Assembly: GCA_030737835.1 (NCBI GenBank)
Contig: CM060851.1
Location: 1,178,001-1,242,000 of the forward strand
From: Acorus gramineus
Lineage: Eukaryota > Streptophyta > Magnoliopsida > Acorales > Acoraceae
Direction: 5' to 3'
Length of the DNA stretch: 64,000 bases
The position numbers and the translations under genes are program-made. The notes under the pieces are model-generated. The model had not been told where the DNA came from and did no database searches. It was given only the letters and a program-made list of their open reading frames with translations. This document shows, one piece after another, positions 1-64,000 of this stretch; the first letter of the stretch is position 1; each line of letters starts with the position of its first letter.

Positions 1-131
1 TTGAAAACTGAAATGTAGTAATATATCAAGCCCTTCATTCCCATCTCCCTCTCATTTGCATTATGTCATTTGTGATTTTGTTGAGGGTATATCGGTCATT
101 CTAACTGTCGAATTTTGATAGTTATTATCAG
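1..131 (+). other. 3' end of an intron of the PPR-DYW gene
   Basis: AT-rich stretch with no coding signal in the frame of the exon that follows; that frame has an in-frame stop at 102-104. It ends in a pyrimidine-rich run and ATCAG at 127-131. A CTAAC at 101-105, about 27 bases before the AG, fits the plant branch-point consensus. PPR-like residues (SGHYKEVLSLYQE) are encoded directly after the AG, before the first Met at 171. I therefore read this as an intron whose 5' exon lies left of the window. Confidence 0.7.
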
Positions 132-1751
132 AGCGGCCATTACAAGGAGGTCCTCTCCCTCTACCAAGAGATGAGGAAGGGATCATCACCGGACCCCGAC
201 CAGGTCATCCTGGTCACCGCCCTCTCGGCGTGCGCGCGCACCCGCGACCTGAAATTCGGAGAGCAAATCCACGCGTCCATTTCGCGTAGAAACCTCGCAA
301 CGGACGGTCACCTCAACACGGCGCTGATCAACATGTACGCCTCTTGCGCTTCCATGGACACTGCCCGCCGCCTCTACGACCGCATGCCCCCTCCCAAGAA
401 CCCCATCGCCTCGACTGCCATGGTCTCCGGCTACTCGAAGTCCGGCTCCATCTCCGCTGCCCGTTTGATCTTCGATCAGGCGGTCGACCGTGACCTCATC
501 TCGTGGAGCGCGATGATCTCCGCATACGCTGAGAGCGACTGCCCCGACGAGGCTCTGAATCTCTTCAGTCAAATGCGCGCGTCGGGGGTGCAGCCCGACC
601 GCGTCACCGTGCTGAGCGTCGTTTCCGCATGCGCGCGCATCGGCGTGCTCCAGCGGGCGAGGTGGATTGACGACTTCGCGCGCGCGCGCGGGTTCCGGGG
701 GGACGTGGCGGTGGACAACGCGGTCGTCAACATGTATGCGAAGTGCGGGAGCGTGGAGGATGCTGTGCGGGTGTTCGAGGGGATGGGGCAGAGGAGGAAC
801 GTGATTTCGTGGACGAGCGTGATCACGGGGCTCGCGATGCACGGGGAGGGGGCGCGCGCGTTGGGGATGTTCGATCGGATGGTCACGGAGGGGGTCACGC
901 CTAACGAGGTGACGTTCGTGGGGGTGCTCTACGCGTGTGGGCATGCGGGGATGGTCGAGGAGGGGCGGAGGGTTTTTAAATCGATGGTCGAGGAGCACGG
1001 GATCGAGCCAAGGCAGGAGCATTACGGGTGCGTGGTGGATCTCCTTGGGCGGGCGAAGAGGCTCGATGAGGCGCATTGCCTCGTCGAGTCAATGCCATTC
1101 CGCCCGAGCGTCGTAGTGTGGGGGTCGCTCTTGGCGGCTTGTAGGGTCCACGGGGACGTCGAGCTAGGCGAGTTAGCCGCGACAAGGCTGCTCGAGCTTG
1201 ACCCGGACCATGATGGTGCGCACGTGCTGCTCTCGAACATATACGCAAAGCGGAGGCGGTGGGAGGACGTGAAGCGGATACGTGAGGCGATGAAAAGGAG
1301 GCGGATTTCGAAGGAGAGGGGGCGGAGTTGGGTGGAGTTGGGCGGGGAGGTGCACGAGTTCGGGGCGGGGGATGAGAGCCATCCGAGGTCGGGCGAGATT
1401 CGGGCGAAATTGGGGGAGATTGTGGGGGAATTGAGGCGGGTGGGGTACGAACCGGACGCGAAGAGCGCGTTGATTGACTTGGAGGAGGAGGAGGAGAGGC
1501 GGGAGGCGGTTTTGGGGCACGGGGAGAAGCTGGCGGTGGCGCTGGGGCTGATTGAGGTTGGGCGGAGGAGGAGCGGGGGTGGCGGCGGGGGGCGGTGCGT
1601 GCGCATTGTGAAGAATTTGAGGGTTTGTGAGGATTGTCATGTGTTCATGAAGTTGGTGTCTGGGGTTTATGGGGTGGAGGTTGTCTTGAGGGACAGGAGT
1701 AGGTTTCACCACTTCAGGGATGGTGTTTGTTCTTGTAATGATTTTTGGTGA
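132..1751 (+). CDS. PPR-DYW protein, 5' partial (At4g14820-like)
   Basis: Organelle RNA-editing factor of the PLS class with E and DYW domains; the family binds organellar transcripts through PPR repeats and the DYW domain acts as cytidine deaminase. The exon runs 540 codons from the acceptor at 130-131 to TGA at 1749-1751. The Met at 171 is internal, because the reading frame upstream to 132 is already PPR-like. PPR repeats fill about the first 360 residues (motifs STAMVSGYSKSG, ISWSAMISAYAES, NMYAKCGSVEDA). Then come E motifs, the HGEKLA zinc/active-site motif, CEDCH, and a C-terminus of CSCNDFW: the last triplet is DFW instead of DYW. A Gly-rich insertion lies just before RCVRIVKNLRVCEDC. 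By memory it aligns along its length with Arabidopsis At4g14820, which has roughly 200 more N-terminal residues, so the missing part is off the left edge. Third-codon positions are very GC-rich. Confidence 0.9.
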   Translation, partial: SGHYKEVLSLYQEMRKGSSPDPDQVILVTALSACARTRDLKFGEQIHASISRRNLATDGHLNTALINMYASCASMDTARRLYDRMPPPKNPIASTAMVSGYSKSGSISAARLIFDQAVDRDLISWSAMISAYAESDCPDEALNLFSQMRASGVQPDRVTVLSVVSACARIGVLQRARWIDDFARARGFRGDVAVDNAVVNMYAKCGSVEDAVRVFEGMGQRRNVISWTSVITGLAMHGEGARALGMFDRMVTEGVTPNEVTFVGVLYACGHAGMVEEGRRVFKSMVEEHGIEPRQEHYGCVVDLLGRAKRLDEAHCLVESMPFRPSVVVWGSLLAACRVHGDVELGELAATRLLELDPDHDGAHVLLSNIYAKRRRWEDVKRIREAMKRRRISKERGRSWVELGGEVHEFGAGDESHPRSGEIRAKLGEIVGELRRVGYEPDAKSALIDLEEEEERREAVLGHGEKLAVALGLIEVGRRRSGGGGGGRCVRIVKNLRVCEDCHVFMKLVSGVYGVEVVLRDRSRFHHFRDGVCSCNDFW

Positions 1752-2017
1752 GGTTTTAAAAATAGTTTTTTTTTTTTTTACATGCATCAAATCCCAGTTG
1801 AAAGGGAAAATGATGGAATTTTGTGGCACTTTATTTATGGAATTTTTTTATTCATATATTAATTTGATAAGAATAAGACCCCATAAAACTTTGTATGAAA
1901 AAGGCACCTTGCCTGTTTTACATGTGTCTTTATTAGAAATCCTTCAATTTTCTTTATATGCCCATCTATTTTACAGACCACGTCCATTATTCAAAAGGAA
2001 AATTGTTCGAATGTTCC

Positions 2018-3060
2018 TTGATTAAGAGTCTAATTTTTTTTCTACTCTGAACTTTTTTTATTTTTTATTTATTCCTGAAATCTGATCTTTTTTTTTTTTT
2101 TGCCCCTAGACCTGTGTCACCTCATTTTTTATACCTAAACCACCCCCATTTATAAATTAATATTACATTTTTGTAATTGATCGTTACATTTCTATAATCA
2201 GTTATTACATTTTTGTAATTTACATGTCATTAGTTTAGTTCTATGTATGATATTACATATTTGTTGTGTAAATTATAGTTTTTGTAATTTCTATTGTAAT
2301 TGTTATATAAATAATAGAAGATATTACATTTCTATTATGTAAATAATAGATTATGTCATTGGGTATCACATTGATAGTTTTTGTTGTAGTTGTTATGTAA
2401 ATGTTAATTTCAGTAATTGTCAAGTACATGGATTAAGAAAGTTATTTTATTAAAATATTACAATTGTTCATAAATTTTTAGTTCAAATTCATGTTATTAC
2501 TAATTTTGTTCATATTGCTACATAAAAATTTATTTAAGTGTCTGATTATTGTATTTTTGATATAGCTTGAAAAATTCGTTCTTCCTTATGAAGTACATTG
2601 AATGTCTAGTTCGATAATCTTATTTCATTTTACCCAAGAGGACATGAAGAGGATTAAGAGGAAGATAACAATTAATAATTAATATTTAATTGTAATTCAA
2701 ACAATTGATGTATTTATTTTAACAAAACTTTAAGATTGTATCTATAACAATTTTGTGTACACTGAATGCATTTACAGATGATAATATAATGACATTAAGA
2801 ATGTATATATGACCATTTTGTGTATAAAAATCTTTGCGTACTTTAATGTTTTTGTAGATAACTATTAAATATTTGTAACTATGTGCATAATTTCTGTATG
2901 TATCGTATTATATTTCTGTATTTATGTAACTCTGTCTGTAAGGGATAGTTCGGGTATTATAAAAATTCAAAGGCAAAAAAAAATAAGATCAGATTTCAAG
3001 GGTAAAAATAAAATAAAAAAAAGTCTAAAGACAAAAAAAAAAAAATTTAACCCAAATCAA
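2018..3060. mobile_element. ~1.04-kb AT-rich element with ~90-bp terminal inverted repeats
   Basis: The left arm (about 2018-2113) and right arm (about 2966-3060) are imperfect reverse complements: both contain GATCAGATTTCA flanked by matching A/T tracts, a GTCTAGG/AGGC boundary, and outermost TTGATT/AATCAA. The interior has many TTACATTTTTGTAATT-like short palindromes (2160-2400) and no coding capacity. Long inverted arms on a non-coding body suggest a non-autonomous Mutator-like or foldback element. I could not find a clean target-site duplication. The rest of 1752-3480 is AT-rich 3' flank of the PPR gene with nothing else recognisable. Confidence 0.55.
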
Positions 3061-3607
3061 TGACAAAAGATTATGGACCAAAGACCCACAAGAATCAACA
3101 ATCAACTGTTATACATATTTATAAAAAAATATTAATAAATCCATACAATTCCTTATTCATTATTTGTAAAATCATATATATCATTTTATAAAATTATCTC
3201 ATTTTATAAAATTTATTATTTTTAAAAATCAAAATGGAGGGGGCTGGGAGAAGAAATATGCCTAATATTATCGCAATGAACAATTCATTGTTTTAAAGAA
3301 AGGAAAATGATATGTCTACTCTATTATATAGTTCTTTTTACGGTCCACATAGGTTTTTTTTTTTAATCATATATTCTTCTCTTGAAGTAAATGTTGTTGT
3401 CATATGAAATGGTGTAAATATTGAGATATATTAGTATATTTTTTTTTTATTGTGAAAAATTACCCTATACATTATATTGAACTATGATAACGCAGTGTAT
3501 AAAACTGTAAAACGGGTTGTAAAAATAACTGAGTGAATCAACTCTCTACGCAGAAATCTCTTCGGAAGTTGGGTCTGAATCGGACTCTTTAACAACCCAA
3601 ACAGCCA

Positions 3608-3618
3608 GGCCCAGCCCA
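3608..3618 (-). promoter_or_regulatory. Paired site II (TGGGCC/TGGGCT) elements
   Basis: Adjacent AGGCCCA and AGCCCA read on the minus strand as TGGGCC (3608-3613) and TGGGCT (3613-3618), about 155 bases before the ATG at 3772. Site II motifs of this kind are bound by TCP-type factors and are common in promoters of nuclear genes for mitochondrial and translation proteins. Position and pairing make them plausible promoter sites of the downstream gene; function is inferred. Confidence 0.4.
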
Positions 3619-3771
3619 TAACCCCCCATAAACACAACCACAACTTCTGACCGAGAATCTTGAAATCACAGAAATCCAAAAGAAGATCATCTACCAATCA
3701 CCATTGTCACCCCCCCTTCAACACATTTCGAGCTTCGAATCTTGTTTTTCAATCAATACCCATTGTTAAAA

Positions 3772-6700
3772 ATGGCAGATGTCCTGAACGATGTCCAGCT
3801 CTATCTCGCCCATACCAGGGTAATCGATCCCTCTCTTTTATATTTCATGTTATAGGTTATATCATCCATCACAATTACATGCCCTTCAATTGCAATTCTG
3901 AATAGTTTCCCTCACGATCTCAACTGTGGGTCGATTGAATTTAGCCCGATTTCGCATCGCATTTATCGCGCACAAGCTGTTTGTTTTTATATCTCATCCG
4001 GTCCTTTCTGTGCCGATTTGCAGACGAAGTTGAGCGAGGAGGAGAAGAAGGCGCTTATCGCGTGCCGGAAGAAAGCGGGAGAGGATTCTATCGTTGGCAC
4101 GTGGATCGGTTACGCCATCACTTTCCCTTTCTTAGGTTCGTTTGTTCTTACTGGTGCTGTTTAGGGTCCGGATCCAGTCAGGACTGCTTCGATCAGTCCC
4201 ATCAATATCGAGCTACATAGCTTATGAATCAAAGGAGAGTGGATCATGTACACCCAACAATTGGCTGTGCAGTTTGATTCGTAGGTTGTGCAATTCGATT
4301 TATAAACTGTGCTGTTTAATACTGCTGGGACTGATCGAAGTCAGTTCTGCTTGGATCCAGAGTCCGGACTATGTTGTTTATGTAATGCACACACAATATA
4401 TCTGTAAGAGTGTATAATATGGGATCTATATCGAGGGTGGATAAATTAACCAGGTCCTAGACGAACTCCTAAATGGCTACCCTATATGTAGTTGCACACA
4501 CAAAAAAAAGAAAATTGATGAGTATTCACGCAAAGTTTTTACCCTCTTAGGGTTGGTTTGGCAAGGGGATAAGTGATGGATTAGGGGTGATTGTGGAGAT
4601 AAGTGGGGGAAGATGACAACTTATCTTGTTTGGTATAAAAAATAATTAGGATAAAGTGCGGACAATTGTCCCGATTTTAAAATAAAAATGGGGATTTTTT
4701 GTTCCACCGAAAGGCTGAAATAACATTTATCCCCACTTTTTATCCCCTAAATTAGGATAATTTTGATAAATGTGAATAAGAATAAAATTGATGGACTTTT
4801 TATCCCCTAAATTAGGATAACTTATCCTCAAAATCTTAACCCCTTGCCAAACCTGCCCTCAGGGACTAAAAACCCGCTTAGTGTCAGAGTTGACACTATC
4901 TCTGATAGTTATGATGTTTAATAAGATTCGGTCGCTTGTCATCTTTAGTTAGAAACTCTTCATGGTTGTTATGGGCAAAAAAATGGAGGTATCTTTACCG
5001 TGTCATAAAACTTAGGGCTAGTTTGGTAACTCTGGTTCAAAAGTGAAATTCCTTCTTCCCACAAATCTAGTTTTGTTAGATTCCGTGGAAGGAGATAGTT
5101 TGCCTGGGATGTCCAGCATGAATGAAATATTTCAAACGCAAAGTTCCTTAATATTCCAATAAAAGGAGAAAGTGATTGAATGTCAAACTGGTCCTAAGTA
5201 ATGAGTTCTTTATGGTCAATCTCTTTGGAATTTCAAGCATTTGATTGTTATATTATTATGAGAGAACCAAATAGGATTCCTATCGTTGTCTTTTTGGGCT
5301 TGGAGTGAGATGTGAGCACAATTTTACGACCTGGCTATGAGTCTGGCATGTACTTATAAGTGGGACGAGATAAAAAATGAATTAAAGTAGACTAGTAGAG
5401 GTACACACACTACTGTTATACCTTTGTTTCTTGTTTGGTTGGCTTTGAATTTTGTTCTATATGGGCTTTAGTTAGATTTGGTGGTTCACATGGAAATGTG
5501 AGCGAGTGAGGGATAGTTGAGCTGGGATAGATTGGTTCCTCCATCCTTGTCTATTTGGGGCATAGCCAGGTAAATTTTGTTAAACAAACATGGAATAGAG
5601 GGATAAACTCTATTCTAACCTTTATCTCCTCATCTATCCCCAACCAAAATGGAGTGCAAAGGTTTATGCATGTGTTCCTCAGTCAAGGTCAGTTGGTTCA
5701 TGCATCGGATGCCATCTCAATACAATTGACACAAAATTCGTAGACGTAGCTCATTGGTGAGTAATGTTTCCACATTTAAAACCTGTAAGAAAACAATATA
5801 TGGATGGATGTTGCATGCGTATAAAGATAGCGTGTACAACATAAAATTAGGATTGCCATCTCAGAAAGAAAATTCTCTTAACATCAGACCTTTAGGAGTC
5901 TACACTTCTTTGGTTATCTAGCTGATCATGCCGTCCATTGCATCTCAGTGGTGTTTCCTTTTATGCTTGTTTTATGTTTTGCCTCTGTCAGGAATCTGTG
6001 GTGTAGGATTCTGGTTTGATATAAACATGTGTAAGATTCTTGCTAGTTTTATGGTTACCGACTGATGAAGATGTAAACATTGACTATTCTCAAATGCCAA
6101 TAGTCTAGGCCTTCCTCCCTGGGATGGAGTGATCATGAGACCTTATCCTAACAATCTCCTCTGTTCTATTACAGCCGTAGTCCTAATCTTCCAAGCCAGT
6201 TTTAACCATCCACTACCTCTACTAATCCATCCCCAACTCCTCTCATCCATCGCCACTTTTTTCTATTACAGCCCCAAGATTTTTCATTCATGCTCAAATT
6301 CCATTCACACCATGGAGGATGGATGCAAACACGAGAATTTTTGAATTTTAAGAATATCTCCATGTAAATGAGATAGGCTGTTTTTTCATACCTAACCCCA
6401 ACACCAAGCAGTTAAATTCAGATAGGGGACCCTGCCTTTGTAATCAAGTTGATTAGACTCTTTGATAAGCATTTTAGTAATTTAGTGTAAACCATTTTAT
6501 GCACCTTAGCAGAGTTTATTGTGAATCTGTGCTTCAGTTGTAACTCTAATTGGTTTTATCACTTATTTTTCTTACAGTAACCAAGCATGTACCTCCATTG
6601 ACCAAGGCCGGCATTTTTTTGGGTGAGTTTTCAAAGCCTTTTCAGTTACGAGATCAAAATTTTCATTTACCATATAACATTAAATCCATATGTTTCCATT

Positions 6701-7825
6701 TTAGTGATAAACGTGTTAACTAATGTTTAGCGGCGGGCCTACTGGGAAGCAAGCTAACTTTAATGAAATCCTTGAATGCAAGCATCGAACATCTTCTTTC
6801 TTTGGAGGGGAGCAACCTGCAGCCGATTGTCGCCAGCGTGTAGCTTCCCAATCTTTATATCTTCAGTTTTACCAATGTGACGTTTGGAAATATGTTTTGG
6901 TTGATTCTGCTTTTGCAAGAATCAACTTAAGCTAAATGTGTTTCTAAACAGCCCAAATTGTAGCATTGAGAAAATGACTTTGGAAAAACAACTTTTCACT
7001 TAAGGCAATGTTTTGAAATGGGTTAGCTTTTGAAGGCTATTTTTATAGGAATCATATTTAATTGAAACTTGTTTCCAAATGCTCCAAAGGCCTTAGCTTT
7101 TAGCTATAGCAAAAAAAAACTTTTATTTATTAAAAAAAACCTTTTAAGGAATCTAAATAAAAGTTTTCAAAAGCTACTCTAATTGAACCTTAAAGCGACA
7201 TTAAAACAACTTTTTAGGAAACATACTTTAATTAGAAAGATGTTTTTTTTTATTGGTAGAAAAATGCTTTTTTATAACTGAAAGTTTGTCTCACTTTTTC
7301 TAAAGTTGAGACCGTTGGGAGCATTTGGAAATGATCTTGTATTAAACATGATTCCTGTGAAAAGAAGAATCTCCATATGCTGCCCCCAACTGGTTTCCAA
7401 ATGCAACATAAAAAAAAAAGCCAATCTATTTTAAAATCAACTTCTAGTGAGCAATTGCTTTTCAGACGGCTTTCCAAACACTAAATAACCTAATCGTTCT
7501 AACGCACCTTTCGATCCACACATCTCTTGACAGGATTCTCGCCAACCATCGAAACAATGCCCGTCGTATGAAACTTGTTGATAGGTTCTTCTACCCGGAG
7601 CCGGTGTTTGGTGACACAAGCCCCGATGAGCCAATCTCACGATGGCGCCCCAGAAGCACATTCGTCGAAAGAGTTGCTGAGGAGACGAGAACAGATAACA
7701 GGGTCACCATGAACAGGACTCTGATCGCAGAACATGTCGGTGGCCTCCCCGAAGAAAGCTTCCATCATCGCAAGAAGGCGCACAGGCGGCACCGGGTAGC
7801 CCATACAGAGAACTCTTTGAGCTGA
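3772..7825 (+). CDS. Small two-helix membrane protein, OCIA-domain-like, 5 exons
   Basis: Exons 3772-3819, 4024-4135, 6578-6622, 6731-6839 and 7534-7825 join in frame to 201 aa; all introns are GT-AG (phases 0, 1, 1, 2). The N-terminus is short and acidic, then comes TKLSEEEKKALIACRKKAGE, a hydrophobic segment near residues 40-56 (GTWIGYAITFPFL), a KHVPPLTK turn, a second hydrophobic segment near 63-80 (AGIFLAAGLLGSKL), an IVASVILANHRNNARRMK stretch, and a polar C-terminal tail rich in Arg and His. The Glu-rich start, the conserved Cys-Arg and the paired helices resemble the OCIA domain of metazoan mitochondrial/endosomal OCIAD proteins; that is a family-level inference from memory, not a firm assignment. 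Site II elements upstream would suit a mitochondrial protein. The gene model itself is well supported by frame continuity. Intron 2 (2.4 kb) holds two MITEs. Confidence 0.7.
4549..4859. mobile_element. ~310-bp MITE in intron 2 of the OCIA-like gene
   Basis: The ends are a 20-bp inverted repeat with two mismatches: AGGGTTGGTTTGGCAAGGGG at 4549 and CCCCTTGCCAAACCTGCCCT ending at 4859. The body is non-coding and contains a 25-bp direct repeat (CTTTTTATCCCCTAAATTAG... at 4736 and again at 4796). The GGTTTGG-type terminus resembles hAT-derived MITEs, but no clear 8-bp target duplication is visible. Confidence 0.6.
5011..5198. mobile_element. ~190-bp MITE in the same intron
   Basis: CTTAGGGCTAGTTTGGTAAC at 5011 and TCAAACTGGTCCTAAG ending at 5198 are imperfect reverse complements. 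There is no coding capacity. It is a different family from the element at 4549. The rest of the intron up to 6577 shows nothing I can name. Confidence 0.5.
7041..7364. repeat. Foldback repeat in intron 4 of the OCIA-like gene
   Basis: The left arm (7041-7088, containing GGAATCATATTTAATTG and TTTCCAAATGCTCC) and the right arm (7316-7364, containing GCATTTGGAAATGATC and AAACATGATTCC) are reverse complements over about 48 bases with few mismatches. It looks like a MITE or foldback insertion whose outer limits within the intron (6840-7533) I cannot fix. Confidence 0.45.
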
Positions 7826-8741
7826 TGCCATACAAAAGCATATGCATAAGGCAGGGGAGGGGACAGAAGAAAGCTGTCAGTTGTAGGATTTGAGTTTTTC
7901 CAGTGCTGAGAGATTGAATGTGTTTGAGAGCAAATAATTTAATTTGTGTTTTGAGTGAATGTTCCAGCAATAGAGTAAGTCTGAATTATCTGGAAAAAAG
8001 TTATATATATATTATTCATTTAACTAAACATGTATTTTATTAATTAGATTAAGCTTGCATGTAATGTTTTATAAAGTTTGTAAGGCAACTAAGGCTGCGG
8101 TTGGTTGTGCGATTGAAACCTTTTTTTTTATTTGTAAAATTAAATAATGGATGTGCGATCAAAATGTTGAGTTTCTAGAATCTTATGTTTCAAACTCGAT
8201 TTTTAAAAATAATTATTTTATTAATTTTTTTAATCACAATATTTTGATGAGGAAGATGATGATTTAAAAAATACAATACTGAAAATGTGTTTGAATATGC
8301 GTTGAGAAGTTTTAATTTTTTAAATATAGAATCTATTAAACATAAATTCAAATAAATAATGTCAAAAAGATGTTTTCACATAATCAAATGGATATTTTTA
8401 ACTTCAGCTGTGATTTCAAATGTTAGTTTTGACCTTCAGAAAGTTAAAAACAACTTTCAACATTACTTTAATAATTTAAAACATAAATTGTTTAAAAAAC
8501 CAAATACAAACACTTGAACCAAAATCAACACACTTTCTGGATTGACTTCTAGAAAAAAGTACATTAGTGGGAAATTTCACAAACGCACAAGACACCCATA
8601 ATAAAATACATTTTCTATATATCAAATATTTACTTATTCATGTATATATATTTTATGTTACTATAAAAATATATATTTAAATCCACAATTACATATTTTT
8701 AAACAATTTCATTAACTTAAAGCCTCTCAGTGGATGTTGTA

Positions 8742-8756
8742 CACGTGTCACACGTG
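8742..8756. promoter_or_regulatory. Twin G-box / ABRE motif
   Basis: CACGTG occurs at 8742-8747 and again at 8751-8756, spaced 9 bases apart. Paired ACGTG cores bind bZIP or bHLH factors and are typical of ABA/stress-responsive plant promoters. They lie about 350 bases before the HSP20-like start codon, which fits a stress-type gene. Binding is inferred. Confidence 0.5.
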
Positions 8757-8804
8757 CGATTATATCCAACCGTTAAGCGGCCTTCATCGGCGAAACAGTC
8801 AATA

Positions 8805-8824
8805 CTCTCTCTCTCTCTCTCTCT
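8805..8824. repeat. (CT)n microsatellite in the 5' flank
   Basis: Ten CT units in a row. CT/GA tracts near plant transcription starts are common core-promoter or 5' UTR elements. Confidence 0.7.
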
Positions 8825-8888
8825 GAATCCATAAATGTATCTCAAAATTTAATCCATTATTTTTGGGGATTATTTTGTTCCGGTAAAA

Positions 8889-8903
8889 TTAGGGTTAGGG
8901 TTT
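8889..8903 (-). promoter_or_regulatory. Telo-box (AAACCCTAACCCTAA)
   Basis: Two telomere-type units occur within the probable 5' UTR or proximal promoter of the HSP20-like gene. Telo-boxes are known plant cis-elements linked to growth-related expression and Polycomb recruitment. A single short occurrence could also be chance. Confidence 0.35.
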
Positions 8904-9103
8904 TCGAATCAGATCTTGTCGATACAGTCAAAAGATCGAGTCTTTTTTAAATCTTCCATATCGGCGAATCTCAATTTTGATGTGACACCACTCATCATCC
9001 CAATTAGGGTTTCCGATCCCCCTTATTAGGCTTTGATTTTGCCTTCATTGGATGAAAATTGGATCCAATTAGGGCTTCTGTAGTCACCATTTTTAGGGTC
9101 ACG

Positions 9104-9610
9104 ATGAAGGTCCACCCGGTGCCGAAGAAGAGGAACATCACCGTCCGATTCGGAAACGTCACCACTTCCGGCGACCCTCTCTCGTCGCCGTCCGCGGCGG
9201 CGGCGGCGGCGAAGAAGCTTCGACGCCTCCCCCACATCTTCGCGAGGGTGCTCGAGCTCCCCTTCCGCGCCGACGCGGACGTCGCCGTCCACGACTCTCC
9301 GGGCTTCCTCCGGTTCGTCGCCGCCACCGACGACGACCTCGGGCCCGGCGTCCGGGCCCGGCCCGTCGAGGTCCACCCCGGGGTCACCAAGGTCTACATC
9401 GAGGCGCCGGGGCTCCTCGGGATCCCCGCCCTCTCGGAGCTCGAGCTCGACGTGTGGAGGTTCCGGCTTCCGGCGTCGACGCGGCCGGATCTCGCCAGCG
9501 CGGAGTACGGGGACGGGGAGCTCATCGTGACCGTCCCGAAGGGGGTGGTCGCCGAGGAGGAGGAGGAGGTCTGGGGGGAGGGCTTCGGGCGGCTCGTGAT
9601 TGTACAGTAA
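9104..9610 (+). CDS. HSP20-like (alpha-crystallin domain) protein, single exon
   Basis: 168 aa from the Met at 9104. An in-frame Met at 9059 would add 15 residues, but MKVHPVPKKRNITVRFG reads as the natural start and the extra residues are unstructured. An Ala tract (residues ~39-44) and KKLRRLPHIFARV precede the domain. The C-terminal half has the strand pattern of an alpha-crystallin domain: VTKVYIEAPG, LELDVWRFRLPAST, then AEYGDGELIVTVPKG, equivalent to the 'GxLxVxVPK' strand of small HSPs. It lacks a C-terminal I-x-I tail, so it is a divergent HSP20-like protein, not a classical class I-II small HSP. Third positions are almost all G or C. It lies near the At4g14820-like PPR gene; Arabidopsis At4g14830 is, as I recall, also annotated as a heat-shock protein and may be the counterpart. 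Confidence 0.75.
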   Translation: MKVHPVPKKRNITVRFGNVTTSGDPLSSPSAAAAAAKKLRRLPHIFARVLELPFRADADVAVHDSPGFLRFVAATDDDLGPGVRARPVEVHPGVTKVYIEAPGLLGIPALSELELDVWRFRLPASTRPDLASAEYGDGELIVTVPKGVVAEEEEEVWGEGFGRLVIVQ

Positions 9611-10429
9611 TTGCGCCATCTCTGTTTACCTGTTACGGGTGTTTCTCTGTCTTTGCTTGTTTCAGTTCAATTTTTAGTTTTTGTAAGTATATATGACGTG
9701 ATGGTGATGTTGTCGCAATTTTCGCTTGATAAATTTGCTACACTGTCTTTCATGATCTAATTCATGACCATGTTCAAGAATTGCTTGAATACATGAACTT
9801 GGAATTCACTGTGTTATCTGGTAAAGTTGTTTATGCTAATCAAATAAGTGATTGCTAGTATCATTTAGTTTAGATTTGAAGAATATTGTTTGCCTTTCAA
9901 ATCTGAACAGCCGGGATTAGAGTTGATAATGGAAAGAATGAATTAATAGAGTCATATTGGTGGAGTGATCAGTGAATGCAGTTTGCTTTCTGACTTCTAG
10001 GAATTCAAGAATTTCTAAAGCTTTGTGATGAAGATGTGAAATAAGTGTGTTTAATTTGTTTTGTTCCCAAACAAACTGACCTACAATGTTTGTTCACTTT
10101 TGTAGGATTGTCATCTTATAATCAGTTAGTTTTGATTCTTGTTTAGCTTGGCAAGTTGGCTTCATTAATGTTATTGGAAGTTAAATGTGTTTTGTGAATG
10201 TCATCCCTAGAAAGAAGGTTTTGTTCACGTCCGACATATTGGCAATATGTTATTTAGATGGTGTTTCATATATTGTTTGGTGATATGAATTCAGTTTTGA
10301 TGTGAATGTTGCTTCCCATGTTTGATAGGTTCACCAGCATGAATACATTTCATATGCTTTCTATTTATGTGTAATTTTGTTTGTCTTGTGTGTTCTACCA
10401 TGTGTGCAACAACATCAAAACCTTTATCT

Positions 10430-12000
10430 CAAAAATTTGGGTTGGCTATGTGAACCCTTAATCTGTCATTCAATTCTATTAAAGGCCATATCATCTGAAA
10501 CTTTTACAATTAACATTTCTTACATTTCTATAATCATCCTAAGTCTTTCTTGGCTAATCCCTTGCCTTCGATGCCCTTTCAATGATGATGATTTGCTGCT
10601 TCTGACCAGTGCATCCACTGGTCCTGTCCTATATGTGCAAATCATTCCAAACGATTTTTCCGAGCAATATCTAACTTTCCACATATAGTCAAATACTCTT
10701 TTTTATTTTATTCTTTTTTTTTTTGGTATTGCTATCCACTTATCTCAACATCCTCATCTCAGCTACACTTATGGTGGTCCTATGGCTTTCTATAGAAATT
10801 TTTCTTTTAGTTTCATGGGTATTTTGCTGCCACAATACTCCAGCCGTATTTCTCCACTTTCATCATCCTCTATTTATATGAATGATGTCTTCTTCCCTCA
10901 TAAATAATGGATCCCATTCCCAAATAATGAAATGTCCAATCTCATGCATCTCTTACCCATCAATGTCGACTATTTAATTATTTCTTCTTCTTCTTCTTGG
11001 CTAAAATTTCATTCCATATATTCTGTTTTTATCCTACTTATTGTAAAACATATATTCTAGATCCTCTCTCCATTTCCTATATATTAGCATTAACTCTTTT
11101 GGTCTCATCAAATAGGACAATATTGTCATGACGTGCACCAAGGAAGGGTCTCCATAATATGTATAGTAAGTTCATTCATGTCTATCACAATAAGGTATGG
11201 ACTCGATGCCAGTACTTGGTGTAAACCTAGATGAACGGTAATGCACTTGTTTTTGGAGATCTTTTTCCCTAAACTTTTTCAATCGATCTCATTAATAAAT
11301 TAATAGTATTTGTAGACTGCCTCCCTAGCATTTTAAAGAAAAGCCCTCCCAAAGTTTCATAGGATGACATGCGTTTTATTCCATTTAATTTTTGCAGTCA
11401 TGTATATTCCTCCTTTTTTCTTATTCATGAGGATAAAGTGGTTTTCCTCCATTCATTAGGCATCTTCTTTGTCTTTAGGATCATATTAAACTAATTAGTT
11501 AATCATGCTCCATCTCATAGACAGAATATCTTCAATTTTTTTTCCATTTTTTATCTTCTTTAAAGTCTCTTCGACTTCATTAACCTTGACTCTTCGACAA
11601 TATCACAATCCCTAATATTTCTAACCTGGTTAACATTGTTCATTTCTGTATTAAGATTTTTGTCTTTCTCATTAAACAATTTACCAAAATAGTTTTTTCA
11701 CATTCCTTTATTGTCATCCTCATATACCAGCATTTTTTTTAGTATTCATCTATAATATACAATATTACCTAACTCTATGCTCTTTCTTCCTGTTACCCTA
11801 GGAAGTTTATGAATAATCCATGTGTGCTGATAAAATTATCCATCCATGTTTCTGGTGCATCCCCCTTTTAAACTCGTGTATAAATACAGATCGCTTCTTG
11901 GGATGCGCAGGAATATATATTCTGGCATCTTCGAGTCTGTGCTTTCATATGCCCTCCCTTTTGACTAAGAACATATTGCATTGATGATAACTTCTATTTC
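10430..12000 (-). mobile_element. Degenerate RTE-type LINE (reverse transcriptase pseudogene)
   Basis: Read on the minus strand, broken frames give reverse-transcriptase blocks in the right order. Near 11690-11600 is a YFGKLFNE-like block. Near 11450-11350 is MPNEWRKT, followed by a degenerate continuation of the K-G-D-...-Y-R-G-I-K-L region. Near 11230-11120 is the LHQ... region leading into DDIVLFDET, around the catalytic YADD/FADD site. Near 10770 is VAEMRMLR, and near 10500 KVSDDMAFNRIEW from the 3' end. Many stops and frameshifts separate these blocks, so it is dead. Block order and wording match the plant RTE/BovB-like LINE group as I know it. Both ends are approximate and no target duplication was found. 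Confidence 0.75.
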
Positions 12001-13515
12001 TCATTTTCCCTCTTCAGTATTCCTGGTTCTTGTTAGTGTAGACTATCTGCTATAACCAACAGCGTCTCTTGATTGTCGATGAGTCACAAAACTAACAATC
12101 ATTTTTTTTGTGGGTGTTATTTGCTGGCTGACACCGAATCAGTGAATCAGTCTTAAACTGAACTCGTGAATTACTATTCTTAAAATGTTACTCTCTATTG
12201 TTTATACATATTCATGTTAGGCATGGTGATATCCATGCATGTTATCTAAGGTCATCATGTTTATTTGTATCTCTATTGTTTGCCCGTTAATTTCAGATTG
12301 CATAATCCACATTAGAGGACATTCTCTATATTTTATTTTTTTTGAAAAAGGTAAACATTGCTACCAACACTTTTATAGCAAAAGGTGGTTACAATTCTGA
12401 ATTGGGGATGAAAGGAAATAGAATGATAGAGAACAAGAACATGAAGCTAAACCCATGTCCCTCGATCCCAGTAAACGGGATGTGTACTAGGCCCAAGGGC
12501 ATTCACGAGCCAACCCAAATAAAACCTCTCGCTATTACTCATAAATAATTATCCTCCCTCCACTAAAGGTCACACCCCGAACCCTGCTATTCCCCTCCCC
12601 CACTGTGAGATTAGTGTCGCCGACAACTCCCACGAATTTTCCACATACTCTATATTAAAATGTCATTCTTCCGATTCTTCACACACATTCATGTTTGTTT
12701 TGGTGCTATATTTTCATATATCCATTCATGTTAATCAAGGTCTTCATTTTTTTTTTTTATTAATTATTTCAGATTGTTAAGCATAACCCGCCTTGTGATA
12801 TATGAAAATGTTGTTCTTCCTATTCTTTATAGATATTCATCTTAGGTTTAGTGCTATATCTACATGTATCCATTCATGTTAATTAAGGTCTTCATGTTTA
12901 TTTATATTAATTTTATATTGTAAAGCATAACCTGCGTTCATATGGATGCTCTCATGTGGTTCTTGTTTTTGTCACTGATGATGTATTGTTGGATTATAAG
13001 CATGTAAATGTTTTTCCTGCCCTTAATCAAATCAACCATGGTTGAGATGCTTACTGTCAGGTTTAGACAGCCATTTTAAAATATTTAGTTTGAATTTGGA
13101 TAACACTTTTGGTTGTCATTGTTGATCAATTTTTTTGAAGTTTTGTTGGTTAGTTTGAGTGGACTGAAATCTTGACAGTGAAATAATTCAACTGAAATTT
13201 ATATTGACATGAATTGAACTGAATCAAACTGGTTAGATAATAATAAGTAATTTTATTAGAAATGATGATTACATCATTGGCATTTATTAATTATATCTTA
13301 TTTTTGTACCTTGAATTTTATCCTTGTTTGGGTTCCTTAAAATTCAAATATTTTAAATTGAATTAGTTTTTGGTCAATTCTATTTTTTTATTTATGGAAA
13401 GGTCAATGCTATTTATTATTATTGAAATGTTTTGTGTGAATAGTAAAAGTAAATAAAAAATAGTTAAATTATATTTTATCTTGCTAATTGCTGTCACATA
13501 TGACTTGGTTGTAAG

Positions 13516-13762
13516 TTAGGGTGTGTTTGGTTGCATTGTTATACTGTTTTTGCGATTGTAGAAAACTGTTTCTATAATTGTGTAATCAAACAGTGTTACT
13601 ATATCATTTTCCTGCAGACAGATTTTAGGTAAATAGTGTTCAAACGTTGCGATTTGAAAAAACTGAGGGGGGGGGGGGGGTTGAGATTCCTGTAGAATCA
13701 GTTTTAAAACCCAGATTTCTATGGAATCAGTTTTACAATCGTGTAACCAAACGCACCTTTAG
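13516..13762. mobile_element. MITE family A, full copy
   Basis: The termini TTAGGGTGTGTTTGGTTGCA and CGTGTAACCAAACGCACCTTTAG are inverted repeats. The interior carries TTTTTGCGATTGTAGAAAACTG, GTGTAATCAAACAG and a poly-G run at 13668-13681, with no coding capacity. A short TTAG / TTTAG flank may be the target duplication. Truncated relatives occur at 13935, 34764 (opposite strand) and 8093. Confidence 0.65.
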
Positions 13763-13934
13763 ACGGATTGGACCAGATTCAAGTTCTAGTCATGTTAGAT
13801 TTGATCTTAAAAATGGTGTTATTATAGGTAATTTAAACTCTACATTTATCACAATGAGATTGTATAAATGAAAGTATAGAAGTGTAATTTAATTTAGGAT
13901 AAACCAATTGTATTAGCTTAGATTTTATCTCATT

Positions 13935-14096
13935 GGTTGTGTTTGGTTGTGCGATTGCACAACTTTTGTGATTTCAGTAAATTGTTTATGCAATTGTATA
14001 ATCAAACAGTTTTACCTGTGATTTTGAAAAGTTGAGGGGATGAGTTTCCTGCAGAATCCATTTTAAAACTTAAATTCTCGCAGAATCAGTTTTGCA
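13935..14096. mobile_element. MITE family A, 3'-truncated copy
   Basis: It starts with GGTTGTGTTTGGTTGTGCGATTG and follows the 13516 element through the AATCAAACAG, AAAGTTGAGGGG and GCAGAATCAGTTTTGCAA blocks. It stops without the right terminus. It lies 170 bases from the full copy in the same orientation. Confidence 0.6.
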
Positions 14097-16580
14097 AATT
14101 AAAATCTTAACTAACCATTTAAATTTACATAAAATCTTATCATGTATGCGTTGGGCTTGGGTAACTAATACTTCCGGATCCAATCAGGTCAGTCCTATCC
14201 AGCAGTATTATTATACCCATAACAGCACTATTAATGGCTGGATTATTAACCATTATTGACAATGATTTCATTTAATCAATGTCATTATTAATAGCATTTG
14301 TTAATCATTTATTGGTTAAATTATTAGTGACATGTATGCTTCTTTTTTTTTTTTTTTAAGGAATGGTGCTCTCTAAAGTTTAAGTTGAGATAATCATGTA
14401 ATATAGGTGATAAATAATTAATTTCGGGTGAAATACGAGTTTTAATATTTGATCTCATTTTTCACTGAAAATAATCATTTTTAGAAAAAACATATTTCAC
14501 AGTCATAAATATATATTGAAAAATTCTTTCCAATGAAATTATTAATCACCTCAATAGGAGTTATACTTGAAAAGTTATAAATTTTTAAAAATTTTCATAA
14601 ATAATTTAATTCTTGATTTTTTATATCTATGTACAGATTGGATGATATCATCCATATCCACCAAATCTTAATGATTTTTTTATATATACACCCCTAAAAA
14701 TTTACATTTTAGCAAAATATCCATGATAATTTGTTATTTCCAATCAAACCATTCAAAAGATTTTAAATTTTATATTGGTTTTAAAGTTTCAAATGAGATA
14801 TTTTTATAATATAGGGTTGGTTGAGGGGTATATATACAAAAAAAATGGTAACATATCTCTTTTATGTATAATTTCATAATAAATTTTATAAATAATTTAA
14901 TTAATCATTATTATAGTTTTCATAAATATCATTTATGTATATACAACATGAAGCATAGTATATTATATCGTATATATATAATTGAAAAAAAATTAAGGGA
15001 GTTAGTTGTGGGTTGTTTTTTTTTTAATTTGTTTTTATTTACACGCACATCGTGCATGGAAAAAACTAGTTATAATCTATCTGAAAGAGTAAAATCTTCT
15101 TGTGCTGAAAATTTTTCACGTTTTAGGACCCGTTTGGTTTGTGTTATTTTTTTTGGTGGAATTATTTTACTAGGAATCAGTTTACCATGAATTATTTTAC
15201 CAAGAGTCCTGATTCCATTAGACTGTTTGGTTTGCTAGTGGATTTTTCTTAAGAATCATTTTCAAATGTTTAGTTCATACAAAGAAAATGATAAGAAAAT
15301 TGATTTAAATGTCTAAAATACCCTTACTATTATATATATAGTAGTAAAATTTATTTCTTTATCTATATCACAATAATAAAAAAAAATAATTTTTTTATAA
15401 ATATTTAATGAATGCAAATTAATAAAATAATCAATTATGTAATTAAACATATAATAATAACAATTTTTTTGAATGAGTTGAATATTATAAACTCCCCTAA
15501 AAACTAAATAATTAATTTTATTAGTTAAGATTCAGATGTATCGCTTTAGGCCTAAACGCACATCACACATCATATATTATTATATCAATTATAATAATAT
15601 CTAAACCCATCTACAAAACTAAAAACTAAAAATAAAAATAAAAATTAATATCTAATACATAGTTTAAAATTTTCACATAATATGTAAAATTTATAATAGA
15701 ATTTTTTAGTTAAAAAATCAAAATGACTATATAAACCCATTATATAGGTGGTGGAAAAAAAAAGAGGCTATTTATTTTAGAAGAGATATATATAATAATT
15801 TCATTTATTTATAAAAGATATAACAATAATCTAATTTATGATTTCTAATGGAATTTGAGATTACCACAACAAAGAATAAAAATTTGATTCCATCTATTTT
15901 CTTACATGGATAAATTTTAATTACAGTGAGATCCAAAATTATCATTAAGATTACTACAAACAAGACACTGAATTTTATACACTTTCTTAACAATTTCACA
16001 TGGAATTAAATTCCATTCCAAAATAAGCTTAAGGGAACGGGGGGTTATTTGGATTTTTCCTTTTGTTTTACAATTTTGCCACCAGACACGTCAGAGTACG
16101 AAATGAAAGCCAATAAGATTGTGCCACGCGTAGTAAAGATGACGTGTGCATCCTTACCTAAAAATACCCTTATCTGTTTTACAAAATTAGTATCCCCAGT
16201 CCAGTGGTTCACTCATCTAAGGGCCATAAATCAAAGCTTATCCATTAAATTCACTGATCGAACGGTGTAGAACGAACTCAGAAACAGGAGGACTCATCGA
16301 AGACTTCACGAGATGTGAGGGTCAATATGGGAAACTAAAAAAAATTAAATTCCGTTTTTATTTTTACATGTATATAAAAGAACCTCTTTTTATTTATTTT
16401 ATTTTATTTTCGATTTTTATTATTTATTTAGGTCTTCGAATCGATCTCTCTGTGGCGGCAATCGAGGGCGAGTCGTTTTGTTTGCGAATTTTTTCGAGTG
16501 ATCTCTAATGGTGTTTCTGTGAAGCTCTCGGTCTTTCGATCTGGTGATGATTCGAAGCCCTACACAGCCTCATCGCAACC

Positions 16581-19500
16581 ATGGCGGCCCCAGTCTTCTC
16601 CACGCCTTTCCAACCCTACGTTTACCAGGTGCGCTAGTTCTTCTCGATCTCTTCTTCTATATATGGTGTTTTTGGCTAAAATTAGGATATTTTTGGGGTT
16701 TTAATGACGGGGTTCTCTTTGAGATCGGGAGATCTGGCGACGGTACTTGGTTTTGATCGGATTGACGGAGATTGTGACCGGGTTTTCTGTGATCTGTAAA
16801 TTTGATTGGAAAATTTGAATTTTTGTTGCGAATTTAAAGAAAATTTGGGAATTGTATTCTTTTTATTGAAAATTGTGTGGTCGGCTGAGTTAGTTTTTTA
16901 TTAAAATTTGGGCTTTCATGAATGGAATTGAATGATATGACATTAAAGTAGATTAGATAACATATGCTTTAGGGTTTAATGTGATTTTAGGTTGGGGGAT
17001 ATAATGTTGTCAAAAGTATAGATTTTTTTTTTCTTCCAAAATCACCAATGTGGTTGTTGGGTGATGATTTCAGAGTCACTCTATAGATTTTTATGAGTCT
17101 GTAATTTAGAAAGTAAAACCTTTTTTTGTTGTGTTGTTTTGTTGATTGAAATTTTATGTGTTGTTTTGTCAATATATTGTTGTAATAAATTAAAAGAAAA
17201 GGTTATTAAAATAGACGTGTATTAACACTTTGCGATTAAAGACTTTACTTATAAAAAAAAAACAAATAAAAAGATTTTACCTTTTGAATTATAAAATCAT
17301 AAAATTCATAAAGTGATCCTGAGATTATCATAATAAATTAACAGAAATGTTTATCAAAGTATACATCTATTAACCCATTGTGATTAAAGACTTAGAAAGT
17401 TTGTCTGTTTCGATGGAAGTGATCCATATAAGATGAGTTGAAAATCAAGAAAATTACAAAGCAAAGTCATTATACCCATGACCCCCCAATAGAAGTATGA
17501 GAGTAACTTACCAATAAAAACTAGGATAGAGTACTTAACGTGCAGTAGATCCGTAGATGATAGTAAGTGGTTGTTGCAGTGGTCTAATAATGCCATTTTT
17601 GGTCCATTGGGGTGTCATGACTAGCACAAGAAGAAATCATATTGGAAAGTGACGCAGATCATTCTGGAATGTTCCAACTTGGTTGACTACAAAGCTTGAT
17701 GATTAATTTTACTCTAGCAGGTGCTTAATAGGTCTGAATGACATCCAAGTCAGTCCACTACCATAATGAAGAATCTCAAATCAAAACAATCGATGATTTG
17801 TTGTTTGCAACTGCCTGGGTTGATGATTTCCATATCTCCACCTTCCCCATAACTGCCTTATCAATCTAAGATTTAGTCAAACCCATGTGTTTAGCAAGTT
17901 GGGTTTGAGTCGGTTTAACCAATGGCTCTTTGGTCTTGTCCATCCATAGGTTGATGGTTACTCTTAAGGTGACCATCCATCCATAGGTCGATGGCTGTTC
18001 TTTCTTTTGGCCGAGTGTTGTGCTATGGTTCTTTGGGTTTTTGCTCTAGTGTGGAACTACCAGTGTCATGTTCCTAAGCCTAATGTTTTAAAAGAACCAA
18101 TGAATGGGCTGATTGAACTGGTTGCAGTGGGTGAGATTGCCTATCGGTAGGCATCGAACAGGGTCAACCGGCTGTTCCAGCCCAGTAGGCATTTATTTAA
18201 CTATACCTTGTTGAAAGCTTCACTGTGGTACTGGTGGTTGTTATAAACACTTAACATTTAACTACCCGTTGTTGGTTTGTAGATAATGGCCATGGTTCAT
18301 GTATGATAATGGTGAATCTGGGATGTTTTTTTTTTTTTTTGGCAAAAGCTTCATGTTTGATGGGTGGTTTATTGTACAAGTTTATTGTAATAAAATTTTT
18401 ATGGTTTACTTGTAGCATGAACATGTGCTTGAAAATTAATGTTTGCTGATGAATTTCATTTTACAGAGTCCACAATCAGATGTAGTACCTTTTCAGATAT
18501 TGGGTGGGGAAGCTCAGATAGTGCAGGTGTGCTAATGAAATATTTCTTGATTTTTATTCTTTCAATTTTTAATTAAGGAGTAGACCATCTTCATGTGCTA
18601 ATTCCTCTAGTTAGTTTTGGATCTTGAAACTAATTGTATTATATGCTCCATTATTCAGATAATGCTGAAGTCGCAAGATAAGGTCACCGCAAAGCCTGGT
18701 TAGTTTTTGTTTCCATAGTTACTGTTTTTTGTCCTCTTGTTTTGGCAGTTTGTTGGCCGAGCTTTTCCTTCCCAATTATGTGAACCATTTTGAGTGGTAG
18801 AGTTTAATAATTACTTCATTGTTACTTGGAGATAGCTGATAATCTTCATTCTTCAGCTCTTGTGATATATGGCCTTGTGAATTTAAAGTAAGGAAATCAT
18901 TTACTATATTCAGTGTAGGTGTTATAGAAGTGTGTGTTGTTATATGCTGATGCTTGCATTGCATTGCATTGCTTGACTTAACTAAAATAACTTCAATCGA
19001 CATAATGCACTCATATCAGCATGATATGTATGACTCATCAAAAATATCCCCATCCTTGTTTAGAGAAACCTTGGATGGATGGTAGGCCCAACTTTATGCA
19101 ACCCCTATGCTCTAAGACAGCCCAATACTCCATCTAGGGGTAGTAAACGAGCCGAACGAGCCAAGCTTTGACATGTTCAAGCTCAGCTCGTTTATAAACA
19201 AGCCGAGTCGAGCCGAGTTCACGAGCCTAGTGTTCTTATTCATTTTAGGGTTTTTAGGGGTTGAAAACAAAATTTAGCCTAAATGAACCAAGCTCATGAG
19301 CTTAAATGAGCATAACTTTGTATTTATTTAATGTTCTGATTTTACAAAGGAGTTGAACTAAGCTTCAACTAAGTTTTTTATAACACAAACAAGTTGAGTT
19401 TGAACACAAAATGAAGCTCGATTCAGGTCCCTGGCTTAACTGAGCTTTAAAAATTGTTTAAACTCGCTCATTTGTCTAATTGAACGAGCTCAAACCAAGC

Positions 19501-22500
19501 CGAGCCCGTATTCTGTCAAATTGCATGAGGCATGAATTTAGTGAACTTTCCTTTCACTGTTTTGTTGTTCCTCCTGTTAAATTTTCGGATGAACTTCCCA
19601 TTTCTCTGGCAAACTTAAATATCCAAACCGCTCCTCTCCCCCCCCCCTTCCCCCATCAAACAAAAAAAAGAAAAGAAAAACAAACAAGAGTAAAGAAAAA
19701 AAGAAGACGCAGACTGCCTCGAATATATTTAGGTTGAAAGTTTATTTGTTCTGGGAACACCTGCATGGTATTGTTTTGAAAATATTGTCATACAAGTTTG
19801 TTCAAAGCTTATTATTGATTGAAAGAGATGTTGCATAAAGACTGATAGCTGTAAGGTTTTTCCATTTGCAATGCCTTCTGCTTTTGAAATCTATCAATCC
19901 CCTAAATTGAAAGCACCACTTTACACATGCCACGATTTTATGTTTCATTTCATTTGTTATGACAATCAAGAAAAAAAAAAGTTCATAATCTTACGGTTGC
20001 CATGGAATTTGTATTTCGTACACAGATTTTTTGAATTATAATCAGCTCATCTTTTCATTGGGCAACAATTTCTCTACAAGTTTGGGAGTTTTGGGTTATA
20101 AATTTGGTTTTCGCCATCTTCTAAATGCCTGAAAAGACGTGAGACTTGTTTTGTGATTATGCTCCTGAAAGTGTTGATGGTATCTCACACTCCTCTTTCT
20201 ATAAAACTCAAATAATGAGCTCCCACCTTTACTCAAATTTTTTTTTTTCTCATGCACGAGCCTATGTTTTGCTCTCTTCTTAATGTCTTAATCGTTAAGA
20301 AGATCAAGGAGAGTTATTTGTGTTTGGTATTTGCCCTTTTCACCATTGTAGGTTCCATGTGTTATATGTCGGGGTCCATTGAAATGGAGAACATACACCT
20401 CCCTGAGCAAGAAGCTGGAATGTGGCAGTGGGTCTTTGGGAAAAGCGTGAAAAGTATAACTTTTTCTAATCCTGGTCCAAATGATGGCTTTGTTGGAATT
20501 GCTGCACCATCTCCTGCCAGAATACTCCCGGTATGTATAGAGACATCCTACTCCGTTTTATAGTTGGCATCTAGTGATTTTAATTTCAGTTGCACAAAGA
20601 CATTTTTATAGTTTAGACATTGATTGTGATGTTTAAACACAGCTTGCAATTTTGACTTATACTCTAATTAACTTGCTCGTTGTAGATTGATCTCGCAAAT
20701 TTTGGTGGGGAAATTTTATGCCAGGTATGTAAGATCTGATAGGTGTGTTATGGTTAATTGCTTCTTTTTCCTAGCTGAAAAAAGAGATACCATTATGGTA
20801 TCTATATCTAAACATTATACTAACTTGGAGGGTTTTGTGGGGAAGTAATAAGAGAAAGGGAGAATGATGCTCTCCTTTTCCCTTTAATTTGTGGGTTGTG
20901 TGCCCCACAATTTTTTGGGGACAAATTTACCTTCCACTTTGTTTTTTCAACTTAGGTTTCAAAACTAATAAATATGTTTTTTTGTTCGGGTATTTCTTTA
21001 AGGGGGTTTGGGCAAGGGTGGAGCTTCTGGTGTTCTCTTCCAGTTTTCTGTTTTTCTGGCAAATTGTGGAAATGTTTAAACTAGTTTTTCCCCAAGGAAG
21101 AAACATACGAATCACTGTCTTGTTTTTTTCCCTAAAAAGTTACTCTCCTTGTTCTTTGAATCAAGTTGGTAGGGATCCTACTACCAAATTCCATCTAAAC
21201 AAAAGTTGGGATACAATGCCTGATAACGAAAAACTAAAAGAGAAAGAAACTGGAAAAAAAACTACTAATGCTTCACAGTTTGCATCTAGGCACTATATTT
21301 TAAAGCATTTCTGTTTCAGCCACCCCATTTTGTGTTTCTCAGATGCACCAACAAACTGAGGGTGTTTACAACTTTATTAAAGCTGAGTCCTTATGTTGTT
21401 TCCAAGATTCAGCGCATGTATGCTTTCATGTTTGCATTATTTCTTTTAGTGAACAATTGCATCAAGATGATTACATATAACACCCCTCAAAACATAAACT
21501 GGAGAATATTGACTGTGGTGAAGTGTTCATGTAGCCATAACTCAAGAGCCATCTAAGTCATATGTCATAATCTTGATTATTAGAGCCATCGATAGTCTCC
21601 TGTTCTTTTAATAGAGTCCTGTTCTTAATAGAACTAGCCACCCCATTGGACATCCTTTTTTATTGCTTGGTTATATTAAAAGCTTAACATATCGAGTCAT
21701 TCAAATAATTATAGCATAGAACTTGACTGAGGTATAACTAGGGAAAACATTGGGTGTTACATATGTTTATAGGGGCTATATAAGTGGATTGCTCACTCTT
21801 CTTTATTTTACTTAAGGAATAATGTTTCACTTGTTTATAATGATTGTTGTAGCCAGATGCATTTCTCTGCTCCATCAAGGATGTCACGGTCTCCAGCACA
21901 GTAGATCCGAGGGTTCGCAATATTGTGAACAATCCAGAGGTAAGTTCATCTTGGTGGTAAAACATCAATTGAAGCCAGGTCATGTCTCTGACCAGCACGT
22001 GTATGGGCACACACATGACATCCCCACCATCACTGCATGCCCAAGCACCTAATCCACACACACAGTCTGCTTCTCCTCTTCTGTTATCTTTCTGTCTAGC
22101 TGATTGCTATATCTAATTGTAGGGTGTTCTAAGGCAGAAGCTGGTTGGTCAAGGGCTTGCGTTCTTGACTGCGGGTGGTTCTGGTATGCTATTTTGTTTT
22201 TATGTTTTATTTTTTTCATAATTTTTATTGGGTATATGTCAAAGAATAAGAATCTGATTCCTGAGTTCTTGTGATGCACTGTTGAGTGTCGTCCCCCAGT
22301 TTGTTGCTTTGAGCTTTTTTAGTTCCTCATTTTGTTTCCATTTGTGGTGAGGACTTTTATTCAATTTAACAAGGAAGTATATGTTGAAGGTCTATGTTTC
22401 CATTAATCTATGCCTCATTCATTCCTGGCATAACAGGGATGAATTTCTTAGAACCGCTGATTATAAAATACCCTTTATAAACTCTTATAATAAGGCCAAT

Positions 22501-23420
22501 TGCATTGGGAAAAACATGCATGAATTTCCATAGAAAATAACCCCCGGCAGCCAATAATCACATGATTTATTAGTGAAATATGAAGAAAATCCCGACTGGT
22601 TGATCGAATGGCATACATTGACTTTGGCAATGATCATCTTAATTTTCAATAAATTGCCCTACTTTTGTATGCTAATTTTGTGTGCTCCTTGTTCATGTAT
22701 GTGCGCTAGTTGTCCAAAAGACACTTGATGCGGGTGAAGTGCTAGCAGTCGACATTTACTGCATTCTTGCCGCTACAAGTACGATTGATATCCAAGTCAG
22801 ACACACTACACCTTTAAGAAAAGTAGTGTTTGGTGTGAGTCCTGAATCTTCACATCCCTGACTTGTTCTTTATTTTGTGGTGTTAGTGATTGCTTCTCAA
22901 AATGAGATCCCTTATTTTCCTCAGTACTGTGTGACTTTTCAACCAAATGATCTGATGCTTAATTTCACTCTTGCAGGGTGAGAATATAGTGACTGCTGTT
23001 ATAACTGGTCCGGGTGTTGTTTTTATCCAAAGCTTACCCTTCCAACGACTTTCCCAACGCATAGCCAGGTAATTTGCATTCATTCTTGATTTATTAATCA
23101 ATCACAGAACCACACCCTTCAGTAGAATATCTGCAACTCAGAAACAGCTATAATATGCAGATTGTATGTCAGAATATAGCACACTTTTAAATAATTGGAA
23201 TGGGCTCAACCATGTTACTGTAAATGTATCTTTCCTAGATATTGAATATCTCAAGTATATATGGAAAACTGTGAATCTGATGAGATCAATTAATTTTTAC
23301 CGCAGGCAAGTCACGGCACCAAACATGAGGGAGAATCCAAAGTTTCTGATCCAGATTGCTGTATTTTTCTTCGTGGCATATGTGATGATCATATCGTCGC
23401 TGATTTTGACTGATATCTAA
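16581..23420 (+). CDS. AIM24-family protein, 10 exons
   Basis: Exons 16581-16628, 18467-18526, 18659-18698, 20352-20530, 20686-20724, 21853-21939, 22123-22183, 22710-22834, 22977-23068 and 23306-23420 join in frame to 281 aa with GT-AG introns. The first part reads MAAPVFSTPFQPYVYQ, then PFQILGGEAQIVQIMLKSQD and GSMCYMSGSIEMENI. This 'QI.GGE.Q.V.I.L.PG....GSM.YMSG.I' pattern is typical of the AIM24 (former DUF124) beta-barrel family. AFLTAGGSGVVQKTL and LAVDIYCILAATSTIDIQV follow, then GPGVVFIQSLPFQRL. A hydrophobic C-terminal helix (about residues 256-279, LIQIAVFFFVAYVMIISSLIL) predicts a tail anchor. The yeast AIM24 protein is mitochondrial and affects cristae organisation; the plant role is unknown, so only the family is firm. 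Introns of 1.84, 1.65 and 1.13 kb contain no gene I can see. Confidence 0.85.
18699..20351 (+). other. AIM24 intron 3 with a GAGCCGA-rich repeat
   Basis: Between about 19130 and 19505 the intron is studded with variants of GAGCCGAACGAGC and AGCTCGTTTA on both strands, framing a 380-bp patch. This is the look of a dispersed plant repeat (SINE or MITE-like). The remainder is AT-rich with no recognised feature. Confidence 0.35.
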
Positions 23421-25496
23421 TCACATCTTCTTTAATTTATTTTTTTTTCTAGAAATTCTCTTTGGAAATCATAAGAATGTTCTTCACCCTCTAGTGATAT
23501 ATAAAAAAAAGACCAGCGGTTACTAGCAGTTTGGATTGATTTATGTTATAGTGTAAGGATAGTTGATTGAAATAGAATACTGTAAAAATTTATGAGAGAA
23601 CAATAATAATGCGGTCATTGTGGATCAATATTTAAATTTATGTGAATGTATCTTTTATTTGATGTTTCATATGGATTTCCATTAATCTTACCTCTGTAGT
23701 TTGTGAAAAAGTTTGACAACCTTTTGTCTCTGTTTGTCATGAGTGAGTTTGTGAGAAGAAGGTGAACGAAATCTTGTGGTGATTGTGTTTGCCAAATTGA
23801 ATAACATTGATTGGTACTTGCCAGAATAAAAAAAAATTAATATAATGGATTGTGATTTTTAGCCCTTGTCGGGTAAAAATCATTATTTAGTTACCCCCTA
23901 TGACGTGGAACATAATATAAGAATAATGAAAAATAGATGATAATAGTTAAAAAAAAGTTGTTTGTTTTGATATAATAAACCTCGATAGTTACGTCTGGAT
24001 AAACTAGGATAAAGCCTTATAACTATTCTAAGGAAATGGTGGAATTGCTTATCAATGTTTATCTATGTCAATGGATAAAAATATTCTTCTCTGTCATTTT
24101 AAAAAATTTATTTTACCTAACAGAGTCACATAGATTTCAAAAACTGTCACATCTATCAAATCAATCATATATCTCTCACACTATTTTTTTAGGGGTATAA
24201 TTGTCATTTTAAAAACCATAAACTCTTATTCATCTATTATCAACCATTTATCATCACTTTATCCAAGGTGAACCAAACAAAAAAAAGTCATTTTTACGTT
24301 TCTCAATGAGAATAACAAAAAAGACAACCAAACAAAAAGTTACTTATTCAGCCTGGATTGTTATCTATCCCAGTATAGCTATCAGGAGCGAATAACCTAA
24401 TGTCACACCCCATACAGGGGGTTAGATAATTATTCAATTATAGACAATCAATAAATCATTTTTTTTTGGTGTGTTTTTGATGGTTAGCACTAGAAAATAT
24501 AATGGGACTTAATAATTCACATGACAATTATTGGCGTTACGGGTATTTGATTGTTTCCGAGGTTCTCCTCGTGGTCTGGTCGGGACATGAATTCCTGCTT
24601 AGCGTGTACCTTGTCATTCGTCTGTGAAGTGCAAAACTGTTTGATTAGACCTGATTCAATTTGATCGAATCTTACTTGCTCGGGGTGACATTTGCTCGCG
24701 AGGTATAGTACCATCCGATCAGACCTAACTCATCTCAATGAGAGACTAGTCTGATCGTGACATTCAATCGGAAAGTGTTTGCTTGTAGCTTTGTCATTTT
24801 GTCATCGCCAAACTGGGTTGCGGGCTATCGGATGCAGCGATTTATGTTCGAGTAATTTTAAACACGTGTCACCTCTCCATTGGGTGAAGATTATTTTCCT
24901 CCACAATTAAAAAATGTAATAATAAAGATATTGTTGTTTATAGTTGAGATAAAAGATGAATAATATGTAAATAATGATTTATTAGAGATAAAAAATAATG
25001 ACATTTTTTTATTTATAAGAGATGATGTGATTTATTCTAATGAAATAAATTGGATGAAAAAAATAACATTCTAATGAACTTTTATGCCCTCTTATTATGA
25101 ACTTTTATGCCCTCTTATTCTTTTCATGTTTGTGAGCTTAGTCAACTCATTTTTAACATATTTGACATTTATTTTTCTATTTAAACAAACACAGAGTGTT
25201 AAGTGAAATAATATTAATGTCAATTTATTTTTCACATATCCTAATGTATAGATATATCTATTTATTCAATACAAACAAATTAAGAGTTTGACTTTATTTA
25301 TCCAATCCACCGTCAACCACAGGATATTAGCATTTTCTACCTTTGCCTAAAAAAAAAAAAAAAAATCATCAATGGTTCCTACCCAAAATGACCAAAGTAT
25401 CCCTCCCACTTCCCTTTAAAACCCAACCCTCCTTCCCTCGTTTTTTTTAACCCCACCCACCCCACCCCTCCCAACAAATGACCTTCCCACCCCACC
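23421..25496. other. Intergenic between AIM24 and LOI1-like genes
   Basis: AT-rich. A moderately GC patch at 24540-24840 (e.g. GATCGTGACATTCAATCGG, CCGATCAGACC) resembles a decayed LTR or other repeat but has no motif I can name. A 23-bp tandem duplication (ATGAACTTTTATGCCCTCTT) sits at about 25075-25120. No gene is seen. Confidence 0.4.
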
Positions 25497-28400
25497 ATGA
25501 ACCCCATCGCCGCCCAAATCGAATCGGCGATCCGAACGTCCTCCCCCCTCCTCGCCCGCTCCCTCCACGCAAAGATCCTCCGCTCCTTTCCCCACCACCC
25601 CCTCCCTCTTTTCCTCACCACCCACCTCGTCAACATGTACTCCAAACTCGACCTCCCCCGCCTCGCCTTCACCCTCCATTCCTCCATCCCCACCACCCCC
25701 TCCGTCGTCTCCTGGACCTCCCTCATCTCCGGCTCCTCCCAGAACGGTCGCTTCTTCGACGCCCTCTCCCTCTTCGTCCGCATGCGCCGCTCCTCCGTCC
25801 CCCCCAACGACTTCACCTTCCCCTGCGTCTTCAAGGCCTCCTCCGCCCTCCGATCGATGATCGATGGCCAGATGTTACACGCCGACGCGTTCAAGTTTGG
25901 ACTCTCCAACGACGTCTACGTCGCCTCCGCCGCACTTGACATGTATCTGAAACTCGGCTTCGGACATGACGCGTTGAGGGTTTTCGATGAAATGCCGAAG
26001 AGGACTGTTGTAGCTTGGAATTCGATTGTATCGAATTCGGTGCAGTCCGGGCGGCCGGAGGAGGCGTTGGAGGTGTTCGTCCGCCTCCGCCGAGTGGGGG
26101 AGGTGGAGCCGAATGGGATCACGCACTGCGCGGTCCTCAATGCTTGCGCGGATTTGAAGGATCTGCGGTTCGGATTTCAGGTAAGCCTGTTAATTATTTG
26201 AAAAAAATCAATAGTATCTTAAAATCAGAAATATCTGAATCTGACGTATATTATAAAATTATATATGTTTGTATTATATATTGTTTATATTCGTTATACA
26301 TGATATATCATATTATTATTAAATATTAAATGTATGATAACGAAAAAAAAAATAAGACTTTAAACTTTAATTTTATTTTTCGTATGCCTTTAATATATCA
26401 CTTGATTATCTGAATTAGTGATCCGTATCCGAAGATATTCGAATAAAAAAATTAATATCTGTATATGAATAATTAAGATATGATACAGATATTAACGTAT
26501 CCGATCCGTTGACATGATTAATTTTAGGTTCACTGTCTCGTTGTCCGCGATGGGTGGGGAAGCGACGTGTCGGTCGTGAATGGGCTCGTCGACTTCTATG
26601 GGAAGTGTCATCGGACGGACCTTGCGAGGGTTGTGTTTGATTCGATCGGGGGACCAAATGACGTGTCGTGGTGTTCGATGATCGTGGTTTATATGCAGAA
26701 CAATGAGGAGGAGTCGGCGTTGGAGATGTTCTTGCGCGCGCGGAGGGGCGGGTTCGTGGTGACCGAATTCATGGCCTCGAGCGCGATCAGCGCGTGCGCG
26801 GGGATCGCGGTTTTGGACCTCGGGAGGTCGATCCATGCAACCGCCATTCGATCGCGGATCGACCGAAACGTGTTCGTCGCGTCCGCGCTTGTTGACATGT
26901 ACGGGAAGTGCGGGTCCGTCGTGGACGCTGAGCGGGTGTTCGCTGAGATGCCCGTCCGGAACTTTGTCTCTTGGAACTCGATGATCGGGGGTTATGCGCA
27001 CCAAGGGTGGGCTGACGAGGCGGTCGCGACTTTCGAAGAGATGATGCGGGAGGGTGGGGTGGCGCCGAATTACATGACGATGGTGAATGTGCTGAGCGCG
27101 TGCAGTCGGGGGGGACGAGTCGATGAAGGGTTGGAGGTGTTTGAGGGAATGAGAGGGGTGTATGGGATCGAGCCTGGGGCGGAGCATTACGCGTGCGTTG
27201 TGGACATGTTGGGGCGCGCGGGGATGGTGGAGCGGGCGTACGCGGTTATCGAAGAGATGCCGATCGAGCCGACCGTGTCTGTTTGGGGGGCGCTCCTTGG
27301 GGCGTGCCGGATGCATAGGAAGACGGAGATGGGGAGGGTTGCGGCGCTCAAGTTGTTCGAGCTTGACCCGCATGACTCTGGGAATCACGTCTTGCTGTCT
27401 AACATGTTGGGGGCTGATGGCAGGTATGCTGGATGATATTCTTTTCTTAGAATGTTTTCTTTTTCAAATCTGAGTTTTTTTTTAATATCATGATTAGAGA
27501 TTGGCATGAAAAAAGCTTGCAAATTATGACCTTAATTTGATAGTTCCTTTGTCTTTTACAATGCAATCACTGTTAGTAAGTGGTTTACTGAAATGTCAGC
27601 AGTAACTGTTTATGACAATGTTATCAATTATGACCTTAATTGTGATATTTTCATGAATAATTTTGACACGCCAAGTCTGAAAATAATCAGATAGAAACAG
27701 ATTCATAGCAAAGCTAATTTTCTCCAGCAAAATATAACTTAACACCTACATATTGAGAAGTTTAACTGGGTAATAAATTTTCATTGATTATTTTATCCTA
27801 TTTAAAGATTTTGAAGAATTTGAAAGATGTTTCATTATTAAAGAACTGAATTAATAAGTAAGCTATAACAAGAAGAGGGACCCTATTATTGAATTTTTAT
27901 CTTTATATCTTTCAGAACTCAAGAGATTCTCACTAATATGGTAGCCCTCAATACTTTCTTTATGTCCAATGAACATGTTTGAAGTGGTTTTGGTATATTT
28001 CCATTCCTCAGTTTTATTTAGTAAATCTTGGAAACACTATGTTTGTCAATTTTGGTTGTTTATATTTGAGAAACAATCACTGTCAGGTGGGAGGAGGCAA
28101 CAAAGGTAAGGAAGGAGATGAAGGGAGTGGGGATCAAGAAGGGCACTGGTTACAGCTGGATCTCCTGGAAGAATGCCATTCACGTCTTCCAAGCCAAGGA
28201 CACATCCCATGAGATGAGCATGGAAATCCATGCCACACTTGCAAAGCTAACGAGGGACATGAAGGCCATGGGGTATGTCCCCGACACCAATTTCTCTCTG
28301 TATGATGTCGAGGAGGAGGAGAAGGAGACGGAGGTGTTTTACCATAGTGAGAAGCTTGCCTTAGCATTTGGGCTCCTCTGTATCCCTCAGGGGGTCCCCA

Positions 28401-28552
28401 TTAGGATCAACAAGAATTTGAGGGTCTGCGGTGACTGCCACAGTGCGATCAAATTCATCTCGGGCATTGTAGGTCGCGAGATCATCGTGAGGGACAACAA
28501 TCGGTTCCATCATTTCAAGAATAGTTATTGCTCATGTGGGGATTATTGGTGA
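25497..28552 (+). CDS. LOI1: PPR-DYW RNA-editing factor, LOI1/MEF11-like, 3 exons
   Basis: Exons 25497-26180, 26528-27423 and 28087-28552 join in frame to 681 aa (introns phase 0 and 2, GT-AG). It starts MNPIAAQIESAIRTSSPLLA. PLS-type PPR repeats run to about residue 530 (LVNMYSKLDLPRLA, NGLVDFYGKC, ALVDMYGKCGSVVDAERVF). E motifs follow (GIKKGTGYSWI), then DYW motifs HSEKLALAFGLL and CGDCHSAIKFISGIVGREI, ending CSCGDYW. From memory it matches Arabidopsis At4g14850 (LOI1/MEF11, 684 aa) almost end to end, including YGIEPGAEHY and MVERAY. That protein edits mitochondrial transcripts and loss changes isoprenoid-inhibitor sensitivity. Exons 1 and 2 are GC-rich while exon 3 is nearer average. Two introns are unusual, as most PPR genes have none. 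Orthology is inferred without a tree. Confidence 0.88.
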
Positions 28553-30261
28553 AGTTCTTTCTCACCTTACAATGCTCCATCAACCAGTCCATAAGTCCCA
28601 CGAAGAGAGGATCTTTGCTCCTCCAAGTGGACTGGTCTGTTCTACATCTGAGTGCACTGTCATTTTATTGTTGAAGTGAATGCTGGTTTGTGAATCTCCA
28701 GAGCTTATCATCAGTATGCTAGTCTCACTTATTCTCTCATCATCAACATTGACAGGAATGAAGGATTTCGTTTCATGATCTATCAGGTCCTTTCCGTCCT
28801 CCACCCTGTTGCTTTCAAAGTGGGTTTTTGTTGAATTCAAAAATTTATTAGTGATAACATCTTATTATAGTTTTTCCACTAACATCTAGTACTGTTGTCC
28901 TATTGTCAGTAAAATCGTAGTAACATAATTCTGATTTTCTTTATTTAATCATTTTTAAAGTGAAATTGATCTATGTTAGGCTCCATAAATTGCACATGTG
29001 TGCAAGTTAGCTGTATTATATACATTTGGGGAGAAGCAAAAAATTAAAAATGAGAAGCATATGTATCAAAAATTGTGCTTCAATTGGGTGTTAAGCATAA
29101 AACTTATTCATGACTTTTCATGAAACTCGATTGTGTATTATATTTATATGATACATCTTTCATATAAAGCTGCCAAAGATATACACCTGCAAACCCTGAT
29201 GAGATTACTGCAAGAGTGGGGTAGAGGGGTTCCTCCCTGCTTACTCTTTCTCGTGCAGTGTTCTCACCCAATCAACAACAAACCAACCCCTCTAATGCTT
29301 ATGTTACATATATCTTGTTTTCCTTGGATTCATTTCACAAGGCCTGTATCACTTTATGTTAGTCTAGATCTGATCTTCTTTTTCTGTTCTATTACCCATA
29401 TTAACCATTGAATTTTGAGGTCTTGAATTGCAATCCCCAATTGGATAGCATTGAATGAACTTGACACATTGCTTTTATATTTAGGCATTATGTTGTATCT
29501 AAGCTTTCCTTTTTTATTTTAGTTACTTGTATATTATTGTCTTGCTTGATATTATAAGGTATAAGCAATTTCCTTACCTGCCAATTTTCCGCAGTCAGAA
29601 ATTAAGCATTTTCTTATATCAAATCATGGTAGCCACAACATTCATCTTTCCACTGGTGCTAACTAAGAGCATTGATAAATTTTTATCTGTTGCTTTTGTG
29701 ATGTGGTGTTCATTGTATGAATGGATTGAGACACCTTTCAATTGAGGTTTATATATATATATATAATGGTAATTGCAGGATCCTTCTTTGAATGATATGA
29801 CTGGATTTCTTAGAAGGCTACAGTAGTTTTGAACTATATCAGACTACCATAATTACATGTGGTTTTGTCGTTTTGAAAATATAATAAGACAAAAATGTGC
29901 CAAATATTCACTTGCAAGTTTTATCAACACAGAGACTGCTATTAGTTCATATCAACCTTTGGTACTTCCATTCACCTTGTACATTTCATTTAGTTGATAA
30001 ACTTAATGGTGACATATGATTTTCGTATGCTTACTCTGGAAAGGAAAAGGAGGATTTACAATTTTTTGAACTAATCTGCAATCTTTGATTCAGGTAGTTG
30101 ACTGAAGGTCTCTCATTAGTTGATTCGAGGTATCTACCGCTCAACAATGCAACAAAATTGTTTCCGATCATTGATTTTTTCTACTGACAAAGAATCGCCC
30201 TCACGAGCTCTGCATCTCACTGAGGGTTCTATGAGCTATAATGAGTAGACCAGGATTGTGG

Positions 30262-30318
30262 GATGATTCATCTCTGGCATTGTTTATCGCGGGATCATCA
30301 TTTGTGGAATCGTTTAGG
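30262..30318 (+). pseudogene. Possible fragment of a PPR DYW domain
   Basis: ATTCATCTCTGGCATTGT followed by TCGCGGGATCATCAT closely follows the DNA in exon 3 of the upstream PPR gene that encodes FISGIVGREIIV (28453-28490). The match covers about 40 bases, with gaps around it and no open frame. It could be a remnant of a duplicated 3' end 1.7 kb downstream, or chance. Confidence 0.35.
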
Positions 30319-30489
30319 TATGTCATTGGTTGTGTGAGTCATGTGTTTTTAACATTGTTTTCCAATTGTTTTGAGTTATACTGCCATACATACAGTGGAT
30401 ATTAATACTTCATTTTTCATGAAGAATAGAAAACAAAAAACTGGTAGATGTTTGTGTTATAATCTTCTGAAAAACCAAGGCTTATATAA

Positions 30490-30760
30490 CAGGGTCTTCA
30501 AGACTTGGGAAGGTCACATAATTTTTTAGCTTTCTGTTTAATTAAAGCGATTTCGCTTTTAATTAAGCAGAAAGCTAAAAAATGTTGTCAAACGCATTCT
30601 AAAAAACTGGTTTAATTAAAAAATTATTTTTAGCTTTTAGTACAAAAAAAAATTGATTTTTAAAAAACGAAAAAAATTCACTTTTCAGAAATCAAGTCTA
30701 TTTAAGTCACTTTATTCAATTTTTTTTTTCATGTGTGTTTTTAAACTGACCCTCAATAAT
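30490..30760. mobile_element. MITE family B copy with internal hairpin
   Basis: It shares, in order, TTTAATTAAAA, TTTTTAGTACAAAA, TTTTTAAAAAACG, TTTCAGAAATCAAGTC and TTTAAGTCACTTTATTCAA with the element at 60641-60916. The left part holds a near-perfect hairpin at 30522-30582: two 29-30-base arms (TTTTTTAGCTTTCTG... and its complement) around a GATT loop. Confidence 0.55.
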
Positions 30761-31009
30761 AGTAAAAAATCAGTTTTACATTAGCTCTATCAAACGCAAT
30801 ATGAATGAAATATAAGTGAAGATGAGAGCAATGATGGCATATAATGATTATGAGAGATAAAAGAACCACCAAATTATAAGAAAAATCCAATTATCATTCA
30901 TGAATTAAATTTCTAAGTGTTTTATGAGTTTTTCTGAGATATAAAACTCAGAAAAACAAACGAGGTTATCCGGGGGTTATCCAGGGGCTTATTTCCAAAA
31001 CAAACGAGG

Positions 31010-31290
31010 AAGGTTAGCGTATTGCTGATTTTAAGTGCTAATTTATAGATGTAGATTATATAAGTGCTAATTTTTTTAAGTGTTTCAGAAAGAAAAAAAA
31101 AACTTGTTTGATTTGACGGAATACTTATTTTTAAGTGTTGAATTATTCAGTGCTTATTGTATAAGTGCTGAATGTTTTATGCAGAATACTGTTTGGTTTA
31201 GCGGAAAATATAAGTACTTATTTAAATAAGTGTGTTTGGTTCACCACTTAATAGTAGTGCTTATTAGAAGGGTATTTTGGTCTATTTAAT
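31010..31290. repeat. AAGTGCT/TAAGTACTTATT-rich repeat element
   Basis: Recurrent AAGTGCTAATTT, AAGTGCTGAAT, AAGTACTTATT and GTTTGGTT(T/C)A motifs in both orientations over about 280 bases, including TTTAAATAAGTGTGTTTGGTT. This is the look of a decayed hAT-type MITE; ends were not resolved. Confidence 0.35.
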
Positions 31291-32186
31291 AAGTACTGAA
31301 TGTTATTTTGATGTTTGATTGAATAATTAAAAAACATGCTTATTTTTGAACTATTTCAAAAATATGAATTTGTTCCTCCAGAATATATGTCCCACTTTAG
31401 AGAGTGAATATTTCATAAACTTGAATATTTAAAAAACGTGTTCATTTTTCAACTATTTGAAATACATACTGTTATATGAAATAAAATATATACTGAGTTA
31501 TAATAGTGATTTTTTTCGTTTTGAAAAAATGAAGTTTTTTTTAATGTCATACACTATAATTTTATTTTTTTTCCTATCGATAAACATAGAAATACACTTC
31601 ACCATATTATATCCAAACATTAATAAAAATTCAAGCCATATAATGAAAACATGAAATTTACAAATCTATCAATGAATTTGATATCCTAAATCATAAATCA
31701 CCATAATTGAATCACTTGGAAAGTCTCCCAATTATCACAAAACAATAGTGTCTCCAATAACAGTAGCATGTTATCATCATTTCTGATGTTCAAGAGTTGC
31801 ATTAACAGAAGAGAACTAAAGATTTCAAAAAGCTACAGCAAAATTTATTAATCTCATGGGCTTCATCTTTTCCATTGTAATGCCAGAAATCATTGTTTAA
31901 GCAGCAATCCATCAATCATGCCGTGTTCCCTGAATATCATCTTCTCTAAAAAGCTAGTACCTGAGTAAACACAACAGAAAAATCAATGTTATCAGAATCA
32001 CATTATTTCATATGATGTTAAAAATGGAAACACCATCAATAACAAAACACAGGATAGCCCGTGTTCATCTTCCACTCTGTGTTATTCAGTCCTTTCTATT
32101 GTTGTCAAAATTGTCTTTGCACAGAGAAAATCAAATTCCTTTGTTGTACCCTTTAATCAATGAATTTCAAAGATATAGTCTTGTTT

Positions 32187-32270
32187 TTCCAAGATGCATG
32201 TTTTTTTTTATAGTACCCTTCTTCCAAGATGCATGTTTTTTTTTATAGTACCCTTCTTCCAAGATGCAAG
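32187..32270. repeat. 35-bp tandem repeat, 2.4 copies
   Basis: A unit beginning TTCCAAGATGCATG, then a T run, then TAGTACCCTTC, occurs at 32187-32221 and 32222-32256, with a 14-base partial third copy. The two full units are identical by eye. Confidence 0.85.
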
Positions 32271-32585
32271 TTATAATGTAAATTATACTAAATCATTCAA
32301 TCCCTTGTTTATTATTTGATGGCTGCAGAATTTCTAATTTTGAAATATATTCTTGTTAGGATAGCAAATTTGGAGCATCTATGATGGGAAAATAGATATT
32401 TACATAGTTATGGTAGTCATTAACTTGATGACTACTAAAACTATAGGAAGATATGCGCATCATAAGTCTAGATTAAATTAAAATATTCACAATGTCATAG
32501 ACATTTTAGTGTATCAAAAAGTGTCTAAATACCACCAGTAGTCGGAAAGAAATGCTTACAGGCTGTTACTGAAGATTGAAGAAAC

Positions 32586-34643
32586 TCAAGCATGTGATCG
32601 TGACCGAACAAATTCTTCCAATCGATCCCACACCTCAAGCGCTGCTGCCCGGTCTTGGTGCCTCTTGTTTTTGCTAATCTGCCAGCATTAAAATGGATTT
32701 AAAGCTGAAGTATGGATGCTAAAAAGGAATTATAAACATTAAAAAAAATGTAATATATGAAAACGGAAGGATCCAACGCACCGATATGATCTTTACATTC
32801 CACTGTTTCACAATCTTCGCAGACTCCACACTATCATCTTCAAAACGTACAAAAAACCCAATAACTGCACATGATTCAATATTTCAATGTACTGTCAGAT
32901 ATTAGGTAATGTCCTGCATCCACTAATTTTTTAATAAAGCATTTTTCACATACATTTTTGTAGAATTTCCCCTAGAACACACCTTTGTTCTCTTTAAAAA
33001 CAGGAATCACAACACACAGTTACAATGGAAATGGACTATAATTTAAAGAAGAATGCAGAAGTGACATCATATCAGTGGCTAAGTTTAATATGGTGGGTCA
33101 TATGAACATCTAGAGGCATCTTAGTTCTCGACATATCAAAATATATATTTTCATCAGCTAAAGTGGAACTTGCTGAGATCTATGAGACGTATAATTCTAC
33201 TTGCATAAACAGTAAAACTACAGGCCATAGATAAAAATAAGAGGATACAAGAATATCAATCAACATTTTCAAGAATCTACAAAATGTTATCCAAACACAA
33301 ACTCAAAACTCATCAAAGGTAATTCACCCACATCTTTCCAATTCCAAATTTACTAACATTGACCGATCGAACAAATCCTAAAATCCCTACGCCCCGAGGC
33401 TTACAAAGCAAAAAAATAGTCTGCTTTGCGCCTCACCGAGCTCAGACTTGTAGCCCACAATGATAGGGCAATGCAGCTAATATCTTGCTATGCAAACCTA
33501 GGGGGTGCTACACCAAATCCATTTCCATATCTAATTCAAAAGTCCAATACCATATGATCCAAACTACCTATAATCACTATGTTTTCAAAAATCCTCTAGC
33601 CCCTAACAATGCCATCACAAACCAATTCCAAAACATAGGTTCCAATGAAAATCTATGGAAACACGACCAAAACACATTTAAATCAAATAAGCATCAATCA
33701 CAAGCATTCACTCACTCTTGTTGAAGATCTCGACGTGGTCCTTAAACGGCCAATCCTTGAACTGCCACTCCTTCCCCAGCACGAAAACCGCCACCACCCT
33801 ATCCCAATCATCCGCCCTAAGCGCCGAAGGCTTATCCCTCACCTCATAAGCCGCAACCGCCCTATTATCCCTACTCAGCTTCTTCTGCACCGTCACCACC
33901 TCCGGCCTCTGCCCCCCTCCCTGCTTCACCTTCGCCTCCGTCGGCACAAACACCCCATCCTCCAAAAACTCCTTCACATTATAAATCGTAATCAACGTCT
34001 GAAACGCACTCGGCACGAGAATGATCGGAACCCCCTCCCCTCCCCCGATCTTGGACCCCTTAAAACTCAAAATCTTCGCCTTCGGCTTCTCCTCCTTCGC
34101 TCCTCCACCACCACCGCCCCCCTTCACCTCCATCCGCTGCCGCTCCTCCTCCCGCTTCGTCGATGCAATAAGCACGCCATAGAAATCCCGGTTCTTGCTC
34201 TCCAGAAGGGCTTCCCTGTCCTTGAGAGGGCGTTCGAGGGACCGGATCTCAAGAACCCTAATTTTCTTCGTCTGGGGTTCCTCGGGCGGGGGGAGAGGGG
34301 GTTGGGGGAGGTCGGGGTTGGGGAGTTCGATGGAGTCGGAGGTGGAGGTGCGGCCGTGGAGGTAGTCGAGGAGGGGGCGGCGGTCGGGGAGGGTGACGGA
34401 GGGGAGGCGGTGGAGGCGGGAGGATTGGAGGTAGTCGGTGTGTTTGAGGTGGTGGTTCTGGATGAAGTAGAGGAGGGTTTCGAGGGTGTAGAGGTTGCCT
34501 TGCTTGGAACGGAAGGCGGTCTCGGCCATGGCAGGGAAGGTGTAGTCGGAGCCGAAGCGGATCTCGTCGGAGTTGGCGATGCGGGTGACCTTCGAGAGCT
34601 CGCCGCGGACGGTGAAGTCGCGGAGGGCGGAGAGGGGGTCCAT
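32586..34643 (-). CDS. CDC73: CDC73 / parafibromin, PAF1 complex subunit, 3 exons
   Basis: Minus-strand exons 34643-33716, 32864-32782 and 32678-32586 join in frame to 367 aa with GT-AG introns. It starts MDPLSALRDFTVRGELSKV and has the CDC73 N-domain (IRFGSDYTFPAMAETAFRSK, LETLLYFIQNHHLKHTDYL). A Pro-rich linker and a Gly tract follow, then the Ras-like C-domain from about residue 190 (VPIILVPSAFQTLITIYNVKEFLEDG, WDRVVAVFVLGKEWQFKDWPF, IIGFFVRFEDDSVESAKIVKQWNVKII), ending WDRLEEFVRSRSHA. CDC73 is a nuclear subunit of PAF1C, which couples RNA polymerase II elongation to histone H2B ubiquitination and H3K4/K36 methylation; in Arabidopsis it is needed for FLC expression. Length is a little under the ~415 aa of Arabidopsis. 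The 851-bp intron 1 holds nothing recognisable. Confidence 0.95.
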
Positions 34644-35950
34644 TGGAGGGATTTTTGGGGGAGGGTTTTTGAGGGGGAGGGGTTTTGGGGAATTTTTATG
34701 GGCTTGTTTGGGTTAATTGCGATTTGGTCCTGGTGAATTGTTGTGTTTTTGAAGTTGCTTCCATCAGCTTTTTCAAATCGCAGTCTTTAAACACTATTTG
34801 TCAGAAATCTGTTTAAAGAAACTGCGATTATAAAACTGTTTGATTACACGATTGTAGAACAAATTTCCTACAATCGCAAAAACTGCACAATCGCGCAACC
34901 AAACACTGCCTTAATTTATACATCCAAATCGCGCAATCGTGAAAACTATGTTTATGTTGAAAATAATTTAATTTATTTTATTTTATTTATAAAAAAGTTC
35001 AGTATTAGTTAAATTCACATGAATTTATTATCTGTTTCTATTGATTTTAAAACAATATGAATTTTCACCAATCATTTTAGAGTGCGACCGCGACGTACAC
35101 AATCGTAGTTCTATGTTTTATTTTGTTTTATGTATAATAGAAATGGATTATATATTTTATATTTATGAACTTATCATATGTAAGCTGTGTGTTGGGTTAA
35201 TTGCAATTTGATCTCAGTGAAATTTTGTATTTTTGAAATTGGTCTTATGTTGAAAATAAACATGTTTGTTTTTTTTTTGTTTTCTTTTATAAGAGCACTA
35301 TATCTATTTTTATGATTTTAAAACAATATAAACTTCACCAATTTAAGAGTGTTGACACACACAATGTCAGTTCTATTTTTTATTTAGTTTTATGTAAAAT
35401 TGTTATTGGATTATAGATTTCATCTTTATGAAATTACATGTATCTGCTACATGCTTGTTAAATATTTGAAAGATTTTTTGGTTAATGATAAAAACTATTA
35501 CAGCTGTACTTACATTATAAATAAATAAAAATTAGTAGCGCCAAATATAGGAAGTTTTATACATTCAATCTCAATGCACTTTAATCTCACAACCCAGAAT
35601 AAATGACACAAACTAAACACATTCTATAAAAATAAATGCCAGAAGAAACTAAATTTTCAACCTCATGTTCAGAAGAATAGAATCCCAACAGCAATACAAA
35701 GTAAACCCATAGAAAGGAAGGAAAAACTTAAAAAAACACAGTGAATACAGACCAGTCATTCAATGTTTAAACCACCAAGTCAATTTATTTAAAACAACTA
35801 TGAACCGCCAACAACATATAAGCTTTCACCAGACCTTCATATGACCAAAAAAAAGAAGCACAAATCAAGCAAGTATAAGGTATCTGTGAGCATGTAAAGA
35901 TCTGGAAAATAGTCCCTGAGTTTACCAGATAAAAAACCATGCAAGAAACC
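34644..35950. other. Intergenic between CDC73 promoter and AGO-A 3' end
   Basis: AT-rich. Holds the 5' flank of CDC73 and a truncated MITE family A copy. It also contains what looks like a second, diverged copy of part of its own sequence: TTGCGATTTGGTCCTGGTGAA near 34716 and TTGCAATTTGATCTCAGTGAA near 35201, each followed by TTTTTGAA. No gene is seen. Confidence 0.45.
34764..34914. mobile_element. MITE family A, truncated copy in opposite orientation
   Basis: Its reverse complement begins AGGCAGTGTTTGGTTGCGCG and runs through TTTTTGCGATTGTAGG, GTGTAATCAAACAG, AGTGTTTAAAGACTGCGATTTG and AAAAAGCTG. This parallels the 13516 element up to the point of that element's poly-G run, where this copy stops. 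Confidence 0.6.
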
Positions 35951-38900
35951 TTAGATGAAGTACATCAACTCCTTCACATTGTCTTGGATCCTCGGGAGGG
36001 ATCGCACCTCTGTGTTCTGCTCCCTCGTGTTTGCCATACCTGCGCGGGGGATTGCATCGTTCCCTTCGCTTTCGATGTAGTACCGAGCTCGAAACGCTGC
36101 GTGGTGGGCGTAATATGCTGGAGGAACTGAAACAAAAAGGATGTTAGGATCACGTGTTGGTGATGTGCAGATGTGCAATATGAATCTGATACTGAGGAAG
36201 TATTCGAAAATGAATCAGATTGACCGGATCTATATCTAGATTTTCATAAATGAGAGTTGAATGATATAAGTTTGTCTGATCATCCTGTAAAGTTTTAATG
36301 CTGCAGATGAGAGTAGCTGGTTTTCCTTCCAAAATTAGGCCTTTATTATTATTATATAGCCATTCAGATTTCCAAATTTGAAGTTCAGTCAGAATGATGG
36401 ATGTTTATATCACAATTCACATTGGTGAGCTGAGGAAAGGGGAACCCACCTACAGAAACCGAGCGAGTGCAGCGAGCATATCTGAAAAAAGCAAAAACAT
36501 CTACTGTTAGTCATACATGACAACCCAGATGAACAGTGAATAAAAAGACAGAAAAGGTAGAAACATTGATTACCAAAACCATTAACAATAACAAACTTTT
36601 TTTTTTTTTTTGGCTTTGTAAATAACTTCATTCATATCAACTAAAAGAGGGATTTACAGAGTGTGCATCAGAATAATCCTTGTACAAGAAAAAGGTGTAA
36701 CCCAGACTCGTATTCTGAAAGGACTGTAGTGTGTTTTGCTAGTCGTATGCTCTCTTCTCAGTGTTAAATCAGTATTACTCTTAGGAGGGAAACCTTTCTC
36801 CCCATCTATGTAAGCTTTTTGTGAACAATAACAAAGTTTTGTTTATATACAAGAAGGTTTTTGGTGAATAATCAGGTTATTAATAAGGAAATTTAGAGCA
36901 GAAGATGAAGAAAAATCTTACGTGTAGCAGAGGTTGTTTGTGAGAACTTGAAGTGCATCAGCGGTGAAACGGTTCTCATCATACAAGACATGATAGTGGG
37001 TAGGCCTGCTAGTGCCCTGGATAGAAGAATAGAGAATGAGTGGCATATTGTAGTCGAATACGATATTAGGAGTTTCAGATAGTACTAGCATTACCTTTAT
37101 CCCGGCGTGACTACACAGGTAGAAGTCGAATTGAGTTGGATGACATATGGTTCTGTCAACAACCGTTCCTGAAACAAGTGGGGGTTATTGTTGTAAAATT
37201 TTGGAATTTGAAAAGATGATAGTAGTACCGGCCTCTGAAAGATTTAAGTGTGGATACAGACATTACTATATCTAATTTGTATCCAAGTTGACAGGCATAC
37301 TATACATTATTCAGATGAAAGATAGTCTCATAGACTAACCTGGTAAGATATTCTCACTTTTGTCTTTCATATTTACAGGAAACAGACGGGTGTGATGCCT
37401 TTTCTGGACCACCACAAATGTAACAGGTGGGCGGTAATTATGATCGATAGAATGACAAGCCTGATCCAAAATGCACAAACAGAATGTGTGAATCTTTAAC
37501 AAGGGAACAATAAGATAGGAAATCCACATTAAACTGATTCAAAACAAGAAAAAACATCGCATCTTAACCTGGCGAATTGCAGACATCTCATCAAGCAGAA
37601 CACGATTAAACTGTCCTTCACTAACCCCATCTCTGCAAGTCAACAAAATTGAGAACAGATCGGGAGGTGTATCTTAAATTCTTAATGCAGAAACCATTTG
37701 CCTCCATTTATATACCGATAAAATATGATCCGTTGAGGAGGGCGACCAACTGATTTATGAAAAGCCTTGAGAAGTTCCCTGACCATCAACAGAAATGATG
37801 TTTAGTTCCATTCAAATGTTACCTAAACTCAACGGTTGTTTATACATCCACTTACACAATCATTCCACCACCCACAGTACGACCTTTCTGGGGATGGACA
37901 TACTCAGTGTATAGATCCTCAATAATTTCCTTACGATGATGCTGCGCGGAAACCAAACCTCTGTACTTGGTAACCTCTGGCCAATCCATTGAAGCGACAA
38001 CCTATATTTCAATTCAAGATATGATTTACAAGTGAGTATAAGATAGATATATACCTAGTAAGAGATTCTCCAAGAGATGTGTGAGATCTAGTAAGTGATA
38101 CCGCCGCTATTGAAGGACTGGAATCCTCGCCAGGCTGTGGATGAGTTACATCAGCACCAAAGATTATCGTTTCTACATCAGTTACTAGAGGTATCCTCCT
38201 GTGAAGCGCATCATCCAACACTGTATTCCGCCCACCAACCTGCCCTTCCATGATCACGTCCATAAATCCAAAGTTAGCATTCATGAATGGTCTTCTCATA
38301 TCCATTAAGAATCTAGATATAGGCAACAGACCTTCACATTGATCTTCAACGCGACATTTTCAAGAAATTGTTTATTACCCTTGCGAACATTCTTGGGCAA
38401 GCAACACTGTGATATAATGCCCAACTCTGTTTCACATATTTTCTTTATCTTTCCTGTGTGAAAATGGAAATATTTCTTTATCAGGATTTAGATCAAAATG
38501 TCTTTCAATGATGGAAAGCCAGATCTCTATGAATTCTTACCATATGACCCCCTGGCTTCGGGTAAAATTATGATCAACAATAGAATCAACCGGTTCTTAG
38601 AATCTTTTCCTGCCATTTTTGCATTGGATATATTATGCACATCCATCAGCACCTTCTCGACATCATTAGCCCGGGGGGACGGGCATGAGACAATTGGAAG
38701 AACCGGATTGGGATTGAACACCTTTACGAATGAAACAAAAAAAAATGTGATGGTTCAGTTCAGCTATTAATCCATTTGATCAATTTAAAGTGAACTCAAT
38801 TTAAAGTAGATGGTTGCACTAAAAAAAACTGTTGTCATGAAAAAGTTTTATATACCATTCCTAGGTCTCTACACATGGAAACCAGATCATGGCAAAACCC

Positions 38901-41900
38901 ATTAGCAACATCATTTTTCTCCCGCGAGAAGTTAATACATGCCCATGTGTCAACGCGTCCTCCATTAACCATTTTCTGGAGACAAAAAAAAAAAAAAAAT
39001 TAAATTCATTAACACAAATTTTATCTTGAGAGATGTTCATTCCTAAGAAGAAATAGACAAATACGAACATGATCACGAACGTAAATTTGAAGCATTACTA
39101 AGCAAACAAGAAAACATGTAATACAAATACCAGAAGGGAATGAATCAACATCATTGCAATATAGTACCCATTATCATTAAATATAAGTGATGAACACGAT
39201 AAAAATCAAAAGAAGTAGCAAGTGAAATACTGAAATGGTAAGACAACTACCGAGAAGAGATAATTCATTTGCAATAAAGCATTGAATATATGCAGTCCAT
39301 ATATGCAATCTCGGTTATAAATGATAGTTCCAAACCAAGAACATCTTATATTCAGAGAATGAAGAGAAAAAATTAAATTATGCACCACCTTTTTAATCAT
39401 ATTCCATTGCCCAACAGATGGACAGCACGTCGACTCCTTTCCAGTCTCATGATACCTCAACTGAAACATGAAGAGGCGAAATAAAGTTAAAGACTCTAGA
39501 AGTGTAGAAAAAACTGTTATAGATGCCAAGCCACTAAATGAGATGGAAATTTTTGAAGAAAAGTAATTCACCTTCGGTGATGGTAACACCCTTGCTTCAA
39601 CAGGGGCAAGATTGTCCATGACAGCTATTCCAAACTCAACAGCGTATTCATCATTCTTGTACCGATTTGTGTTGGCAACCTAAAATGAATATTCAAATTA
39701 TTATGCAAAGTAAAACATTCTATGACATGTATGATTAGGCTACACAGGGTATAGCATACTCAGAATCTATTTATATTGTTGTGTTCAGTTCTCTATAGAC
39801 TTAAATTAATTATCCAAATTCATATGAGGCCCTTACAGCCTTTCCATCCCACCTTGTTCTACCATTTGGTGTATTGTGTCCTTCTCCCCCCCCCCCCCCC
39901 CCCCAGGTGACAACAGTGAAGCTTTTATAATGTATCTTATGTGGTGTTCACTGATATAGTCAACTTTCAGGTCTGAAGTTGATTTGTGAGTGATAAATTA
40001 GCAATGCAGTGACAGAGTGACAATACTTTATTGTACTAGCCTGCCCTGTTAACCAAACCCAGAAGATCTTGGTAAGAATATAAACTCGGCTTTGCATATT
40101 ATGAATGCCCATGGAAATTTTTGATGCTCAGGTGATATTTAATTGTGTTTCACGTAAGGTGGACGATGGTCTAGTGTTTTGAAAACTGCCCATTTTGGAA
40201 AACTAATAAGTTAGAGGCCTATTTATATTGCAGTATACTGAAATTTGAAGATTTTGCATTTCCTTTTCATATTATCCAATTAAAACTGAAGTATAGTTTG
40301 TCAAATTGAGTTGCTCATTTTCACTCACTTACTCGGAGTATTATAGTAAGATCCTTCTAGTTGAATTCAGTTGATGTTCATTTTTATAGGCTACACTCCC
40401 CACCCACCCAAAAAAAAGTAGTCCAAGTGTTCGTCTTTAATATATACACACACACACAACATGAAATTCTTTAAGTACATTGCTACAGAGCACACAAACA
40501 AACATTTCCAAAGAATAATGCAACAATTCATGTACACTTCTCATTATTCTGTTCAGACATGTCCAGATGCTTGTCATTGAAACAAATATACCATGTGAAA
40601 CTAGTGACCAAGCAGATGCCATAAATTACAAAATATTTGTACCTTAATTGTCTGCTCCTCTCGCTCTCTAGGCTTTATGCATGTAGCAGTCAATATTTCC
40701 CTGATTTGCCGCTCAGACAGCTTCTTTGAATAACGCTGACTATCAGTAATTTTGCATACCTTGATTCACAAATTCATTCAGCATACCAGAATTTGAGCTT
40801 TTGAGAAAGCAAAAAAAATAAAAATAATAATAATAATAATCAAACAAATAGCTAATTAGTTGTAATACATAAGCCACTAACCTCCATCGGCAAATATGTA
40901 GGTCTACTTTCACTTCCTGCCAGCAAGCATGGCCAGTATAGAAGCTCAAGCATGCGGTTATATTTTTTTTTAAAATATTCTACGACAGATACTCGCTCAT
41001 CCTTCTCAGCCATAAACCTGGCAAGAGGAAACATAAATAAATTTCAGAAGCTGCATACCATAAATACATAAACGCACTAATAGAATCAGATTCCAGACCT
41101 AAATAATCTAATAACAACATGGGAATAAGATATTAGAATTAATACATACATAAGCTGGTTCAGAGGTTGGGTTGTAACCCCTGTGATGCGATATCGTCTT
41201 CTGCATTCAACATTGTGAGTAGTCTCAACCATAAGTCCTCTAAGAACCTTCTTTATCTGGAAATAATTAATGAGACAAAGGAATGATAATAAGACCATAG
41301 AGAAATAGAAGGAAATGCATTACTAAAAAACCCAATACGAATAGTGTACTACTAATTAAGTTACTATGTTTTGAGCTTATTCATCAAGGAATACTAGAAG
41401 TATCACAATAGCCACAATCCATGATACATGAAATTTAAGAGATTGGTTCCATATTGAGAAAAACCAAATTGGATTTTTCATTAGATGTCATACCTTCAAA
41501 CGGTCAGCTTCAGTCAGGGGTCTTGATATATCTTTACCAGGGAGAAACTCACTCAAAAATTTAGTTACCATGATTGGCTTAAAGAATGATGTTGCTGAAA
41601 TGTCTAGAAAAAAGGATAATGCATGTCAAATGGCTAACGAAAAAGCAAAATCAACACGCACTTGAAAAATAAAGGGCCTTACAATGTAAAGATTATATGA
41701 TGAAAGGTTTGTATTAGTAACTAAAAAAAAATTCAAGGAACAACACCTATATTAAGAGATAATCCCATCTGTGTGGGGCGCAAGCTTTGATAAAAGCCTT
41801 TCCAATATTCACATCCATCACCAATATCGCCTCTCTGCTCCGGTGTAAAGAAGGATCGTCCCACAATAGTGAACCTGTTGAAATTCAGGATGACCAAATC

Positions 41901-44606
41901 ACAAAGGGAAAGAGAGAATTAAAAGAAGAAAAAAAAATTAGTGAAGAAAGGTAATTACATGTTTGAGGGAGACTGCCTCAAAACAATATCTAAGGCCTGA
42001 ATTGCAACCTGAGGCACATCCATTCGCCTCCCTTGCAGAAACTGTCTGAGGTTATGCATGTCCGCTCGGCTTGCCATCTTGATTGTGACTTTGAACTCTC
42101 TATCCTTTCTGAATATCAAACCAACAGAAAACAAAACTATATTGAAGAAAGATAGAAAAGGCCAAAGGAAAACAAAAGATGTTAAAAGGTTAGATGATTA
42201 CCTTAAGCCTGCTTTTTCATTTTTATCAGGTAACTTTATCACAAATTCCTTTGAGTTGAAAGGCAAAGGTCCTGCGGTGTACAGTCCCTTCATACCATCG
42301 TAGACCGGAAGACGACCTCCCAAGTATGATTCTCGATGGAGGTTGACTAACTCAGTAATAACAGCGCGGTTAATCCCTTTTGATGCCACTTCAGGAGTTA
42401 TGGCAACCTGTAAAAAAAAGAAGTGACAAAAAATTTGATATATGTGAGATCAAGGAAACAATGCAATCAGGAATATCAGCTCATATGCATTTTTTTTGTT
42501 GCACGGCAGCAATTCTCAAGGCGGGAACATTAATTTATAACACGAATAAAAATACCATCAAATCAATATTCATCTTATCCTACTATCCACAAAACACCAT
42601 CACCAGTGCCCTGAGAAACTAACTCACTATTTCATAAAAATAGGATGACACAATCCACCAACAGGCACCCATATCCTCAAAAAAGGGAAGAAGAGGATAA
42701 AAATAGAAATCTATGGATGATAAATAATGACATGGAAGAACATAAGAGATGAAGATTAATGCGAAACAAATGTGATGATCAATTATAAAATACTTAACAA
42801 CAACCAATCAGGACACTTATCTATAATGCCCACACAAACCGAATGAGCAAAATAGATCCAACACCACTAGAAGAACAAATGGAAGGGTGATAAATAAATT
42901 TACAAATGTGAATAAGTATTTTCACCAAGATATTTTTTAAACTGGAGTCAATAATATACAGAACAACAAAGCTAAAATAATCCACGCACACAAAAAAAAA
43001 AAATTAAAAAACAAAAGTGAGCAACTGAAGAGAACATGATGAAATATTGGGAAAAAAAAACTACTAAACTAAAAATTACGAAAACTGGTGAATCAATGCC
43101 TTGAAAAACACCAGCTCAGAGAAAATACAAAATAAATAAATCCAGAAATCCAAGAAGTGCAGAAGATAGAAGAATCATTACAAAAAAGAAAACACTAAAA
43201 GCAATACTAACAAATTCAGTGAAAAACATAGAAAAAAAAAAAGAAACCAGAGTGAACAGTACAGAGTGAAAGAGACAATTAAAGAACAGACATTAAAAAA
43301 AATCAGCAACTAAAAAAACAAATTCAACGCATAGAACAAAGTAAACAAACAGAAACTTAGGAAAATCTGAGGAATAATTGCTTAGGAACACCAGATCCGC
43401 GAAAACATAAAAAAATATTTTAAAAATGATTCAGAAATGCAAGATACAAACCAAAAAAAATACAGATGAATCATTACCCAAAAAAGATGAAAACAACAGT
43501 AGCATGTTCAGCGAAGAACTAACCACAGAAATACGCAGTGAACAAGCACAGCCAAAGCACAACAATCACATATCTAAAAAGCTCACCTACTAAAACAACA
43601 AATGAAACTCATAGAACAAAATAAAAAAAAATCATTCCCGCAATACAAGAAGCTCAGAAAACAGATGAATTGAATCATGACGGTAGAATAGTAACAAATC
43701 CAGTGAAAAAAACAGAGATAAAAATACACAGTGAAAAGCACAGCCTTGACATATCTGAAAGATTACCAACTAAAATAACAAATGAAACTCAATAAAAAAA
43801 AGATCCCGAAATACCAGAAGCTCATAAAAAAAAAAACACATGAATCATTGACGATATAGAGGGCAACAAATTCAGTGAAAAACAGAGAAAACGCTACATA
43901 GTGAACAAGCACGGTTAAAGCACAGCCTACACATATCTTAAAGATCGCCAACTAAAACAATACTGAACGAAACTCAGATTTACAAATAAAAAATTGATCC
44001 AGATATACGAGAAACTCAGAAAAACTGATGAATCACTACCAAAAAAACACTACGAGAACAATGTTAACAAATTCAGTGAAAAACAGACAAAATTCGGAAA
44101 AAAAAACAGAGAAAACAATATACAGTGAACGAGTACAGCTAAAGCACAACCTACACATATCTGCAAAATCACCAACTAAAGAAACCAAACGAAATTCATC
44201 GTTAGAAAAATTGACAACAACAACAACAAAAGCCAAAGGATCAAGCGATGCTCACATTGTAGTGATGAAGATCCTTATCAGAGAGCTGCACCAAGAAGTG
44301 GTTCGCACGGACCAAACACTTAGTCCCGAATGTCCCGAACCCCGGCCGAGCCGGAACTCTGTATGTCACCTGAGGCGGAGGATCCGTCCGATTCTCCGTC
44401 ACCGGTGCCACGATCTGAGGCGGCGGCGTCTGCAACGGCGGAGCCAGAGAATGTGAAGAGGACTCTCCGGGATCCGTGATCGAGAGCTTCGTCTCAACCT
44501 CTCCCGCGATCGTCGCCGGAGAGATAGGAGCTCCCGGAGGAGTTGATCGTCCTCCGCTGCCTCCTCCACGACCTCGGCCTCCTCCGCCGCCGCTTCGTCC
44601 GGACAT
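35951..44606 (-). CDS. AGO5: Argonaute A, AGO5/MEL1 clade, 22 exons, 938 aa
   Basis: Small-RNA-guided slicer of the AGO1/5/10 branch. Exons 5' to 3' (high to low): 44606-44256, 42407-42202, 42108-41959, 41874-41747, 41603-41494, 41256-41150, 41017-40882, 40759-40643, 39679-39572, 39460-39389, 38975-38856, 38721-38541, 38453-38332, 38239-38102, 38001-37856, 37778-37716, 37632-37569, 37460-37340, 37168-37095, 37016-36922, 36481-36450, 36126-35951. All are GT-AG and in frame. Gly/Arg-rich N-terminus to ~residue 90, then [21 protein letters not shown] (exons 5-8), MID (exons 12-13, [20 protein letters not shown]) and PIWI. Slicer residues: D666 ([17 protein letters not shown]), E in RKEIIED, D753 (RDGVSEGQF), His in [28 protein letters not shown] favours the AGO5 clade over AGO1. 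The C-terminus is LMYFI instead of the plant norm MFYC. AGO5/MEL1 proteins act in germ cells and load phasiRNAs. Confidence 0.95.
36596..36823 (-). mobile_element. Short retroposon (LINE 3' end or SINE) in AGO-A intron 20
   Basis: A 228-bp insert is bounded by the perfect 12-bp direct repeat AACAATAACAAA at 36584-36595 and 36824-36835. Next to the left copy is a 14-15-base T run, i.e. a poly-A tail on the minus strand, preceded on that strand by GTTATTTACAAAGCC. Target duplication plus poly-A shows target-primed retrotransposition. There is no coding capacity; it is probably a severely 5'-truncated LINE. Confidence 0.85.
43165..44230. repeat. ~185-bp tandem array filling AGO-A intron 1
   Basis: Diverged units recur in order: (A)TGAATCAttacc..., then ACAAATTCAGTGAAAAACA, AGTGAACAAGCACAG, AAAGCACAGCCTACACATATCT, then CCAACTAAAACAA and GAAACTCA. 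Unit starts are near 43467, 43664, 43841 and 44026 (spacings 197, 177 and 185), with a more diverged unit from about 43172. The array is A-rich and non-coding. Intron 1 (42408-44255) is otherwise featureless. Confidence 0.8.
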
Positions 44607-44709
44607 TGTTAGGGTTTTGAAGCGATTGAGGAGGATGTGATTGGAAGACTCGCTGGTTTGGGGGAGAAGGAGAAATGGAGGGAGAGTCTGACAATGGAGT
44701 GTGCCTCCA

Positions 44710-44716
44710 ATTTATA
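44710..44716 (-). promoter_or_regulatory. TATA box of AGO-A
   Basis: TATAAAT on the minus strand about 105 bases before the ATG at 44606, within CTCCTATAAATTGG. AGO-B has a TATA box at the equivalent place, which supports a shared ancestral promoter. Confidence 0.55.
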
Positions 44717-44929
44717 GGAGGAGGTCGCCCTCGTGTTTTCGTTGCGCGGTATAGTTAAAATGACGTTTTCATCCCTACGTTTATTTGGAATGACAGACCT
44801 GTACTACTCTCACAATGTGGGGCCGGGAATATCATTGGATATTGGGGGTATTCATGGAATAAAAATTAGTAAGCAAGAACCGGTGTCCACACTCCAACAA
44901 AAAAAGAAGTGTCCTTAAAAAAAATTTAA

Positions 44930-45570
44930 AAGGTTATTTTTGTAAATATACCCCTATTAATTCCATATTTTTCAAAATATTCCTAACAAAACCATCGTTG
45001 CAAAAGTACCCTTGAAAAATTCATAAGTTGTGCAATGCCTCTACTGTCATCTTCCATGAGCAAATCACATTTTTATCGTTACAAACGACAAAAAAATTGT
45101 AAATATCCCTCTATTTCCTTTCTTCTTCAACGCTTAAGGTTTTATATTTTACAGTTTAAATTTCTTGTGTTTGAATTTCATTTACAGTTTTTTTTTCAGA
45201 ATCCGATCCTATTTGAGTCATTTTTAATGGTCTAAATCCTTTCAAATATGAGTAGTACATTTTAAACAGGTGTTATTTGAGATGATAATAAAATAGTAGA
45301 TACACGCATTTGGGTTAACTAAATAATCCTAATTAGGTATTCGACGTTGATGGAATGTAATAGAAGGGCACTGATACATAACTTATAAATGTTTTAGTGT
45401 TATTTTGGGAACGATTATTTTTCCACGGGGTAATGAATATAGCAGGGATATATTTGCGCTGATTATTTGCAATGCACAACTTATAAACTTTTCAGGGTTA
45501 TTTTTGTAATGATTATTTTTCAGGGTTAATAAATATAGCAGTGGTATATCTGCAAAAAACCTAATTTAAA
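44930..45570. mobile_element. ~640-bp inverted-repeat element upstream of AGO-A
   Basis: The left arm (about 44930-45038: GGTTATTTTTGTAAATATACCCC ... CATAAGTTGTGCAATGC) is the reverse complement of the right arm (about 45450-45567: GCAATGCACAACTTATAAAC ... GATATACC-like end). The right arm is present twice in tandem: a second diverged copy spans about 45370-45450 (ACATAACTTATAAATGTTTTAG, GAATATAGCAGGGATATAT). The centre is non-coding. It looks like a MULE-type or foldback element with an amplified arm. Confidence 0.6.
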
Positions 45571-46039
45571 ATTATCATCTACGTGGATAATGTCGCACAG
45601 TTAAGTTGTGCCCAAATCGAATAAAAGAAAACGAAAGATTATAATGCATTGGCGAAGCAACTTACGAGTCAGTTAAAAGTTGACGCAACGGTGTGTACGG
45701 CCCAGCGTCGGACGTGCATGCGCCGTCTTGAACATCTCGTAATCTTAACCGTTCGTTCAATGGTTTCATCGCATCTCGACCGTTTATCTTTGTTTCCTGC
45801 TGTAAGAGATTCGGAGCGCGGGAAGGGCATCATCGTGAATAAGAAGAGATTCGCGGGTGGTTTTGAAGGAATTGAAAAAACGGTTGCGCCACGTCGTACG
45901 GAAAAGGGAATCCTAACGACGTTCTCGATAAGAGGGAAATTGAATCTCAACCGTCGATTTAAATGACCTGGAAGAATTTTACCGGTTCATTCTATTAGTG
46001 TTTCTATTTTATATTTTTTTCATTATTTTTTAAAAATAA

Positions 46040-46550
46040 TATATATTATAAAAAAATAAAATATATAATCTAATAAATTGCATATATAAATTTATAAAAA
46101 AATGTAAAAAAAATTTATCAAAACATATATCTCATTAATGCGAATATGTTTTAGTGATTTTTTATCGATATAAAAAGATGTTGAAAAATATTGTGTAACT
46201 GTACCTTTTTTTTTTAAGTTTTCCTAACTTGTGTTAAAAGATGTCATGTTATATTTTTATAAGTGGAATAATGAGTTTTTTAAAAATAGTATACATCTTT
46301 TAATAATAACATACCTTTATAAAAATTAATAAATGAATTACATGTATGCATTTATAGAAAATATAAAAAAATTGCATTAAAGCATGTACTTTATTAATGT
46401 GAATATATTTTCTCGTGATTTTTTATCATAACATGTGAGAATGAAATTGGGGCAGGAAAAAAAAATATAATTACTCTTTTTTTTTAAGTTCTACTAGCTT
46501 GTCTTAAAATATGTCATATTATATTTTTATCACTGGTAAGGAATAATGAA
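46040..46550. repeat. ~260-bp direct duplication, diverged
   Basis: Two consecutive segments (about 46070-46285 and 46335-46545) share the series CATTAATGCGAATATGTTTT / TATTAATGTGAATATATTTT, GTGATTTTTTATC, a T run followed by AAGTT(C/T), CTTGT(G/C)TTAAAA(G/T)ATGTCAT and TTATATTTTTAT. They lie between AGO-B and AGO-A and are AT-rich and non-coding. Confidence 0.65.
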
Positions 46551-46976
46551 TCACATTAGGGTGATTTGTTCAAGTTGGGTATGAATTGGGATTTGGGATT
46601 ACATTCCATAATCCTGTTAGGATTTGTTTTTTTTTTAAAATACTTTGTTTTATTTGGTTTTGTATATAGTGGTTTTTTTTTAAGTCAATCACTTGAATTT
46701 GATCTAAATATTTATAATTTTAACTCATTCAAAAGTCAAGTTGGAATGGAAATCCAACCCGAATTACATTCCTAAAAACCCATGTTATATTCTTAAAACT
46801 ATGAACAGAAAATTTTGCAAATAAAATTGCATATGCAGCTGTAACTCAAAGAGCAATATGGCACTGAAAATATAATTCAAAGCTAACTCTCATTGAAAAA
46901 TTCAAAAAAGAGAGCATGACATCAATTGTATACACACACAATGTGCAAACAGAGGAAGATATACCCAGGCAAGTCT

Positions 46977-49900
46977 TCAGGCAAAGTACATGACATCTAA
47001 TATGTTGTCTTTGATCTTTGGGAAGGGACGTCGATTCTGATTGTTTGCAATGGACGTTTCAGATGTGTCACTTTCGATGTAATATCGAGCACGGAAGGCC
47101 ACCAAATGAGCATAATATGCAGGAGGGACTGCCACAGAAAACAAATGATGCTAATCAGATTGAATTCCAATATCACTTATAACCAGACTGCCACAGAAAA
47201 ACAAATGATGCTACTAAATTAGAATCCAAAACTACTTAAAACAAGTTTTGAAGGAACATATTTGTTTGGGGGGATTTTTGCTTTTACCCTGATAAAATTT
47301 TAATTTGTCAAAAATATCCCTGAAAACTTGAAGGTCAGTGCATCGGTGCACCTAAGGTCAACTTTTGTTGAGTTATGCATATATCCTTGCAGTGTTCTCT
47401 TCGACAAATTGAGGGCATTTTAGCCTTTTCACAATGTCTAGTTATCCTAGTACAATCGTGTCACTTCCTGTTTTTTTCTATTTGGGTAGCGGAATAGGTG
47501 GGGAATATGATGGAATAGGGGGAATAAACTTAAAAACATGTTTGTTTGCAATGAATAAATAGGTATAGCTATGCTAAAATATATGAGAATAAGCTAGTAT
47601 GAGTGTTTTGGATCCCTGTGGAATTCTGTTTCATTCCACCCATTCTATTCCCCACTGGTATAAGGGGTATAAGGGGGGTGCACATGTCATCACCTATTAT
47701 AAACAATTAGATTTTAATAGGGGTATACATGTGAAAATCTTTATACTTTTATTTCATACTAATAATATTGCCATTAATGAGAAAACTAATTTATAATAAA
47801 ATTTATATGAGAGATCAGCAGAGAAAGGGAAGCAGAGGAACCAACCTAGAGAAACAGATCTGGTGCAGCGTGCACACCTGAAAAAATAAAATACAAAATT
47901 AGCACACACAAAAAAAAAATTACAATACATGCACAAAAATTTAGCACAGAAGGAAGAAACTTACGTGTAGCAGAGGTAGTAAGTGAAAACTTGTAGAGCA
48001 TCAGCAGTGAAACCATTCTCATCATATAACACGTGATAATGCACAGGCCTGCTAGTTCCCTGGAAAAATAAAAAGTGGAGATAGGTTTCAAATAGTGCCA
48101 GAAAACAAGTTGTGTATTTTTAACTCTTTTTTTGGGGGGAGTACTAGAATACCTTTATTCCTGCATGACTGCAGAGATAGAAATCAAACTCGGTTGGATG
48201 GCATATCTCCCTATCAACAACAGTGCCTGGAACAAAAAAAAATATTAACATGGGGCATGAGAAACTCATCATCTGAAAGAACTGATGTTTTGAATAACTC
48301 ATCAAAAGAGGGCAAATCACTAACCAGGTAAAATGTTCTCATTTCTACCAGTTGTGTGAGGGCCACCTTGATTCTTGGGAAATAGACGTGTGTGGTGTCG
48401 CTTTTGGACGACCACAAATGTCAACAGAGGTTCATACTTCTCGTTGTCAATGGCTTCGCAAGCCTAATTCACATGGTACACAGTACATAAGCAGAAAGTG
48501 ATTTTTTAATTACAGTAAGAAATCCTTAGCAAAGGCAATCCACATTACATTCCTAAAGAGAGGCGATGGGATTGAATGTTAACCTTCCGAATGGCAGCCA
48601 CCTCATGGAGGAGAACTTGGTTAAATTGTCCTTCACTAACACCATCTCTGAAAGCCAACAGCATGACAATAATTTTTTTCCAGATGTAGAGTCATACATT
48701 AATGCTCAAGCCCTTTTTTTCACCCCTGTTGACTTACCGATAAAATATTATCCGTTGAGGTTTGCGTCGAGTTGACTGATAAAATGCCCTAAGCAATTCC
48801 CTGACAAACAACACAATATCATCACAAATTAGTCACATTTTCAAGTCCTTTTATAGGCTATCTATGCCAAAATGTGACTATTAATTATTTAACAAGCTTA
48901 CATAATCATTCCACCTTTCACAGTATTTCCTTTGGCATCAGACTCCGTATAGAGGTCCTTGATGATTTCCTGACGGTGCGGTTGAGCAGAGACCAAACCC
49001 CTGTACTTGGTCATCTCCGGCCAATCCATCGATGCAACAACCTTTATAAGGATATGAATAGCAGACTAAATTTAGTATTAAGAGAAGTGGGAAAAAAAAA
49101 GGAAAATTACAATATAAATATGCACAGAACTTATTGAACATTACCGCAGCAATTGATGGGCTGGAATCCTCCCCGGGCTGGGGGTGTGTTACATCAGCAC
49201 CAAATATAATGGTTGGGTCGTCAGATACTAGAGGTATCCTTCTACAGACAGCATCATCCAACACCATATTGCGGCCACCGACCTATACTTCCATGATAAC
49301 ATCCATGTTTCATACGTTAGCACACATTTAACGATTTTCAAATTAATTAATGATCGATCAAGATATTGTACGTCACCTTCACATTGATCTTCATCGCAAC
49401 ATTTTCAAGATAACGACCATCCACCTTCCAAATATTCTTGGGTTTGCAGCACTGTGATACAATGCCCAATTCGGTTTCACATATTCTCTTTATAGTACCT
49501 ATAAAAAGATCAAAGACCCTTGAGATTGGACTTAACTCAACGTGTTCAAATAAAAGGAAAGAGTTAAATTATTGCTCACCGTATGATCCACCGGACTCGG
49601 GTAAAATAACAAATAACAATTGAATCAGTTGACCCTGAACACATCTTCCAACCAACTTTGTGTGTACATTAATGAGCGCACGCTCAACATCCCTTGGATG
49701 AAATGACTCAATTGGAAGTACCGGATTAAGATTGAAAACCTTCAATCAAAAGAAAAATGAAACAGAACTCAGACCAGGTATTCATCAACTTAATAGTCAT
49801 ATATGTAGTGAACTTGTACTGATCAATTAACCTAAAGGAAACGACATTTGAAAGAAAAGAAACATTGGAGATGAACTGGTAATAAAGTAAAACTAAAAGT

Positions 49901-52900
49901 CGAAGTGCCAATGAAATTTTATACCATCCCAACATTGCTGCACATTTGCACCAATTTCCGGCAAAACATATTGGCAGCTTTCTCGTTTTCTTGGGAAAAA
50001 TTGATGCAGGCCCATGAGTCAACTCGTCCCCCATCAATCAATTTCTGCACATACATTTTAAAAATTAAGTTTTTAAAACCATTCACGCAAGGAATTTTTT
50101 TTTTTTCTTAACCAAAAAATAGAGAAATTGATGCAGGTTTAATAAACATATCAAATGTCCAAACATGAATTATGAACATCATTGGCAGCACTGTAAAACA
50201 GTAAAATGAAGCAATTCAAATGCATCACACCAGCACAGGTGTTACCAATAATACCAAAAATGGGTTAATCTACTTGAAATGTAACCAAATAACATGACAG
50301 ACCAAATGTTATCATGAATTTTTAATTCTAATTGGAAACAGTAGCATATGTTCAGGAGAGGACAAGAAAAAAATCCAGCATCACCTTATTCATCATATTC
50401 CACTGCCCAGAAGAGGGATGAAGAGTTATGACCTTCTTTTCAATGTTATGGTATCTCAGCTGAAAAGATAGATGGAAGAGGTTTTCTTTCGTGAGAAGGA
50501 CAAAAAGTTAAGGACTTAAGACAGCAGAAAAGTAACAACAAAAAAGGAAAGATCAAACAAAATTAATTCACCAAAGGTGGTGGCAACACCCTAGCTCCCA
50601 CAGTAGTAAGCCCATCCATGATCCTCATTCCAAACTCAGCAGCATATTCATCATTTCCATATTGATTCTCCTGGGCCGCCTGGAATTATGTACATTTGTC
50701 ATTCATCTTCTATTTCAAGATGTTCAAATGCCTATTATAACAAACATATATACATTATGTATTTATATATAACTACATCACTACTGAGCACGCAAACAAT
50801 GCATCACCTCCCTAATGTGTTTAAATTCTTCTATTATCATTCAAAAATTTAAAAAAAAAGGACAACGAGAGATTCTTAAAATTTAACTGTCTCTATATTC
50901 CCAACCCCCTCTCTGCACAGGTAAGTACATTTTAAACAAATGTCTAAACCCCAACGATGTAAAATCATTTAACCACATTCCAAGCACACGAACATGTCTC
51001 GGTATATCTACAGTAAGGTCAAACCTCAATTATTCTCCTTTCCCTCAGACGGGGGTTTAAACATGTGGCCGCCAGCATTTTAGTCACTTGCTGCGCATTC
51101 AGTTTTTTTGAATAGCGCTGACCTTCGGCAATTTTGCAGACCTTGAAACACATAATTAATCAGCACAGACAACATTAAGCTATGAATGCAAGACAAATAT
51201 AATGAACATTTGTAAACCAAAAAAAAAACACAGAGCTGATTGGGGAATGAACCTCCATAGGCAAATATTTAGGTTTGCTATCATTTCCTGCTTGCAAACA
51301 CGGCCAGTTTACATGCTGGAGTACAATATTGTATGTGTTCTTGAAGTATTGCACAACAGAGATTCGTTGCTCATTCTCACATGTAAACCTAAAAAAGACC
51401 AACTTAGTAACTGAAAATCGCAAATTTATAAAACAACTAGACACAAGATATTGCCTAAAGAAGCTAAAGAACAAAAGAATAACACGTTAGAGGAAAGACA
51501 TACATAAGTTGTCTCGTTGGTTGAGATGATAGTCCAGAAATTCGATAACGTCTTTTGCAGCCTCTGACATGAGTGGTTTCAACAGAGAGTCCTGTGAGAA
51601 CCCTCTTGACCTGGATATATAATAGGCAAAAGAGAGAATAGGACCACAGAAGAAAAGAAAGAAGATGCTTATTAAAAAGTATATATTATGGATTAAACTT
51701 ATTAAGCAAAGGAATTGAGGTGTGGGCAGTGTGGCATAAGCAGCACTTATCCTTCGTAAATGGAATTTAGAAGTGCATTCCACTGTCAGAAAAAATATAA
51801 CTTGTTTTGTGAGATTATACCTTTGATCGGTCAGTGTCTGACAAAGGTCTTGAGACATCTTGTCTAGGAAGGAACTCAGATACAAAATCAGTCACCAGCA
51901 CTGGCTTATAAAAAGTCGTGGCAGATATGTCTACAAAGTGAGAAAAGAACATGTCAAAGGGCCTTCTAAACAGAATAAGTAGCATGCATTCAACAACACA
52001 AGGCCCTTTCTAAATATAATTGAAAATATGATGAAGTGAATAAAGATCAGAAACAAATATATCTATATACCAAAATTAAGGGACAATCCCATCTGGGTAG
52101 GACGCAAGCTTTGATAAAATCCTGTCCAGTACTCACATCCATCACCAATGTTACCTTTACCCTTCGATGAAAAGAATGAGCGTCCCACAACTGTTGACCT
52201 GTTAAAATTCAGGAAGAGTATGTTGCAAAAACATAAAAGAAGGGAATAAAAAAGAAAAAGGATATATGTAATGTAGAAGGAATAATTACCTGTGTGAGGG
52301 AGATTGCCTCAAGACCACATCCAATGCCTGAATTGTTTCCTGTGGCATATCTAATTGCCTCCCGCTCAAAAACTGTTGAAGATGATGCACATCTGCTCGG
52401 CCAGCTATTTGAATGGTCACCTTGAAGTCCTTTTCCCTCCTGAAAAACAAACAAATAGAAAACAAATAATAAAAAAGAAACCAAAAACAGAAAAGCCTGG
52501 AAGATAACTAAAAATTTAAAAAGAATACACATAAAAGAAAGGATCAGTGATGCTGGCAAAGATTTCAGAACTGACCTGGCACTACTTCTGCCATCCCTAT
52601 CAGGTAATTTGATAACAAACACCTTGGAATTGAATGGCAATGGCCCGGCAGTATATAATCCTTTCTTCCCATCATAAACAGGAAGACGATTGCCCAAGTG
52701 TGACTGACGATGGAGTCTAACTAGTTCTGCAATAATCGCTCGATTCACTCCTCTTGAAGTCACTTCAGGACTTATTGAAACCTATAAAAGAAAAGTAAAT
52801 AAGTCATATAACAAAAACTCTGTTTACGCAAATGTACCCAAGAAAATGTAAACCATGAGTATGCAAGATAATTTGATAAGGGCGATAAAAAAAAAAGAGC

Positions 52901-53804
52901 ATCAAATCAAACAAAAAGGACTCCGCACGCAGATTTATTGCAGTAGGTGGTGATCCCAACAGAATTAATGTCAATATTTGAAAAAACATCAATCAGAATA
53001 GCAGACCAACGAGCATGAAAACAACAATCAGAGTACGGGTCTCCAATGTCTTTAATAAAAATCCATAGAACAGTATACAACAAACCAACAAGCATGAAAG
53101 AACGTCTATGTCACATATGAGAAAATCAAACATATTTCATAAATAACTATTAACAATGCAAGAATACTATAATTGAAATGATGTGAAGGTGATTGATTAA
53201 GGATGTCGACCTGTTCTTCTTTGTTCTTTTCATCTCTGTTCGGGCATTGAACTATTGAAATAGATATGCTCACATTTTCTCAAAAAAAAAAAAATGGCAA
53301 GAATACCATATTTGTAAAATAAAAAAAGCAAAGAAGATTAAAACACATAATCTAATCAATAAAATGTTTTTATAATCAAGAACAAGACTCCTAATATAAA
53401 TCTCAAAAAAGCAAAAGAATGAAATCCAAATAAAACAAAACAAAGCCCCAATTGATACTCACGTCATAGAGATGGAGATCTCTGTCGGTCAACTCAACCA
53501 AGAAATGGTTCGCCCTGACAAAACACTTACTCCCTACGGTCCCGAACCCCGGCCGAGACAGGACTCGCACCTCTTTCGAAGATTTCGGAGGCGGCGGATC
53601 CGCGCTCGTCATCGCCATTGCAGGCGGAGCCCCCGAAGAAGAAGACTCTCCGGGCTCCGATACCGTCAAACACAGTTTCTCGTCCAATTCAGTCGCCACC
53701 GAAGGCTCCATCGACGTAGGATCTGGCGCCGGAGCGGATCGACCTCTGCCTCCGCCGCCGCCGCCGCCTCTCCAACCTCCTCTGACGCCGCCGCGTCCGG
53801 ACAT
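46977..53804 (-). CDS. AGO5: Argonaute B, AGO5/MEL1 clade, 22 exons, 925 aa
   Basis: Same fold and exon plan as AGO-A. Exons (high to low): 53804-53463, 52781-52576, 52439-52290, 52198-52071, 51930-51821, 51610-51504, 51388-51253, 51141-51025, 50679-50572, 50459-50385, 50044-49925, 49739-49580, 49498-49377, 49282-49145, 49041-48902, 48800-48738, 48647-48584, 48463-48325, 48226-48153, 48059-47965, 47877-47846, 47128-46977. All are in frame. The N-terminus is a Gly/Arg tract ([14 protein letters not shown]...). MID reads [20 protein letters not shown]. The slicer set is intact: D657 (FGADVTHP), E in RQEIIKD, D742 (RDGVSEGQF), His in RPVHYHVL. Exon 12 is 21 nt shorter than in A and exon 10 is 3 nt longer. 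The C-terminus is DVMYFA, the ending familiar from animal AGO2, instead of MFYC. Closer to AGO-C than to AGO-A (e.g. [17 protein letters not shown]). Confidence 0.95.
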
Positions 53805-53895
53805 TGCGAGGGTTTTGGATCGTTTGATTCGGAGAAGGGGAAGAGAAGCGAAGACGTGTGTGTTTGAGTGAGAGCGTCTGAAACTGAAAGTGGGT

Positions 53896-53902
53896 TTTTA
53901 TA
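53896..53902 (-). promoter_or_regulatory. TATA box of AGO-B
   Basis: TATAAAA on the minus strand about 92 bases before the ATG at 53804, in the context CCTATAAAAACCCAC. Confidence 0.55.
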
Positions 53903-53954
53903 GGAAGGAGAAGTCCGGAACGGTCACTCGCGGGAAAGAGAGGGGACCGAGTAA

Positions 53955-54400
53955 AATGACTAGTCGGTCCCTGATTCTTTTTTTTAAAGACTAACGTGTC
54001 CCTAACGTTTGTTGCATACTTGCATTCGGCAAATCGACTTACTTGAAAGCCTCGTATTTAACCGAAAAATTGTATTCAATATAAAAATATCTGAACCTAA
54101 AATGAATTATGATTTTGTATGTCAATGCACATATTTATTATTCAGTATGATTATGTAAGAAGTGATATGAATGATAATCTGCGGTAGTGTAAAACTACAT
54201 AAAGAAACACACAAATAAAAGTGTGGAAGATAAAAGCTTCTCTGTTTGGTAGTTATCATAACTATTTAGTAGTTATGTAGTCATGAAATTGTTTTAACTC
54301 AATCACTAAATTATAACCGTTTCTCTATCAATGTATAATCATAAAAATTTAAATAAATATTGTGAAAAAGTGAAATCTCTATTTTAATTCTCATTTGAAT
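53955..54400. repeat. AGO-B 5' flank, first copy of a duplicated segment
   Basis: From ATGACTAGTCGGTCCCTGAT at 53955 onward this flank recurs, diverged, from 55426 (ATGACTAGTTGGTCCCTGAT). Shared blocks are CTGATTCTTTTTTTTAAAG, ATTTGGCAAATC-like, ACTTGA(A/G)AGCCTC, CCAGTATGATTA-like, ATCACTA and AAATTTAAATAAATATT-like, over about 400 bases. The first copy lies directly upstream of the AGO-B TATA box. Confidence 0.7.
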
Positions 54401-54587
54401 TTGAAAACAATGGGAATTCGTTTACATTTACTTACAAGTAAATTAAAAGTCTTAACATTGTTTCAGTACGTTTGTTAAATTTATTAATCAACATGTAAGC
54501 TAAAAATAATTTAAAAAATCATAAATTCAAATTTGGGTCATAGGGATAATAGCTTATACTATATATATTATATATATATGACTAGTT

Positions 54588-55425
54588 TTTTTTTTTTTTT
54601 TTTGAAAGAAGATAGATAACTGCTACCGACCGATTCATTTTGAAAAGAGTTAATACAGGATCTGAGTGGAGATGAGAGGATACAAAATAAAGACAAAAGA
54701 GTTAACAAAAAAAAACACTGGAACTCAATGGGCAGCACCGAGGAGTAGATAGGCTATCGACTCGGGATCGATTCCGACCCCGCACGCAAGAAGAAGCTAC
54801 ATTACTATCACGATTTCTCCCCCACCAAGGAGCACCCCCCGCACGGCCGCACTCCCCCCAGTACACGAGCCCAATCCCGAATAAGAAGCATCATGAGCTC
54901 CCACATGTTCTCGACGTATGTCCGCGCGGCTTTGAAAACCACGTCATTCCTCGTGCACCAAATTATCCAGGCACCCGCAGGTATAATCGAGCTAGCAATG
55001 GTACGTGCGTGCCCCGGGGCTGAGCAGGTCCGCGCCTGCCTCCCACGTATCCTCAGGCGAGAGGAATGGGCGCAGGGATGTAGCCAAGCCAATTTTCCGC
55101 CACAGTGCCCAAGCAATGTTGCACTGACGGAAGAGGTGGGAGATCATTTCAGGCTCCTCGCCACACAAGGCACACGTAAGGTTCGCGTCTCCTCTCCATT
55201 TGGCCTGGTAAACTCTCGTCAAGAGACGTTCGTGAGCGAGGAGCCACGCGAAGACCTTGATCTTCCATGGGATCTTAGGCTGTCAAATAAGAGAGGGGTT
55301 GCCGCACGCAAGGGACACCGTGTGGATGTCGCACCAGAGCCACGCATAAGCAGAATTCACCGTGAAGCCGGCACAGTGCGGCCGCCAAATTGGCCGGTCC
55401 ACCTCCGTGCTAAGGTGTCCTCCCC
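54588..55425 (-). mobile_element. 5'-truncated L1-type LINE between AGO-B and AGO-C
   Basis: 838 bp flanked by a perfect 10-bp target duplication ATGACTAGTT (54578-54587 and 55426-55435). It starts, on the plus strand, with a T run, so the element and its poly-A tail are on the minus strand. Minus-strand frames (about 55222-54830) encode a reverse-transcriptase zinc-binding (zf-RVT) region, KWRGDANLTCALCGEEPEMI then SHLFRQCNIAWALWRKIG, with the C-x2-C...H...C pattern. The C-terminal tail usual after it follows (IIPAGAWIIWCTRNDVVFKA). Frameshifts separate the pieces and the reverse transcriptase itself is missing, so it is inactive. It sits exactly at the edge of the duplicated AGO-B flank. 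Confidence 0.88.
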
Positions 55426-55830
55426 ATGACTAGTTGGTCCCTGATTCTTTTTTTTAAAGTAACCCTAACGTACGTTGCATAGTTCTATTTGGCAAATCAG
55501 CTTTACTTGAGAGCCTCTCATTTAATAGAAAAATGTATATCAAAAAGAACCCAAAATAAATTATGGTATGATTTATCATCCAGTATGATTAATAGTGCAA
55601 TATTGTAAACCACATAATCCTAAGTGTAGTTGGTTTCGAATAATAATTACTAAATTATTCAAAACCAACCACCACTACTTTAACATAACCATCTAAAACT
55701 GATTATAACTAATAACTGATTAAATCCAATCACTACTCCTGTAACATAATTACATAACCACCTACAAAACTGATTATAACTTCATAATTTATAAAATTTT
55801 AAATAAATATTTTAATTTGTATTACATTAT
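55426..55830. repeat. Second copy of the AGO-B upstream segment
   Basis: Diverged direct repeat of 53955-54400 (see that entry), now separated from it by the LINE. It also contains internal short repeats: AACTGATTATAACT occurs twice near 55695 and 55768, and TAACATAA(C/T)(C/T)A occurs repeatedly. From 55830 to 56541 is AT-rich 3' flank of AGO-C with nothing else seen. Confidence 0.65.
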
Positions 55831-56541
55831 ATTATATTATTTTATTCTAGATATAAAACCCTTAACATGGCATCAATTATTTATTTGCAAACCTTAATAA
55901 AGTATTTTCAATATACAATCTGATTATCAAGCCTATGAAAACGACCAGTACACAATTATTATTCTCTGAAAAACACAAATGGCAATGGCATAATAAAAAG
56001 AACTTCCCAACCAGTCTCGCATTCCTCATTAACTCATTCCATTTGTTGTAGATAGAAATATATTCATTTTATTAACAAATATTTTTTAAAATAATATCAT
56101 TCAATTTATTAAAGTACATATTTCCATATTATAAAAGTACACATTATACGTAGGAAATATAATTTTTCTAAAAAAAAATCCCGAGAGGATTACATTTGAA
56201 ACCATAAAAAATCACATTAAACCTGCAATTCAGAATTAACCTCGACAACACAATAAATAAAGCCACAGTTACAGCATTTTGAAAATACATAAAATCCAAA
56301 ATCAGCTCTCATTAACAAATCACAAAGAGAGCATAACATCAACATACATACAAAGTATATAAAAGCCATTACATAATTTACCACCAAAAACAGAAAAAAT
56401 CACTTTTGGTGTCACAAACCCATATCATATGCACAGCAAAACCCAATCCTAAAACTCAGTAGCCTCCAATGGAATCACCATAAAAACCTTTAGACAAAAA
56501 AAGAACAAAAAACAGAGAGGAAGAAATACCCAGGCAAGTCC

Positions 56542-59500
56542 TCAGCAAAAGAACATGACATCTTTTACGTTTTCCTTTATCTTGGGGAGGGGGCGGACCT
56601 CCCCACCACTTCCGGTGCCCGAACGGGACGCAGAATCGGATGCGTCCCCTTCGATGTAGTATCGGGCACGAAACGCCGCCAAGTGAGCATAATATGCTGG
56701 AGGGACTGCCAATAGAAACAAATTATGCTAATCAGATTGGATTGAGTGAAACTACTTTTAACACTTGAAATAATGCTTGGGTAGATTCTTGGGTGAACTG
56801 CATTTTGAACCCCCTCTGCATTTTAAAAATATGCACTTACACCTTCTTACCATTAAATTACACAGTAACATGAGAAAAACGATAACATGAAACATACCAT
56901 TACTTGAAATATAAATGGCTGGTTTATATTAGTTAAGATATATGTATGATTAATTTGAGATGTATGGATTAAGTATAAAATATTATTGAGTGATAAAATG
57001 AAACTTTCATGTTACTGTTTTTCCTATTTTAATGTATATACCATAGAGAGGGTGCAAGTTCATGGGGGTGTAAGTGCACATTTTTAAAATATAGGGGGTG
57101 TTTAAGCAGGTTTCACAAACTTCAAGGGGTGTAGATGCATTTTACCCTACATTATTTATTTAATGGTTCTTATATACCTGACATTGATTTGAAACTATTA
57201 AATGTCTGAATGACTTTATAATTATATGAGATTAGCAGAGAGGAGAGCAGAATGACCAACCTATAGAAACCGAGCGAGTGCAACGTGCATACCTGAAAAC
57301 ATAAAACATGCAGATTTAGAATACAACATGATCAATGGAAAAATTAACAAAAGAAAGCATTATACACATGCACAAGTTCAGTGTAGAAGAGATGATATTA
57401 CGTGTAGCAGAGGTTGTTAGTGAGAACTTGCAGAGCATCAGCAGTGAAACGGTTCTCATCATACAATACATGGTAGTGAGCGGGCCTGCTAGTGCCCTGG
57501 AGAGAAGAACAAAGGGAGACTGGTTTCACATAGTGAAAGAAAACAAGATGTAAATTGGAAATCTTTTTTTGTAGTAGTAGAATACCTGTATTCCTGCATG
57601 ACTGCAGAGGTAGAAATCAAATTCAGTTGGATGGCATATAGTCCTGTCGTTCAGTGTAGAAGAGATGATATTACGTGTAGCAGAGGTTGTTAGTGAGAAC
57701 TTGCAGAGCATCAGCAGTGAAACGGTTCTCATCATACAATACATGGTAGTGAGCGGGCCTGCTAGTGCCCTGGAGAGAAGAACAAAGGGAGACTGGTTTC
57801 ACATAGTGAAAGAAAACAAGATGTAAATTGGAAATCTTTTTTTGTAGTAGTAGAATACCTGTATTCCTGCATGACTGCAGAGGTAGAAATCAAATTCAGT
57901 TGGATGGCATATAGTCCTGTCAACAACAGTGCCTGGAACAAAAAGAAATTAAAATGGGGCAAAAGAAATTTATAATCTGAAGAACTTGAAATTCGAATAA
58001 TTAAATATAATGGGTGGGGGGCTAACCAGGTAAAATGTTCCCACTTCTATCAGTTGACCGGCGATCACCATGATTGGCAGGGAATAGGCGTGTGTGATGT
58101 CTCTTCTGGACAACCACAAATGTGACTGGAGGGAGATAACCTTTCTCCAGCGACGCACAAGCCTAATTTATATAGTATTGAAGTAAAATGTGATTTTTAT
58201 GGTGAGGAATCCACATTACACTGATTAAGAGAGGTCACGAGATTGCATATTAACCTTCCGAATAGCAGTCATTTCATAAAGGAGTACTTGATTAAATTGT
58301 CCTTCACTAACCCCATCTCTGCAAGTCAACGTAAAAAATAAAAAATAAAAAAATAAGATATAGAGTTGCATCTAATCTCTCTTTTTTTTCTGTTTTTTTT
58401 TTAGCCTCTTTTAACTTACCGATAAAATATTATACGATGAGGTTTCTGACCAGTTGACCTGAAAAAAGCCACAAGCAACTCCCTGACAAACAACAGAACA
58501 CAATCACAATTTTAGATTAATTTTCACACTACTTACAGGTCATCCAAGTCAAAGTGATGTTAGTTTTTATCTATTTAAGTGTTTACCGGATCATTCCACC
58601 AGTCACAGGACCTTTTTTGGGATCAACAGACTCGGTGAAGAGGTCCTCAATCATTTCTTGGCGGTGTGGTTGGGCTGAGACCAAACCCCTGTACTTGGTG
58701 ATCTCAGGCCAATCCATCGATGCAACCACCTTTTTAAGGACATGAATAGCAGACTAAATTTACATGTGGGGAAAGAAAGAAAATTACAATATAAATCAAC
58801 CTCCCATAAAAATATTCACTGAACTTAGTGAGCATTACCGCAGCAATTGATGGGCTGGAATCCTCCCCTGGCTGGGGGTGTGTCACATCAGCACCAAATA
58901 TAATGGTTGGCCTGTCAGATACTAGAGGTATCCTTCTACAGAGAGCATCATCTAACACCATGTTGCGGCCACCAACCTACACTTACATGATAACATACAT
59001 AGATCATATGTTAGCACATGTTAAAAGATTGCAAGTATTTATAAATGATCAATCAAGACATATCAGACCTTCACATTGATTTTCATTGCAACATTTTCAA
59101 AATACTGATTACTCATCTTGCGAATGTTCTTGGGCTTGCAGCACTGTGATACGATGCCCAATTCCGTTTCACAAATTCTCTTTATCCTACCTGTAAAAAT
59201 ATCAAAGAGCTTCAGATTGGATTTAACTCAAGTGTACAAATAATAAGCAAGAGTTTGATCAATGCCCACCATATAATCCACTGGCCTCAGGTAAAATAAC
59301 AATTAGCAACTGAATTGGTTGGCCCTGAACACCTTTTTCGGCAAACCTTGCTGTGGATTTACTGTGTATATCGAAGAGCTCACGCTCAACATTCCTTGGA
59401 GGACACAAGATAGTTGGAAGTACTGGATTGGGATTGAAAACCTACGGTCACAAGGAAAATTAAATGGAGCTCAGACCAGGTATTGATCCACTTTATAATC

Positions 59501-62500
59501 ATACATATACGCGGTGAACTTGCACAAAATCAATTTACAGAAGGGCTGAAGAATAGAAAAAAATGGGGATGAATTGGGAAAAAAGTAAAACAAAAGGTCC
59601 AAGTGTTTGGTGAAATTCTATACCATCCCAACATTGTTGCACATTTGCACCAATCCCCCGCAAAACATGTTAACAGCATTGTTGTTTTCGCGCGAAAAAT
59701 TGATGCAGGCCCAAGTGTCAACTCGTCCACCATTCACCATTTTCTGCAGAAAATAAAAAATACAAGTTCTTCAACTGACCAGACATGAATTGTGAACATC
59801 GTTCAAAATATAGCACCAATTTCAGCATAAAATATCATGATAAGCACGATAAAAAGAAAAACCAACTCAATGTATTATAACAGCTCAGGAATTACCAATG
59901 AAACCAAAATTGGGCTAAGCTACTTGAAATAGTCAATCAAACACTATGACAATCGAATTTTGATAGAAGAGCAGATGTTCCACATTCTAATTGAAAACAT
60001 TCTCTTAAAACAAGGGCAGATATTCAGGAAATAAAAGAAGGAAAAAAGATCATTGCATCACCTTTTGGATCAAATTCCATTGCCCGACAGATGGTCGACA
60101 AGTTGACTCCTTTCCAGCCTGACTGTACCTCAGCTGAAAAGATACAAAAGAGTTTTTAGTGAGAAAGATAAAAAAAAAGCTAAGGATCGTGACAGTGTAA
60201 AGCAAATCCACTGATACAATAAATAGATAAATAAACAAAAATTATTCACCATTGGTGGTTGTAACACCCTAGCTTCCAGAGAAGTAAGCCCATCCATGAT
60301 CTTCATTCCAAACTCAACTGCATATTCATCATTTTTAAACTGGTTCTCATCCACCACCTGAAATTATGTACACTTGTCATTCTAGTTGTCATATTTATAT
60401 TCAAATGCCTAGAGTATCAAAACATTAAGAATGTGAAATTCTGCAATTACATTATTACCGAGCACACCAATTTCATCTGCCACTATGAATCTCTCTCTAA
60501 ACATGTTAAATTTCATGTCATTAAAAAATCTAAAAATTAACCATGACATATTGTTTAAAAATAACTCATACACGCCCCCCCCAAACATGGATGTACATAT
60601 TATTTTATTTTTAAAAAATGGTCTAAAACCAATGATGGTAAGGCCTCGTTTGGTAACACGATGTTTGATTTTTTTTTTTTTTTGGGAGGGGGGGGGGTTT
60701 GTGGGTGTGATTCTGCTTTTAATTAAACAAAAAACTCAAACATGTTACCAAACAGATTTTAGGAAACCAGCTTAATTAAAAGTTACTTTCAATTTTTAGT
60801 GCAAAAGGATTACTTTTTAAAAAACACAGAAAATACGATTTCCAGGAATCAAAGTCAATTTAAGTTACTTTATTCAAAATCTTATTTTTCAAACGTGTTT
60901 CAAAACAGGCCCTAAGTTACTTACAGTTTTTAGTGCAAAAGGATTACTTTTTAAAAAACACAGAAAATACGATTTCCAGGAATCAAAGTCAATTTAAGTT
61001 ACTTTATTCAAAATCTTATTTTTCAAACGTGTTTCAAAACGGGCCCTAAGTCACTTAACAAAATCATGAGCATATGAACAAGCATTTTGGTCATAACAAG
61101 GCCATACCTTAATTATGTTCATTTCCCTGTCATGGGGGCGTACACATGTGGCCTTCAGTATTTTGGTCACTTGTTGCTCGTTCAGCTTCTTCGAGTAACG
61201 CTGACCTTCCGCTATTCTGCAGATCTTGATAAATATAAGCAACCAACAAACATAAGAGTAAGCAATCACTGCAAGACAGATAATGACAAGAATAAAACAA
61301 AGATAAACACAGATTTGACAATGAACCTCCATAGGCAAAAATGTAGGTTTGCTATCACTTCCTGCTTGCAAGCACGGCCAGTTTAAATGCTGAAGTACAA
61401 TGTTGTACTTGTTCTTGAAGTATTGCACTACGGATAAATTTTGCCCATTCTCATCCGTAAACCTAGGGGAAAAAAACAATTTCATAACCGCGAACTGCAA
61501 TCATATATAACAAGTCGCCATTTAAACAAGCAAGTTAAATGGATTGCCTAAGGAAGCTAAAAAGACATACATAATTTGTTTCATGGGTTGAGGTGATACT
61601 CCTGAAATTCTATAACGTCTTTTGCAACTTCTGACATGAGTTGTTTCAACAGAGAGACCTCTAAGAACCTTCTTAACCTGGAAATAATAACACAAAAAGA
61701 GTGAGAAATTGGACCACAGAGGAAGGTAAAGCACTGGCCTATTGAAACAACTTTTTATAATATGTATAGTAATTAATTGGATATAACCATTCACTAAATA
61801 AATTTCTATTCACTGTATTTAGACCACAACCATCCTTGATAAATGGAGTTAAATATATTACATTCACAATGGGAAAATAAAAAAATGTTTGGGAGGTCAT
61901 ACCTTCAGACGGTCGGTGTCAGACAAAGGTTTTGATGCATCTCGAACAAAAAGGAACTCAGCAATGAATTGGGTTACCAGCACTGGCTTGAAGAATGCTG
62001 TAGCTGAAATGTCTACAAAGATGAACAAGAAACATGTGAAAGCGCATCCCAAAAAGCATAAGTAGCATGCACTTTAACACAATAGTCCTTTATATGATTG
62101 AAAATAACATAAAATGATCAAAGATTCACAATGAATAAGAACTTTCCAAGCATAATACCAATATTTAATGACAATCCCATCTGCGTTGGACGCAAGCTTT
62201 GATAAAACCCTCTCCAAAATTCACATCCATCACCAATATCAGCTCTTTGCGCGGCTGAGAAGAATGAGCGCCCAACAACCGTAAACCTGTTAAAATTCAG
62301 GAAAATCATGTTACGTATTCATAAAAGAGGAAAAAATAAAAAGAAAAAAGAAAACACATAGCAGAGGAATGTTTACCTGTTTGAAGGAGATTGCCTCAGA
62401 ACGACATCCAAGGCCTGAATTGTTTCCTGAGGCACATCGAATTGCCTTCCGATCAAAAACTGTTGAAGATGATGCATATCTGCTTGGCCAACCAATTGAA

Positions 62501-64000
62501 TGGTCACCTTGAAGTCCCTATCCTTTCTGAACAACAAACAAAAAGCTGTAAAAATCAAAAAATAAATGTAAACTAAATACAGAAAAACCCAGATGTTTGA
62601 AGGATGAAAAGATTTCAAAACAGACTTGACAGTTGCTCTTCCATCATTCTCAGGCAACTTGATGACAAACTGCTTGGATTTGAATGGCAATGGTCCGGCA
62701 GTGTAAAGTCCCTTCCGACCATCGTACACCGGAAGACGTCCACCCAAATGTGACTGACGATGAAGTTTAATCAATTCTGCTATAACAGCACGATTCACAC
62801 CCCTCGAAATCACTTCAGGAGTTATTGCAACCTAAAAGAAGCAAATAAGAATGATAAGATGTCCATCTACAAAAAAAAAACCTATTAAATGATCCATCAA
62901 CATAAAAACCTATTAAATGCAAATGTAAACCAACCAGTAAAAAAATTCATATGGGCAAGATCAGGAATCTAGCAATAGTATCAGATCAAACAAGACCTCG
63001 ACCTCAGATTTATTGCCTGCAATCATAATCTTTCCAAAGGAATGTAAATTTTTTGAAAAACACTAGTACAAACTACCTTCAAAATGTTAATCAAAGTAAA
63101 GCATTTGGAAACACGTTTAAAAAATAAGATTTTGAATAAAGTGTCGTAAATAAACTCGATTCCTAGGCAGCGCATTTTCTGCGCTTTTTAAAATGCAATC
63201 ATTTTGTATTTAAAAACTGTAAGTAACTTTTTAATTAAATCTGTTTTCTGAGAGGCATTTAGTAGCACATTTGCACTTTATTAAAAAGCAAAGTGCGTCT
63301 AAACGCGTTACCAAACACCAACCTAAGTCTGCAATGTCATAACTGAATGCCAAAAAAAACAGCAGGCTAACATCCATAGTTATTCACAAATCCCAAACAT
63401 TGGAGCCCTAATGAAACAAACCCATACAATACAACCAAAAAAAAAATGAAAAAAGTTCAATGTCACATATGAGAATATGAATCACAACAGATATTAGTAA
63501 CACAAGAATTCCATACTGCAAAAAAGGAAAGCAGCAGAAGATCAAATACATATAATGTAACAAGGATAAATAAATCATAGCATATGACACAAGAAGAATT
63601 TATGTGAAACAAATGTTATGATACTACGACATTGGATATTCGGATTATTTACAATACTTGAGCATTGGAACCCTAAAGAACCAACCTGCACAACACACTA
63701 ACAAGCAATAAAGGCCAATCTCACATGAGAAACCACAGTAAAAAGTATAAAACACAATAGAAGTTAGCAACAACCCAAGAATTCCATAATGCAAAATAAG
63801 CAATGTGAGAATTGAACAAAACACATAAGCTAATCACAATAACATAAAACACAACAGATCATACAAGATGAGGAATGATGTTGGACAAATGTCATAATCA
63901 CCATACCATGCAATATAACAACCTAAATCAATCCAAAATCAGTTCAAATCTAGTAACCATAGCTTTAAAAAAAAATTACAAAAAAGATGAAGGTAAAAGA
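56542..64000 (-). CDS. AGO5: Argonaute C, AGO5/MEL1 clade, exons 2-22; exon 1 off the window
   Basis: Exons 2-22 (high to low): 62831-62626, 62526-62377, 62286-62159, 62012-61903, 61677-61571, 61462-61327, 61224-61108, 60357-60250, 60133-60062, 59743-59624, 59441-59270, 59190-59069, 58976-58839, 58729-58587, 58482-58420, 58318-58255, 58162-58027, 57932-57859, exon 20 in two identical copies 57769-57675 and 57496-57402, 57292-57261, 56705-56542. With one exon 20 they encode 818 aa in frame. The exon 1 that should encode the Gly/Arg-rich N-terminus lies beyond 64000, so intron 1 exceeds 1.17 kb. Slicer residues are intact (FGADVTHP, E in [24 protein letters not shown]). MID loop: EASGLYGRIKR. 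The C-terminus DVMFFC is nearest the canonical MFYC, and an SRSGTGSGG spacer precedes it. Using both exon 20 copies (95 nt each) would shift frame, so either copy alone, or mis-splicing, is expected. Confidence 0.92.
56791..57148. mobile_element. ~360-bp MITE with long inverted ends in AGO-C intron 21
   Basis: The left end (GGGTGAACTGCATTTTG... CCCCCTCTGCATTTTAAAAA, ATGCACTTACACC) and right end (GGTGTAAGTGCACATTTTTA, ATAGGGGGTG ... GATGCATTTTACCCT) are reverse complements over roughly 55-85 bases with a few indels. There is no coding capacity. It accounts for most of the 555-bp intron between exons 22 and 21. Confidence 0.65.
57376..57921 (-). repeat. Identical 273-bp tandem duplication inside AGO-C
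   Basis: 57376-57648 and 57649-57921 read identically base for base, starting GTTCAGTGTAGAAGAGATGA and ending ATATAGTCCTGTC. Each copy holds the start of intron 20, all of exon 20 with both splice sites, intron 19, and the 3' 63 bases of exon 19. In the downstream copy the truncated exon 19 (57586-57648) has lost its acceptor: the junction reads GTTCAG|... on the plus strand, with no AG next to it on the minus strand. The complete exon 19 is at 57859-57932. Confidence 0.95.
60641..61050. mobile_element. MITE family B copy with tandem-duplicated 3' part, AGO-C intron 9-8 interval
   Basis: It begins AGGCCTCGTTTGGTAACACG and ends AAACAGGCCCTAAG at 60916. A 134-bp segment (60781-60914) is then repeated almost perfectly at 60915-61048 (TTTTTAGTGCAAAAGGATTA, CGATTTCCAGGAATCAAAGT), ending CGGGCCCTAAG. 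Internal AACATGTTACCAAACAG lies near 60740. It sits in the intron between exons 9 and 8. Confidence 0.7.
63105..63326. mobile_element. MITE family B copy, opposite orientation, AGO-C intron 1
   Basis: It starts AAACACGTTTAAAAAATAAG and ATTTTGAATAAAGT, the reverse complement of the 60641 element's right end. It ends CGCGTTACCAAACACCAACC, complementary to that element's left end. It is diverged inside. Confidence 0.6.
63400..63910. repeat. ~255-bp direct repeat in AGO-C intron 1, shared with AGO-B intron 1
   Basis: CAATGTCACATATGAGAA ... AACACAAGAATTCCATACTG (from ~63460) recurs as CAATCTCACATGAGAAA ... AACCCAAGAATTCCATAATG (from ~63716). The motif CTATGTCACATATGAGAAA with AATGCAAGAATACTATAAT also occurs in AGO-B intron 1 at about 53103. 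Shared intron sequence marks B and C as the younger duplicate pair. Confidence 0.6.

Follow-up and report, generated by a model that had tools for sequence, protein, structure and literature searches.

Vaughn and Bennetzen are said to have described, in 2014, perfect tandem duplications that stem from double-strand-break repair in rice. According to the accessible portion of a rice study (PMC7971508), tandem duplications are the most frequent insertions in that species and are most enriched at 50-200 bp; they make up about 70% of events, a share that has shrunk to 5% once 200 bp is reached. Perfect ones form a common class, with a tail that extends beyond 200 bp up to 4.9 kb. Work on mouse cells attributes most small tandem duplications at breaks whose 3' ends are complementary to fill-in and end joining, and reports polymerase-theta duplications to be larger and to show microhomology much more often (PMC8355091). 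For a duplicated exon, an outcome in splicing has been described in human DMD: in the available part of that report, untreated cells carrying a duplication of exon 44 or 45 displayed only low-level skipping of a single exon (PMC1931584).

Here we analyse a doubled exon in an Argonaute gene of Acorus gramineus, which belongs to the lineage reported as sister to all other monocots (PMC10282084). The available portion of the A. gramineus genome paper (PMC10282084) contains the word Argonaute once, in the reference list, and a literature search judged by titles gave no publication on this locus.

AGO-C as a predicted MEL1/AGO5-clade Argonaute

The window, a 64,000-nt stretch of A. gramineus contig CM060851.1 (positions 1,178,001 to 1,242,000), contains three Argonaute genes in tandem on its minus strand, AGO-A, AGO-B and AGO-C. 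Each has 22 exons, and exons 2-21 differ in length between the genes by multiples of three only, exon 20 being 95 nt and exon 21 being 32 nt in all three. For AGO-C (Table 1), the model of exons 2-22 derived from open frames and splice sites agrees with the spliced alignment to the MEL1 protein of A. calamus (P0001). With one exon 20 the gene encodes 951 residues with no internal stop, all of its introns are GT-AG, and its exon phases match those of AGO-A and AGO-B. The possibility that AGO-C is a pseudogene through other lesions was ruled out, as its 22 exons are open.

AGO-C is 96% identical over its full length to the 947-aa P0001; its best match is A. calamus MEL1, with 98% identity over 818 aa, and the other named matches among those listed include many MEL1 and AGO5 proteins and some AGO1. 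Judged by these closest relatives, and by the six Pfam domains precomputed for P0001 from which its domain set was taken, AGO-C is predicted to belong to the MEL1/AGO5 clade and to have the complete set of Argonaute domains. Pairwise dN/dS is 0.28 between AGO-C and AGO-B (dS 0.58), 0.16 between AGO-C and AGO-A, and 0.18 between AGO-B and AGO-A, and all three genes look to be under constraint.

The original prediction placed the slicer histidine in exon 20, and this proved to be wrong. In an alignment to human AGO2 (4ola chain, printed numbering) combined with the exon map, exon 20 corresponds to residues 758-789 and the YYAHL motif to residues 804-808, and His807, which we take to be the catalytic histidine of human AGO2, aligns with H905 of AGO-C in exon 22. 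The single-copy model of AGO-C contains the four residues of a DEDH tetrad, D679 (exon 14), E720 (exon 15), D765 (exon 17) and H905 (exon 22), which are presumably catalytic, so that a protein made from it is predicted to carry the slicer tetrad. Exon 20 encodes a conserved piece of PIWI that includes none of the four.

Table 1. Positions of AGO-C features and of the single-copy exons used for comparison (window coordinates unless marked otherwise)
Feature	Positions	Strand	Length	Remark
AGO-C, exons 2-22 of 22	56542..62831	-		Predicted MEL1/AGO5-clade Argonaute; splice model and spliced alignment
AGO-C exon 1	65217-64819 (window-extended)	-		Outside the window
Exon 19, full, with acceptor	57859..57932	-	74 nt	Gene model
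Upstream copy of the repeat unit (5' in gene direction)	57649..57921	-	273 bp	100% identical to the downstream copy
Exon 20a	57675..57769	-	95 nt
Downstream copy of the repeat unit	57376..57648	-	273 bp	100% identical to the upstream copy
Exon-19 fragment	57586..57648	-	63 nt	Acceptor-less; within the 178-nt intron
Exon 20b	57402..57496	-	95 nt	Identical to exon 20a
Exon 21	57261..57292	-	32 nt	Its last codon is the double-inclusion stop
Exon 22, with stop	56542..56705	-		Carries YYAHL with H905, presumed catalytic His
AGO-B exon 20	47965..48059	-	95 nt	Single copy, comparator
AGO-A exon 20	36922..37016	-	95 nt	Single copy, comparator

An exact 273-bp tandem repeat

Two adjacent 273-bp segments of AGO-C, which had been called identical by eye, are indeed so at exactly the positions originally given, with 0 differences in 273 and a start-to-start distance of 273. 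Tandem Repeats Finder (TRF) reports 2.0 copies with 0% indels. The periodic stretch measures 546 bp, or 2 x 273, and has a single best register; with exactly two units, no base is shared at the junction, which is thus blunt, with neither microhomology nor filler. The length of the repeat excludes chance, and the locus shows the adjacent, head-to-tail copies with near-perfect identity that characterize a tandem duplication.

Read in gene direction, the unit starts 63 nt before the end of exon 19, runs through the 89-nt intron 19 and the 95-nt exon 20, and stops 26 nt into intron 20; AGO-C consequently reads exon 19, an 89-nt intron, exon 20a, a new 178-nt intron, exon 20b, a 109-nt intron and exon 21. 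Both exon 20 copies run from phase 0 to phase 2, as anticipated. The duplication left out the natural acceptor of exon 19, which is situated upstream of the unit, and the piece of exon 19 enclosed in the new intron (57648-57586) indeed has no acceptor of its own.

We surveyed 264 kb (the window and 200 kb downstream) for two-copy, ungapped tandem duplications with a unit of 40-5000 bp and at least 80% identity, using a complexity filter. The 273-bp repeat is the sole exact case among the nine duplications that pass. A far shorter exact duplication, 23 bp x 2, lies at 25074-25119. We dropped the use of these duplications as an age spectrum because there are only nine. Intron 8 of AGO-C contains a 134-bp repeat with 2.1 copies and 3 differences (60780-61057), which brings the number of high-identity tandem duplications in this gene to two. 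At 85823-86388 of the extended window (C5:1263823-1264388) there is a two-copy duplication of 283 bp, close in size to the 273-bp unit, with 5 differences and a blunt junction, which could be real or a haplotype artefact. Since there are nine cases only, and two of them, the 283-bp one with 5 differences and the 134-bp one with 3, are themselves possibly haplotype artefacts, the survey neither proves nor refutes that the 273-bp duplication is real.

An assembly error, too, would be expected to give an exact, unmutated repeat in a functional-looking gene. In that case the plant would have one exon 20, the second having come from a layout or consensus error in which reads or haplotypes were joined with a 273-bp offset. 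This reading agrees with the zero divergence and the blunt seam, and with the low dN/dS of a gene that is intact elsewhere; false exon gains through duplication errors have been described as a class (PMC9516828). The likely source assembly was built from PacBio Sequel reads, with Falcon for correction, SMARTdenovo for assembly, and Arrow and Pilon for polishing, and the heterozygosity of the sequenced plant is called 'very high' (PMC10282084). However, the 264 kb contain 0 N, so that no gap separates the copies as in false exon gains, and many of the reads (57 Gb, with a reported mean of 13 kb; PMC10282084) should span both copies. The complete lack of differences also argues against the commoner heterotype error in so heterozygous a plant, and no second near-identical place in the genome was seen among the best candidates listed. 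Moreover, with no other exact two-copy duplication of a unit of at least 40 bp in the 264 kb, this assembly does not look full of such errors. We regard an artefact as a substantial possibility, though not as the reading to be preferred.

High heterozygosity (PMC10282084) is also compatible with a real duplication present on only one haplotype, the other allele being normal, and AGO-C has no other lesion; no contig of a second haplotype was seen among the matches listed, and we consider this reading improbable.

Exon 20 in other Argonaute genes

We compared eight Argonaute loci of A. gramineus, which represent seven distinct places because two overlap; they come from a search with 12 matches, of which the one at C5:2971310-2971410 was left out. 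Exon 20 is doubled in AGO-C only, one of the seven; it is single in AGO-B, AGO-A, an AGO1-like gene on C10, the partial copy of that gene at C5:18.68 Mb, and the loci on C4 and C32. The A. calamus protein P0001 likewise has one exon-20 peptide, a comparison at the level of protein rather than of orthologous DNA.

A number of other features of these genes came to light. A 964-bp AGO1-like piece that includes the equivalents of exons 19 and 20 is 99.1% identical on two chromosomes (within C10:12298433-12301537 and C5:18681598-18684702) and has sharp ends; it is either a fragment of the gene that was transposed or a duplication made in assembly. In AGO-B, the acceptor of the last intron has undergone an older tandem duplication of about 59 bp with 83% identity (47127-47242, minus strand), reading CTGTGGCAG|TCTGG and then, 59 nt on, CTGTGGCAG|TCCCTCC. 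As read from the sequence, use of the first of these acceptors would bring in an in-frame TAA. The Argonaute cluster thus contains another duplication of a splice signal besides that in AGO-C. For AGO-A (35951-44606), a public A. gramineus protein named MEL1 (P0130) has 876 aa against 938 aa in our model; it aligns best to AGO-A, at 93% over 880 columns with gaps at missing exons, and tblastn gives six segments of 95-100% identity (those above 95%). Since stretches missing from P0130 are open and can be spliced in AGO-A, the public annotation looks incomplete.

Predicted splicing outcomes

In order to determine which products the doubled exon allows, we enumerated isoforms from 10 acceptors and 9 donors taken from the scored splice sites described below, with exons of at least 8 nt and introns of at least 70 nt, exon 19 starting from 57932 and exon 21 joined at 57292. 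The set did not include lower-scoring sites, the acceptor at 57916 or any site in or beyond exon 21, so that the resulting 252 isoforms are not all that can be conceived. The normal C-terminus is retained in 30 of the 252 and the normal 951-aa protein in only two, namely the two choices of a single copy, which bears out the expectation that a normal protein requires one exon 20. Because the copies encode one and the same peptide from identical 95-nt sequences, as had been noted, the mRNAs made with exon 20a and with exon 20b are identical letter for letter. The RNA-seq comparison of the use of each copy that had been proposed consequently cannot work, and only the 20-20 junction is diagnostic.

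When exon 20a is joined directly to exon 20b, the frame shifts as originally predicted, and the product consists of residues 1-887 followed by 41 novel residues, with loss of the C-terminal 64 residues that include YYAHL. The stop lies 0 nt before the last junction. The double-inclusion transcript thus falls outside the usual 50-nt rule for junction-dependent decay; its decay through a long 3' UTR is possible. The first match to four variants of the poly(A) signal is found about 430 nt past the normal stop. We also used a 560-aa query with the 41-aa tail at its end to look for double-inclusion proteins, and recognised none among the best 120 of 5144 matches, which were not aligned to the tail and whose candidates were limited by length and shared words. 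The only Acorus-named match among the best 120 is P0001, which covers 93% of the query and whose protein cluster has 2 members.

The frameshift that the original prediction gave for two copies in series need not extend to every transcript that contains both. The exon-19 fragment cannot be included as a proper exon, its natural acceptor being gone; it does contain cryptic acceptors (57593, moderate; 57643 and 57601, both weak), and the one at 57601 permits an in-frame succession of exon 20a, a 16-nt exon (donor 57586) and exon 20b. A tolerated longer protein of 988 aa, with 37 additional residues, could be made in this way. It is one of the 30 isoforms that keep the frame and the C-terminus, and, as read from the sequence, HAGIQ is restored ahead of the second GTSRP, yielding a second GTSRP...LCYT-HAGIQ block. 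However, the acceptor is weak (19th percentile of 62), the intron of 73 nt is shorter than the smallest of AGO-C (79 nt), the exon has only 16 nt, and an insertion of 37 residues into PIWI is unlikely to be tolerated. We consider this the least probable of the readings discussed here.

The three paralogs together have 63 introns, of which 62 (all but the last of AGO-A) went into a small home-made matrix for scoring splice sites, and the scores serve only as ranks within this cluster. By this measure, exon 20 of AGO-C has a strong acceptor (rank 52 of 62) and a weak donor, CAC|GTAATA (rank 6 of 62); the corresponding donors are CAC|GTAAGT in AGO-B (rank 37) and CAC|GTAAGA in AGO-A (rank 23). 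In AGO-C (57669-57677 and 57396-57404) the donor is without the +5 G of the two paralogs (GTAAT instead of GTAAG). Each of the introns around the two copies (89, 178 and 109 nt) exceeds the smallest of the gene in length, and the one between exons 20a and 20b is longer than most AGO-C introns, which rules out steric exclusion of the two exons. As both copies share their signals and the whole of the upstream intron 19, position alone can distinguish exon 20a from exon 20b.

These observations bear on the suggestion that the copies are incipient or working mutually exclusive exons, with exactly one exon 20 in each transcript and a fully functional gene. Only single-copy transcripts keep the normal protein, as such a pair would demand, the weak exon-20 donor could favour the loss of one copy, and the decay of transcripts with both exons is reported to help hold the U2AF1 exons exclusive (PMC5224494). 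Mutually exclusive exons would nevertheless be expected to encode differing peptides, and here the choice changes nothing. Nor do we see, in intron length or in the compatibility or strength of the sites, any device against joint inclusion: with identical splice sites and a 178-nt intron that can be spliced, the exclusivity originally offered as one option has no visible enforcement, and the double-inclusion stop misses the 50-nt rule, leaving decay through a long 3' UTR as a possible route. A functioning exclusive pair is therefore unlikely, and we would give it only a very small chance.

Proposed origin and age of the duplication

The original prediction named the right set of explanations, a precursor of mutually exclusive exons, a splicing burden and an assembly artefact, but these are not equally likely: the first appears very improbable, the last a serious contender, and the burden has about an even chance of being correct. 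On this preferred reading, the tandem duplication in AGO-C is very recent, behaves as a leaky lesion in splicing and is mostly harmful. Starting from the sequence, the frame, the possible isoforms and the single-copy paralogs, we infer its age, repair mechanism and splicing outcome as follows.

The blunt, head-to-tail duplication would have arisen in the A. gramineus lineage within an otherwise intact AGO-C, with end-joining repair of a staggered break as its probable source. Since both copies of exon 20 retain the full ancestral acceptor and donor, joint inclusion should be frequent and would shift the frame. Transcripts with the two copies joined in this way would encode no catalytic histidine, and normal protein would come only from those in which one copy, and no more, is left out. 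Under independent inclusion of each copy with probability p, the normal share of transcripts would be 2p(1-p), at most half; given the weak exon-20 donor, skipping of one copy may exceed that known from DMD.

The split between A. gramineus and A. calamus has been placed at about 9.9 My (95% CI 5.6-21.6) from a Ks peak of 0.058 (PMC10282084), which corresponds to 2.9e-9 substitutions per site per year. From 9 to 16 differences would be expected in 273 bp since that split, and none is observed. The duplication is accordingly estimated to be at most about 2-3 My old, with 95% bounds of 1.9 My from all 273 sites and 3.3 My from 154 near-neutral sites, both of which carry the wide confidence interval of the split; an older origin could be masked by local gene conversion.

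Two points count against this origin. The share of tandem duplications reported for rice is down to 5% by 200 bp, so that 273 bp sits in the tail, and the repeat has no microhomology, which the larger polymerase-theta duplications show more often. A blunt unit of 273 bp thus stands at the upper size end of the fill-in and end-joining kind, and a misjoin would look alike.

A more speculative form of the same event, to which we assign a chance as slight as that of an exclusive pair, is a splicing switch at its birth, in which AGO-C makes both a normal MEL1-type protein and a slicer-dead form and so regulates germline slicing before the exons diverge. The slicer-dead form may have intact PAZ and MID and the novel 41-residue C-terminus, and its transcript may escape junction-dependent decay because the stop falls exactly at the last exon junction.

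In kind, the AGO-C duplication is ordinary. If real, it is a clean, datable exon duplication of zero divergence in a MEL1/AGO5-clade Argonaute, a natural test of how the spliceosome of a plant treats a pair of identical exons, one after the other, where introns are short, and an example of the stage that precedes the evolution of any mutually exclusive pair. If false, it cautions that a chromosome-level assembly can double an entire coding exon, where the resulting frameshift could make annotation drop or split the gene.

Comparison with known systems

The introns of DMD are very long, whereas those around the doubled exon of AGO-C, a plant gene, measure 89-178 nt. The two cases are alike in that an out-of-frame exon is present twice and a normal product results if exactly one copy is skipped, as reported for single-exon duplications of human DMD (PMC1931584).

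Exons Ab and 3 of U2AF1 (PMC5224494) and those of Arabidopsis MAF1/FLM (PMC3266260) are likewise tandem exons of which one is used, and U2AF1 transcripts with both exons contain stop codons, as does the double-inclusion transcript of AGO-C. In these genes, as far as they are described in the available parts of both reports, the exons and their splice signals differ, whereas those of AGO-C are identical; U2AF1, with diverged exons and decay of both-exon transcripts, represents a later stage (PMC5224494).

False exon gains in assemblies resemble AGO-C in that an extra exon comes from a duplicated piece, but the AGO-C copies have neither the gap nor the haplotype differences that go with such cases in the accessible text (PMC9516828). 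The duplications attributed to double-strand breaks in rice are, like the AGO-C repeat, head-to-tail, perfect, adjacent and devoid of filler; in AGO-C, however, the unit of 273 bp lies beyond the most enriched size range and spans a whole coding exon (PMC7971508). Compared with MEL1/AGO5 Argonautes, finally, AGO-C appears to be a full-length member, yet it is the sole one with a doubled exon 20 among the seven places compared.
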